64,000 nucleotides of DNA from Odiellus spinosus (taxonomy: Eukaryota > Arthropoda > Arachnida > Opiliones > Phalangiidae), in contig OY987228.1 in NCBI GenBank assembly GCA_963920705.1, forward strand, positions 18,980,565 through 19,044,564. Direction: 5' to 3'. This document shows, in pieces, positions 1-64,000 of the stretch (within the stretch, counting starts at the first letter, position 1; every line of letters starts with the position of its first letter). Position numbers and translations under genes: made by a program. The notes beneath the pieces were generated by a model. It was not told the DNA's origin. It ran no database searches and was given only the letters and a program-made list of their open reading frames with translations.

Positions 1-376
1 TAATTTGAAATCTAGCCAAAATTTGATATAGAAATTCGTTTTATTTTAAAAATTGGCCCAAAAATATCAAAACTGTATAAGATTATTTACTATTTCCATA
101 CAATTTGATTGACAGTTATCTCAGAATTTATAAGATGTTTGATAGGAACATTGTAAAGCTCTAAAAATAGCTTTGAAATGATAAAAACTGCTAACCCTGG
201 GTGGTCACTCCAGAGAGAGAGAAGGGGGTCTGTACAATATTAATATTTCCGAATATAACGCTTGTTTCCGTAACCTGCTACTTTTCTTCTCACTAATGTG
301 AAAGACAACGTAGACACGTCGCACTTGAGCAAAGAGTTTAAAACCTCTTGCTTTTATTTTACTTTTAATAATTTAG

Positions 377-543
377 GTGAAATGGGTGCTGGATTGAGTC
401 GACTGAAACATCTAGCAATAGGACTAGGAGATGAAATAGAGGATCAAAATACTATGTTAGAACGTTTAGCTGATAAAACTGAAAGAGCCGAATTAACTAT
501 TCGGAATCAAAACCGGCAAATTGGTAGAATTTTGAAAAAGTAA
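377..543 (+). CDS. SNAP29: SNAP-29-like SNARE, last coding exon (partial gene)
   Basis: This is the final exon of a Qb/Qc-type SNARE; earlier exons lie outside the window to the left. It begins after a tttag acceptor (375-376), with two bases completing a split codon, and encodes about 54 residues before TAA. The translation GAGLSRLKHLAIGLGDEIED begins a heptad-patterned SNARE helix, with the Q of EIEDQN at the ionic zero layer, and ends in RILKK. The C-terminal position of the motif, with no cysteine cluster visible, and the GLSRLKHLA start resemble the second SNARE motif of SNAP-29 more than SNAP-25. By family knowledge, SNAP-29 drives trafficking and autophagosome-lysosome fusion. AATAAA stands at 674-679. 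SNAP-25 or SNAP-47 relatives remain possible without the N-terminal half. Confidence 0.75.
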
Positions 544-640
544 AAATTTGAAGGAAAAAAAGAGTATTATATGGCGAAATTCGAAGGATTAATATATATA
601 GTTTATTACACACGTTCTGTTAACGTTTCGTATGTAAAAT

Positions 641-646
641 TTTATT
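641..646 (-). terminator. Possible poly(A) signal of the minus-strand gene
   Basis: TTTATT on the plus strand reads AATAAA on the minus strand, about 155 bases past the stop of the gene ending at 800. If used, the two convergent transcripts overlap. Confidence 0.4.
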
Positions 647-673
647 TTTATTCATTTCTTAACAGACAAGAAA

Positions 674-679
674 AATAAA
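674..679 (+). terminator. Poly(A) signal of the SNAP-29-like gene
   Basis: AATAAA lies about 130 bases after the stop codon at 543. The transcript should end near 690-705, close to the 3' end of the convergent gene on the other strand. Confidence 0.6.
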
Positions 680-799
680 TATTGAAAGTTAACCACGAAT
701 AAAATTAGTTAAGAATTTTTTGACGAGCGTTTTGAATTCTAATTATATTCTATAATATGCTTAAAGATAAAAAAAAAACTCCGACTAATTTAACGACGT

Positions 800-1731
800 T
801 TAGTCATCAAATAAGACTCGAACAATTTTGTCAGGACTCTTATTTATGACGATAATGTTATCTTTCAAAGTTATGGTAATTTTGGATAATTCTTCCATTT
901 GAGGATGATCCCGATCGTCACACCCTAAACTAGCGTTTGGTTGCTTAGTACTTGATGTTTTGCCTAAATTATGTTGCGTTTCATTAGACAAAATTGTCTT
1001 TCCAAAGATGATTTTAACTTCGGGTGAGAATGAGTCATCGGCGGAGCAATTATATTCTTTATTCTCTCGAAGAAACTTAATCCTATTTTCGTGATCTTCG
1101 TCGCGTTCTTTTAAGAGTTTCAAGATCTCTCGTTGTTCTCCTAAATCGTAAGGATCGTTGTAAAACGTCACGGGAGGCCAATTAAGTTCCGCTTCCTCTG
1201 TAGAGGTATCTTGCTCAACGTCGGGAAATTCGCGGGTGTTAAATTTAGCGCCGCTTGATACGTATAGTTCAAGAGGTTCGTTTAAGCAATTTGATTGGTT
1301 ATCCGAATCTTTTAACGATTCTTTTACGCAGTCCAATTGGACCTTCGTGACAGATGGTACCAGGGCCTTAGAAACAATCTCTTCTTGATTTTTCGGATGT
1401 TTCGAAACCTTTAAGAAAGAATGGGTGGTGATTTAAAGAAAGCGAATTAAAATATTTCCAACTTAAAGAAACGGAAGGTTTAAATAAGGAGGGGACCGGA
1501 AACGATTATCGAATCTCTGTTATTACAACAGCTGTTGTAATAATTAAAGCTTACTTTTAATCCGCGGTGTCTGTCTTTCTTTTCTCGTTTTTCCGCGGCC
1601 TCCAATGTCGGGGAATCGTAATTATCTCTTTCGAATACGGATTTGGAATCTTGATTAACAGTTTGGTGGCGAATCTTACGATCTCGTTGGGCGTTAGTCT
1701 TGTTAAGGCACCCGTAATAATGATGAACATT
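800..1731 (-). CDS. Unrecognised protein, two 3' exons (partial gene)
   Basis: Two minus-strand exons join in phase 0: 1731-1555 (59 codons) and 1408-800 (203 codons including TAA). The upstream exon follows a strong polypyrimidine tract ending gaacag and stops at a GTAAGC donor; the downstream exon begins after cttaaag. The joined 261 residues are highly charged: the first exon contains FERDNYDSPTLEAAEKREKK, the second an acidic stretch (DVEQDTSTEEAELNWPP), a charged helix (EQREILKLLKERDEDHENR) and a C terminus ending KIVRVLFDD. No signal peptide or membrane segment is seen. I do not recognise the family. Upstream exons should lie at higher coordinates but were not identified. The two short open frames at 1557-1767 are other-frame shadows of the first exon. 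The exon model is inference from splice signals and amino-acid composition. Confidence 0.6.
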
Positions 1732-3752
1732 CTGTTCAAATGGGAGGAAAAGGGAGGGAAATATTAATCTTACGAAAAAGAAAGAAAAACCGCTTTCCGT
1801 GATTCTTATAATCTCGAATTTTTAGATTATAATTGAAGATAAGGAGACAAGTATCGAATGTATAATTTTTAACGATAGGAAAGTGTCATTAAACAATGTT
1901 ATGGAAAGCTAATTAAGGAGTCTTGACACCATCCCCGTTGACTAAAAACACTAGAGGTCTTTTTTATTTCGAATTAATATGGAAACATACGTAATTTGAT
2001 TAGTAAGAGTGTGACATTTCGAAAAGAATCCTTGGGTCACTTTGGGTGGAAACATTTTGCGGAGTTACTAAGGTTTTCAGTGTACACCCCAACTTTTCTC
2101 TAATGAAACGGCTACCATGCTTTTTTAAGAATTACGGGAACATTATTCGAGTTTCGAAAATTTTAGCTACTCCTAGCTATTTCTAATTTTTGTTCAAATG
2201 GGTTTTAGCTTTTCCTTTAACACAGATGCTTGGCAGATAGAACCTTTCTACAGGAGCACTATATAAAATGCGCTACAAAACTTGACTCTGGAAGGTAGCT
2301 TTCCGACGTTACGAAAGGTAAAATGTTTTAAAAGGTTCCGACATACTTTAACCACATTTAATTCATCATTTGTCAAGAAATTACTAACTTTAAATCATGA
2401 TGAATTATTTTTCTAGTTAAAACCTGAATATTCAATACTGTCCTCAAAACTATTAGCTTGTGTAGTTTTCTTTGTCTTTTAAGCTTAAAAAACTAGATTT
2501 TTCATGCTAGTTTCTACCGATTTGTAGCCTTTTAAAGAGTACCACAGGATTTTGATAATTAAACTTACTACAGTAAATTAACGCAAACTGAAAATTGTAA
2601 GTCATAGAAGGTAACCAAGCTCGAGCCGGTACGCAAAACATTAGCTACCACCCCCTTTACGCTTCAGTGATTTGAACTCTTCCTCGAGATGAAGCTGCGG
2701 AAGGGGCTATTTTACGCATGGCAATGCCTTAATAAATAGCTTCCCTATATAGCCAGCAGAGGGCATTTCTTCAGCAAGACTTTTTTTAAAAACTGCGGCT
2801 GGTTTTTACAACCCGCCTTTCCCTAAGTTCAAGAGAAGTTTGCAAAGTGAGAAAAGCTGAGGTGACGAAGTCATTGCAATCTCCGCTCGTAGACTATTTT
2901 AACCCTTTCCTACCACGCCTGTGAAATTCCAGGTATTTTAAATAACCAGCGTTTATTGGCCATGGATACATTCGAAATTAACTTTTTGCTGTATGTTGTC
3001 TATCCTTAGAGAAACTGTTTATTAATCCATGGCCAGCCTTTAAGTTTGCTTGTGAGCACTTTAGAATATAGGGCGTTAACTACTTTTTTGGAATAAGTTA
3101 TGAACTTTTGCCCACGCTGGTATTATTCAATTCCTTTTTTTTTTGTTAGAAAAATACTAGGTAAACCTCAATTTTTACGAGTTAATTTTTCCTATAATGA
3201 AATGCGTCGGAAAATAGAAATTTACATCTCGTATAAAATAATTTTTCCATCAAGCGACGAGGGGGGAATTTAATTAGAGTTAATTAGCAAAAAAAATGTG
3301 TGTCTTTTTTTTTGTTTCATCTCTCCCTGGAGCGGAATCATTTACAAGAATAATATTTAGAGATTTTTAAGAATCGGAGGTGCCTCTTTCGCGTGAAGAA
3401 TAGCCTATTGAATTATTCAATGGGATAAAGAAAAAAAAAAATTGATTAAAAAATGAGTTTTTTTTCGTCAGTTTTGCAATTTAAAGCGAAAAGCAGCTGA
3501 GGAACCCTTCAAAATAAATTACTAAAATTATTTCTATTCCCCTTTTTTGGGCCTCTATACTTTTAAAACTGATCTGAAATGTTTCGCGGATGACTTTTCC
3601 AAACGGAATTTTCTATACCACGAAAGCAAATGCCTCAAATTGGGACTGAAAAACAATTAAAAGTAAGTTACTACTTCAGTAACTTATGCTTATTAATAGG
3701 ATTAACGTTGGATTTTCTAGAATTAATGCCAATTTAATTTAAAAAAAAAACT

Positions 3753-3909
3753 TTAAAGGGAATAGAACATGCAAAGCTTTCTTTACGAAAGACCCCCTAA
3801 ATTATGGGATGAACCTATAACAAGACACTGCTCTGAAATTCGAAATGATGAAGACATTTCTACCCTATATGGATTTAAAAAAAAAACTTATGGGTTCTAT
3901 TCCCTTTAA
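3753..3909. mobile_element. TTAA-flanked MITE, family 1 (157 bp)
   Basis: The ends are inverted copies: TTAAAGGGAATAGAACAT on the left and, read on the other strand, TTAAAGGGAATAGAACCCAT on the right. Both carry TTAA, the expected target duplication. No coding capacity. The terminus fits the TTAAAGGRR pattern of T2-type MITEs. Confidence 0.8.
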
Positions 3910-4007
3910 AAAATAATTCTAAATAATCTGTATTTATTAATAACATGTTAATAATCAAACTTAATTACCACGATTAATAATTTTAATTAAAGAGGCTATC
4001 TGTCTCT

Positions 4008-4117
4008 TTAAAGGGAGAATGCAACCTAATTTTTTTTCTAGTTTAATATTTGTTTTTAAATTTTTTAATGTTGGATTAGGCCTAAAAATCACTTGTTAGT
4101 TTGCATTCTCCCTTGAA
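4008..4117. mobile_element. TTAA-type MITE, family 2, short copy (110 bp)
   Basis: Left terminus TTAAAGGGAGAATGCAACC; right terminus GTTTGCATTCTCCCT followed by TGAA, a mutated TTAA. It shares the GGATTAGGCCTA and AAATCACTTGT blocks with the longer copies at 45449 and 53277, so it is an internally deleted member. Confidence 0.75.
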
Positions 4118-7036
4118 TTAAAAGAAACACGTTATTATTTGTAAGTTTAAGTAACTAAAGTCTAAGAAAGGACCATCTCTTACGAAAGCAAACTGCGAGG
4201 GACTCATATAAATTGTTTTTACCCCATCCAAGCGTCGTGATCCGTTCCAGTTGATGTCATAATAATCGTAATAAAATTGCCTCTGAGAAATCCAATTCTG
4301 GCAGGCTTCATCGTAGCGTTCTTGTCGTCCAAAATCCGTATTTACGTCAATTTTCCCCTTTCCATTACTGAAAATTTATTCCTCGGGCTATTAGATAATT
4401 TTAAACAACATTTTTTTTATGATCCCACGAGGTTAGGCGGCATTTAGATTCGCTCGGATAACTTCGGGGAAAGCGCTAAAGAAAATAACATCGCGTAAAC
4501 TCGATCAAAATAACCCAAAGTCATCGAAGCGAGCCTAAATGTTTTGTTGCGTAGGAAGGAAAAAGGTTCATCCCTCAAAATATGATAATGTCCGGAATAT
4601 TATTATCTCTCCCCCCCACCCCTTAAACGTTTTTGTTATTTTATTTAAAACAATCAAACAAATAGTAATTATTCGAGGTAAAATTAAGGGAAATTGTATT
4701 ATAGTATCTTGTTTTTCGACCTTTTTTTTTTTTTCTTTCTTTCCCCCCACGTCGTTTAAAATTATTCATTCAAAGTGATTCAAGGCGTAAAGATGAAACT
4801 CTGGTATTCCGAAATAAACTCTACTCGAGGGTTACTCGATGTTAAAAACCCCCAACAGAGAATTTTAAACTTCCGCTAAGTTGATGGAAGGGGGAAAAAA
4901 AAATGAAGTATACATTTGGGACAATTGCGGAAATGAGATGTCAAAAACGATATTATTCCTTTTGTGCCGCGGATAAAAGAAAGGTTAATCTTTTAAAAGT
5001 TTGGTGACACAATATGATAAGGTAGCGTGAAATATCCGTCGATCCTAAGTCGGAAAAAATCTTTTGAAATTCTTTTTCTCAATTCAACTTTGAGATCAAG
5101 TTTTTACGAGTCGTAAAAAAGCGTTTTAAACGGTTAACAGTTTCGGGGCATTTGTTATCTTTAAAACAATAATGATTTTATGGGCGAAATAAAATGATTT
5201 TTCTTTTTCTTTTAATTTGAGCCCGCGGCCTTCCGTGATCCGTGAAAATATCCAGCGTTAGCCACCGCGCTAAATTCTACGCTTATATTTTAAAGGAAAA
5301 GCGAAACCCGAGAAAAAATAATTCTCGTTTGTCTAATTCTAATTTCAAACTTTCAAGTATAAACTATTTTGCAACTCTATTTCACTCCTTAAAATAATTT
5401 CTTATCAAGCAAACCTTTGTTTTGAAATGTTTTTGAGGTTAATGTATAATTTCGATCCGATTTCGTAGAAAATAAAGTTCTTTATCTGTCTAATGGATCA
5501 GTTTTAAGTTGAACCTTTTATAGAGTTTATCTATCTCTTAAGGCTATTTCGGATACAATGGAATCTTTCACGCCTTTTTGAAGTATAAATTGATTACCTG
5601 TCTATTTTAGGATTTATTAATTTTATACGTGTCATCTTTCCTTTGACAATTCTTTTGTAAACTCGGTCCGCGATCAATTTTTTTTAAGAGCAAATTATCC
5701 CCTATAGCGACGATTTAATTGAAAATGAAAGCCCAACACTTGATAAATCGACAGAACCATAAGGATAGATTTATATAATGGAATCGTTTATCACGATCCA
5801 TAATTGCTCGGGATGACAAGGTATTTTCGCTCTCTGGAGAAAATAGAAAGCCCTATAGCCTTGTCCTTACGATACGATGCCCAAAGTGCTTAGGAATTAA
5901 AGATGGTGAATCGTAATTGCGTATTTTAGACGCGCCTCTTCTAATATTCATTTTTAAGCCCACCCGCTTTTCTTTTCTCTTTTAAAGAAAATCTATGTCA
6001 GAAGAAGGCGTTATTGTTGAAAATCAAACCCGCAGCATTGTTTTCTCTACTCGTACGCGATTTAGAAATAGTTTTTTCACTTACTTATGGTCTTTATCTT
6101 TCACGGACGATCTCGTTCGAAAGGATTTACCGCCATTAATTAATTCCTCCTTCTTTGAACTATTTTGATCCCGTTTCTAATGGAGGAAAGAGTTTGGCTA
6201 TAAACGAACCTTATCGCTCTTTTGTTTTCGTATTTTACCCTTCTCATTTCCCCGAGTACTTCTTTGTTCTTCAACAAAATTTGAGTTTTCATCCACCTGT
6301 TAGGTGACTTAACGTCGTATTCCGCGTCTTGAAAAGGAATTAATAGAATTAAATCGTGAAGTTAATGATAACCAGTAAATAATGACGGATCTATTGTCAT
6401 ACTTTGTTGAAAGAATTGTCCCGCTCTGAAGTTTTGATACTCAAAAACGCCCGAAAAATCGTATTTCAGGGGCGGATTCCTGTAAATTGACCTAAACGTC
6501 ATATTGGCTTCAAAATACACGGTTATCAATTGAAATAGCGCGCGTGGTCACGCAAAATTAAGAATACAATTTCGCGCGAAATTCTTTTGAATTTTTTGGC
6601 GCAATTTTTCAGCGCAATTTTTCAGCGCGTGAAAACCTTCAATTGTGTAGGGGGTAGGATTGTAGGAATGGTGGTATTTGCTAGTATGGATTAACTTAAT
6701 ATTTCTGTTTAATGTTCTTTAAGTAAGCTGTTTTATTATTTTCTTGTGGAATTTCGCTTAGGTGAACGTAACTTTAAACCCTAAAGATTTTGAAACTCGA
6801 AATGGCGAAGAGAAAGGGTTGTTACTTTTTAGGGTTTTTGGGAATTCAATATGTGTAGATGTATTGCGAAATAAAATTTTATTTGACAAGATAGCGTAAA
6901 AAGGTTTATAGCCTCGAATAAAAAGCGGTTTTCGGCTTCGTCGGTGTCTCAAAATCTTAACTCTCATCATTTTCTTTCTCAATTTCTTTTTCGATACCTT
7001 CTGTGGTCAAAAATTCGCGGGGTGGGGGCCGTGCGC

Positions 7037-7064
7037 AGAGAGAGAGAGAGAGAGAGATAGATAG
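7037..7064. repeat. AG/ATAG microsatellite
   Basis: About ten AG units followed by ATAG units, just upstream of the probable first exon of the GAS2-like gene. Confidence 0.85.
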
Positions 7065-7079
7065 CGCCGTTGCGCTAAA

Positions 7080-7184
7080 GGCATAATTTCCCAGTAGTGA
7101 GCCTTCCCTCCTCCAAGCGAGGCAGTCGAGGCTCGAGTCAGCGCAGTGCTGGAGAGAATTACGCTGTTGAAAATCTAGTTGCTT
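7080..7184 (+). other. Probable non-coding first exon of the GAS2-like gene
   Basis: A locally GC-richer segment (with ccaagcgaggcagtcgaggc and gcgcagtgctgg) ends at a strong GTAAGT donor at 7185. It lacks a conserved open frame. A matching acceptor (ttaatttcag, ending 9261) precedes the start codon at 9426, so 7080-7184 plus 9262-9425 would form the 5' UTR. The left boundary is a guess. Confidence 0.4.
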
Positions 7185-7379
7185 GTAAGTAGTTTATTTT
7201 CTATTTATAATAATTAATTCTAATAATTTAGTCGCAAATTAGATGTACTATTTGATAAAATACCTCGAAAGTGAAGAGTTGTTAAGCATATTTTAATGAA
7301 AGACGTATTATCTGCTTTCCTAGAGAAGAGACAGCTATCATAGCCTAGGCTTAGAAATGCACCACAGCGGCATTTGATA

Positions 7380-7410
7380 AAAAATTGGGCTGTGGCACAG
7401 CCCAATTTTT
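7380..7410. repeat. Perfect palindrome with one-base centre
   Basis: Two 15-base arms (aaaaattgggctgtg and its complement) flank a single G at 7395; pairing continues outward imperfectly through TTTGATAAAAA / TTTTTATCAAA. The loop is too small for a microRNA hairpin. Confidence 0.8.
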
Positions 7411-9425
7411 ACTTTTTATCAAAAAAGGCTGCGGGCAATTGGATTCCAGAGGATAAGCGTTTTTCTTGTAATTACTTATTTCAAGGATTTTCCCGGACGG
7501 TGCTTCTGCTTGGAGATTATAATTATGTTAATATAAATTAGAGCTTTATATTAAAGCGGTAGGAAAATTGGATAGGTATCGTTATTAAATTAAACGAACA
7601 AACTAACAAAAAAGAATGAGTCATATGTCAAATCTACAGTCCAAACCCAGTTATTGATGTTTCTCTCAGGGTAATCCTATCATTAAGTTGTCAATATTTG
7701 AGTCTATCTAGGGGTGATTTTTATCTATCTACCTTGTTCGTTTTATTGCTCAACATATGATATTAATTTCAAATTCTTGGATCAAATTATTTAAGGCTGA
7801 TATTACCAAATATGTGTAGGTTTTTGGTCATAGACCTTATTTTAAATTGCTTGTTTAATTTTCTATCGCTAGAGGCGCGTAATTTCGTAACCCGTTCCGA
7901 GGATGGGTCTTTCTAGTATAGTTTTTTATTTGGCTGACATGCGTTAGATAATATTTCCATGTTTTTTGAGTACTGTGAGAAATTTTCGTTTAAAAGTTTC
8001 CTGTCTAACGTAATCTTCTCATTCAATATAGTCTGACTAGTCCAGCCCTTAGGCTCAGGAGTTTCCTATCAAAAAATATTTTAAGACCTCTTTAGAAAGT
8101 TTCAAGCGAAAGCCCTCTTTTTTTTTCTTCTACGTAATATATCTTTTGTTGTTGAAATATTGAGGCTAGCGTTACGTTTATGAAGATTTAAGGGAATCTA
8201 TAGTTTTGCCTCACCTATTTTTAAAGTTATCTTCAATTTTTTTTTATAAAACCGGTGAGAATTTAATATAATTCATGGGAGTGCCTTATTAGGTGAGAAA
8301 CCTCCGGGCCAAACTAGGTCGGTTTTTCCCAGAACACCAGTTTAACTGGTGCTTTTTAACAGTTAATATAGCCTCAAGCTACAAGAAGTGCTTTCTCCGC
8401 CAGTCGATCATACCTGTGTAGTCAGTCAGCCTTTTTTTTCTTTCTCATTCCGCGACTTGGCAAGGCCTAGACCCACTTTTATTCACTCGCGTTAACAAGA
8501 TGTTTGACATGAATCGAACCGCGTAGTCTTTAAAAACATTCTCCCATTTCTTCTTTTTTTTTAACGGACCAATGATTTTACACACGGTTTAAAACACTTT
8601 AAAAATTATACGGCACTTCTTAACAGTAAGTTTAAGGCGTGTGCTCTCATCGTATAATTTGTAAAATGCATTCAAGCAAGAATTAACCGCCTGTTGGATA
8701 GTTGGTACGTTAGAAATACGAGGATTAATTAAACTATAAATTTAAAACCCATTTATCTTTTTCCCATTTATCCTTTTAACGCTTCCTCAACACCCTTTCA
8801 ATTACGTTAAAGAGATAGTTGTCGATGATTTTGGGAGCGTTATTTGTACCCTAAAATCAAGGTATTTAAAAATGATAACTAAAAGATCAGGGAAAAGACG
8901 ATTTAAGTGATGCCAAATGGTCAGGAAATTCTAAAATGGCGCTAAAAGGTCAGGGATTAAGTAGAGATTTTAAAAAGGGCACCAAATGGTTAGGGAATGA
9001 TCATTTTTATCAAAAAACTATTTATCCCTGTAAAAATAACTAGTGCAAACATTACTTTAATGAAAAAAAGGTTAGTTTATTATCAAGCTCATTTAAATTT
9101 TTGTCTTGAATCTTTGAGACTGATTTCTTGTCATATTAGTAAATATTTTGCAGAAAATTATACACTTACCATTCTACGAAATGTTTGCTACAGTTTTCGT
9201 TACTATAAATTTGATAATTTAACTATCCCTTAATTTCAATTTTTTTCTATATTAATTTCAGGTTAATGATCTGCCTGGCTGTAGATCAAATTTACAAATA
9301 CCACGATGAGATTGAAATAAATTCATTTAAAATTTGCACTTTTAGTGCCGTTATTAACTTTGGTTGTGATATTACGGCAAGATAATTAAAAATAGACTCA
9401 AGTTTAATATATATTAAAAAAAAAT

Positions 9426-12400
9426 ATGGCGAGCCCGGCTAAAATGAGACCAAAGTCTCAGGAAGCGTATAACGGTAACGATAATGTCGACGAAGAAGAA
9501 GTAGACTCTGCTGGTGTAAATACCGAAGAATTTCACGTGATGAGGATGGAACCTCGTCCCTTTAGACCTTTTAAAACCAGCGAAGAATATCTCTACGCCA
9601 TGAAAGAAGATTTGGCCGAATGGTTAAACACATTGTATAATCAAAATATTACTGTGGATAATTTTTTCGAGAAACTGGAAACGGGTGTCATTGTGTGCCA
9701 GTACGCGAACAACGTTATCCGATTAGCTCAAGAATTGAAATTGACTAGAAAACTAAGCATCCCCATTCCTGATAGGGATGTGGTATATAAGACGGATGTA
9801 CACCCGGGCACGTTCAAAGCTCGCGATAATATCTCTAATTTCATAACTTGGTGCCGAGCCATCAATATTAAAGAATGCCTGCTCTTCGAAACGGACGATT
9901 TGGTTATGAGAAAGAACGAACGTAGCTTTATATTGTGCTTGTTAGAAGTTGCCAGGATTGGAGCGAGGTACGGAATGCCCGCTCCTGTCTTAGTACAAAT
10001 GGAACAAGAAATTGACGCTGAAATAGAGGAAGAAGATACTGAAGGAGAAGGGCACGTTGATAGTGACTACGCTAGGGAAACTGTCATGACTCGCTCCTAC
10101 CAAACCCAGGAACAGAGGATGGCTCAACTTATGGGATTACACGAAAGGGTAATATAAATTTTTTTCACTTTTAGCTTGAAATAGTACGAGACTGCGGGGT
10201 GCATTTTTGCATAGTCTCCACAGTTAATGCTAAATATAAAATTCTATAACATTTTAGAGACAATGTATCTTATTACCAAATGTCTAGGTAGGTCTAGAAA
10301 ACTCCGTAATTTGACAACTTGATATTTATCAGTCTTAACTTGGGGGAGGGGAGTCTATATGGAACTTTATCCTAAGACTTTAGTAGTAATTTGATAAGGT
10401 TTCATTGAAAATTTCCCTTAAAGTGAGAATGCAGCCCCAACAAATGATTTTTTTCCATCAAACTTATTTACAGCTACAAGTTGGTTTTTAACTTAACTCG
10501 CAGTAGGCTTAACAAGGATCCATGGACAATTAAATATCTCTCTGGCAAATCACTTAAGAATTGTGCTTTTTATTCCAACAGTAAAATGCTTTCATCTAAG
10601 TTTAATAGGCTTTTGCTCATTTTCCAAAGACATAATACCATTGATCCTTGTTAAGCCTACTTTTCTAGTAAAAATATATATATTTCTAGGTTAATAAAGC
10701 TCGCGTAATTCGCTGGTGGTATCAAACTCTCCGTGGTTTATTGTTAAGCCTACTTTCTGGCTAAGTTAGAATTAATGGATTAGGTCTATTTATATTGTTT
10801 ATAGAAAATCGCTTGTCTAACTGCATTCTCCCTTCAAAAAGTAAAATATTTGATCCTTCATGTAGGGCTCATATTTGAGCCCTTGACTTTTTTGGTTTTA
10901 AATTATTGGTAATTTGAGTATTGACTTTTGAGGTTTTAATGATTGATAATTTCAAGAGTATATAATGTAACTTCTTAACTATCTAGCCATAAAAATATTT
11001 AGAGTGTTTTTTATCGCTGGCAATGTGCTTTCTCATTGCCTTATCTAGTTATAAATTATAATTGATAAATTTAATGAATTGCATCATGATCAGCAATCTC
11101 CCTTTGTAGCCGCAGTGATGACACATTTTATTGATGGGTAGTAAACACTTAATTGGGGTAATATCGAAGTTTGTTGATGATAATAGTGAATAAAACAATT
11201 TTACTGGTTATAGGCCATTAAGGACGGCATCCTTCAAACAATAAATTTAACATTTTTGATTTAATGAAGGAAAAATGCGTTGCTTCATACGCTATTATTC
11301 AATTTGTTACGCTTTATATGGATTAAAAGTACATTTTGAAGCTTGAATTTATTTTGAGCTTGATTGAGGCTGTCACACATTTTTCATGAACTCCAAATGT
11401 AAATTAAGTAGCATTTTTGGAAAGAACGTTGTAAAAATAATATTTAAAATGTATTTACATATGTCATAGAAAAAATTACAACAAAAGTAAATATATTTTA
11501 TCCCAATTTTTAAAGTCAAAATTACCCAGAATATATCATCACTATGGTTGTGTGGCTATCGAAGAGTCTATAGTTGATTCTCACATGCTCTGAAACACGT
11601 GATAAGGTTGCTTTCGCGCAGTCTTTTTCGTAAAATTACTTAATCCAGCAAGTCCTACATTTCTTACGAATCATCTGTAAATTTCGTTCCATAAATAAAA
11701 TACCAGAAGTCTATAAAATTAAGTCAGGGAAGTTACTATCTACTCTGTAATATCGTAATGTTAAACTAGAAACATGTCTGATCCTGAGCCATAGTGACGC
11801 AAAGGGTTGGTAGAAGTATAGGCTTTAAACCACGTACATTTTTGACAAAGTTACGTAAAATTTCGTAAAGGGCGACATTTTATCGCACTTTTAATTTAAT
11901 AGCCAACCCACGAAAATTCTTTGAGGTCAATACAAGATAGCGCAGTTCAGAAACGTATGAGAAAGCTACTGGATTCTTTTTTAAATACGTAGATTATATG
12001 GTTGCCAATAAGATGAAATGAAGAATTATATGATTAACATTGCGCAATTTCTTGACTCATGCAGCTGATAATTTTGTCTCAAAAATCAAAACAACCATAT
12101 TGGCCTATATACTTTTTAGAATTTAAAACTTATTTGATTGATGCTTGAATTATGTCATATGGTTCTGCATTCGATCAAGTATACCAATTGATTAGCCATA
12201 AGTATCTAATAAATTATATGTATAAAAAATACCGTGTTTTTCACTAAAACTAATCTGTCTCTCTCCCGTATCTGTAGGTCGTTAATCTTCTGAACGGATG
12301 CACCTGTCCTTCGCAATTTCCAATGATAAAAGTATCTGATGGAAAATATCGTATTGGGGATACCAGAGTTTTAATTTTTGTCCGGGTGAGTTGGCGAAGG

Positions 12401-14375
12401 ATCTTGTACCCTCTTAAGTTTTTCATCACATAGCGTGATAAGATTTATCTCACCTCGTCACATTAAAATCATTCTTGGTATAAATTAGTCATAAATATAA
12501 ATTTAATCGCTGTTTGAAAACACTAGCTGGCAAAGTTCAATCCCTTTTAAGTTTTCAAAATAGTAAATAAAATAAAGATTTGGGGGTGGTTTTTTAAAAT
12601 TTGCGCTTAACCAGCTTCTGCTTACCTTATAAGGTTGGTTGGCGCCGTTTTATAGCCGTATAACCTTCTAATTTGGGCCTTTAAATCTTGACTAAAATAG
12701 GATAGAAAGTCGAGATTTATGTTATGTGTATTTAAGACCGAGAGGAGAAAAAAAAAAGGTCTCTCGAAGTGTTTTTAAATTTCATCTGATAAACTCATCC
12801 ATATATAAAAAAAAACTAGATAAAACTGGTTCCTTTTTTGACTTTATATTGAATGAAAACGAGTTTTTCCCGCGCTTTCTGTACATAAAAAGGGAGTTTA
12901 CTTTTATCAAAGACTTATCGAAATAAGAGAAATTTCAATTTGATTATTTTTATTTCAAATTTGGAGAATTGAATGTGGTTAAGCATTTGATTTATGTTTT
13001 TTTTTCTCTTTTATTATTTAAAGATCTTAAGAAATCACGTAATGGTGCGTGTCGGAGGTGGTTGGGATACCTTGGAACATTACCTTGACAAGCACGACCC
13101 GTGCCGATGTAGATCTGGTAAGCATATATATATATTTTTTATTATTTGAATTGAACAAAAGGAAACCCCTCACACGAACTAAAACCACCGGAGTGATTTG
13201 ACCCACTAACTTCAAGCCTAGTTTTTTTGTTTTGGTTTTTTTTTTATTGTAAAAGCGAAAGTTCAGATAGGGTTAAGTATTTTCTCTTAGGTAGGGTGAT
13301 AGTAAAATTAAAAGAAAAGGCCAATGGGGCAGCAAATATCTGTTTAACAGTTAAACGGATTTTTTTATATTCTTTTCTTTTGCGTGTTTAGGGCATCGTT
13401 TCTCTACTTCCGCGAAGCTGAATATGTCAGTCGGTAAAGGAGGTTCACCTAGTATGCAGGTCACTTATAACAGGTTAGAGTTGAATTGTTTTTACACTTT
13501 TCCTTATGTGTTTTTTACCTTTTTAAGAATTTTGGGTATTTAGATCGTCATTTTTATTCATTAAAAATTTTAAATGGAATGAATAAATAAATTTATGGTA
13601 CTAAATTTAAAGGGAGTAGGAAGTAATTAATTTTAAATTCTGTAAGCTGTCCTAAGTCAATGTAAAACATTGATTTGTTCTATAATTTTTTATACAAACT
13701 CAATGTTTCGCATACACTATTCAATAAATACAAATTGCTTCATGCTCCCTTTCAATCTAAATTTTTAAAATATTATTGAAGAAATAACTTGGTTACAACC
13801 TAAGTTGACAGCGGGAGTGTAGCTGTAATACCCGTTTGTTTTTAAGTTAACAAATCCATGAGATAAAGGGCTAGGCAATATTGTATGCTCTGCTGTTCGA
13901 ATCAAGGTCGAATACATTTCAAGTTGGAGTGATATCTCTTAATTCTCGAATTGAATTTTGGAATTTTCTACTAATTGGGCTGATTACATTTTGATGTTAG
14001 GTCTTATTCAGATTCTTCAGAAACGATTTCAAACTAAAATAATTTAAGTTTATTTCAAGAAACATGATTCTCCATCCTAGAGTTTTTCATAATTACGCGT
14101 CCTCACACTTATCTTATAATTAAAATCTTTTATTTGACTTTTTGAAGTAAAGATAATTTAAAATAAATACCCCGAAGGTTTACAGTTTCTTAAGCTCGTT
14201 TGAAACCACTCCCATCACTTACAATTATAAAATATGTACGTGTAGGGGGTGTTTTCTACTATTTGTTATTCAGAGTCAGACGTACTTAAGTTTTTTTTTA
14301 TTGCTTTCTCCCGTAACTTGCCATTGTAATTACAACTTTTTCTACCTGGTTTGTCTTTGTCAATAGTTGCAGCAT

Positions 14376-14417
<42 letters not shown>

Positions 14418-16443
14418 ATGATCATATTTTAGTTTTATTTCTCTTGACCTTGTCATATTTCTACTACTAGGAACCAGTTTAATTGTTTAAGATTTTAGTT
14501 TTAACGCACGTTTTTCCGCGCAGTACCATTTTAAGTGAGTAGTCAAAACATTTTTCTTTCTTAAAGAACTTTCCTTTAGAAGGTTACGACCCCTTCATTT
14601 TTACGTACATTTGACGCGATAATGACATGTAAGATGGAGATTCATTATTTATAAATTATAGTTTAACCAATTTCTTCAAGGGTTTCGGTCACTCCCAAAA
14701 TATGCAATAAAGTATACCCACTTAAATTATATTCCAATTTTTTTTTTTTTACTTTGAATGCTCCAACTACTACTTTAAAGTGATACTGTCACCATTTTAT
14801 TATTATCAAAGTTGCGAAATTAGGCTCTCAGAAATTTCAGTTTTTTTCGTTACTCAATTCTTACTTCATTAGCATCATAAACTCACTTTTCTGAAGAATT
14901 TTTACAGTCTAAAATTTCTTAAATGGGTTTAGGCTTAGCTAATCAAATTCCCGACTTTGATAATTAACTCTAAATTACAGAGAAACCTTTGGTGAGTTTT
15001 GAAATGGGTTTTAACCATATTTTAACAGACAAATCAATTGAAAGTAACTTATCATAGTGTATGTGTCTCTTTTAAGGGATGATGAAGACGAATAACTTGT
15101 TAATTTTATTCAGAATCATTACAATATGCCTTAAAACGTTAACTCATTTCTCACTAATTTATATAGTTATAATTTTCTTGTACATTAGACCAACCCAACA
15201 CGAGCCTTCTTATCGAAGTCCTTCAACAAGCGTGACAAATTTTGCTATGGAACACGCTGTTGAAACCATAGATGATGGTTTTAAAAATGGTTCCAATATG
15301 GAGTACGCTATCAATCCTGGTGGAAGAAAATCTCACGACTTTTCGGCTCAAAATTACAACGCGTATCAGTTTGCTAGTGCCAGAAAGCCACGTTCAAAAT
15401 CTTTTGACAATGCTTCGAATTACTTGATGCAAGAAGAAAATCCGTACGTTTCTCCAAACTCATTGTCCAGAAAGCTTCCCACACCCAAAGGAGTCAGGAA
15501 GGAGAATTCGGATCCTAGTTGCGGAGCCGATCAGTCGTTCGGATCGCCGGATCGAAGCGGATCTCTACGTAAATCCCCTCTCTTGCCATCTTGTCCCAAT
15601 AAAATTCCCCTGCAAAAAAGCGCTTCAAAGTCCAAAATTCCTTGCTTGGAACCGCCGCTTCAAAAATCTCCCAAATCTCAAAGTACGGAAGATCTTTTCA
15701 GAACCAAGTACTACCTAGGAGCGGATGATCGTTGGATGAGGAGTCGTTCCAGTAGCAGCTCCCCCGTTCACGGGACACCTAGAAGCGCCTCTATGGAGCA
15801 GTGCAGTTTATCCGCACTTTCGGCTCTGCATAAAAGCCCTTCTAGAAGAAGTAGTCAGCACGAAGAATCCAATCAGTTTCTCAGGACCAGGCCTGGCCAG
15901 TATTCCTTTCGAATGACCAAGAAGTCTCCGGAGCTTAGACGGAAGAACGACGCGGTAAACAAGACCTGGTCCTTTCATAATAAAGGACAACGACCCCCTC
16001 TGCATTCAGAATGGACTGGCTCCCCGAGTCGCCAAACAAAACAGTCACCCCTGGCTTCGCAACAGTCTCAGTTAAATTCGTCAAAAATAGGAAGAGTGAC
16101 TGGTACTCCAAAAACACCGACTAGCCGTCCAAGTAGTGCGGGGATGCGAAGCTCAGAGTTAGATGCTGACGAGAAAAATTCGACCGAACTTTTGAATAAT
16201 ATAAAACAACTGATTGATCAGTGTGAAAGTAAATACGACCAACAAGAAGACTACTCTTTCGAGAACCACAATGGAACCTACACCAACCAAAATGGTGGCG
16301 TCAATGGAAGAGAAACGTCAATTAGTCCGGAAAACGGAGTCTCCAAATCCAACGGAACTTCCGCTGGCTCTCAAAGGAATCGACTGAATAGGGAGAGTCC
16401 CACGGGAAGCGTGTCCAGGATACCTGTTCCCCAATGGAAGTAA
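9426..16443 (+). CDS. GAS2L: GAS2-like protein (CH and GAR domains, SxIP motifs)
   Basis: Five coding exons join without a frame break: 9426-10148, 12278-12385, 13024-13117, 13392-13473 and 15189-16443, giving 753 residues. Residues 54-185 form a calponin-homology domain (actin binding: [15 protein letters not shown], then the LETGVIVCQ and FITWCRA segments). Residues from 242 to about 305, spread over exons 2-4, form the GAS2-related domain that binds microtubules ([41 protein letters not shown]). The remaining 418 residues are basic, Ser/Pro-rich and probably disordered, with SKIP (484-487) and SRIP (745-748), both SxIP motifs of the kind bound by EB1 at microtubule plus ends. Family knowledge: such proteins crosslink actin and microtubules; the Drosophila relative is pickled eggs. 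A possible ATG at 15079 is intronic; the acceptor at 15187-15188 gives the right phase. Introns 1 and 4 carry MITEs. Confidence 0.93.
10418..10837. mobile_element. TTAA-type MITE, family 2 (420 bp), in intron 1 of the GAS2-like gene
   Basis: Left terminus TTAAAGTGAGAATGCAGCC, right terminus AACTGCATTCTCCCT then TCAA. Inside is a second inverted repeat built on GGCTTAACAAGGATC (about 10504) and GATCCTTGTTAAGCC (about 10643), which suggests a foldback core or a nested insertion. Confidence 0.75.
11361..11620. repeat. Dispersed repeat, GAGGCTGTCAC family, in GAS2-like intron 1
   Basis: Diverged copy of the sequence at 35326-35600: shared GAGGCTGTCACA start, TTTTTCAT, and a TATCACTATGG..GT.GCTAT block near the far end. 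The TTAA at the left end is lost here. Confidence 0.6.
13607..13755. mobile_element. TTAA-type MITE, family 3 (149 bp), in GAS2-like intron 4
   Basis: Left terminus TTAAAGGGAGTAGGAAGTAA; right terminus ATTGCTTCATGCTCCCT followed by a degenerate TTCAA. The terminal pattern agrees with the other TTAAAGG elements; the interior differs. Confidence 0.6.
14380..14415. repeat. Poly(T) tract of 36 bases in GAS2-like intron 4
   Basis: An uninterrupted T run. It could be the poly(A) tail of a minus-strand retroposed copy, but no target duplication was found around it. Confidence 0.8.
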
Positions 16444-16623
16444 GCTAACGTTTAAATATATGGAGCTAGCAGCCTATTATTTCATTATTTACCTGATAAT
16501 TGTGCTATATTTGTACCTTTTATTTTTAAATCATTTTTCAAAATCCTAAAAAAAAGATTTGAATTTTATCTTACTTCTGTCATAGATTTTTGAACAATAA
16601 TCTGAACCCTCTCAAGCTCCTAA

Positions 16624-16629
16624 AATAAA
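16624..16629 (+). terminator. Probable poly(A) signal of the GAS2-like gene
   Basis: First AATAAA after the stop codon at 16441-16443, about 180 bases downstream. Confidence 0.5.
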
Positions 16630-16639
16630 AGTACCAAAG

Positions 16640-19600
16640 TACTTGATACTCGAGCTTGTACACAAAATTACTGATAATTGGTTTTTCTAACCTAATAATT
16701 GAATACTTTTAAGTTAAAAGTAATGATTTGATGACGTTGGATTGAAAGGCTTTTGATAGATAGATCTTTTGATTGAATATGATAAAGGTGGGCTAAATGA
16801 TTGAATTGTAGGGACAAATAATTGTAAACCGGTTATCTTTTTGGGCCTAATTTGATGTCGATTCATTTGGTAGACCCGTGTGACAAATTATTTAATGTCT
16901 CTTGATGGAATTTCATAAATTAGGGTTGAACTGAATGGATCGTAAACTAACCTACCTATATAATCAAACAATTAATGCACTATGACTCTTTAAAAACTAA
17001 CTAAATTCATATGTGAAATTAAAGAGGGGATTTTCAGGTTAACAATTAAAATTTAACCTCGCAGTGATGATTTACGTCCAATTAAAAAGAAGTTCGATGA
17101 AATTCCTCAAAAAGCTTGTAAAATTCGATCATTTGAACCCATTTTCAAATTGGATCAAAAAACCTTTCAATCAAACAACCTTATACGCCTAAAGTAATAT
17201 CATCCTCGATATAAAACTTCTACAACAATCGGTAGACTTGAGATGGTTAATTTTAATGTTGTTAACAAATTTTTGGTCTACTGGTATTTTTATTGTTTTG
17301 AGAAACCTTTTCTTTTGATTGGTTCAGACGCAGTGCAATATTAATGAATTTTTGTTATCCAATAGAAGTTTTTTGTGATTGTTTTTATGATAATGGCTAA
17401 TGCGTACATTGAGATGCGAAGATTGGTCTTTTTTTAATTGATGAATGAAAGAAATACATTCCATTTTTATTAGTTTAGTTAGGGTAAAACAAATTTTTGG
17501 CAGCTTACGTTACAATTTTTAAGTTATATAAGAATCAAAAAAATTAAATTACTTTATTTTCTACTTAATATAACAAAATGAGAGGACTTTGTTAAGGAAC
17601 TATGTCTTTAATTCCGTACTAAAAGGTACAGAGTTCTTCATAACGGTATGGTACGACGAGCCAGTGACGCTTTTTGAAGAATATTTTCAACCGAGAGAAC
17701 ATTCCATATTTAAATTAGATAATTTTAACTGTTTTTCGCAAAAAAAACAAAAACTCGTTTATGAGAAATGTTTAGAGAAAAAAATAAGAAATAAGTTCCT
17801 GGTTTGTTTATAAAAAAAATAGCTTTTATGAAAATTAAACCTTAAAACATTGAAATTTATAGATTCTAGCGTTCTAGGTATAGCTATTAACCTTAAATAC
17901 TATATTATGAAATTGGTTAACCTTTTTAAAAAAATATTCCATTGATCCCTATAGAAATTAATTATTCGATGTTCAATTTATTGAAGTTAATAATTGGAAG
18001 AAAAAAAACCAAAAAATTTGACAATTTAACTTGAAGAATTTGTTATAACTTCTAGTTTTTAAATTGCCAGATAGTATATTTTATTTTGAAGTGTAGGTGA
18101 CACAATTTGCGAAATCTTGAAGTATATTTAGATGTAATTGTTGATAAAACTCTATAGCCATGCTCGTGGCCAAGGACAAATCCAAAGAATAGGTCACAAT
18201 ATTCTATTTAATCTTTCTAATTTTAATTTTTGGCCTTTTTTAACTAGTGCTGGGTTGATCAGATTACTTTGAGAGATACGATTACTATCCTTGTTGAAAA
18301 AGTTCTTGTGATAAGGTTTATGAGAAGTCTTTAAGCTTATGACAAGACCTCTTAAATATATATATTTTTTTGCTATGAGCTATGGCTGCTAAAATGGCAT
18401 GGTAAAGTAATCAATTACATTCAAGTTTAAAGCTTAAAATGGCATCTAAATCGGGTTAAACTGCCCAGCACTACTTTGAAACCCTAACGACGCTATTTGT
18501 TCAAAGTTTTCCGGTATTTTAGATTTTGTTAAGCTTGTTTGCTAAGAATAATTCTTCGGTATGGTTAAAGAAATAGCGAAGGTTTCACGAGCACCTACCT
18601 AATTATGTAGAGTAAGTAAGCAAAATGGTCGCTAACCTCGGTATTACAATAAATTTAAATGAAAATTTAGCTACACCATTTTAATTTTAAGCCAAAAATT
18701 ACTACTGTATTCTTCTGATAGTTAAAATTGTGTCATTTTCACTTAAGTTCAAATGAAATTATAAATATTTCTTATTGTTCGTGAACTTGGATTAAATCTT
18801 ATATATGATTATAAGTTAAAAAAAGGAGTGGGATTGAACTTGTCAAATACAAACACACGTAATTTTTCCATGGCACTCATCTCAAATCGAACCCTAGGCA
18901 CCCGCCGTATCATATAGAACCAGTAATACGTTAAATTAGTAAAGAAAACAAAGCTAAATTGCTTGGATATTTGGCATAAATTAAAAATCTTATTAAGAAA
19001 CTTAATTGTAATTTGGAACAGATTTAACTTCTATTATAAAACCGTGGCACATTTTAGAAATTTGGAAGACTTATATTTTACGGCCGAAAGAATTAGGCTC
19101 AATTTGAAACTGTAGTTTGTGATAATACGCAGTTTCTTATTTTTCAAAAGAAAAAGTGAAAAAAAATAAATAAAAAGAAAGCGAAATCCCCGGAAACCCC
19201 ACTAATTTTGAGATGAAAATTAAATTATGATAAATATTTATGGTTTATACACATATACCAGATAAATACGTATAAAAAAAAACCCATATTCCAAAAGGGG
19301 TTTTTATTCTCGTACTGTAGAATGCAAAACTTAACAAAACTCTCTATAATAGGTAAATAAATCTTTTTGCTAAGATAGATGTAGCTATGCATAAAAAAAA
19401 TATGCTTCTCTATACTGATATATGAAAAAAAAAAGAAAGTATAACCTTAAAAACGTGACCCTTTCTTGCCATAATTGCTTCGTGATAAACATATTTTTTT
19501 ACATTATTGATTATAATGTATTCTTGCGAGAAAATCTACCAGTTTCATTATAATTTTTGCGTCACAATTTTTTGTTTTATATATTTTGTAAATACTAAAA

Positions 19601-22200
19601 AAAAGCTGTATTTATAACTAATGAATTTTTCTGACTAAAATTTAGTTAATTAGAATTTAGGGATTAAAAATTAAATTTATACAATCAGGAATTCATAAAT
19701 AAATATAGAAGGAATGTTTAATGTACTTTAGTGAGTAATCTTAATTTTTCACGACCCTTTCTATCAGAGGGGGTAGGAAAGAAGAGGCGGGGCTTAGTTT
19801 CCTTAGGCGAAACCCGGGTCGTAACCAGGGCAATCAAATACGTATATTTTCCAATATTATATTATTTTTCAATTCCTTTTTCTAAATTCCTATAATTTCC
19901 TATAAATTTACGTAGTTCTATTGACACCACCACCAAATCATTCCTCAAAAAAGTTGTAAAACTAAGTTTCGAAAACTAAATTGGCATCAATCAAGCCTTT
20001 CTAGAAACATAAAGGGAAATATTTCAAGTTAAAATTTTACGTATCAATGTAATCCCATGTTTGTTGAACCATAATTAGCCCATGAACCCTAAATTTTCCT
20101 ATATTCTCCTATAATTTAAAAGATAATTCTTATTACATTTTACTTTAATTCATCTCTAAATTTCCTATGAACGTTTGGAGTTATTTCCATAGCCTGGTCA
20201 CCCTGCGAATATGTAATTTTTCAAGAGACCAATTAAAATATAAAGTTTTGTCAGGCATTTAGGATAGCTCTTCCTTGCGCTATACGAGTGAGAATAAATT
20301 AAATATGTCAAATATTCCTTCTATAATTATATATGAATTCCTTATATGATCAAATACATAATATCGTGGAAATTAAAAATGGGGATTTTTTTTCCTCCCC
20401 TTAGTTTTTGAAACGGAATTTTTCGGTTACATCGTTTCAAAATAGTTTCTTTTATGTAAAAAATTACCAACTAAAATCTAAAATAATGTTGATTTGTGAA
20501 AAAAAAAGAGTACCCTTTAGTGTTTTCGCACAAATTTCTCGTGTACACCAGTAAGAGATTTTATTACCCGTTTACATGGTAATTTTTTTTTTTTAATTTT
20601 ATCTTTTTGCCAATAGCGGCAAAGAGTAAAATTAATGTTGTTAATTTTTTAAATATAATTATGAGTAATTTTTTTAATTTGGTAAATGACAATTACCAGT
20701 GAATTAAGAAAAAAATGAAGTTTATGTTTTCAAAAATTGAAAAGAAAAAGTTGAATATTATTAAAGAAAATGCTTTTCTTACTTATAGTGCCAATTGATA
20801 GATTTTTTGTACAGCTTTAAATGTAGAAACGTAATTATTTTAACATTTTACATTGGCTCTGTAGCATTTTTATGTTTTTACGGACGATAATGACTATGTC
20901 GCGTAGCGCGTTAATAATAATGAAACTTAATAATTACCCAATTTGCATAATGAAGAATATGTAAATTTTAAAAATTCTTTTGGTTTTAAAAAATTAAAAC
21001 CCACGCTAAACTAGTGGGATAATGTCGAATTTAGTAATTATCTTGATTATGATTATTATTAAACCTTTTTTTCCGGGAAGGGAAAACAAATGGGGGTCAA
21101 ATACTACAAAAATTAACCTAGATTTTTTTTCTCCACATTATGTAAACTAAAGAAATTGTGAATTACTTGAGTGCTAACAGGCTAGTCAGATTTTGAGTTG
21201 TGACAGTAAAAATTAATGTAGTTGAAGTTACTCGTTACGCTATGTACAAAAATTGTACCATTTTTTTTTTTCCTGGTAGAATTTTTTTCCGCAATTTTTT
21301 TTAACTCGCTTAGAAAATAAAAATTTGGAAAATGCTAAAAATTACTTAAATCCAATTTTAATGCTTGGATTTTTAATTAATACTATTGATTTTAATTTAC
21401 AGGTTGTTTCAGATGTTTTGTCACCTCCTTTTAAGAACTTATATGGTCATGGTATACAGGGTGATTTAGAAAAAAAAACAAAAAACAATAGCTTCTATGG
21501 AGGGATAAAGTTTACATTGAACGCTAATTAATTATTTCAAAATTCTCGAGTTTGGGTTTGAAGAAAATAAATTAGCGTCAGATGCACACGCTCAATATTA
21601 ATTTTATCCTTCCATAGTTAAGCTATTGGCTCTGTTTTTGGTAGTTGGACTTTAATCATTATACTCCTTATCTCCATACTTCAATTACTGGTCAGTTTGC
21701 AAACTAGAGAAAGTTTACGCGGATTAATACCCAATATATTAATTTATATTCTATTTTTACATTTTAAATTTTACGACCAATGAACAATTTGAACGCTCAA
21801 CATCTCATGTCCACGTGAAGAATTTAATTCAAATATAGCGCCTTAAATTTTTAAAGCGCAGTCCTAGCGAACTTGTTTCTTGGCCTTGAAAAGTATCCAT
21901 TTCGCCACCGATTGACGCCATTAAAATAATTTTAAAAGTTTTCAATTAAAACGAATGAATTGTATTTTTCTAATTTAACTTGGTAAGTAGGTATCTAAAG
22001 AAAGTAAATTTAATTCGAGTTAAACACGTTCTTAATTGTAGATGTCAGTGTATAATCAACCCCATAAAATAGTTCTAATTTAATGGCCGCCACAGTCTGA
22101 GTCTGCTTCGAGCCTTCGACTTTTGGAAATTAGAACCCACTTTCTTTCAAGTTTGAAAAATTGGTGGTGATTAACTCGCTTTTACAAACAGTAATTAACT
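16640..22200. other. Intergenic AT-rich region, no gene recognised
   Basis: Short open frames at 17589-17813 and 21325-21531 have random-looking composition. The only structure noted is an inverted repeat at 21486-21509 / 21603-21628. The cause of the long gene-free gap is not visible. Confidence 0.6.
21486..21628. repeat. Inverted repeat, likely a degraded MITE
   Basis: Arms built on CAATAGCTTCTATGGAGGGA and its near complement (TCCTTCCATAGTTAAGCTATTG) enclose about 95 bases. No clear target duplication was found. Confidence 0.5.
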
Positions 22201-22210
22201 TTAGGCTGTA

Positions 22211-23118
22211 ATGAACATAAGTGAAGGAAAACCTGATGCTGTTGGGAAAGATGAAAAATCATCTAAGAAACCAAAGCATCGAGCTTCTCTCATTATCCCA
22301 AAATCAGTTACTGATTTACAAAGAATAAAGCTGGAGCGTCTCATGCAAGATCCAGTTGAGTATTTTAAAATACGTTAGTTTTCTTCCTTACACAATTATT
22401 TAAGACCTCCTTCTTTGTCTCAGGAAAAACCCATAATTATTCCTCCTTCAACGCGAGAAAAGAAAACTCACGATCCACCGGAATTTGTGAGAAATGTTAT
22501 GGGTTCAAGCGCTGGTGCTGGAAGTGGAGAATTTCACGTATATCGTCATTTACGTAGGAAAGAATATTCCAGGCAAAAATACATAGATGAAAAAGCTGCC
22601 GTTGTACGTACTTTTTTCGTTGTTAACTGTTGAATAGTGATTAATCAATTATTATTTAATAGGAAAATAAGAACGATCAATATCATCAAAGAATTGAGGA
22701 AAATAAGAGATTAGCGGAAGAAAAAACTGCAAAGAAAAGGGCTAAAAGGTAATGTAGTGAAGTTTTTAATCTTATAATAGTGATTCATAGTTTTTTAATA
22801 ATCAAGGTTAAAGAAAAAGAAGGGAAAGAAGATTAAAATAACCAAGAATAGCAAAGGTAAATATCACTAAACTTGATTTTTAATTAGACCACAGTTGATT
22901 TAAATTTATTTTGGTTGAACACTTAAGAAAAACCAACAAATGAAAGCGAGGATTCAGATGAAGATGATGATGATGAGAATAAAACTGATGAAGAAAATGA
23001 AGATAAAAATAATGAAGCGAACGAAGAAAAAACTGAGGTAGAGAAGCCAAATAATTCATCACCGGAAAATACCAACCGCGAACCTACTACTGATAAAGAA
23101 CAGACTGAAAATGATTAA
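22211..23118 (+). CDS. PRKRIP1: PRKRIP1 (PRKR-interacting protein 1), complete
   Basis: Five exons join in frame: 22211-22354, 22424-22603, 22663-22748, 22807-22856 and 22928-23118, for 216 residues. The family signature lies at about residues 69-95 ([18 protein letters not shown], then [11 protein letters not shown]), preceded by the LIIPK and KLERLM blocks of the N terminus, in the same order as in the human protein. A long lysine/glutamate helix follows ([20 protein letters not shown]), then a basic patch (KKKKGKKIK, nuclear-targeting type) and a very acidic tail. By family knowledge PRKRIP1 is a nuclear double-stranded-RNA-binding protein and a spliceosome component that bridges U2 snRNP with the catalytic core. 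Introns are 58-71 bases. The tail is longer and more acidic than I recall for vertebrates. It ends 104 bases from the convergent NDUFS4. Confidence 0.95.
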
Positions 23119-23204
23119 AGCCAGTATGGTTAATCATAATTTTTGAGTTTAATATCTCGTATATACATTGCTAAGTAAAGGTAATATCTTATTTTAATCT
23201 TTTC

Positions 23205-23210
23205 TTTATT
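23205..23210 (-). terminator. Poly(A) signal of NDUFS4
   Basis: TTTATT on the plus strand is AATAAA on the minus strand, only 13 bases after the NDUFS4 stop codon. It lies within about 90 bases of the PRKRIP1 stop. Confidence 0.6.
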
Positions 23211-23222
23211 GAAAGTCAAAAA

Positions 23223-24201
23223 TTATTTTGTGTTAGTGCGAGTGCGTTTATTCCAAGAAAAATTTGCTCCATAGCTTTTCTTCTTGGCTAATCTAACCGG
23301 AGGTTCTTCAACGAAATATGGCCAACCTTATTAAAAAAAAAACACTTCAGATTAGGTCGCCCAAAAAATTGTAAATATTATGTATTTAAAATGTACATAA
23401 CACCAAATCAATTGTAAATAATTGATTGAATCATTAAACCCACCATTTTTCTCACAAAATGAAACTGCATCTTCTTTATCAGTGAATTGCAAGGTCATGT
23501 TAGACAATGGGTCGCCGCTAGATGATATAAAATTAAACAATGTTATGTTTGAAGTTTTAGGAAGCTTTGGTAGGCTATTAAAACGAAATGTATTTTCTAT
23601 AGAGGTGCAATCTCTGATATGGGTCGCTGAACTTACGTGGATGTCCATCCCATCAAAGGATTCTCCCATCTCTCCCTCCCCTCAAATTCCATCTTCCATT
23701 TATGAATATTATTGGTTCCTGACTGCATGGCATTTCTAGCTGGCATGAAAATACGAACTCTACGGGTTTTTATATGTTCTTCTGGTACACCGGTGATGCT
23801 ACTAATATCTGTCTGAAAGTGAATAAAAAATTAGACTAATGAATTTTCAAATTAAATTTGAGGTATTTACAGGTTCCGTGATAGTAATCGTTTCACGATG
23901 AACTAGTTCTGGCTCTTTCAAGGCCTCCTGAATGTCTTTCTTAACAGTTGGAAGGGGCTTGACAGGATCACTGGCATTTAGAGTTGAGGACAATGAAGCG
24001 TAATTTCGGCTAAACAGAGTTGTATGAAGGTAAGATACGGCAATATAATATCCTCAGATATGTTTAATTTATAGCTCTTATTATGAAGTGATTTCAATTT
24101 GTGTTAGTAATAATAAAATACCTCAAGTTATGGGGAAAAGCAATATTTCTCCACACAGATCTGGAAAATCCAAAGACAGCTGAAGACATTCTGGTAGCCA
24201 T
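23223..24201 (-). CDS. NDUFS4: NDUFS4, accessory subunit of mitochondrial complex I
   Basis: Five exons on the minus strand join in frame: 24201-24122, 24009-23871, 23812-23637, 23517-23444 and 23326-23223, for 190 residues. The N terminus ([19 protein letters not shown]) is Arg/Ser-rich and lacks acids, as in a mitochondrial targeting peptide. Family blocks follow in order: [60 protein letters not shown], and the C-terminal [16 protein letters not shown]. By family knowledge the 18-kDa subunit caps the N-module of NADH:ubiquinone oxidoreductase on the matrix arm and is needed for its assembly and stability. The human precursor is 175 residues. Introns are short. The exon 1 donor (GTATTT) is weak, but the phase and protein agree with it. 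It is divergent from SSR2 and convergent with PRKRIP1. Confidence 0.96.
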
Positions 24202-24209
24202 TTTCACCG

Positions 24210-24223
24210 AGGTCATTGGGTCA
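24210..24223 (+). promoter_or_regulatory. Direct repeat of nuclear-receptor half-sites (DR2) at the NDUFS4 start
   Basis: AGGTCA-TT-GGGTCA stands 8 bases upstream of the NDUFS4 ATG. Two half-sites with a 2-base spacer is a known nuclear-receptor geometry, but a position in the probable 5' UTR and the chance rate of such motifs make the function uncertain. Confidence 0.3.
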
Positions 24224-24949
24224 AATAGGCTCCATCGCTTCATCAATATCACTGTTATACTCTAATAAGAAAGTCTAGATTTTTTCAATTGTTTTTCGTT
24301 TTATAATAAGTATGAGAAGGTTTAACTAAATTTATATTGCATTAATATAATAAGAAAAATATATTTTTTTTTTCCGAAAAACTTGGTTTATTTCCAGCAT
24401 CCTCTAAAAGATATTCGTGAGCATGCTTGGAAATATTTTTTTCTTCTTCAACGAGTACTCACTAGTCAACTCCGAATCAGAGGCCCTTAGTGTCTTGAAT
24501 AACTAAAGTGGTAATATACTTTAATATATTTATAAATTATTAAAATTAATAAACCAGCCCTTGATAACAGTGATCGTCAGTTTTTGAATAAAAACTGGTT
24601 TTGACTTGTAGTCTTGTCTTATTTCTAGGCCTGTCCGTGAGTAGGACGTGACGTAAGTGAAGGCAAAGAATATACAAGTCATTACTTCAATAGAGACATG
24701 TGAGCAATATTATAAAGGTTAACCTTTTTGGACTGTCGGCGGATTCTAGAAATAAAATGATAAGAGAACTGCGCTGTATTAAAAGTAGGAGGTGGGTTCT
24801 TGGCTATAGTGCTGCCGCACTCGTCCCAGCAAATATAAAGCTGTATTTATCGTTTCTTATATTCTAGTGTCTGTGGTTGAGGACGTTGCTCTTTTACTGG
24901 GGACGCCGCATTGCTAAATGCTAATGCCATTTTTCCTGTGGACGCGCAC

Positions 24950-24960
24950 GTTGGACCACG
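24950..24960 (+). promoter_or_regulatory. ERSE-II-like element upstream of SSR2
   Basis: GTTGGACCACG matches the ERSE-II consensus ATTGG-N-CCACG at all but one fixed base. It lies 257 bases before the SSR2 start codon, just ahead of a likely short 5' UTR exon ending at a GGGTAAAT donor near 24996. A GACGTGACGTAAG block (about 24648) resembles CRE/UPRE sites. Confidence 0.4.
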
Positions 24961-25216
24961 TTTCATATAAATTTTCAACGGGACCAAGGCCCGGGTAAAT
25001 ATAATTTTGTTAATAAATTTTATTACAAGTTTTATTGTAATTTAATTTAAATAGTTGAAATTCAATGCATACGTATATTAATAAGGCATTAAATTAAATT
25101 CTTAAATGGTATTTACGCAATGAAAGCCCTAAGCATACTGCTCTGCAGAGTGCATTGTACCATTGATTAATGATTATTGAAATTTAAGTATGAATTAATT
25201 CATTTTTAGAGGAATT

Positions 25217-26443
25217 ATGCAGTTTCACATAGTACTATGCCTTCTACTACCGCTTTGTCTATCTTCACTGGCTGATGAAGATAGTCAGGCGCGGCTTCTA
25301 GTCCACAAGCATATTTTAAATCGCTTCTTAGTGGAGGGTAAAGATATAATTGTGGATTACAGCATCTACAATGTTGGAGGAAGGTGAATGGATATATTTC
25401 TTGCGTAGTCCGAAATCAGTATAGGCCATATACGCTGGGTATGGGTTTAATCTTTCTAGGCTTATAAACCAATTCAATTTTCATTAAAATTAACTGAAGT
25501 ATTTTTAAAATTAGCGCCGCTTTGAATATTCATCTGGTGGACTCTAGTTTCCCGGAAGAAGTTTTTGAAGTTACAAGTGGCTTGCTAAAGTTTAAATTAG
25601 ACAGACTTGGCCCGTATCCTTTTTTTTGCTTCAAAATTAAAATTTTCTCCAGCACTTTTGAATTCCCAGAATCATATTTTATTGATTTCCGAGGTCAGAC
25701 ATTGTGCTAGATAAAAATTCGATCAAAACCATTGTCAGTACTTTTCAAATAGTTCTTGCACACTGATTGATTTGAAACATTGAATCTCCGTAGATCATTT
25801 TTTTTACTTAACTTGAAAATTTTAGCGGTACCAACGTTAGCCATACTGTTATTGTCAGACCAAAAATCCCTGGTTATTATAACTTTTCCGCCGCAGAAGT
25901 AACTTATCTTCCTTCTGAAGATTCTCAAGACGTTCAGGTATGTAAAAACCTAACCTACGTTTAAGATAATCTTTTCTAATTCCTCGAGATATTGTTTTCT
26001 ATAGATTGGATACTCTTCCGAACCTGGAGAAGGTGGTGTCGCAGCGTTAAGAGATTTTGACAGGAAATTTTCACCTCATATGGTAATTAACTATTAGATT
26101 TCTCACTTTTGTTTCCAGCGCGAGTGAATTTCTAACGAGATCATATTTATCTCAGTTGGATCAGACCTTGTGCGAAAGTAAAACACTCAAAACCATTGTC
26201 AAACTTTTTTTACATAAGTTTTGCACACTGATTGAGATGTGACAATTTTGTTTCATTGTTAGAAAAAGTTTAATTTGCGTATTTTAATTATGTTAAACAC
26301 ATTTTTAATTTTTTTCATAATTACAGTTGGACTGGGCGGCTTTTGCCGTGATGACACTACCATCTTTGGGAATTCCTTTCTTACTTTGGTACAGCAGTAA
26401 ATCTAAATACGAAGCCATTGTAAAGCAAGCGAAAAAACATTAA
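25217..26443 (+). CDS. SSR2: SSR2 / TRAP-beta, translocon-associated protein subunit
   Basis: Five exons join in frame: 25217-25383, 25515-25613, 25826-25937, 26005-26082 and 26327-26443, for 190 residues. Residues 1-19 are a cleavable signal peptide (hydrophobic core [15 protein letters not shown], then DEDS). The luminal domain keeps the family blocks [32 protein letters not shown] (with an N-x-S site) and [14 protein letters not shown] membrane span (about residues 153-173: [20 protein letters not shown]) is followed by a short lysine-rich cytosolic tail ending KQAKKH. By family knowledge TRAP-beta binds TRAP-alpha at the Sec61 translocon and helps nascent chains enter the ER. A further 5' UTR intron is likely (acceptor at 25208-25209). 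Introns 2 and 4 share a repeated segment. Confidence 0.96.
25695..25785 (+). repeat. Intron-2 copy of a repeat shared by two SSR2 introns
   Basis: Contains TCAAAACCATTGTCA and TTGCACACTGATTGA, both found again in the same order at 26160-26250 in intron 4. Confidence 0.7.
26160..26250 (+). repeat. Intron-4 copy of the SSR2 intronic repeat
   Basis: Second copy of the segment in intron 2, also preceded by GATCAGACCTTGTGC (compare GGTCAGACATTGTGC). Confidence 0.7.
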
Positions 26444-26897
26444 AAAAATATTGTAATTCTGTGGTGAAATGGTGTGAATGAAATATTTTTTTCTATACAT
26501 TGTTTTTATTATTGCATATCGAATTTTGTATGAAAAAGTTTTAACATTTTAATCCTTATAGCGTAATTTATTAATTTCATAAAGTTGTGTAGAAAGATTA
26601 AAAGAAAACAGTATAAAAATGAGTATATTTAAATATGTTTACTGACAGACTGGCTCTGTCTTTCCCAAAAGGACAAAATACAACAGTAAAATAACTTCTA
26701 GTTTGAAAATAATGCAGGAGTTAGGACAGACTCATGAATTTAACCTTTCCTCCTCATGTTTATGGCGTTGTTGTACATTAGCGAGTGCGGATCTCTGATG
26801 TCAAATTAAAATTAGTCGTTTTAGCCCTGAAGAAGCCAGCATATTCCCTTACCCTATTAAAAGAACTCTTGCATAGGTTATTTAATATAAGTGAAAT

Positions 26898-27178
26898 CAA
26901 GGAGGATCAGAGAAGGAGAGGAAATGTGGGGCTGCGTTGAGTTAGAGAGAGAAGAGCCAACCTCCCACTCGGGTGAAAAGGGGGGATAGGAAATTCTCGA
27001 GGTAAACTGTTGTCACGTGGTCGCTAGCTAGCGCGTCTCATAAAGGATTCGTTTTACCCACGCGACAACATTTTACCACGAAACGTCTCTACCCCCGTTC
27101 TCCCAGAGTGGGAGTTTAGGCCGACGCAGTAGGAACCGCGCCGTCCCCACATTTCCTCTCCTTCTCTGATCCTCCTTG
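26898..27178. mobile_element. 7-bp-TSD MITE, family C (281 bp)
   Basis: Two perfect 34-base inverted ends begin CAAGGAGGATCAGAGAAGG (26898-26931; 27145-27178). They are flanked by an exact 7-bp duplication GTGAAAT (26891-26897 and 27179-27185). No coding capacity. Confidence 0.88.
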
Positions 27179-27189
27179 GTGAAATGAAG

Positions 27190-28388
27190 ACCGAGTGGGG
27201 AAGAGAATCACGATGTGACGTCACACGAGCAAGCAATGTTTCTCGAAACAAGAGGATAATCCCCTGGGTCTACAAGGATTAGCCGTTAAAACGCGAAAAA
27301 CTAGAACAAAACTGGTCAGATGAATCGATTAAGTGGTTTGTTTCACCCAACTTCGGTGAAAAAAAAAAAAAAAAAAATTTCGTGCTTTCTCGAAAAAGAC
27401 CGCAATAAAATATTCCTCCCCCCAACACCCTAGTGTGAGCCCAAGCTTCACATTTGATTTGATTGGTCAAAAATGTTATGTAGTTCTAATTCCTTTGACT
27501 TTTACTAGTTGACGATTTTAGCTAAGCCAGGCTTTATAGTAAATCGAGAGTATTGTGTCTAAAATTTCTCTTCATTTATCAAAATTTAATCGGAAAATAT
27601 AAGCAATTATTATTGCGTACGCACAAAAGGTCGTAAAGAGGAATTTTTTTTAGGAAGGATTTTAGAAGCCACGTTGGCTGACCAAGTCTTAACGCGCCAT
27701 TGATGTCATGATTTTCATTACGTAAAACATTTTCTTGAACGATGCCAGTTGGGAATGCAGCCTGGTGAGGAAATTTGCTGAGTTTTTATTAGGCAAAAGA
27801 ATGCAGTTTATATTTTTAATACAACAATGAACATCATTTGATAAAAGGTTAGATAACGTTTTTTTTAGCAATTTATAAGCCTCCTAAACTATTTTTAAAC
27901 TGTGTAATAATATTTTGTCGTTATTAATAGAGTCTGGACCAAAAATGAGAAAGGACAAGTAATCTACTGGTACTAATTAAACTGAAGGGACATCACACCG
28001 TATGATTTTTGGATCTCAAAACCGTGAGTTTTAATTTTTACAATTTGTTGGGCCGAGGGAATTGCGTATCATACTGCAAAATCAGTGTGTAAAGGACACA
28101 AAGGGTATAATGTTGTATATACCTTCAAATTAACACTACCGGTTAATGGGATTGCGCTGAATTTTTTAAGTCTCTACAGGACTAAAGGTTACCGTACATT
28201 CAAATGACATTTATTAACCCTACCAAAAAAATATGCTTAATCTTTAAAGCCTGTGCCTCGCCCTTGATGGTAAGAATTATTAGTCATAATATGTAGGATT
28301 GTACGTGGTCCTATAAATTGTATTCAAAGGTATGAGAATATTTAATGTTGACTAAACGGAAAACCCAGTGTTCTTGTTGTTTTTTAAT
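27190..28388. other. Unassigned AT-rich stretch
   Basis: No gene seen. It holds a poly(A) run at 27359-27377 and no other clear structure. Confidence 0.5.
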
Positions 28389-28429
28389 GTCCTCGTATGA
28401 GGGCATTGGCTCGAATCCCACTTCTGACA
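28389..28429 (+). pseudogene. 3' half of a tRNA-Leu
   Basis: The 41 bases correspond to the variable arm, T arm and acceptor 3' strand of a eukaryotic tRNA-Leu: CCTCGTATGAGG still pairs as a variable-arm stem, then CTCGAATCCCACTTCTGACA. Two T-stem pairs are broken and no 5' half (D arm, anticodon) exists upstream, so this is a fragment. CCCA follows, close to but not the CCA added after transcription. Confidence 0.65.
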
Positions 28430-28439
28430 CCCATGTTTT

Positions 28440-29405
28440 GTAAAGTGGGTTATCTTACCAAGTAATTAACGAGATATAACCTAATATCAACTAGCCTTGC
28501 AACTCTTCCCCTTCGTAGCCTTACACCCCTCCTATTCATAGCCTTGCATGCAGGGGGCTAGTGACTCCTTTTCCCCTCAGAGCTTAAAATCGAAGACTTT
28601 ATTTTCAAAAAGTTCTTGGAATATCCAAAATTTGTAAGAATAACAATTTATACCATCCCGTCACCTTGGACCGGAGATTTATACTCCCTTTAATAACATA
28701 GCTGATTTGCATCTCTTGAATGGTCCAATTATTAATTTAGCTTAGGTACTTTGTTCGATTTGACCTTTGACATGCCTGGCCATTGTCGCGAAGGTTTAGT
28801 TACTTGTAATTGGCCTGTTAGATTCCGTCGACCTATTTACTTCTGATTCTATGTAAAAAACAGAAAAAGTATCCATTTTCTCCTATCAGACCTTCTCTAG
28901 AATCAAGAAATTCTTCGCAAGTTAAACGATAATTGGCTTGTGCCCAATCTGTAGTATTTTTTTTTTTTTCTGTATCCTTTCTCTTCGCATTAGTTCTTAA
29001 TCCCCTTTTCACTCCTCTATCCCCCTTATCTTATTGACCAGACCAGAACTGGGTACAAACTTTAAGGCTTAGTCCAAAACAAAATCTATTGATTTTCATA
29101 GCTCCGAGCTAAAACAATCTGGTCTTAAGCCGTGTTGAATCCGCTATATATATTTTTTTAATTTTGATATTGAGTATATAAACTTTTAGAGTGACTGTCC
29201 TTGACCTGATTCGGACCAAATTTATTTCATCTCGGCTAAGTGGGTGAAAAAAAAATTTTTTTTCATCCCTATGTTACTTTATAAATCAAATATAGAAGCT
29301 TGGCCTGGAAAAATAATAAGCGAGTAAAAATTTGACCTTCATGCTACAGGAATTTGGCTAATGTATTCATTCGTCCCTCTCAGAGCATGGAAATTAACCT
29401 ATCCT
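28440..29405. other. Unassigned AT-rich stretch
   Basis: No coding frame or clear repeat boundaries were recognised. Confidence 0.5.
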
Positions 29406-29650
29406 ATCTGCAGGGCTCCCACCAGGTCCCTAAAATACCTAAAACCCCTACTTTTTTTTTTGAGGTCCCTAAACCATCATAAAATCGTGATTTGACTACT
29501 ACGCGCTTGAACGTTAAATCGACGACAGGTTATAACGGCAGTGCTCGCCAGTCTAACGAACGGGACGCCGACTGAAGGAGCATCTAACCCCGGTAAGCTG
29601 TAGCCTAGGCCTAACTCCGTCGGCGATTCGGACTCTCGGAGAGTATCGTC

Positions 29651-29798
29651 ATGCCGCGAATAGATCCGTTTGAAGTTGAACCAGTGTACACGGAAGAAGA
29701 ACTTTTAATTAGAGAGACTACAGGAAGAGCGGAATAATAATGACGGTATCGAAAATTTAATTGACATAGACCAGATGAAAGAAAATTGCACCTGACAA
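29651..29798 (+). pseudogene. Fragment resembling invertebrate P2X7-tail-like zinc-domain ORFs
   Basis: From ATG at 29651 the frame reads MPRIDPFEVEPVYTEEELLI, then shifts frame; the shifted frame reads QEERNNNDGIENLIDIDQMK and ENCT. The I-x-P-(F/Y)-x-x-E-P start and a later WC/NC-type C-T motif resemble small proteins with a P2X7 C-terminal-like zinc domain that abound in some invertebrates. The frame break and early stop mark it as decayed. The recognition is weak. Confidence 0.3.
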
Positions 29799-30316
29799 AC
29801 TCTGTAATCCAACTTCTTCGTAGGCAAAGGCTTAGTATAATACGCGGCTTTCACTGTTTCTTTAGCATATTTTAGCCATTTTGACGCGAGTTCGGGGTAC
29901 TTTAAATGATCAGGAACCGTATAAAAACTTAGTCCAAACCGAGAACTAAAATTTTTGCATTCTTTTATAATACAACTTTTTTTTTTTTTTTTTTTTTTTT
30001 TTTCGGCGTGTAACGTAACGTCTTTACGCCCGGACAGCGGTCGCGATTGCGAACCAGGTGTGGCGCCAAGGCGTAAGGCCTTGAGCAACTCAGTTATGGT
30101 AAGTAACTACGCAGGGATTAGGACTGGGAATTGCCCACGCGACGGAAGGAGATGGGAATGGGGAAGAGGAAGGACCATTCCGTCGCGGACCATTCGCAAC
30201 ACTTCCTATGGGCAAGGGACCTGCGATTCGAGCAGGACAACACCCAGACCTTGCCACTGAGACGCCAGTTTACAGGAGTACGCCACCACTCCCGGCTTTA
30301 TAATACAACTTGGCAT
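29792..30316 (-). pseudogene. THAP zinc-finger first exon split by a SINE
   Basis: On the minus strand an ATG (30316-30314) is followed by two codons and then by the SINE; after the second copy of the target duplication the frame resumes. Reading across the insertion gives a THAP-type C2CH module: MPSC, C at residues 4 and 9, P24, W36 (SKWLKY), then YRVCQ with the third C at 63. The spacing Cx4C and 53 residues to the next C fits the THAP rule (35-53). A TGTCAG/GTGCAA donor at 29792 splits the module before its final His. THAP domains bind DNA in host proteins and P-like transposases. Downstream exons were not found. The insertion separates start codon from domain. Confidence 0.6.
29979..30296 (-). 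mobile_element. SINE with 7SL-like 5' end, poly(A) tail and 15-bp TSD
   Basis: A 293-base body (30296-30004, minus strand) ends in a 25-base poly(A) and is flanked by an exact 15-bp duplication, TTTATAATACAACTT (29964-29978 and 30297-30311), the mark of LINE-driven retroposition. The body starts GCCGGGAGTGGTGGCG, as 7SL RNA does. Its first 46 bases can fold like the SRP Alu domain: GCC/GGC, GGAGT/ACTCC around GGTGGCGT, then TGTAA, then ACTG/CAGT. A box-A-like TGGCAAGGTCTGG and box-B-like CTCGAATCG follow. The SRP S-domain motif (GGAA..AGCAG) is absent, so it is not a plain 7SL copy. Confidence 0.75.
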
Positions 30317-31004
30317 TTTGAACTTTCTTTAAAACAACACCGATTAAAAAACGAAGGATTCTAGACTTTACTGTCTCAGACTCTCTCCCCTCGGAGTCTC
30401 ATTTCATTGGTTTATAAGTTATTTCTATTGGCCTATCAGATTGCTAGCCTGGCCAAGCACGACAGAGAAGTTTAGAATTAGGGGCAAAAGGGCCACGTCA
30501 ATACTAAATTTATTTTTAACTATAAAATTATTATTATTATTAAAAATTAATTTTGAGTTATAAATTTCTGTTGCCAAGAGTGCTATTGACCCTTAGAGGC
30601 AAAAAAACTTTATGGGTGAACCATTCCTTTAAGTAACCATATTTCTAGTAAATTTGGTTAAAAGTACCTTCGGCCTATAATATTGAACACAAATTTTATG
30701 CTATATCGAATTTATCCGTTTAAATTTCCCGCTTTTAAAACTGAATAAGTCAGCTGATATAATTATCACGTGAGAAAATTAAAGTTAGGTTTGTGATAAA
30801 ATTGTTTTTCTAAAAAATCTACTTTAAAAGTCATTTTGTGAAAATTAAATATGCCATTTCTTATTTGGTTCCTATTTGCTCCCTATTTTAAAAATTTTGG
30901 TTAATATTTCATCCTATTTCAGGCCTGAAAAATCCCCTGTTTCCCTTTTTTTCTGATTTTGATAGGAGCCCTGCCGTTAAAATTATTCATTCAATCTACA
31001 TAAA

Positions 31005-31760
31005 TTAATTTTCAGTATTTAAATACGCTGTAAAATAACTCGTATTCATGAAAATCCAAACTTATTTCCAACCATATTGTATTTCGTCATTTTCGGACTC
31101 TCGGTTCATTTCGGGGTCACGTGACGTGGCTGCGCTCTTATGAGCCCGGCGCGCGCCAAAAGCTACTAAGCCTTTTATGACTGATTTCAAAACGGCCGAG
31201 GCTCCGCTCTTCTCGTCCAAAAATGTTTAAAATTTCGAGATTTAAGTGCCTAACGATTGTCTTTAGTGTTTTTTTTTACAAATGTAACCGTTAAAATTAA
31301 TCGGTAAATGGTAAATTAGTCGACGTAGGTGTTCTGGATTATTCCACCGTTCTTGTTAATTTAAAATTCCAATGCCAGCGTTCTCTATGGGTTATTATCG
31401 CTATTCGTAATTTCGAAGGATTTAAGGATTCGTGTAAGGTAAATCAATTCTCATGTTTAATTAAGATCAGTTCTATTTTATAAATAATGTATTCGAGGAA
31501 GTATGCTATACTCTAATTTGTCGTAGTGAGTGCTATTTATTTTATGATTGAGATTTGGTGAAACAAGTTGGCGCAAATCCGACTATTTAAGCAAATTGGC
31601 TAATAATTAATTTAAAGTAAGAGAGCGTTTTCTATGATTAGAACAGCGGAACGTATATTTCTAGATTTTAAATCAAATTTGGAATTTGCCTACTTCTCCG
31701 GCTCGGATATTGTCCTCCTTTTCTCTCGTCTGTTTCCATCGGCGTCTCCTCTCTCCCCTT
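31005..31760 (+). repeat. Direct duplication, copy 1 (CpG-rich core and splice donor)
   Basis: Homologous to 31826-32573 with an offset of about 830-840. It carries CTCGGTTCATTTCGGGGTCA, a GCCCGGCGCGCGCC core, and GATTCGTGTAAGGTAAATC, which reads as a donor. No shared long open frame: the ATG after CTTCTCGTCCAAAA opens 17 codons here but stops after six in copy 2. Confidence 0.75.
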
Positions 31761-31825
31761 AGCTATAGTTAAAATATCGGTTCGATTAAGTTTCGTTAAA
31801 TGTTTAACACTAGCTAATTTTACAT

Positions 31826-32573
31826 AAATTCATTTTCAATATTTAAACTCGCTTTAAAATAACTCATTTTCATGAAAATTCAAACTTCATTTTCAGCCTT
31901 AGCGTAATCATAGAGGGTAGAAAGGTCATTCTCGGTTCATTTCGGGGTCACGCGCAGTGGCTGCGCGCGCCGCCTCGGCGCGCGCCAAAAGCTAAGCCTT
32001 TTTTGACTGATTTCAAATACGAGTTAAGCCTAACGGCCGCGGTTCCGCTCTTCTCGTCCAAAAATGTTTTCAATTTCGCGATTTTAAGTGCCCAACTATT
32101 GTTTTTAGTGTTTTTTACAAATGTAACCGTTAAAATTAATCGCGAAACAGTGAATTGGTCGACATAATTGTAGTTCAGGATTATTTCACCGTTCTTGTTA
32201 ATTTAAAATACCAATGCCAGCGCTATGGGTTATTATCGCTATTCGTAATTTCGAGGGATTTAAGGATTCGTGTAAGGTAAATCAATTCTCATCTTTAATT
32301 AAGATCTGTTCTAATTTATAAAAATGTATTCGACGAAGTAATTTTAAGCTATTCTGACGGAGTAACGGAATATTATTCAATTTGTCGTAGTTTTAATTAT
32401 ATTATGATTCGGATTTGGGGAAAAGAGGCGGCGCAATTCCGGCTATTTAAGCTAAACTGTTAATAATTGAAAGTAAGCAAATATTTTCTATAATAAGACT
32501 CAATTTTACTAAAAACATTTCGCTCTCCTTTTCTCTCGGCTGTTTCCGTGGGCGTCTTCTCTCCCCCTTCAGT
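31826..32573 (+). repeat. Direct duplication, copy 2
   Basis: Second copy; the blocks around the CpG core (GGCGCGCGCCAAAAGCTA), TGTAACCGTTAAAATTAATC, the splice-donor block and a CT-rich end (TTCTCTCGGCTGTTTCC) are kept in order. Small indels explain the varying offset. Confidence 0.75.
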
Positions 32574-32579
32574 CGATGA

Positions 32580-34035
32580 AATAAAAAAAAACTTACATAG
32601 AAATATTTACAATCTTGGATTTTGATTCTCAAGATCGTCATTTTTTTTATTTGAAACAGGATGCCTGATTCTTAGTCCAAACATCAGTTATTGAAAGCCA
32701 CTGCTAATCCAGATGATGCCTGATTAATCTATAGTTCTACTTTCATTCAATACTCATGTTACCTCGTCATGGTTGATTGTAGTCTTTTGGAGATGATCTT
32801 ATGATATCCGTGCAACGAGAACTTCCAGACCTTCGTGCGTAAGCTTGAGTTTAGACCTGAAGGTCAAATTTATTTTGTTGGTGACTCTTTAGCTTAAAAT
32901 TAACGTCGGCAGCGACGAAATGTATCCTACTTTTGAGGCTCTAGACCTAGATTCTAACTTAACAGTAAATTAACAATAAATTAAAATTAACGTAACTTAA
33001 AATTAATTCGAGCCTCTTAGGATTAGTGATAGGTACTTGTAGAGTCACCTTTTTCTGTTTTTACTTTTAAGTAGGGTTTCCCTCTAATTATTTTATCAAT
33101 AGCAGTCTCGAGGATTATTTTTCTAAGGTTCCATGTTCATCCTCGCCCTTTCTCAACCACATTTTCAACCGTCGCTGGATTCTTCAGTGGTGTTTTTGCC
33201 GAATAGGTTAATTCCTATTTCGGTTATGTGTAGAACTGTTTAACTGTGGTTTGGGGGTTTGTCCACTAATGGCGGGCGAAGGGTCCGCCGTTTTTGGGCA
33301 AAGCGCGGTGGAGGCCAGCTTCCTTGTTAGGGTCAAAGTGTAATGTTTTTTGCGTTTCAAGGTGACTGCCGCGGGGGATCCGAGAGAATGGGCGCAACGC
33401 TTGAGTTCAATCGATTGCGTGGGAGATCGTAAACCTCGAGACTGCCCTAATTAGGCCCGCTCATTTTAGGATACCGAGCGCAATATGGTTTCGTGACCAA
33501 ACTAGGGTCGCGACGCGTTGGTCACGAATGACTTGAGCGAGCGGTATCAATTTCTTTTCCTAGTGCTTTTATAGCTCTTCGTGGGACTTAAAAATAACCC
33601 CCAAATTGGTCGGGTTTTTTTACTTCCGAGGTCGAGTAGCGTCCCTAACGTGGACGTTGCTCGTAGCTTTAGTTCTAACAAACGCGGTCAAATTTGACAT
33701 TATGTTGAGGGAACTCGGAAGGTTTTTTGGCTTCAATAATTAAGTTTACTAACTACACCTTAGAGATAAGCTTACCAGGCGGCACTACCCAGGTCGCGGT
33801 TAGCCCCCTTCGCCTGCATATGTTAGGATTAATGTTTAAGGTTTACTAACCCTTGACCTCGTTGTCATATTATTATGACATAAGGGTCAAGTAAGTGACT
33901 AATTTTCGCGGTAAAACGCGTAGATTCGCGCGCAAAATAATGGTGTTTTCAAGATAAAGGTCGTTCTTGGATTAAAAGGTTGGTGTTGCATTATTTTCAC
34001 GTTTAAACAACACTTGATAATTTTCTTTTTGTTTA
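32580..34035. other. Unassigned stretch with moderate GC
   Basis: No coding frame stands out. It holds the inverted repeat at 33468-33550. Confidence 0.5.
33468..33550. repeat. Inverted repeat, 11-bp perfect inner arms
   Basis: TTCGTGACCAA (33490-33500) pairs with TTGGTCACGAA (33518-33528); outer arms GATACCG and CGGTATC extend it with mismatches. Confidence 0.7.
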
Positions 34036-34039
34036 TTTT

Positions 34040-34290
34040 CAGATTTTATGGCGCAGATTTTCAGGGAAACTCTTATAAGCTTTTCATAAATCGGGGAAAT
34101 TTACCAGGGAAATTTATGGAAGTTCGAGTACTTCATTAATATTATCTAGGTACGACCTTAATCAGCTAAATTCATTCTATTTATTACTGTTTTTAAAATC
34201 AATTGGTTCGCCTGGAAATATCGGGGAAAATTCTCTAGTAAAATCTGATAAAATCATGGAAGTTTTTAAAATCTTGTTTGAACCCGGGAT
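34040..34290. repeat. Dispersed repeat with TCAGGGAAA blocks, copy 1
   Basis: Shares with 39785-40060 and 40785-41040 the order CAGGGAAACT, TACGACC(t/c)TAATCAGCTAAATTC and TTTTAAAATC. Transposon type not determined. Confidence 0.55.
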
Positions 34291-34299
34291 TAGATTTTG

Positions 34300-35320
34300 G
34301 AACCAAAGAGTCGGGCACTTGCCAAAATCCCGTACGCTTATCTCTAAACGTTCTCTATAGTAAATTAATATTGAAATTACGAAATTTCTCGAAAATAATG
34401 AAATCCCGTATACAATAAGTAACCCACCCTTCGTTTTTGCAATTAGCTACTAATTAAAACTAGTTAATAACAACAGTGCGCAATATAAAGACCGTTAATA
34501 TTAACAGATATGACACAGAATATTTTTCCTGACTATATTTTTGCCTTATTTAAAATATTTTTTGCAGTAGTTTATTGAGTTTATCATATTTTATTTTCTC
34601 CGCGTTCAAAATATATCTGTATCTAGATTAATGTATGATTTCCAAACTTCCAATTTTTTCTCCAATAATAATATTTTTGAGACTTGCTCTTTAACCAAAG
34701 AGCCCCCACCCACACACTAAAATCTCGTGTCATTCGGACTATGCATAACGTAGAATAGGTTTTATGTCCATTTAGTTACTCTGTTCTTATAAGATTTAGT
34801 CCCGAAATTAAATCAAGGTAAAAGAGGAATATATTTATACTCTTTTTCTTTCCATTCATTCTCTTCATTCTTCCTAGGAACTTGATAAGTAAAATACGCC
34901 ACCCTTCTGAAAAATAAAATAAAATAGATTCACTTACCAATTCATAGGAATATTATTAGAAAAACGATCAAACGTATTATATAAAATTAATTCACAAGGA
35001 AACGCTGCTTTCTAATAATAAAATTATATAATAATTTATTTATAGATTGCGTTTCAAAGCAGTCACATCATACTCAGGGCATACGCTATAAATTTACAAT
35101 TTATTTTGTATATACTTTAAATGATTCGCGAAATTATCGAATATGAAAAGCTATTTCGTAGCCCCAATAACGTTTTTAATCTAAACTTTGACTATTATAT
35201 TATACCTCATTTAAAGGGATCATGAAGTAAGATTACAAGAGCTCTTATTTGCCACGCACTGAGCTCAAAAGCATCGATAAAACACTTAGTTTTTAATTGA
35301 TATAAAATATTAAAAAAACA
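34300..35320. other. Unassigned AT-rich stretch
   Basis: No gene recognised. A TTAAAGGGATCATGAAGTAA motif at 35211 looks like a single MITE end without a found partner. Confidence 0.5.
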
Positions 35321-35325
35321 TAGAT

Positions 35326-35600
35326 TTAAAGTGAGGCTGTCACAGTTTTTTCATCAATTCTAAAATAAATTTTAGTAGGATTTTCAGAAAGATCGTTAAA
35401 AAACGACTCAAAATATATATACTTATGTCTTAGGATAAATAACTGGTACAGATAAAAATAAGTATTTTATAATCGCCATCTACGAAACTTTTAAAATTAA
35501 TTACTCCCCCGCAATACCACGTTATCACTATGGTCGCGTAGCTATTATAGAGCCTACATTTGATTCTCGTGCCAATTATTACGTGAAAAAGATGAAAGAT
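35326..35600. repeat. Dispersed repeat, TTAAAGTGAGGCTGTCAC family
   Basis: Starts TTAAAGTGAGGCTGTCACAG; homologous to 11361-11620, and the same 18-base end occurs inverted at 52891-52908. A TTAA-type terminus again. Confidence 0.6.
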
Positions 35601-35604
35601 AAGC

Positions 35605-36590
35605 CCTCGGGATGTTAAATTTCAAAAATATTAAATTTGGGAAACTAGACATGGTGTGGGACCCACGCTAAATTTTTATTTATACCGAATGATCTGAAAG
35701 AGATAGACATTTCTCGAGTTCACTGTCCTATTCCTCGCCTTTTACCGCATAAATGGGCAAAATTTCACGAAAATAATCATTAAAGGAAGTGAGTTATTGT
35801 TATTTTCGTCATAGCTGACAATATTGGAATTGTGGGGGTTTACGTGAGACCACGTGGAATGACCGAAGTTTTTATTTCGCTACTTCATGCACCCTTTACA
35901 TTCTTTCGAATCCTTCCTGTACGCTAAAAATTCGCGTTGATACGTAATATTTAATCTCTTGGTTTATTCACCCATAGGATTTCAGTGGCTAAGGGGCAGG
36001 GCTGCTGAATGGGTGTACTTGTAAGTTTTCTTATACGAAACTTATTGAATATATTCCATTTGACCCTTATACTATCTATACTAGAGTGTATGGGAAATGA
36101 GGAGGGCATGGGTCGAAAAATAAAGCTTTGCCGCTTTACACCTTCCGCCCAAACGCTTTTAGGTAACAGCTGGGACCATATAGGTCGTACGGTTTAGCCC
36201 GCGTTCTTCCCTCAAACTCCCAGACGTATAAGCGGGATTTGGTTTTCCGTAAAGCGATTTTGTAGCCTTTGGCGGCCTCTATAAGTATCCCGTGGTGATA
36301 TTTCTTATATACTTATACGCCGATATTGGTATTCTCTACTCCTCTTATAACGATTTTAGGGGTGTCCTAATCGTTCTCGTCCCCGGCGTGCCTATAGAAC
36401 TTTACCCCAAACGTCTTGACGCTGGCGTACGCGTTAATACCAGCTGTCTTATAGCTTCAAAGCGGCATTAAGTCAGTCGAGTTTAAATGAGACGTTCTAA
36501 TTTCTCTTATTATTTTAGAATCATTTCTGGTTTAGCCGAGTTTAATCTTAAGTTGATATATTAGATTCAATAGGTTGAAATGTAGTGTAT
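35605..36590. other. Unassigned stretch
   Basis: The short frame at 36009-36197 is not convincing as coding. No repeat boundaries were defined. Confidence 0.45.
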
Positions 36591-36594
36591 TCGT

Positions 36595-36960
36595 ATCATT
36601 AACCTTGATCTTTATAATGCTTCAAAGATTGTGGAACGGTTCCCGAGCTATAGATTTTCATTTACCAATTGGAAAATGGTTTCTACATTGCTAGTCTTAA
36701 CCAAATTACATTTACAACAATTATTCCAACGCTCACATTCATGCAAAGGGGTTTTAAATAATCTTATTTCTTACTTTGGTTAATTCCAAATTTAGAGATT
36801 TTTTTTTCAATGGTGGGGATTGAAAAATGGTTGCTACATTACTAGTCTTATATTATTCACGTTTACAACAATTATTTCAACGCACCCATTCTTAGAAAGG
36901 AGTTTTAATTAGTCCTATTTCCTACTTTGATTAATTACAATTAGAGACTGTGACGACCGA
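36595..36960. repeat. Two diverged satellite units
   Basis: TGGTTTCTACATTGCTAGTC (about 36689) and ATGGTTGCTACATTACTAGT (about 36827) are followed by ACAACAATTATT and AATTACAATTAGAGA, as in the array at 38500, but period and sequence are degenerate. Confidence 0.7.
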
Positions 36961-36969
36961 AGTTAAATG

Positions 36970-38495
36970 GTTAATTAAGACCGCGACCAAAGCTGAAAGC
37001 TGCAAAAAAGTTGAACTCCATGATGACCTCTGGTTCTCCCTTTATTATCCCTAATCCATAATTTTACGTCTAGTTCTTCTTTTATTATAACTCCATGATT
37101 ATACGTCTGGCTTTCCTTTTATTATTACTCTACGATTTTACGTCTGGCTCTCACTTAATTATTATATTATATATCTACACAATAACCACGAATGACAATT
37201 AAGAAATTACTAAGGCTTTACGGGAGGTTCCGTATGTCTTTTATTTCCAATTTGTGATAATTCTAAGAATCCGGATCATTTGGGCCTATATGTATTATAA
37301 AAATCGCGGGATGAGTTATAGTTGGGAATTTAAACACCCACGCGCGACTGAACTAAAACCAACCTTCCGATCGATAAAGGAGTAAAATTTCTCGTCTCTT
37401 TCTGTCTCTATACCGAAGAGAGTTTGCAAATAAGGATGGTTTCGAGGAAGAGATGCCGCGACTGAAGCTGGGTTATTCGGAAGCCAATTATAACCTTCCG
37501 CCTTCTCATAGAGAACTCTCGCGAGTATACGTATATATATATATATATAGGTGATGGCGCTAGCTCCCCGGAAAACAGGCAGATGATCGTTAGAGGCAAA
37601 TGGTCTTTTCGCTCTTGTTTCAATAATATTGAACTGCTAGCGCGTATTCCTCGGGGACCTCCACCCACTTGGCGCGCGCGTACGTATACTCGCAGTCTCT
37701 CCTTCTCCCGCTCGTAATTTAAGCGGTGATCTCGTTAAGTCACCGCGGTCATTAATTATGCGCGGCTTGAGCTCGAGTTAAAAGACGGAAGGCCTCTCCC
37801 CCATCTTTCCCCTCTATCTATCTATCCAACATCGTACCCCGAAGGCCCTAATATAGGAGCTTTTCGACCCTGTCCTTCGCTTTCTGACGCCTTTAAATAC
37901 CAAAGTCCCGGTCGAACCCTCGAGCCGATATAAAGCCCCGCGGTACCGCGTCACGCCGTACCAGTTTTGGGCCTACTTAAACCCGACTTTATAGTAATAT
38001 AGCGACATTAAAGGAACCCTCGGCTCCACGAATGAATCGCGTTCAAAGTTTTCTTCCTTTTCACGTACGCCTAAGTATATAAGCGTACTTTCCGTTGGTC
38101 ACTCGCAGCGTCTTTAAGTGGGACTACGAAATGACTAAAGGTAGCGACTGACGTCTGATGTCAAAGCCCTTGAAACGCTACGGCAGTAGAACGAATACTT
38201 AAACCTTAAAGGCTAGTTCCCACTTGATGAATGAACGGTATCATTTAGACGCTCGAATTTAAAGAAACTGATAAATCCCTTAGCGGAACCTCCCTACATT
38301 TTTGTAAAAATACCACTTGCTATTGACGTACTTCCCCTCCAGGGGTAAGCAAATATAAGCTACTCTAGCGACTAGTCTAACGTCAAACTCGTCAGAGGTG
38401 CGACCTCTATGGATTTCTCTGTTTCATAAGAATTTCCCTGATATTAACCTGATTTAAAGACAATAGTCAAATTCCCATGTTTGTATGAATCCCTC
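36970..38495. other. Unassigned stretch with moderate GC between satellite blocks
   Basis: A TA microsatellite lies at about 37530-37549 and a CTAT repeat near 37815. The open frame at 37408-37668 (minus) crosses the TA repeat and is not convincing. Confidence 0.45.
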
Positions 38496-38499
38496 GTGT

Positions 38500-39790
38500 A
38501 ACAACAAATATTCCAACTCACCCGTTCATAAGAAGGGGTTTAATTAGACGTATTTCATACTTTGATTAATTACAATTTTACTGTTTTTCAATGAAGAGAG
38601 ATTGGAAAAAGGTGTCTACATTGCTAGTGTTAACAGAATCACATCAAAAATTTATTCCAACGTACCCATTCTTAAAAAGGAGTTTTAATTAGTCCTATTT
38701 CCTACTTTGGTTAATTACAATTAGAGACTGTTTTTCAATGATGAGAGATTGGAAAATGGTTTTTACATTGCTAGTCTTAACCGAAACACATTTTAAAACA
38801 ATTATTCCAACGCACCCATTCTTAAAAAGGAATTTTAATTAGTCCTATCTCCTACTTTGGTTAATTACAATTAGAGACTGTTTTTCAATGAGGAGAGATT
38901 GGAAAATGGTTTCTACATTGCTAGTTAACCGAATTTCATCTTACAACAATTATTCCAACGCACCCATTCTCAGAAAGGAATTTTAATTAGTCCTATCTCC
39001 TACTTTGGTTAATTACAATTAGAGACTGTTTTTCAATTAGGAGAGATTGGAAAATGGTTTCTACATTGCTAGTTAACCGAATTTCATCTTACAACAATTA
39101 TTCCAACGCATCCATTCTCAGAAAGGTGTTTTAATTAGTCCTATCTCCTACTTTGGTTGATTACAATTAGAGACTGTTTTTCAATTAGGAGAGAGTGGAA
39201 AATGGTTTCTACATTGCTAGTGTTAACCGAAACACATCTTACAACAATTATTCCAACGCACCCATTCTTAGAAAGGAGTTTTAATTAGTCCTATTTCCTA
39301 CTTTGGTTAATTACAATTAGAGACTGTTTTTCAATGAGGAGAGATTGGAAAATGGTTTTTACATTGCTAGTCTTAACCGAAACACATCTTACAACAATTA
39401 TTCCAACGCACCCATTCTCAGAAAGGAGTTTTAATTAGTCCTATCTCCTACTTTGGTTAATTACAATTAGAGACTGTTTTTCAATGAGGAGAGATTGGAA
39501 AATGGTTTTTACATTGCTAGTCTTAACCGAAACACATCTTACAACAATTATTCTAACGCAACCATTCTCAGAAAGGAGTTTTAATTAGTCCTATTTCCTA
39601 CTTTGGTTAATTACAATTAGAGACTGTTTTTCAATGAGGAGAGATTGGAAAATGGTTTCTACATTGCTAGTGTTAACCGAATCACATCTTACAACAATTA
39701 TTCCAACGCACCCATTCTTAGAAAGAAGTTTTAATTAGTCATATTTCCTACTTTGGTTAATTACCAATGGTTTCAATGTTGCTAGTCTTA
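38500..39790. repeat. Satellite array, 147-150 bp period, about eight units
   Basis: The TTGCTAGT landmark occurs at 38621, 38768, 38918, 39066, 39214, 39364, 39514 and 39664, then near 39779 in a shortened last unit. Each unit has ACAACAATTATTCCAACGCA, TTTTAATTAGTCCTAT, CTACTTTGGTTAATTACA and ATTAGAGACTGTTTTTCAAT. Internal units are more alike than the first. Confidence 0.95.
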
Positions 39791-40060
39791 ACCGAATCGC
39801 TTTTTGCAACCATGGTACTTACAAACCTGGAATACCTGGATATATCAGAGAATTTTAATGTTGTAAAAAAATCAGGAAACTTTTAAGAAAACTTCTGAAC
39901 TTATCATAAATGAAAGATATCAGGAAAATATATGGAAGGACAACACTCGGTATACGACCCTAATCAGCTAAATTCGTTGTATTATGGCTTTTAAAATCGA
40001 TTGGGACAATATTTAAATCTTAAAAAAATAGGGAAATTATTTTTTTGTATGTTGTAGGAA
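39785..40060. repeat. Dispersed repeat with TCAGGGAAA blocks, copy 2
   Basis: Carries TACGACCCTAATCAGCTAAA and neighbours in the same order as copy 1 at 34040. It abuts the satellite array. Confidence 0.55.
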
Positions 40061-40784
40061 TCTTGATATAAGTCTTCTAATTCCCAATTAGTCGAAGAAA
40101 GTCTTTCACGCACGAGTAGGCACTCTTGAATAGAACCTGTACACCCGAGTTCACTCAAAACTTTAACCTATACCTTCGCGGAGGAGAAGAAAGCTTTTAT
40201 GGGATTTGTTCTGGAGCATATTGTTCCTTTGACGTCGCTAGTTGGGTCCCCGGAAAATCTTGTTAGAGTTTAAACTCCACAACGTGACGACCTCCTCTCC
40301 TGAGCTTTCCAACAATGATTTTTCAGTATTTTACGGATTAAACATCCAGGCACTCGAGCTATATTTTAAAGAGGCTTATGTTTTGTCGACAGTTTTCGCT
40401 AAAAAGGATTTTTTCATTTCAAGTTTCAAACTATAGGTTAATGTAATAATTAAGGCTTCGGCGCGTTGTGTTGTCATCAATTAATATTCGTATATCTTAC
40501 GTTCAAATTAGAATTTCGTAATTTTCAATATAAAGGGTTAAAGTACCACTTTTTTTCGGAATCTCTACTAACCCTTGCTTTGTAGATTTATATTTCGGGA
40601 TCTACCTAGGGATATGAGAGCTATTTGTTTGTACCTTAACGCCAACTATAAAACGCGGTATATGGCTTATTGTTCATTCTCTATTAGGGATAATTCCATG
40701 TCCTTATCATTGAAGTTTCTTTCCAAGTATCGCCACAAAGCTATAGTTTAAATCATGACTACCGTATTCATGGAAAGCTTTTTT

Positions 40785-41040
40785 ATTAACACCAATTACA
40801 TCTAAACCTGAAATATCTGTAAATATCGAGAGATTAGAACGTTGACAAAAAATCAGGGAAACTCTAAAATTTGCCGTAAATAAGGGAATTCAATGACACT
40901 AAGTTGGCACGACCTAAAGCAGTTAAATTCGTAGTTTTTAGTGTTTTTTGCACTTGGAAATTTGAAGGAAAATTCACTTGTAAAATCTAAAAAAACTCAG
41001 GAAAATATAGTTTTCTAAATGTTTTATGAACCCTGAAATA
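40785..41040. repeat. Dispersed repeat with TCAGGGAAA blocks, copy 3
   Basis: More diverged: AAATCAGGGAAACTC, GCACGACCTAAAGCAGTTAA. Confidence 0.5.
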
Positions 41041-41044
41041 CAAG

Positions 41045-42160
41045 TTCCAATAAAGTTTAAAGGGGAATGAATGATTTTGCAGTGATGAAGTTTATATATA
41101 TACCATTCAAATTTCCAACAATGAGCATTATTCGACAAGGTACGTCAGAGCGTTGGCGGGAACGATCCAATATCCTCCGTTTATCGCCTAATTTACCTCT
41201 AAACCAATTACCAATGGTTCCTTCGTGAGCCCTCGAATATTATTTATTGAGTAGGAAATTGCCGAATTACCATAAATGATTTAAATATTTTTTTAAAGGG
41301 AAAATGGCCCATTAAATTAGTATTTAGCGCTCGAACCATATAAGTCATTTAATGTTTTAGTAAAAATCGTCTTCATTATCACTTTAACATCCACAGCCGA
41401 GTAAAGTTCCTGGATTTGTTTGATAAAGATACGCGAATCCCTGGGCAGTCTCGCAAGTATGTCCTCCAGCAAACAACACTTAAAATAATATTTGTTTCTG
41501 GAACGCTTTTATAGGGATTCGTCCATTTTCGGTGCTATTGCTACTAAAATCCAAGAAATTTATTCCTCTTTATTCAAACCTTCATAAGGAGCTTCCATCC
41601 CTTTAAGTTTCTCAGCATTAATTGTTATAATTTTCATTTGCCTTAATCATGCATATTTAGTATAGCTAAGATGGATTCTGTTCTTGTACGTATACAAGAT
41701 GAGTAAAGCCGCGTTCGTACCAGAACTTTGACGCAATTTTGAGGTCAACTGTAAAGTTCATTTGTTAAAATATATTATTATTAGCTTCTAAAGTTGATTT
41801 CAAGACCAAAGTCCAAAATGGCGCAAAAATTATAATCTCTAATCTTCAAAAGATATAATAATTAAATTAGGCGATAATACTTTTAATCAAACTCTGCGCG
41901 TGTTTTGAAATAAAAATCAAATTCAACCGGAGTTTGCAACGAAGTTTATCATACCTCATCTAACTTTGGGTGTGTATTTTAACGTTCGCTATACGGACAG
42001 ACAAACGTACCGAAAGATGTTTTAGATAAAACGGTTTCAAAAGTTTCTAGCTTGAACGTAGCTTATATGTCATTTAACATAATATGTCTATCCGCTTGAG
42101 CTTTTCTCATTTCGTCAACTAACTTTATATAATTTGAATATTGCGTGGGAAGTATGGGAA
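41045..42160. other. Unassigned stretch with single MITE-like ends
   Basis: TTAAAGGGGAATGAATG (about 41064), TTAAAGGGAAAATGG (about 41297) and CATCCCTTTAA (about 41597) look like TTAA-type ends but cannot be paired with confidence. The frame at 42063-42278 (minus) is not convincing. Confidence 0.45.
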
Positions 42161-42285
42161 TTAAACATTTTAAAGGGATGGTGAAGAGGAAATTAATTTT
42201 ACCGATTCTACTATTAAAAGTAAGATGTGTTGACTCTGAACTGTGCAGAAAATTGGTAAATATTCGGCTGGCATACAATTAAAAG

Positions 42286-42316
42286 CATGGTGATTCCGAA
42301 AATAAATTCAAAAGCT
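42286..42316. mobile_element. Fragment of the TTAA family 4 terminus
   Basis: GGTGATTCCGAAAATAAATT and the following CAAAAGCTGT equal the subterminal segment of 53775-54529; the outer terminus is missing. Confidence 0.55.
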
Positions 42317-42490
42317 GTCTGACAGAACACCTATTTCTGGGGAGAGGTGATTCACACGAGGAAGAGCTCCCACGCGAATCTCTAGCACTCTTGGAGTTCC
42401 CATACATACAACACAATAAGGGGTTTATATAGTCTTCAAGTGTAGTTATTGAATAATTAAAAATGTTTTACACTTGAAATTTCATATTAC

Positions 42491-42909
42491 CAGAGGTATA
42501 TAATAACCCCCTTCGGGGGGAAGTATGAAAGCCCCTATACTACCAATGCTAAAAATCACGAACAAGAAGAGCCCGCTGCTGACTATCTAGGCCACTAGCT
42601 CGCGCTGGACTTCTCAATGTCGCTACTCTAGTAAATGGTCTTTGTATAAACAAGACGGCTCGATTTGTGTTTCGAACTTCCTGTCTCAGGAGTCAGGCTG
42701 TCTGTTAAAATGGAGTCGAAGGTTGACTTCAGCTCGCGAGTTCCGGAAGTGTGCGTAGGGAAAATTTAGTGAGGTTCAAAATGGTGTAACTATTTTTTAT
42801 GGAGTAAAGCGGTGTGTCGATCCGCCGCGATTTACGCCGGGCACTTGTTGTTCGTCGATTTTGCCTACCTTTCATACTTCCCCCCGAAGGGGGTTATTAT
42901 ATACCTCTG
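42491..42909. mobile_element. 7-bp-TSD MITE, family B (419 bp)
   Basis: Perfect 41-base inverted ends start CAGAGGTATATAATAACCCC (42491-42531; 42869-42909), each with an internal CCCCCTTCGGGGGG hairpin. The flanking duplication ATATTAC is exact (42484-42490; 42910-42916). No coding capacity. Confidence 0.92.
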
Positions 42910-42916
42910 ATATTAC

Positions 42917-43833
42917 TACCAATTTAAACCTATAAATTGGTCAGGGGAAATCAGGAAAAGTCAGGGAATTTTGTTATGAAAAATCTGTGGCAACTATGTC
43001 TTAGTTATTCATTTTACAAACTTAAATTTTCATAAGTCAACGCCGACAGCCAGTTTTCCAATGATAATTTAAGTGTCTTCCTGTATTAGACCGAATGTAC
43101 CTGACCCGCCCTTTGGAGTATGATGGGAATTATATATAGATTTATATTCTCGCGTTCGAAGGCGAAAGAAAATGGAACCGCGATCGACTCTTTCCGTTTG
43201 GCGACACTATATTATTTATCTATTATTCAAAGAAAAATAGCATCCACTCGCTATTGTTAACCCAAGGGGTCGCTTTCCCCCATAGTTTCCTATTTAAGGG
43301 TATAAAGTCAGATATAGGGATGCATTGGCGTGTCTCTCGTTTCTCTTATCTCTCTCTTCTCTCTTAGCTTTATACGCCCGTACCTTCTTCCGTCTCGTCG
43401 CTTAGGCCTAACTTTTCTTGACGAGCTAGTCGTTCTTTACTCCGATATAACTTCCGGTCAGTTCTTCGTGGTCCCACGCGTTAAATTGAAATTCTAACAA
43501 TTTAGTGGAACAATATCGTATGTTTTTTTGGTTTCATATTATTCTGTTTAATACGAATTGTCCACGTTTTCGATGAACCCCTCCCCGGCAAGTCTGGAAA
43601 TTACTGTAGAATTAAGACTATACAGGGACAATCTAACCATACCAGAATCCCCACCAGGTGGCTAGAGTATCCAGCGACATATATTGATAAGGACGATAAT
43701 GTTCATTTTCTTAAGCCCCGTTTTCAATCAACTTTTGCCTAGCTTTTCCAAGAGAAGCTTATGTCAACTTCATTTAGATATCCGCTCCTCTGACACTCGA
43801 AGCCTGTTAACGTTGGTTAAACGAAAACTTTCA
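42917..43833. other. Unassigned stretch, locally GC- and CT-rich
   Basis: Contains TCTCTC-type tracts near 43340. Open frames here are short; 43684-43914 runs into the MITE and is rejected. Confidence 0.45.
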
Positions 43834-44267
43834 TTAAAGGGAAACTTGGAGCGAAAAATGGAACAAGTTTTGAATTTATTTTCGGAATCACCCCTTGCAA
43901 AAACATATATTTGAGACTTCTTTCACAGTTTTCATTTCTAAAGTTGGTAAAGTTTGAATATAAGTAAATATAAATTCGGGCCAATTATATTATTTCAGGA
44001 TTCAACAGCGCTTGTACTGTCCTAACACTAAATGAAAAGGCCCGTCTTTGATGTCCAAGACCTTGTTAGGACATTACAAGCGTCATTGAAGGCTGAAATA
44101 ATACGATTGACCTGAATTTATATCTACTTACATTCAAACTTAACCAAACTTTATCAAAAAAAACTGTATAATAAGTGTGAAAAAATTCTCGAATACTTTT
44201 TTAGACATGGTGATTTTGAAAATAAATACAAAAGCTATTCCATTTTTAGCTCCAAGTTTCCCTTTAA
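43834..44267. mobile_element. TTAA-type MITE, family 4 (434 bp), uninterrupted copy
   Basis: TTAA at both ends (43834-43837; 44264-44267) with long inverted ends, TTAAAGGGAAACTTGGAGC inward, extending about 60 bases through TTTGAATTTATTTTCGGAAT. The middle includes a second inverted pair around GTCCTAACACTAAA and TTAGGACATTAC(A). It shows the empty site of the insertion at 53917. Confidence 0.88.
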
Positions 44268-44274
44268 GCTTCAC

Positions 44275-45440
44275 CTTTTGATTTGACGCAATAGTTCGAT
44301 TCTTGGGCAAAAATTCTAGGCTTATAATGTAAAGATGTAATACATCTTTAATCCCATCCCACGAGGATTTGCTGTCACGATGCGGCGTACCTTGCGTGCC
44401 TCGCTTCTAGGAAAAACTAGGAAAAAGAGATGTGACTTAGGGGAAATGTGGAAAGGAGGTCGGGTTGCGTTTCAAATTGCTGGTCTTTATCCGAATGAAA
44501 ATTGGGGTTGCCGGGGGGGCGGATTTTCTCGAGAATCCTTGTTAAAAGAAACCTTTTCGCGTAACTAGGGATGTCTTTTCTTTCCAGCCGACGCGTTGTC
44601 TTCGATATCTCATTTTCTTCTTCTCCTTCTTCGAAACAAAAGAAGGCCGAAATTGGTTCATTTGACTGCTCGCGGTCTCGCATCCATCCTACCCTCCCCT
44701 ACGTCTTTTCCTTCCAAGTTATAAGGTTATTAGATCGCGCTTCCTACCTTTTTCTAGAATGACGAGCTATATTCCCCCGGAGGGAATCCGAGAAAGTTGT
44801 AACTACACGATCGCCAGCGCGACCCAACTACTCTCGGGGACCACCGGATGTTCTGTCAGTGTATGGGAGTTCGGTCGTTGCTCGAAAACTATCCCTAGAT
44901 ATATTCGCGTTCGTGCATTCTCTCCTTCCTTAGCGCGTCTTCCAGATCTTTCCCCATTTAACTATTTTTCTTTCATTTATTACGTGTCCGGTTTTTCGGT
45001 GTCGTTAAGGGCGGATAGCTCGCTCTGCAAAGAGCGCGTGCCAAAAACTTGGGAGTTTTCTCGAAAGGGGGAGCCACCGTACGCGCGGGGGCTAGAAACT
45101 TGTACTAGTGTCAGATGGTTGTAACTCGGAGAGGGTTTATAGTATATACAAAATTTTGTCCATTTAGCTATTTCTAATTAAAATCTATCTTAAGGAGTTT
45201 AGGACTGCCTGGCAACAAATGATTTTCTGTCAATCACTTTAATAATTATCATTAATTTATGCATTACTAGTAAAATAAATTCAGGCAAATATAAGGCTAG
45301 AAAACATTTTTACTTACTCAGAAAGTTTGCTTAACAAGGATACATGAATATTTTAAAATCTCCGTAAAATGCATCCGGTCTGTCTGTGATCTGACCAATC
45401 ACTTTACAAGCTCGCGCATGCTTTCTAGGATTGAGAGACA
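44275..45440. other. Unassigned stretch, GC-richer around 44370-45120
   Basis: Several overlapping open frames (44380-44568, 44417-44683, 44759-45124) occur on both strands with no family resemblance; I read them as consequences of composition. Confidence 0.45.
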
Positions 45441-45448
45441 GCTTCACT

Positions 45449-45838
45449 TTAAAGGAAGAATACAATTAACGATTAATTTTTTATCGTTTAAATATGCCTA
45501 AACCATTAGTTAAAAATATTACTAAGAAATTTAAACTAGAAATAAATTTAAAACTTACCCGGAAAATAGGCTTAGTTTGATTTATAGAGATCCTGAATTT
45601 CTTCCCAATGATTGATCAGCAACTAATAATCAAAGGCCCTTCGTTAAGGCAAGATAATATGAAACTATATGGGTCGCTGACCCATCAATGCTTATTTTTC
45701 GTGTAAGTTTTAAATTTATTTCTATGCCTAAAATGTGTATATATATATATATATATTTTTTACTGTTGGATTAGGCCTATTTAAACGATTAGGAATCGAT
45801 TAAAAATCACTTGTAGTTAAGCTGAATTCTCCCTTTAA
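45449..45838. mobile_element. TTAA-type MITE, family 2 (390 bp)
   Basis: TTAAAGGAAGAATACAA at the left, GAATTCTCCCTTTAA at the right, TTAA on both sides. Inside, ATCGTTTAAATATGCCTAAA (left) and GGATTAGGCCTATTTAAACG (right) extend the inverted repeat. A TA microsatellite has expanded near 45737. Confidence 0.8.
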
Positions 45839-45959
45839 GGGTGTGATAAAATATAAACATTATCCCGTAAATTTTTGGAAGCGATGATGACCTTAAAAGC
45901 TTCGTGTTGCGAAGTTATAACTCTTTGGCTCCGAAGAAAATATCGGGTAAAATGACGGT

Positions 45960-47089
45960 AAGATGGAAGTGATGTTAGATAAAGCGCGTGCGCGGAAGAT
46001 GCTGGCGTGTGGCAGCGGCGGCTAGCTGCGTCCCTTCTCTTTCTCTCTCTTTTAGAGAGTCGCGAGCCTGAGCGAGTCGTATCACGCGGAAAACCTTTTC
46101 CCTCCCGCATCGCCTGACTTTTTCCGATGAGGCCGATATTAACGAGTCTCGCGTTCGACCGGCGCCTAAACGAAACTAATTCTTTTCCGCAAATTTTCTT
46201 CAACTTTTCTTAATTTGATTAGCCGCGGTACTACTTCCTCTTTTAATTTATATCGTTTTTATCCCCGATTAATATCGTCCATCGTTTTAGTTCTTTCGGT
46301 ATCGTTTTCGGTTTCCTTCGCGTTTTTCCGTTCCTTTAATTTTTTTTTCTTTTTTTTTCTTTTTTTTTTTTCGTTTATTTCCCGTCGAGCGAGGTTAAGG
46401 CGGGGTCCGTTTAGTCGTTATTAATTGAAGCGACCGGAAACCAAAAATTCGAAAACTGGTCGTTCGAGCGTATCGCTGGTGGTCTCTATATAGAAATCGC
46501 GTTTTTCGGTTTTTTAAAGAGAATGGTTACTCTCCTCGGTGGAACTCTGCCGTTTCTCACCGACTTCTAGAATCAATCAACGACTTAAAAGTTTTGAAAG
46601 TAAAATAAAAAAAAAAAAAAAGAAACGCACTTCGTGGAGAAAAGGATTTCGTAGTTTTTTCACGCGATTTCCTGCTTTTTCGAATCTTTCGTCCGACGTC
46701 GTCGATCGTGTGGTCGAGAAAAACGGTAAAAAGTCGCGGTCGGCCCGATTGGCTTTTTATTAATCGGCCGCGGGCTGTCGCGGGCTGATATGCGTCGGGT
46801 TTGGGAAGAAGCCCCTCGTTGCTGGCAGATTTCGACGGTGCCGACGGTGCCAAACGCCTCGAAAGACGAGCCGAGCAAATCTCGCGATCATCTCGGCTCT
46901 CGGTCGACGTCGAGGTCGCTAAATCTACTCGATCGCCGATCGCCCGATCGTCAAATTTTATAACCGCCCGCCACCCGTCGCTTTTGATCGAAATACTATC
47001 GCGCGCGCGGTGCTTGGCCCGAGCGCTCGAGACATCCGTTAAAGATCGAGCCAAGTAAAAAACGGTGTCAGGATTCTCGGTGACAAAGG
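45960..47089 (+). promoter_or_regulatory. Putative promoter / 5' UTR of the gene starting at 47090
   Basis: A CpG- and CT-rich segment with oligo(T) stretches and many TCG triplets, directly before a signal-peptide start codon. The frames of 201 aa (minus) and 85 aa (plus) here are shadows of TCG-rich composition. The transcription start is not defined. Confidence 0.4.
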
Positions 47090-47165
47090 ATGGGGTTGAG
47101 AGTGCTCTGCAGCCTCTGCTTCTCCCATCTGTTAGCGTCCATGCTCCTTCTTTGTCTTCCACAAG
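47090..47165 (+). CDS. First coding exon of a secreted or membrane protein (signal peptide)
   Basis: ATG at 47090 opens MGLRVLCSLCFSHLLASMLL followed by LCLPQ and one base of a split codon, then a strong GTGAGA donor at 47166. The 25 residues have a short basic N region, a hydrophobic Leu-rich core and a polar end, the form of a cleavable signal peptide. The ORF would stop soon after the donor if unspliced. No later exon was recognised in the remaining 16.8 kb, so the first intron may be long, as in many cell-surface receptor genes. The exon is too short to name the family. Confidence 0.55.
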
Positions 47166-47169
47166 GTGA

Positions 47170-49945
47170 GATAGATATTAGCGATACCTATCTTTAATCT
47201 CCCGCATCTTTTAGAACCCTAATAGAACCGTAAGAGTATCACGAATGAACCAAACCTTTTACGAAATAAGCCTAAATATCTAATCGAAATGAGGGGGTAC
47301 GAAACTCATTTCAAATCCATCTATTTATTTTATTTGCCAAACCTTTCTGACTGTTGATAAAAAAAACGCGTTTTTGTTCTATAAATTTGATCTTTCTCGT
47401 AAACCGTGACATTTTAGATTCGGGAATAACTCTTCTAGTCATAGATTAAATTATGAGTAAACTTTTGAATTGTTTCATTTTCCCTTTAAGGTATAAAATG
47501 CAATCCAGATTCTAACTCTTTATGCCGTAGACGTTAAATGGTTTTGACCTGGACGAGTTAAATAAGCTTTTTTTACGATTATTTTTATGACGATTCAGCG
47601 AGACCATTATTGTTCTTTAATGGGGCAAAAAGAGGCGAAACTCCTTAAAAAAAAAAAAAATCTACCCGAGGCTTATCATTCTCTAAACTATATTTGTACT
47701 ATAACTCTAGGCGCATCTCGAGTTCGCGTCGGTGAAATGAATTTTTATAGTTTATACCTCGTGATATATTTTCCTTCCTGTATCTTCCTTCCCTCACACT
47801 CGCTTTCTCTCCTTCCCTCTAACCTCAATAGATCCCCATCAGAGCCATAAAAAGACAGCAACTGTTGCAGGAATATTTCCTATTTTTTTCCCTCCTTCGC
47901 GTTTCTTCATATTCCAAACGTGGATATATCTAGGGGAAAAATAAAATAGCACCCGGACTTCAATTCCAATAATATTAGTCATTTTTTTTCTCTCTCGGGG
48001 AAAAAGATGGTATTTATGGATGATTCTTGCAAAAGGAAAAAATGAATTTACGATCTCTAATGGTAGAAAAATATCGTGGCTATAAAGCGAGCGACCTTCT
48101 ATAAGTATATATTAAAGGCGCGTTTTCAATAAAGTTTTTTGTGTCAAAACTAAGGTGAAGTTTTTCTTTTAACCCTCATTAACAGAAACTTTAAGTGACA
48201 GAGAAGCCGATATCTAAATTAATTTTATATAAGCTTCACTTAGAATTATATAGAAGAGCGAAAGTTTGAAGAAAGTTGATTGAAAATGAGGCTTAACGTG
48301 ATTACCTTTTCTCAAAGACGAGATTTTTCTCAATTTTTCGAAGTTTTTCTTGGAGATTTGCTAGCGATAATGGTACCGTATTTAAGCGATGTGATTGAAA
48401 ATATTAATTAACGTATTAAAGGAATTAAATTGGACCAAAATTTATCAAAAAGAATATGAAGTTATGCTAGGGGAAGGAGTTCTAAAATCACCGAAAATGG
48501 CTAAATCAGTAAATTACGTTGTATAAATTACCACATAAATTACCGAAATTCGAATAAGAGTTTTCTGTTAGTTTTAATTCGGAAGAGCTTCATTATTAAT
48601 ATAAACAATCCTACAACTTTTCATATTTGCATGGTTATTATAAATAAGTGTAGAAAGTAATTATCAGGCCGTGTTTTGGTTTATCCACGAAAACAATCTT
48701 AAAAAATATTTACGTATCGTTACAGCCAATGAAAAATTGTATTTTATTCCTATACGAACGCTTACCTATAACCGAACCTAATTAGCTGCACCCCCCGGGG
48801 GGGTCATATTACTGTCGCAACCAGCTTTCGCTTAATCAGCCATTTTTATAATTAAACATCTTGAATATCTTGGCTCTGATCACCAAATCTTGTCACTTCG
48901 TTGCAATATAAACATCTATATTTTTTCTGATCCAAAGCTTAAAATGGACGCTTCTTTTGTTAAAAATGACCGTTATTTCGATCTTAAAAAAAATCTAAGC
49001 TTTTATTCGCCTCTTTTTCCTTCCCCCCCTCTTGCTGTCCTTGTTATCTCCAATTTTGGAAATCGTCGAGAATTTTGCGATATTTGCTCGGCGTTTCTCT
49101 GATGTCTTCATTAATATTATCGATTGCGTCTCGTCGAGTTCTGTTACCCCCTCGTCATCCTATACGCATCCTTTACGCCGTTTTTGAAGAGACGAATGAC
49201 GCTATTCCGATTGAGTGTGTATGTGTGTGTGAGAGAGCGAGATAGACATAGTCGAGTGTCTCATCCTGGCCGAGTTTCTAGCTTTCTCCTCCAAGATTAG
49301 TCCAGAATGTCACGATTCACTCAGTCAATTTATCCTCCTTAGGCGTTTTCGCGATGAAATAGAACATTTACTATCTCGTAGTTATACAGGGTGACATGGT
49401 ACGCTAGGCTTTACTGGTCCAAAAAAGTCAATATGAACTTCGTGTCCGTCCGGTTCGGTTCCGGCAAGGGAGTGTAGACGCGCTTTACTTCGCTGCGTAC
49501 ACCTCAGCTCACTGAGTTCGAATTTAATATTGCTTTGACTCTTGGTTCTATATGTAGTTCGTCATCTTTGTACAACTGACTTTGTCTCACTTGTCTTCCA
49601 CCTTTGATTCCGTAATGGTGCACGCATTTGAGCAGAGTACTCATTTTAAGTTACAAATATGGACATCAGTCAAAGTCTTCATTATTAATTACAGCAAATA
49701 TATTTCGTTTTAGAATATCGAGATCCTTTTTAAAAATTTACCGTTCCAGACATGAAGGTAGTAAAACAGTCGACAAAGACTGTGTAAATTTTACAATCGC
49801 TGATTCACGGTTTGTTATTATCGAATCTTTTCACGTTCGATCTCTTAGGCCTTTGTATCAAATAATTTCTTTCACTTTTCTTGGTAATATTTCCGTCATT
49901 TTGATTATAAACCTTGTTCGAAGTAAATTAAAATCTTGTAACAAC
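47170..49945. other. Unassigned stretch, possible first intron
   Basis: No exon was recognised. Notable sites are a CCCCCCGGGGGGG palindrome near 48791, a TG/GA microsatellite near 49217, and TATACAGGGTGACA near 49385, which resembles a transposon end. Confidence 0.45.
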
Positions 49946-49952
49946 ATTCCAT

Positions 49953-50288
49953 CTGAAGCCGATGAAACCCTCCTTTGAAGTCTATTACTCCCGGGTCTTG
50001 TCTACCCCTCTCTGTATGGGTTATTCTCAAAAGGCGCGATTCGTACGCCTCCTAACGGTGGATGTTTTCGGAGCGGGAGTTCGTCGAGCGAATATCTCTA
50101 GCAGCCTTGGAGTTCGTCCAAAAACGTCGTCGTTTGTGGAGAGCGAGAATTTCCAATTTTCCGTAGACAGGGGGGATGAAGTAGGACCCCTTCTAACTCG
50201 TAAAATTGTGAATTTTACCCATACAGAGAGGAGCGCTATATGGAACATTGGAGTAGTAGACTTATAAGGAGGGTTTCACCGGCTTCTG
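49953..50288 (+). mobile_element. 7-bp-TSD MITE, family A, copy 1 (336 bp)
   Basis: Inverted ends CTGAAGCCGATGAAACCCTC and, from the right, CAGAAGCCGGTGAAACCCTC, with similarity continuing past CTCTCTGTATGGGT. The flanking duplication ATTCCAT is exact (49946-49952; 50289-50295). The open frames reading through it are not genes. Confidence 0.92.
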
Positions 50289-50299
50289 ATTCCATAAGT

Positions 50300-53270
50300 A
50301 ATTGCCCTCGGACAGTGATAGCCTCGCTTTAAGAAAATAATATTGAATGTCATCTCATTATAACTCATTATTTAAAGTATAATCGTTAATATGTCATCAT
50401 CAGCCACGCGTTTTATTTATTTTTGGAGATTCTGATGTAAATATTCTACAGGTTGTTACCACGCGAACGTTAATCATGTTTGTCAGAATAATATAATATA
50501 CATTTTTTTGAACTGAAACGCGAAATTTTGTTTTGGAAAAATCTATTCTATACGGTTCGTTTGGTTTTTTGGGGAAAAGGATGCAGAGAAGGATGTTGCA
50601 GCTGATATATTTTTTTCTTCTGTCCCATGTTCTATAGCGGACGTTCAGGAACGCGCGCATACATAACGTCATACATAATGCATTTTTTGTTGATTTATTC
50701 GTATTTTTGCGCTGTGTCCCGGAATAATATCGCGTTTTCTCTTCCAGTTTTGTCGCCGTTAAAATAACATTTTTTTCTCGCTCTTTGTTAGTTCCGTTGC
50801 TTTCCAAATGTCCCTTCCGTTTCGGCCGTAATCTATAAAAAAAAACTATCTGGACGCTGGGGCTTTCCCCAAGTATAATTTGTCCACGGTTTTATAGTCA
50901 ATAAGGGAAAAGGCGGGGAGGATATCATACAACTTACCATAACATAACCTGTATCACTTTCTCCCTGCTTTACAGTTTTTGATATTTGTTTTTCAATAAA
51001 AACAAAACAATTCTAACCTTTTTTCCACAACCATCTGCTCGATCTGTATTTTGTTTTTAAACGAAAAGGTTTAAGAATAATTACGTTTTGGGTTTTCTCC
51101 TATTTTTAGTTTATTCCGTAAACACTCTTGCACGGCAGGAAGAACACTTTTACAGGCGTTAGGTAGGAAATACATTAGCTAGTTTACCCCTGTAGGTCTA
51201 TTTTGAATGTAATTGTAAGGCAAGTGAATCACTTTTACAGACGTCAAGTAAAAACGGCTGTATATTATTTAATACCAAGATCCCAAATTACCTAAAAGTC
51301 ACTTAATCCCAAATGTCGCGTCGCGTAGAAATTTTGGCATGTGAATATTATGATAAATATTTTTCGTTTCACCAAAATATTCTTTTAAATATGGAAACTC
51401 GTTTTATTTTTGTAAAAAGTACCTTAAAAACTACTATTCTGGTAGTGCTAAAGATTGCCAGAATCATTGCCTACGTCTTCCGGCCCTCACCTTAAAACAT
51501 CAGATTTTTGTTTTATCCGAAGAATATATAGTTATATATTATATTATTTGGAAAATAATGTTTAATAATTACATGGAAATAAGTCCTCAGCTTCGTAAAG
51601 TTTATTGGTTTTTGGTCCTAAAAGCACCTAAAATAAGTCATTCCCTTAAAAATATTCCAGCCGTCAATGAAAAGTCCTTTTAAGCCTCCTTTTTAAATAA
51701 TTAAAAATTTTCATAAGCCGCTAGTCCAGTACTCTTATAGTCAATTAATTAAAATTACTTGAATAAGTACGTAGAAACTAACCATATTAAATATATATTT
51801 TACAAATTACTAATAATAATAATAAAAATTAAAACCCTATATAGAACAACCCGTATATATTTATCCCTTCGAAATATAATTTATAAAATTATATTAACCC
51901 CAATACTAATAGGATCTTCGATGAAATGTTTTCTATAGTCTATATAGAATACTTCGTGAATATTTGTCGCTTTGTTATATAATTTTCCTAGAAAACGAAT
52001 TAATCAATCTTTGAGTAGGGTAAACTAGTTTCGTATGTAATTACGCCTATCCTAAAAGGGTCACCTCTTTGTTTCCCAAAATAAGCATTATATCTGAGAG
52101 AGAAAGTTTCCTGATTTGAAAGACCACGCGTACGATATATCTTGTATATCTTATTCCGTTGAAATGAATTCCCTCGTCTGCTTTCTAGGAATTGGGTAGG
52201 ACCCACGTTGGCATCTCCTCCACTCCGGCTTTTCTTTCTTTATTCTGAAAACAAATCTATTCCTTTAGCTCGATTTTCGACTAACGATATCCCCGCGAGT
52301 ATTTTGCAGTTGTTTTTACTTTTTCATTTATTTTTGTTATTTTGTTTTACATATCCTTTCCAGTATAAACAAAGGGCTTTCATTTTGCATATTCAGAAAA
52401 ATAGAGTGAAGGCTTTTCCATCCTCTGTAAATATTTTTCACTCCTATTCTGTAGGCTTTTGAGACCATCGTCAGAATTAATGACTTCTGGAATCTTAGAT
52501 TTTAATTATTATAATTAGAGACGGAATTAATTACAATCTAATTAAGAAAAAATTACTAGAAGTAGGTTCAGTTGTACCTCTTCACTGCAGGTGGAGTGAA
52601 GAGAAAAAATAGGTGTTTTTTACTTCTGAGCTGTTAATGATTCGTTATTAGTGTCACGATGACGTAAATTGGGGGAACCCATATGATATAGGGCTGATTT
52701 TCAAAGTAGAGTAGAATTGGAATGAACCAAATTCGTTTTAAATTTTGAATACAGGTTATTTTATTTGGTTTATTTCGTCTAATTCTGTTAGAATTTTTTA
52801 AATTTAGACTTTTTTTGGTGAAATTAGGATATTTTCAAACATTACTACTCAAATTCCATTTTTATTGCATGCAATCAGAAAAATAAATCTGTGACAGCCT
52901 CACTTTAAACAAAATAAGAGTGGGATTGACTTTTTTTTTTTTTTTTTTTTTTTTTATGTCGGTGTTAGTGTCTCGTTTTCGAAATCTTTGAGTGAGGGAT
53001 TATATATATTTTTTATATATTCACTTCTCTTCAAGATTGGTTTGCTTAATGGGAAAATATCTAGCGGACTAGTACATAATATTAAACCTCAAAGGAAAAT
53101 AAAGTCCTCGTTTCAAAGATATCTTGTACGCGGCGATAAATGTTTCGTATAAATTTAGATTATGAGGAGAATCTAATTTTGCAAACACTTTTGTAAATTT
53201 CCATTCCGTTCAAACTTCTCTCCAAAATTTGAATATTTTTATGATTAGATACTGAATATTTATGAAAATT
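50300..53270. other. Unassigned AT-rich stretch
   Basis: The 135-aa minus frame at 50400-50807 is basic and low in complexity and matches no family known to me. An inverted GAGGCTGTCAC-family end lies at 52891-52908 and a 25-base poly(T) at 52931-52955. Confidence 0.45.
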
Positions 53271-53276
53271 AAACCC

Positions 53277-53595
53277 TTAAAGGGAGCATGCAACCAAACA
53301 AGTGTTTTTTATATAGATTCCTTGTCGTTTAAATAGGCCTAATCCATCAGTAAAAAAACAAACAAATATTAAATTTAAAACTTACCCGAGAAATAGGCTG
53401 GATTCATGGAGATCCTGAAGCGATCAATAAGCAAATTCCCGTTCTTTGTCTCCATCAATCCAGCTAAACTTATTTTTTAAATTTATTTCTAGTTTAATAT
53501 TGGTCTAATTTTATTTACATTTGGATTAGGCAGGTCAATTTAAATGATATGTAATAGATAAAAAATCTCTTGTAAGGTTGCATTCTCCATTTTAA
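53277..53595. mobile_element. TTAA-type MITE, family 2 (319 bp)
   Basis: TTAAAGGGAGCATGCAACC at the left; GGTTGCATTCTCCATTTTAA at the right. Internal AAATAGGCCTAATCCATCAG and GGATTAGGCAGG extend the pairing. Confidence 0.8.
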
Positions 53596-53774
53596 GTATT
53601 ACGAAATATTATATTCTCTTTGGCTTTCGTCCGAAGTGTTCGGGATTTTGGCAAGTGTCCGACCAAAATCTCGTAATCGCAGTCGAACTCCTGAAATTTC
53701 TATTAAAACCCCGAAATCATATAATCCCAAAATCTTTAAATCTATATCGATTACAAAGCTTCCAACGGTTCAAA

Positions 53775-54529
53775 TTAAAGGGAAACTTGGAGCTTTAAAT
53801 GGACCAGCTTTTTGAATTTATTTTCGGAATCACCATGCCAAAAAGTTTGGTAAAATATCTATAAAAGTAAATAAAATTCCGGTCAATCATATTATTTCGG
53901 CCTTAATCAGCGCCTGCAGAAGTAGATGAACCCCTCCTTTGAAGTCTACTACTCTAATGTTCGATATAGCGCTCCTCTCTGTATGGGTAAAATTCCTAAT
54001 TTTACGAGATCGGAGGGGTCCTACTTCATACCCCTTGTCTACGGAAAATTGGAAATTCTCTCTCTCCACAAACGACGACGTTTTTTTGAACGAACTCCAA
54101 GGCTGCTAGAGATATTCGCTCGACGAGCTCCCGCTCCGAAAATATCTACCGTTAGGAGGCGTACGAATCGCGCTTTTTGAAACTAACCCATACAGAGAGG
54201 GGTAGACAAGACCAGGGAGTAACAGACTCCAAAGGAGGGTTTCATTGGCTTCTGGCGCCTGTAATGTCCTAACACTAAAAGTACAGGTCGGAGTTTGAAG
54301 ACCAAGGTCTTAGGCATTAAACGCCGGTTAGGACATTAGAAGCGCTGTTGAAGGCTGAAATAATATGATTAGTCTGAATTTATATTTACTTTTATAGAAA
54401 TATTACCAAACGTTAGAAATAAATTTAAATACCAAAAACGTGTTTAAAAATTCTCAAATTTTTTTGGCACGGTGATTCCGAAAATAAATTCAAAAGCTGT
54501 TCCATTTTTAGCTTCAAGTTTCCCTTTAA
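53775..54529. mobile_element. TTAA-type MITE, family 4, interrupted by a family A MITE
   Basis: Same ends as 43834-44267 (TTAAAGGGAAACTTGGAGC; TTAA at 53775-53778 and 54526-54529). Removing the 338-bp insertion and one 7-bp duplication leaves about 410 bp, close to the intact copy of 434 bp. Confidence 0.88.
53917..54254 (-). mobile_element. 7-bp-TSD MITE, family A, copy 2 (338 bp), nested
   Basis: CAGAAG...CTTCTG ends with the exact duplication GCGCCTG (53910-53916; 54255-54261). The orientation is opposite to copy 1. The intact relative at 43834-44267 shows one CAGCGCTTG at this place. Confidence 0.93.
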
Positions 54530-54534
54530 GATAT

Positions 54535-57500
54535 AGGAGCGACGGACAACGCCTACGCGCTTAGAAACAAAGGTCAAATTGAACCACCCATGCAATTTAA
54601 TAAATGATGCTAATCTAAAACTGGTCAGACTAGCTGTATAATGTTACAATTTCCCAGCCTCAGTTCTCCTAAAATCTCCTCTTGGTAATACTAAATACCT
54701 AATTAAGATGTAGGGCGTTCGATACATATTCCTACACGTAACCATGACAACCAGGCGGTTTAAAGGCTAAATAAATCGCTTATCTATATATTTTTAAATC
54801 GTCTTTACCATAACCTTCATTTATTATACGCGTATTATTATTTGACACACCGAAAGGTCTCCGCTTTCCTAAGCCTTTTCTATATACTTTATATACTCCA
54901 TATACGCTTTTATAAGTTCTTGGAAGCAAATTCATATCGTATGGCTAATATATTCTCGTTTTAGCTTATATAACTCTTGACGATAAAGCGATAGTTAACG
55001 CTAATCGCTCTGAGATGAAGCTCTAGACGCTAGCGCGCCAGAGGAAAGCATCCGCGGAGTATAATGAACGCCCGTCTTTCCACTTTCCCCCCTCTCTCTA
55101 TACATTACCTACCTCTTATACGGCGCAACATCTCGATTTCGGGTCGGCCCTTATATAAGAGACTTTACGCGGCATATCGCGTTATATTCGTATCGTTAGC
55201 GGCTAAGTCCCACGCTTCCCAGAGTTTTGGGTCCTTCTATTTCCGGCTTAACAATAACCCGACGCGCGTAATAGACTTGTTTTCCCTCGAAACAAATCTA
55301 CCCTTAAACCCTGGCAAATTATCTCGAACTCATTGTTCTCCTTAATCCCGATGTAACGTTGATCTAAATTTAATTAGAATAGGAGTCTGTGACTCAATGG
55401 CTTAAAACTGTAAGATATAAACTGCAAAGTGATTAAACTAAGTGAAAATATATAATTGACTAAATTACAAACGTCACGAACTAAAGAAATAGTTTAAAGG
55501 TAGTAATGAAGCAAAAAAACAAATGTTGCTCTTATTCGTTAATGAATTAAGCTTTTCGGTACTTATGAGATAATGAAAATTTATAATATGAAGTTATAAA
55601 ATTGGATTATCCTTGAAGACAAAAATAATTAAAGAATTCTATACTTGGTTACAGTTTTGAAAGAGGTAAAATGTTGAAGATATGTCTGATATTTAAAATT
55701 TTAATGTCTGGGGTTTTACAATGAACTTCTAAGTCGAAGTACATGGTTGGATTATCTGATCCAAATAATTAAGCCCGATTTAAATTTAAACCCTTATAAA
55801 ATGAATCCATTATTACTGTTAAGCTACACATGGTTTCCTCGCGTTCTGCTTGAATTAAAGCGTCTTTTGTTTCAAGTATCTCCCTTTTCTTTCTCAATTT
55901 TGACTCGAGCGGTTGCTAAGTTACGCGCGAATGTAAAAATGCTCTATTACGGTCCAGTGCCTCGTTTATATAGGGTAAGATAGACCCGACCAAGGATGGT
56001 GAGAGAGGGAAGAAATCGAGTTAGAAACTAGTCTTTTCTTTCTGTAAGTAAATCGGCTTATACTCACGCGCCGTAGGGAGATGATGGAATCCTAACTACT
56101 CTTCCGGTTTTTCGTGTTTATATCTATACCGCTATGGGAAAGAGGTTCTGTTCTAAATAAATGTCCTAGGGTGTTATAATAAGCAGGCTTTACCGTTTTA
56201 AGGAACCCCGTGGTGGATAAACTCGAGAACCCCGCGTCGAGTGTTTCCAATTTATCGTTTGTGGTACTAAGATTATATCACGCTGACACGAGAAACAACA
56301 GGGGGTTTTAACTTTTAAGTTATAATGTCTTAACAAAAACTATCTCGTAAAGGTCACGTGATGATAAAAGGACGAATAAAGACACCGTAATCTGGTACTT
56401 CATTCCACCAATAATTTCTTTTACATCAAATAGATATTCAATTCTCCAGGACACATTGAAAAACCATCATTTTAATAAGTCTATCCAGATTGAATTTTTT
56501 TGTTTAGTAGCTCTATACAGCGGTAAACATTCCCAGTTCCGTTTTGATAGGCTATAAAATATCATGACGTATTAAAATACAGAAGGGGTTTGTTAATTTT
56601 TACGTTGACATTGAATATTGAAATGAATTGATGATCATAAAATATTTACGAGTTTGGAACGAGTCTTGTTCTATACGAACATTATATGGTACTAACATAG
56701 ACCCAAGACTGCATCGGACAAAATATTATATTTAAGCAACCTTCTTTTCCCTTAGAAGGACGGGTTATTCTTGACCATTAGGCTAAGATAAGTGGCCCTT
56801 ATTCTAACTACTATGTTTTATATATATACTCGCTTACTACGTATAGGAAAATTGTGCAGGCCGAAGAATGAAAACCTTATGATAATGGAGGCAAACTATC
56901 TCCCTATATATACAACGCGTGGCCTGACGGTTGGTTTTGCCGAGAAAGACATTAATAGTCTTATTATATACCCTATATCTTGAGCGGGCGGTCCACTCTT
57001 TTAGTATACTCGTAAAACATGCATGGAGGAACGTGTATAATGCGCTCTTCTCAGTTCTCCGACGAAAAGTAACGCGGCGCGCTTAGAACTAGCTTTATAC
57101 CATAACTGTAGCGATCGATATGATTATAGTCGGCTAATAGGTCGAGTCGCGCTGGAAAGAGCTTGGGCGAGAGTAGAGACAGACGCGTGCAGACTTAGAA
57201 GTTAGTTTTTTCCCGCAATTTCAGTCGACTTTTTCAACAAAAAAAAAAAAAAAAATAAAATTCTCCATCCGCGCGTTAAAATCCGGGACTGGTTTCGCCT
57301 CGGACAGATCAGAGTCTTTCACTTCTTCGTCGCATTTTCCAATTGAAGATTACCACGCCTACGAACCTAGAATTCCCTTTCTAGTTTGAGAGATTGAGGT
57401 CAGTCGCACACCAGGCGCGCATTGCAGCAGCGGCGACGGAACATGAAGTAATAATTACGGTTAGATCAATAGATGCCCCCACATTGTTCAAGATTTTTAT

Positions 57501-57570
57501 TCTAATAACCAAAATTTTCGGTAGTTATTCGCGAGATCATAGTAAACTATACATTGGAGTCGAACTTCGT
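54535..57570. other. Unassigned stretch, variable GC
   Basis: No gene recognised; open frames at 55064-55345 and 55747-55983 lack any family resemblance. Confidence 0.45.
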
Positions 57571-57576
57571 TGAATA

Positions 57577-57680
57577 AAGCCGGATTCACACAGACCTATT
57601 TTCACGCGTTTCACGCTCGCGCGCTTATGATACTTCTATGAGCGCACGAATGAAAATAGGTCTGTGTGCATCCGCCTTTA
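57577..57680. mobile_element. Short palindromic MITE, about 100 bp, probable TA target
   Basis: AAAGCCGGATTCACACAGAC and its inverted copy (GTCTGTGTGCATCCGCCTTT) flank about 35 bases; TA stands at both outer edges. The arms continue through CTATTTTCA / TGAAAATAG. Confidence 0.7.
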
Positions 57681-57689
57681 CGGGGAGGT

Positions 57690-58476
57690 CACGCTGCAAC
57701 TTAGACAGAACTTTCATCTTGTTCCGAGATAGAAATAGAACTCACCACGCCTCGTAAGGGGTTCAAGGTTCTTAAAAACCTATTACAAGCGTATATTTCC
57801 TTACCAAGGCTTAGGAATATTACTAACGTATGAAATTTAAGATAAGTATAAAATCATTTACCGCATTTATATTTTAATGTGAAATAGGGAGATTCGACAC
57901 GGGCTAAACAAGTTTTTGATGTACGCACATTTAAAAGTAAACCTTGAAGTTTCCTGGTTCTAGAATAGATATGGTTTCTATATTAGATCCGCATTTAAAT
58001 CGCGACATTCGTATGAAAAACGTTTTGCGCGCGATAGGCCTTATTGCGGGAATGTGGGCGTTGGAATGGTTCACGTCGTAGTCGTTGGGTTCTGAGATTG
58101 AAATAGAGTAAAGGATCTCTTTAAAAGCCTGTATTGTATAGCGGAGAAATAGAGGACGAGTTAGGCGTCGTGGGAACTGTTTTTTGGCCGGAAAATAAAG
58201 ACAAATTGGATCCCGCGTTGAGCCCGATTCCGTTTCTATGCATAATGTATCGCGATCCGAATCCTTCCGAGCGTCTTCGTTCCCGGTCTTCAAGGTCCCA
58301 TATTCCTAGGCTCTTGCCAGGAATAAAAGAGCGCGCCTGGGATAGCTAGCTAGCCACGTACCACTCTCTCGTAACCTTCCTTCTTCCGGTTGCTATAGAG
58401 ATTTCGGCCTCGCTCTACTCTCGCGCTTCCCATGGCGACCGCCTCCGCTAATACTTTCTCCTCCAAGGAAATATTG

Positions 58477-58523
<47 letters not shown>

Positions 58524-61150
58524 AGAAGAAGATGAAAAGAAATTTGGGAGGGTAAAGAAAAGCTATGGCTTCCGAGCGCGCGGTGATGCACAGTTTCGTA
58601 ATCCCCTTTGCCGTTCGTAGAGGACGTTTTCTCGCGCCGCCTTAAGCTTATTTGCTTGCCGTTTGTTCCGCGGAAAAATGTTTTGGGAAATTGAATGTTT
58701 GACTTTTGATATTTTCTCATTCTCAACCACCACCGTCTTCAATCCCTTCTTACATAAGTTTATAACCTTTTCTTTGGAAGTTAGTCTGACTAGATGGTTT
58801 CATATAAGCTTACATATGAGCGGAAGTCGAAGAGTTGACCCGCACTACCGTGAAATCTGTATTCGTAACTGAATGCAGACTTTAACAACGATAATTACTT
58901 AATCACTATATACAGTCAAAGGTTGAAACCTTTGGCACATATACAACCTTTTTACGAGCCTGGCTATACTTAAAGCTTGATAAATTATGCATATTTAAAT
59001 TAATCAAGGATCAGTGTCACGTCTAAAATTGTTTTAGCCAATAATTATATGGACAATAAGTTTAATCTATGCTGATTTTAAAACTCCCTGCGGATAATTT
59101 TAACCAAATTTTATAAATCAATTCCTTAAAACACTCTGACACGATGCTTTTACGAGACGGTTCACAGACGCCCAAAGCCAAACAATTCTGTCACTACTCA
59201 TTTGAAGGGATCAAAACGCGAGATTCATGCTAAACAGTTTAAATAAATATGGCTGGAAGGATATGCGGAACAAGCACTCCGATTGACTTCGTACGCTTAG
59301 TTAGCGGTATTATTCCTAATACCAAGAGTATATTAGAACCCCATTGAAGAGGAGTTTAAATCCTCTTGTTTGACCGTACAACTCAGCGTATATGAACTTA
59401 TGAAGTCTATCCCAGGGTGGGTGCTTTGATAGTCAGATGAAAAATCATGTTCACGAGTTTTAACGTATAGGTAGTATGGACGTTACATACATGCATATAT
59501 CCAAAGAATATCTTTTATACTTCTGTTAACACTAATGAACGAAAACTGGCGAATTTATGTCGCGTAGTGACTAAGTAATTAATTTCACGAAGAGTTGACT
59601 ACGCACGAAAATCTAGGTAACTCGATATCACTTTGTTCGATAGCGAATTCCATACTGTGTTGCTCTCGAGCAAGAAACATCATCCTGAGAGCAAGTTTTA
59701 TATTCATCTGGGATAGTTGGAACAGTAAAGATTGCGGGATGCCATCTTTTAATATTACATTTCACACTGCTCGATGTTCTATACTAGGGCAAGATTTAAG
59801 CGACCTTCAGAGCACTCAGAGAGTGGTACAGTGGAATTCGTAAATTAGACTAAGTGTATCTAAGTACGAACTGTGCCACCTCTGGTGAAATATACTTCGA
59901 CTGTGTCAGAACTTTTATAGTTAAAAAACAAGTAAAAACTAATAATTCTACATTTCTTACTTATAAGAGCCAACCTTAAATTATTTTGCATAACCTAATC
60001 TTACCAGCTATCTCTCTTATAATATAGTAGCCAACCAGATGTTGGAGGAATTTACATATCCAAGCATGATATCCTTCAAAATCTTGATTACCTTGTTAAA
60101 TTTTCGTTAAAAAACTTATTTCAAACCGTTTGTTGATATTGTGTGACTTAATATTTAGCTTTGAAAGTTGGCTTTAAATTGCAAGTGTATAAAACTAAAA
60201 TATAAAACATATTTCTGCGCAATTGAATATACCAAAGTTGAGTGGATCAATATTTAATGTTAAACCTCTTAGTCTTAAGGAAATACTGGTCTTTGCCATC
60301 CGCATTCTTTTGAACTATATAATTAAGATTCGAATATATTAACAGCTGGTTTTGTGGACTTTATTAAGACAGTGATGTATCTTATTTCCTAGTCACCGAA
60401 AACCTTAACCAATCGCTAATAAATCTTCCGCGAGTCTCTATCCTTCCCAATTGTCTTTCCGTCGAAAACCAAAACGAATCGTTTTGTCACCGGACTCTAG
60501 GACTCTTTGGTTACCTTGTCGTGTTACCTTAAACGAAGTTTGGCATTTTGCGGATTTTGGGCTTTGAAAAAAAGGCATTTTATTTTCTTCTTACCCTTCC
60601 ACTTTTACTTCTTCTTCGTCTACTTCTTCTTCTTTCTTCTCGCAAAGAACACGGACGAAATCTAAACAAAAAGAGGGAATAAGACCATAGTATCCGACTC
60701 AGTATCGGTTACGACTCTTGTAACGAAACAACGTTTAGTTTTCCTTTTATTTTATTTTTATTTTTCATTCTTCTCATCTCCCATCTCCACAACCCGCGGA
60801 ACAAGTTTCATTTGAAGAATCCCAATAGTGGGCCATCTGACTTTCTCTTTTTTCCGAAAGAGTTTCTTGAACAAATAAAAAAAGAAGAAAAATGGTAGAA
60901 AATACCAGCAACTTTTCCAAGTCGATATTTTTAGCCGCCGTGTCTAAAAATCCGTTTGTGGATAGAATGCGAATAAAAACGATGCCAGTAAAGGTCTAAC
61001 TCCTTTAAATGGAGGATGCAATATGAGAATAAAGTTAATTTAAACTATTCTTTACACAAACATTAGGCAGGAATTAGCAATTAAACAATTGGCAATTTTC
61101 TTATTATACAATTAGACCAACGCTACTTGCGCGCAGAGGTTTTCTACGCA
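57690..61150. other. Unassigned stretch
   Basis: Contains a 45-base poly(A) followed by GAA units (58477-58535). An ATG at 58433 reads MATASANTFSSKEIL into that run, but nothing supports a gene. Confidence 0.45.
58477..58535. repeat. Poly(A) of 45 bases with GAA microsatellite
   Basis: An uninterrupted A run from 58477 to 58521, then GAAGAAGAAGATGAA. Length is prone to assembly error. Confidence 0.85.
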
Positions 61151-61158
61151 TTTTACTT

Positions 61159-61549
61159 TTAAGCCGTGTTCACACTCGAAACTTTGAAACCGTTTTCAAT
61201 CGTTTTGTAAAAGTTAAATTCTATAATTTCGGGGTCAACCGTGTAGATGTTCATAATACAATTAATATCTTAAATATCCGTTTTAATCCTTCCAAACGGT
61301 TTGAAGGCGCACTAGCATCTCTTAATCGATTTGAAACGGTAAAATCAAACCGATGTAGATTGTAGCTTCCTCTATCGGTTGTTGAAACCGAATCGGTACG
61401 AAACTCTTTCCCGAAACAGTGTCAAGAAATCGAATCAAATCGATTAGAGAAAAGACTGCTTCCCGTTCACACGACTCTAGTGAAACGTTTTAAATCGATT
61501 CCAAGGCCTAGTATGAACGCGGTTAAAGTGAATTGTGAACGCAGCTTAA
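61159..61549. mobile_element. TTAA-flanked MITE with GCYGYGTTCACA ends (391 bp)
   Basis: TTAAGCCGTGTTCACA at the left and TGTGAACGCAGCTTAA at the right. The interior is filled with AAACCG/CGGTTT motifs in both directions, like subterminal transposase sites. Confidence 0.65.
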
Positions 61550-62421
61550 GAGTTGGTCTTATCTTGTCCACGTACTTTTGTTCAAGATAAGTTGACGTAT
61601 TGTATAGAAAAGCGCGAAGACGTATTGGTACACAGTAAACTACTTAATTTTATAGGGTGACCCTGACCCGTAGCTAACCACCAACCAACGCACTAAGCGG
61701 ACGAAGAATGGGGTAAAAATCTTTGAATCTTTCGGGGGCGCGAGAAGAGTAAAAGAATCTGAATTCATCTTTCTTTCGAAAAAGGAAACCATTCATTTTA
61801 AACCTACTACACGTTGTATTCATCCAATCCCCGCGGATGAATTTATTCCATCATAGATCTTTTTCGGTATACTCGGGGCCGAAACCGATTCTTTTTCATT
61901 TAAACTTTAACAGATCCTTGATTCATTCGATCCATTTTCAGTCCCTCGCCACTTGGCTAGACTGTAGCCCGGTTTACGATCTCAGATAGAACCCATTGAC
62001 CATTGTTATAAACCGCTTCTTCAGTGACAATTTTACCGAATTCTAAGATTGCGATTACGTATATTCGCTACAGCCCCTAAAAAGATCCATTCGTTCATTC
62101 ATCGTATCATTATCCATTCTGCAAGCAACCTTTTTTTTTATTATTATTTTTACACCCTTAACGATAAGCTCGAAAACTAACCCTAAATTGCGACGCATTC
62201 CCATGGCCTTTAAAAAAATCACCGCTCAACCGTTTTTTATTTTTAATTTGAAATAATAAATTTTCATCTATACGCGAAGAAGTAATTAGTGAACAAAACC
62301 ATTTTTCTCTCGGGCTGGAAGTATTCAGTTAAAACTCATTGCGCGAGTACAATTAAGTAACCCAGTGATTATGTTGTACTTTGAAGAAATGGCGAGATGA
62401 ATCTTAAGTAATATTTGGTAT

Positions 62422-62784
62422 TTAAAGGCAGAATGAAGTTCGACAATGCCAGTTATATTCTATCAATTCCTTGTACTCAAAATGTTAACTTTCATGGAAA
62501 GTAGGCTTAACACGAATTAAAGTTTGGGTTGAAATCCATGCGTAGCCAATCAAAATTTCCCTTTGTATTCTATTCAGAAAAACCGGGAAGAAGCGCGGTT
62601 TTGCACGATATCGAAACTTTAAAAATTAAACCAGCTCGAAGTTTTGGACACACTTGCTAGTTTCATGTACGGGATTTTGAAATTTAAATTTTAAATTAAA
62701 TTAAAAATGGATTTATGATTTTTTTATTGAATTGGGAGTAGCCGCCAGAAAATTACTTTTTCTCAAACTTCGTTATCCCTTTAA
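62422..62784. mobile_element. TTAA-type MITE, family 5 (363 bp)
   Basis: TTAAAGGCAGAATGAAGTTC at the left, GAACTTCG-like right end (CAAACTTCGTTATCCCTTTAA) inverted, with TTAA on both sides. The ends match at about two of three positions, so it is older than the others. Confidence 0.5.
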
Positions 62785-63688
62785 TTATAAAATTATTTTA
62801 GCATTTAACATCATTTTCGTTTAACTTATTGAAATATCATTAAAAATTAAACATTACTGCTCTTAGCCGCGCGTAACAAAACCAAAGTTAATGTATACAC
62901 CTTATTGAATTTTGTAAGTTAACCCTTTTTAGAAAATTAGTCTAGCGAGAGAAGATAACGGGGTTCCAAAGAAAAGGATAGAGTAACTTACGTTGAACAA
63001 ACACAATTTGCAAAGATTTAAATAAAATAGCATTCATTATTCTCCATGGGTTTATTGCAAAACTTCGCCTTCTTCTTTCATACCTCCTTTGCTTTTATTT
63101 CAATCGCTTAGAATGATATAGAAAATTGAGTGAGGTCTGGGGAAGTGAGAGAGAAAGAGAGAGAGATGGGGAAGGGGTTCATTTCGATCTAGTTAAGTTT
63201 ACCCGTAGCAAACAATAGTCTTCTCGAATCTCTAATGATTTTTCGATCTTCCCTATATAGCCTTTTTGGGCTGTAGCTCGATTCTAAATTATTCCCCGCT
63301 TGGTTTGTCAGCCTCTCTCATTTCCTTGGCAACCAAAACGTGCCATAACGTTAGATTGCGGATAAAAGTGTCTCTTGGTTTTGAGAAAATCTTAAACCGT
63401 CCAATTAAAAATCACACTTCCCTTCTCCGGACTACAGATAGCCCGCTCTCCTTTTAAGTTTAACTTTTCCAACGCCTCGCTTTTAATCGAATTGAGCTCT
63501 TAATACTTTGATAAAACAATTCGAAATGAGATAGACGGAAGGCTTATATATTTAACGAATTCATTTATTTGTCAAAATACTATCTCACGGTTTTAATTTT
63601 TATCTTTTGAGAAGCCAAAACTAAAAAGGAACCTTTTTTTTTAAAGGGACACCAAAGGTTGATTATACCCTTATGTAATCGATATTGC

Positions 63689-64000
63689 CAGAAGCCGATG
63701 AAACCCTCCTTTGAAGTCTATTACTCCCGGGTCTTGTCAACCCCTCTCTGTATGGGTTTGTTTAAAAAAGCGCGATTCGTACGCCTCCTAACGGTAGATA
63801 TTTTCGGAGCGGGAGTTCGTCGAGCGAATATCTCTAGCAGCCTTGGAGTTCGTCCAAAAAACGTCGTCGTTTGTGGAGAGAGAGAATTTCCAATTTTCCG
63901 TAGACAGGGGGCATGAAGTAGGACCCCTCCGATCTCGTAAAATTGTGAATTTTACCCATACAGAGAGGAGCGCTATATGGAACATTAGAGTCGTAGACTT
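63689..64000 (+). mobile_element. 7-bp-TSD MITE, family A, copy 3 (cut by the window end)
   Basis: Starts CAGAAGCCGATGAAACCCTC, same orientation as copy 1 and nearly identical to it. The preceding seven bases ATATTGC (63682-63688) are the predicted duplication. The right end is beyond 64000. Confidence 0.88.

Follow-up and report, generated by a model that had tools for sequence, protein, structure and literature searches.

What kind of element is a poly(A)-tailed insertion in the genome of Odiellus spinosus (Arachnida; Opiliones), and from which RNA did its head arise? The insertion lies in a stretch of 64,000 nucleotides (the window; forward strand of contig OY987228.1, positions 18,980,565 to 19,044,564) of a genome of 443 Mb in 286 contigs, the window being part of contig C4 in our numbering. 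A preliminary description, made from the letters alone, had taken it for a SINE with a 7SL-like head. In the literature searched, 7SL-derived SINEs are verified only in some mammals and in hagfish (PMC7245038). We conclude that this arthropod element is a SINE derived from 7SL RNA (SINE1-type) and was active recently, and give this reading a probability of roughly 0.85.

The insertion and its family

The SINE occupies the minus strand of the window from 30296 to 29979 (29979..30296 with its A-tail) and represents one insertion of a dispersed family with near-identical copies elsewhere in the genome. Read from the window letters, it consists of an element body of 293 nt (nt 1-293, 30296-30004) and a poly(A) tail of 25 A (29979..30003), both on the minus strand. 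A target-site duplication of 15 bp, TTTATAATACAACTT, stands on both sides, one copy before the head (30297..30311) and one beyond the A-tail (29964..29978); the poly(A)-tailed insertion with a 15-bp duplication, as originally described, is therefore borne out.

The host genome holds several hundred copies of this SINE. Allowing up to three mismatches, 28-mers of the head and of the body were located at 362 and 345 places, respectively; the box-B region gave 299 places and tail A plus four A gave 185, while the reversed control of each gave 0. A similarity search in which the best 40 of 420 candidates were scored returned at least 42 matches with 98-100% identity, and two of them, located on other contigs, agree with the window copy at every one of 294 nt. 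The family has been recently active, since 36 of 37 distinct full-length copies deviate from the majority at only 0-6 of 294 nt (the remaining one is 79 nt off). Dispersed copies with a tail and target-site duplications, a feature of SINE1 families, were also found: when the head boundary may vary by up to 2 nt, 40 of 42 copies carry an exact duplication of 10-15 bp, which measures 13 or 14 bp in 34 of these 40, and without this tolerance, in a slightly different selection, 34 of 39 copies do so compared to 37 of 1406 mismatched flank pairs. The duplication begins with A in 33/34 cases and has A as its second letter in 26/34, a bias that is partly built in because the boundary between a target A and the A-tail cannot be placed.

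At least four subfamilies share a common 5' part (approximately nt 1-195) and differ in their 3' tails. The window copy has tail A (minus strand, 30004..30089, approximately nt 208-293 with an approximate start), which ends in a hairpin-like manner (CGGGCGTAA...TTACACGCCG) and differs in the other subfamilies. Tail B, related to A, was seen in L096, L101, and L102, the flanks of the latter two being identical, so that they perhaps represent one insertion; tail C characterises L095, L097, and L100, and tail D L072, L079, and L099. Copy L098 is tailless, with an A-rich run right after the Alu-domain part and a duplication of its own. Tails C and D occur at 41 and 28 genome places, respectively (up to three mismatches). 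No partner LINE was found for any tail, either among the tail-C matches scored (40 of 74 candidates, each of which also matched SINE sequence lying upstream of the tail) or for tails A-D in the fetched DNA, where nothing outside SINE copies appeared at E 0.05. A candidate LINE close to a tail-C site on C14, with a reverse-transcriptase match about 3.5 kb away on the same strand, was rejected because the upstream SINE sequence matches there too.

Several copies lie in unusual settings. Three copies in the same orientation, spaced by 331-335 bp, apparently form a tandem of whole elements (C8:20192527-20193489), and six heads on one strand of C1 (17770767-17832496, including L098), about 12-14 kb apart, probably mark a segmental repeat containing the tailless SINE. 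One copy (L074) is split by an insert of about 300 nt that looks MITE-like by eye, with long terminal inverted repeats (AAGGATCAGATAAGGAGAGG...) and TTGCCCATAG repeated at both ends. An older copy (L069; 83% over 215 nt) lies near a 94% copy on the opposite strand and has yet another 3' ending. The exact head occurred 0 times in a collection of viral contigs from which records of the host or its close kin may be left out. Elsewhere in the window, an open frame on the plus strand (9408-10157) encodes a calponin homology domain (Pfam CH, E = 2.8e-14) and is presumably GAS2-like. A 30-mer of TTAGG, the repeat that forms the telomeres of insects and of many further arthropods, occurs 9597 times in the genome (control 0), as befits an arthropod host, and the last of the places listed (at least 100, all on C1) form a dense tract no more than 4 kb from the contig end.

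The head and the 7SL genes of the host

A search of window positions 28000-32000 (4001 bases, both strands) against 4227 Rfam families matched the element to Metazoa_SRP with 41.4 bits (E = 1.8e-8). This is below the gathering score of 70 for the SRP family, and a default Rfam scan of the window therefore lists nothing. The only further match up to E = 5 (E = 4.2) lies outside the element and is taken as chance. The SRP match was repeated at 40.2-45.3 bits in all eight other SINE copies given, with alignments that skip the S domain. The score comes mainly from the head, since L099 reaches 40.2 bits even though the 5' strand of helix 5 is missing from this copy. Neither Rfam (4227 families) nor ARAGORN detected a tRNA in the element, nor did these checks detect 5S rRNA; a head of either kind, as SINE2 and SINE3 elements possess, was thus not found, and the preliminary description's own counter-argument, a better fit of a tRNA or 5S head, did not materialise.

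The host itself has at least 26 full 7SL loci scoring 202.5-228.2 bits (26 scored of 2761 candidates). Apart from L009 and L010, they all (24 of 26) belong to one tandem 7SL RNA gene array with 457-bp spacing that extends over at least 53 kb of the same contig as the window (C4:16573823-16627040, L011-L034). The commonest type accounts for 20 of the 26 scored loci, and comparison with it, proposed beforehand as a check, did reveal a resemblance to the 7SL-derived head (nt 1-44; minus strand, 30253..30296), which Rfam, the alignment with host 7SL, and the fold assign to helices 2, 3, and 4 of the SRP Alu domain: 24 of 27 positions are identical over nt 1-27 and 33 of 44 over nt 1-44 without gaps. 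A 5' head from 7SL RNA, another SINE1 feature, is supported by the Rfam match, these identities, and the paired changes described below.

Of the 11 differences from the commonest host type in nt 1-44, 10 belong to five base pairs in which both partners changed. Four pairs are compensated, being standard in both host and SINE (U3-A42 to C-G, U28-A41 to A-U, C30-G39 to U-A, and A31-U38 to G-C, from host to SINE), while the fifth replaces a host mismatch (C10/A17) by G-U in the SINE and by G-C in the L095 type. The two-sided changes thus fall in helices 2 and 4, except for a single pair of helix 3, which most host genes leave mismatched. Compared with host gene L009, identity is 32/44 with only three compensated pairs. 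When host gene L010 was substituted at random, four compensated pairs arose in 10 of 200,000 trials, and in 172 of 200,000 when changes were confined to paired columns. Across eight aligned sequences the covariation score was 0.290, a value reached by none of 500 shuffles and by no slid partners (at most 0.166); in the same alignment the five pairs changed on both sides were matched by 118 of 500 shuffles and the eight further pair types by 425 of 500. Pair 11-16 is not paired in 7 of the 8 sequences, and pair 31-38 is our own addition to the Rfam structure. The descent of nt 28-44 from 7SL is suggested by the gapless register and these paired changes.

The head letters given in the preliminary description are present on the minus strand, and its argument that pairing kept despite sequence change implies descent from an SRP RNA was right in kind. 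It had been built on the helix-3 stem GGAGT/ACTCC as a two-sided change; the stem exists, but it is no novelty of the SINE, as host 7SL genes carry it as well, and the two-sided changes are those listed above. The form GGGAGT/ACTCC is common to all three host 7SL genes aligned and unlike the Rfam consensus. C3 and G10 of the SINE are also the letters of the Rfam consensus, and for this reason host 7SL may have been the one to change at positions 3 and 10.

Predicted fold and non-7SL body

Folded alone and unconstrained, nt 1-180 are predicted to adopt the SRP Alu domain (z = -2.62) with helices 2 (1-3/42-44), 3 (4-10/17-23), 4 (28-31/38-41), and 5 (46-62/161-177). Copy L098 folds similarly (z = -2.13). 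Helix 5 would join a 5' strand at nt 46-62 (minus strand, 30235..30251) to a 3' strand at nt 161-177 (minus strand, 30120..30136), with 15 of 17 positions paired and in register with the SRP structure. A duplex energy as low as its -24.2 kcal/mol arose in 4 of 1000 trials with the downstream part shuffled and in 0 of 1000 with the 5' strand shuffled. In a survey of 42 copies (50 distinct copies minus 8 without the motif that locates the 3' strand), the core helices formed in 38 and helix 5 in 41, compared to 2/300 and 3/300 body-shuffled controls. The Alu-domain secondary structure of SINE1 is accordingly predicted for nt 1-180, whereas the whole element of 294 nt has a different minimum-energy fold in which the head pairs with the tail. 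When three full host 7SL genes were folded, the minimum-energy structure contained the complete set of 12 core pairs for L010 but not for the other two. The loop letters G13, C33, and C36 are present in 8/8 aligned sequences and G14 in 7/8; we take these four to have a role in the loop-loop pairing for SRP9/14.

Between the strands of helix 5, approximately 98 nt (nt 63-160; minus strand, 30137..30234) including box B occupy the place of the S domain. A missing central S domain, also typical of SINE1, is indicated by the Rfam alignments and by the comparison of nt 60-165 with host 7SL, which is no better than shuffles (849 of 1000 score as high), in support of the original view that the rest of the body lacks this domain. 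Sequence homology of the body to 7SL was not supported: over five segments, two of them starting at nt 28, no similarity to host 7SL above shuffles was found (359-849 of 1000 as high). Since no such similarity extends beyond nt 44, the case for helix 5 and the 3' part is a structural one: helix 5 forms in the prediction, and its 3' strand is not alignable with 7SL. Both promoter-like boxes are candidates. The box B-like site of the window copy, GCTCGAATC (nt 64-72; minus strand, 30225..30233), has one mismatch to GWTCRANNC, which we assumed as the box B consensus for scoring SINE copies. In agreement with the box-B-like site noted at the outset, an exact box B (GATCGAATC) occurs in five of the eight copies taken from other subfamilies; L098, L072, and L079 are without it. 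No box B within one mismatch was detected in the first 130 nt of three host 7SL genes. A putative box A, GGAGTGGTGG (nt 5-14; minus strand, 30283..30292), is proposed by analogy with the A box of human 7SL (Kojima 2020, PMC7245038). The window copy has no TTTT, and L079 has one inside the element.

Origin, spread, and relation to known SINEs

The most likely origin is a birth from a 7SL gene of the host lineage, separate from the origins of Alu/B1 and the hagfish family. The main competitor, possible though clearly the less probable course, is a chimera in which a 7SL head of about 44 nt was joined to an older tRNA-derived SINE that contributed box B and body, helix 5 being newly made rather than inherited. 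Such a fusion would agree with the lack of 7SL similarity past nt 44 and with a box B (GATCGAATC) that fits the tRNA-type consensus and sits, by eye, inside a 5-bp stem (CCTGC/GCAGG). However, Rfam and ARAGORN find no tRNA, helix 5 keeps the register of the SRP structure, and the body 28-mer is not commoner than that of the head (345 vs 362), which speaks against a large headless relative. An equivalent proposal of a 7SL head joined to another SINE was made by Kojima for the hagfish family (PMC7245038). A SINE with a true tRNA or 5S head whose first 44 nt resemble 7SL by chance is extremely improbable; SINEs derived from tRNA commonly share such a tandem of box A-like and box B-like sites, yet the SRP match (E = 1.8e-8), neither tRNA nor 5S being matched, the host-specific helix 3, and paired changes that track the SRP structure all contradict it.

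Equally far-fetched are ordinary 7SL RNA retrocopies instead of a SINE family: A-tails and duplications mark retrocopies as well (e.g. P7SL_MD, P7SL_Cpo), but the copies lack the S domain, have a uniform non-7SL body and tail, and fall into subfamilies. That a 7SL SINE was acquired horizontally from another animal is improbable, if somewhat less so. It might explain why identity to the present host 7SL is just 33/44 and why the SINE is nearer to the Rfam metazoan consensus than to the host at 3-42 and 10-17, while the helix-3 stem, that of all three aligned host genes and different from the Rfam consensus, points to the host lineage.

By analogy with Alu, RNA polymerase III would read the element from boxes A and B, and its RNA would fold as the SRP Alu domain, bind SRP9/14, and sit on ribosomes near nascent LINE reverse transcriptase. 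For the docking on SRP9/14 we see about even odds; a search for SRP14 gave 0 matches in the host and equally none in control genomes. A LINE enzyme would then recognise tail and poly(A) and, by target-primed reverse transcription, copy the RNA where the target has been nicked, and tail replacement may let one front end use different LINEs.

Short composite elements of Pol III type with LINE-dependent spread are known from insects, such as the tRNA-/5S-derived HaSE1-3 of Helicoverpa armigera as far as the accessible accounts go; their head RNA differs, the present element having no tRNA or 5S match. In the accessible portion of the text, Petersen et al. 2019 (PMC6327564) report finding Alu in the genomes of 48 arthropods, using RepeatMasker annotation and a check against an AluJo HMM, and an element like the present one is not described in that portion. 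Nor is an arthropod 7SL SINE described in the available parts of PMC9783078, PMC3160391, and PMC8010984. The literature searched, with Repbase, preprints, and most subscription journals outside its reach, contained no verified invertebrate 7SL SINE in the available text of the entries listed. The family could well, with a chance of about one half, represent the third independent birth of a 7SL SINE lineage and the first verified in an invertebrate, its Alu fold kept by two-sided changes and its 3' tail replaced several times.

The closest precedent is SINE1-1_EBu of the hagfish Eptatretus burgeri (Kojima 2020, PMC7245038), a young family that likewise combines a 7SL head with Alu-domain fold, compensatory changes, no S domain, target-site duplications, and a non-7SL 3' part. 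Its 282-bp consensus has an RTE-derived tail and terminal AAC repeats, in contrast to the poly(A) and several tails found here, for which no partner LINE was found. Moreover, the 7SL-like 3' strand of SINE1-1_EBu directly follows the 5' part, whereas here about 98 unrelated nt separate the strands of the predicted helix 5 and the 3' strand is not 7SL-alignable. The element resembles Alu/B1 of Euarchontoglires in its candidate Pol III-type boxes, predicted SRP Alu-domain fold, and poly(A), and also in its tailless copy L098, where the Alu-domain part is immediately followed by a terminal A-rich run. Unlike Alu and B1, which consist of 7SL sequence only (PMC7245038), it has a host-type helix-3 sequence, a non-7SL body and tails, and an arthropod host. 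In Alu/B1 the role of the fold is hard to separate because it is tied to the tolerance of mammalian L1 for any poly(A) RNA (PMC7245038). If the family is indeed such a third birth, docking via the SRP Alu fold would give SINEs a general means of spreading that depends neither on L1 nor on which LINE supplies the enzyme. An arthropod case that combines several tails with a fold kept by paired changes allows a test of whether the SRP Alu fold itself enables spread.
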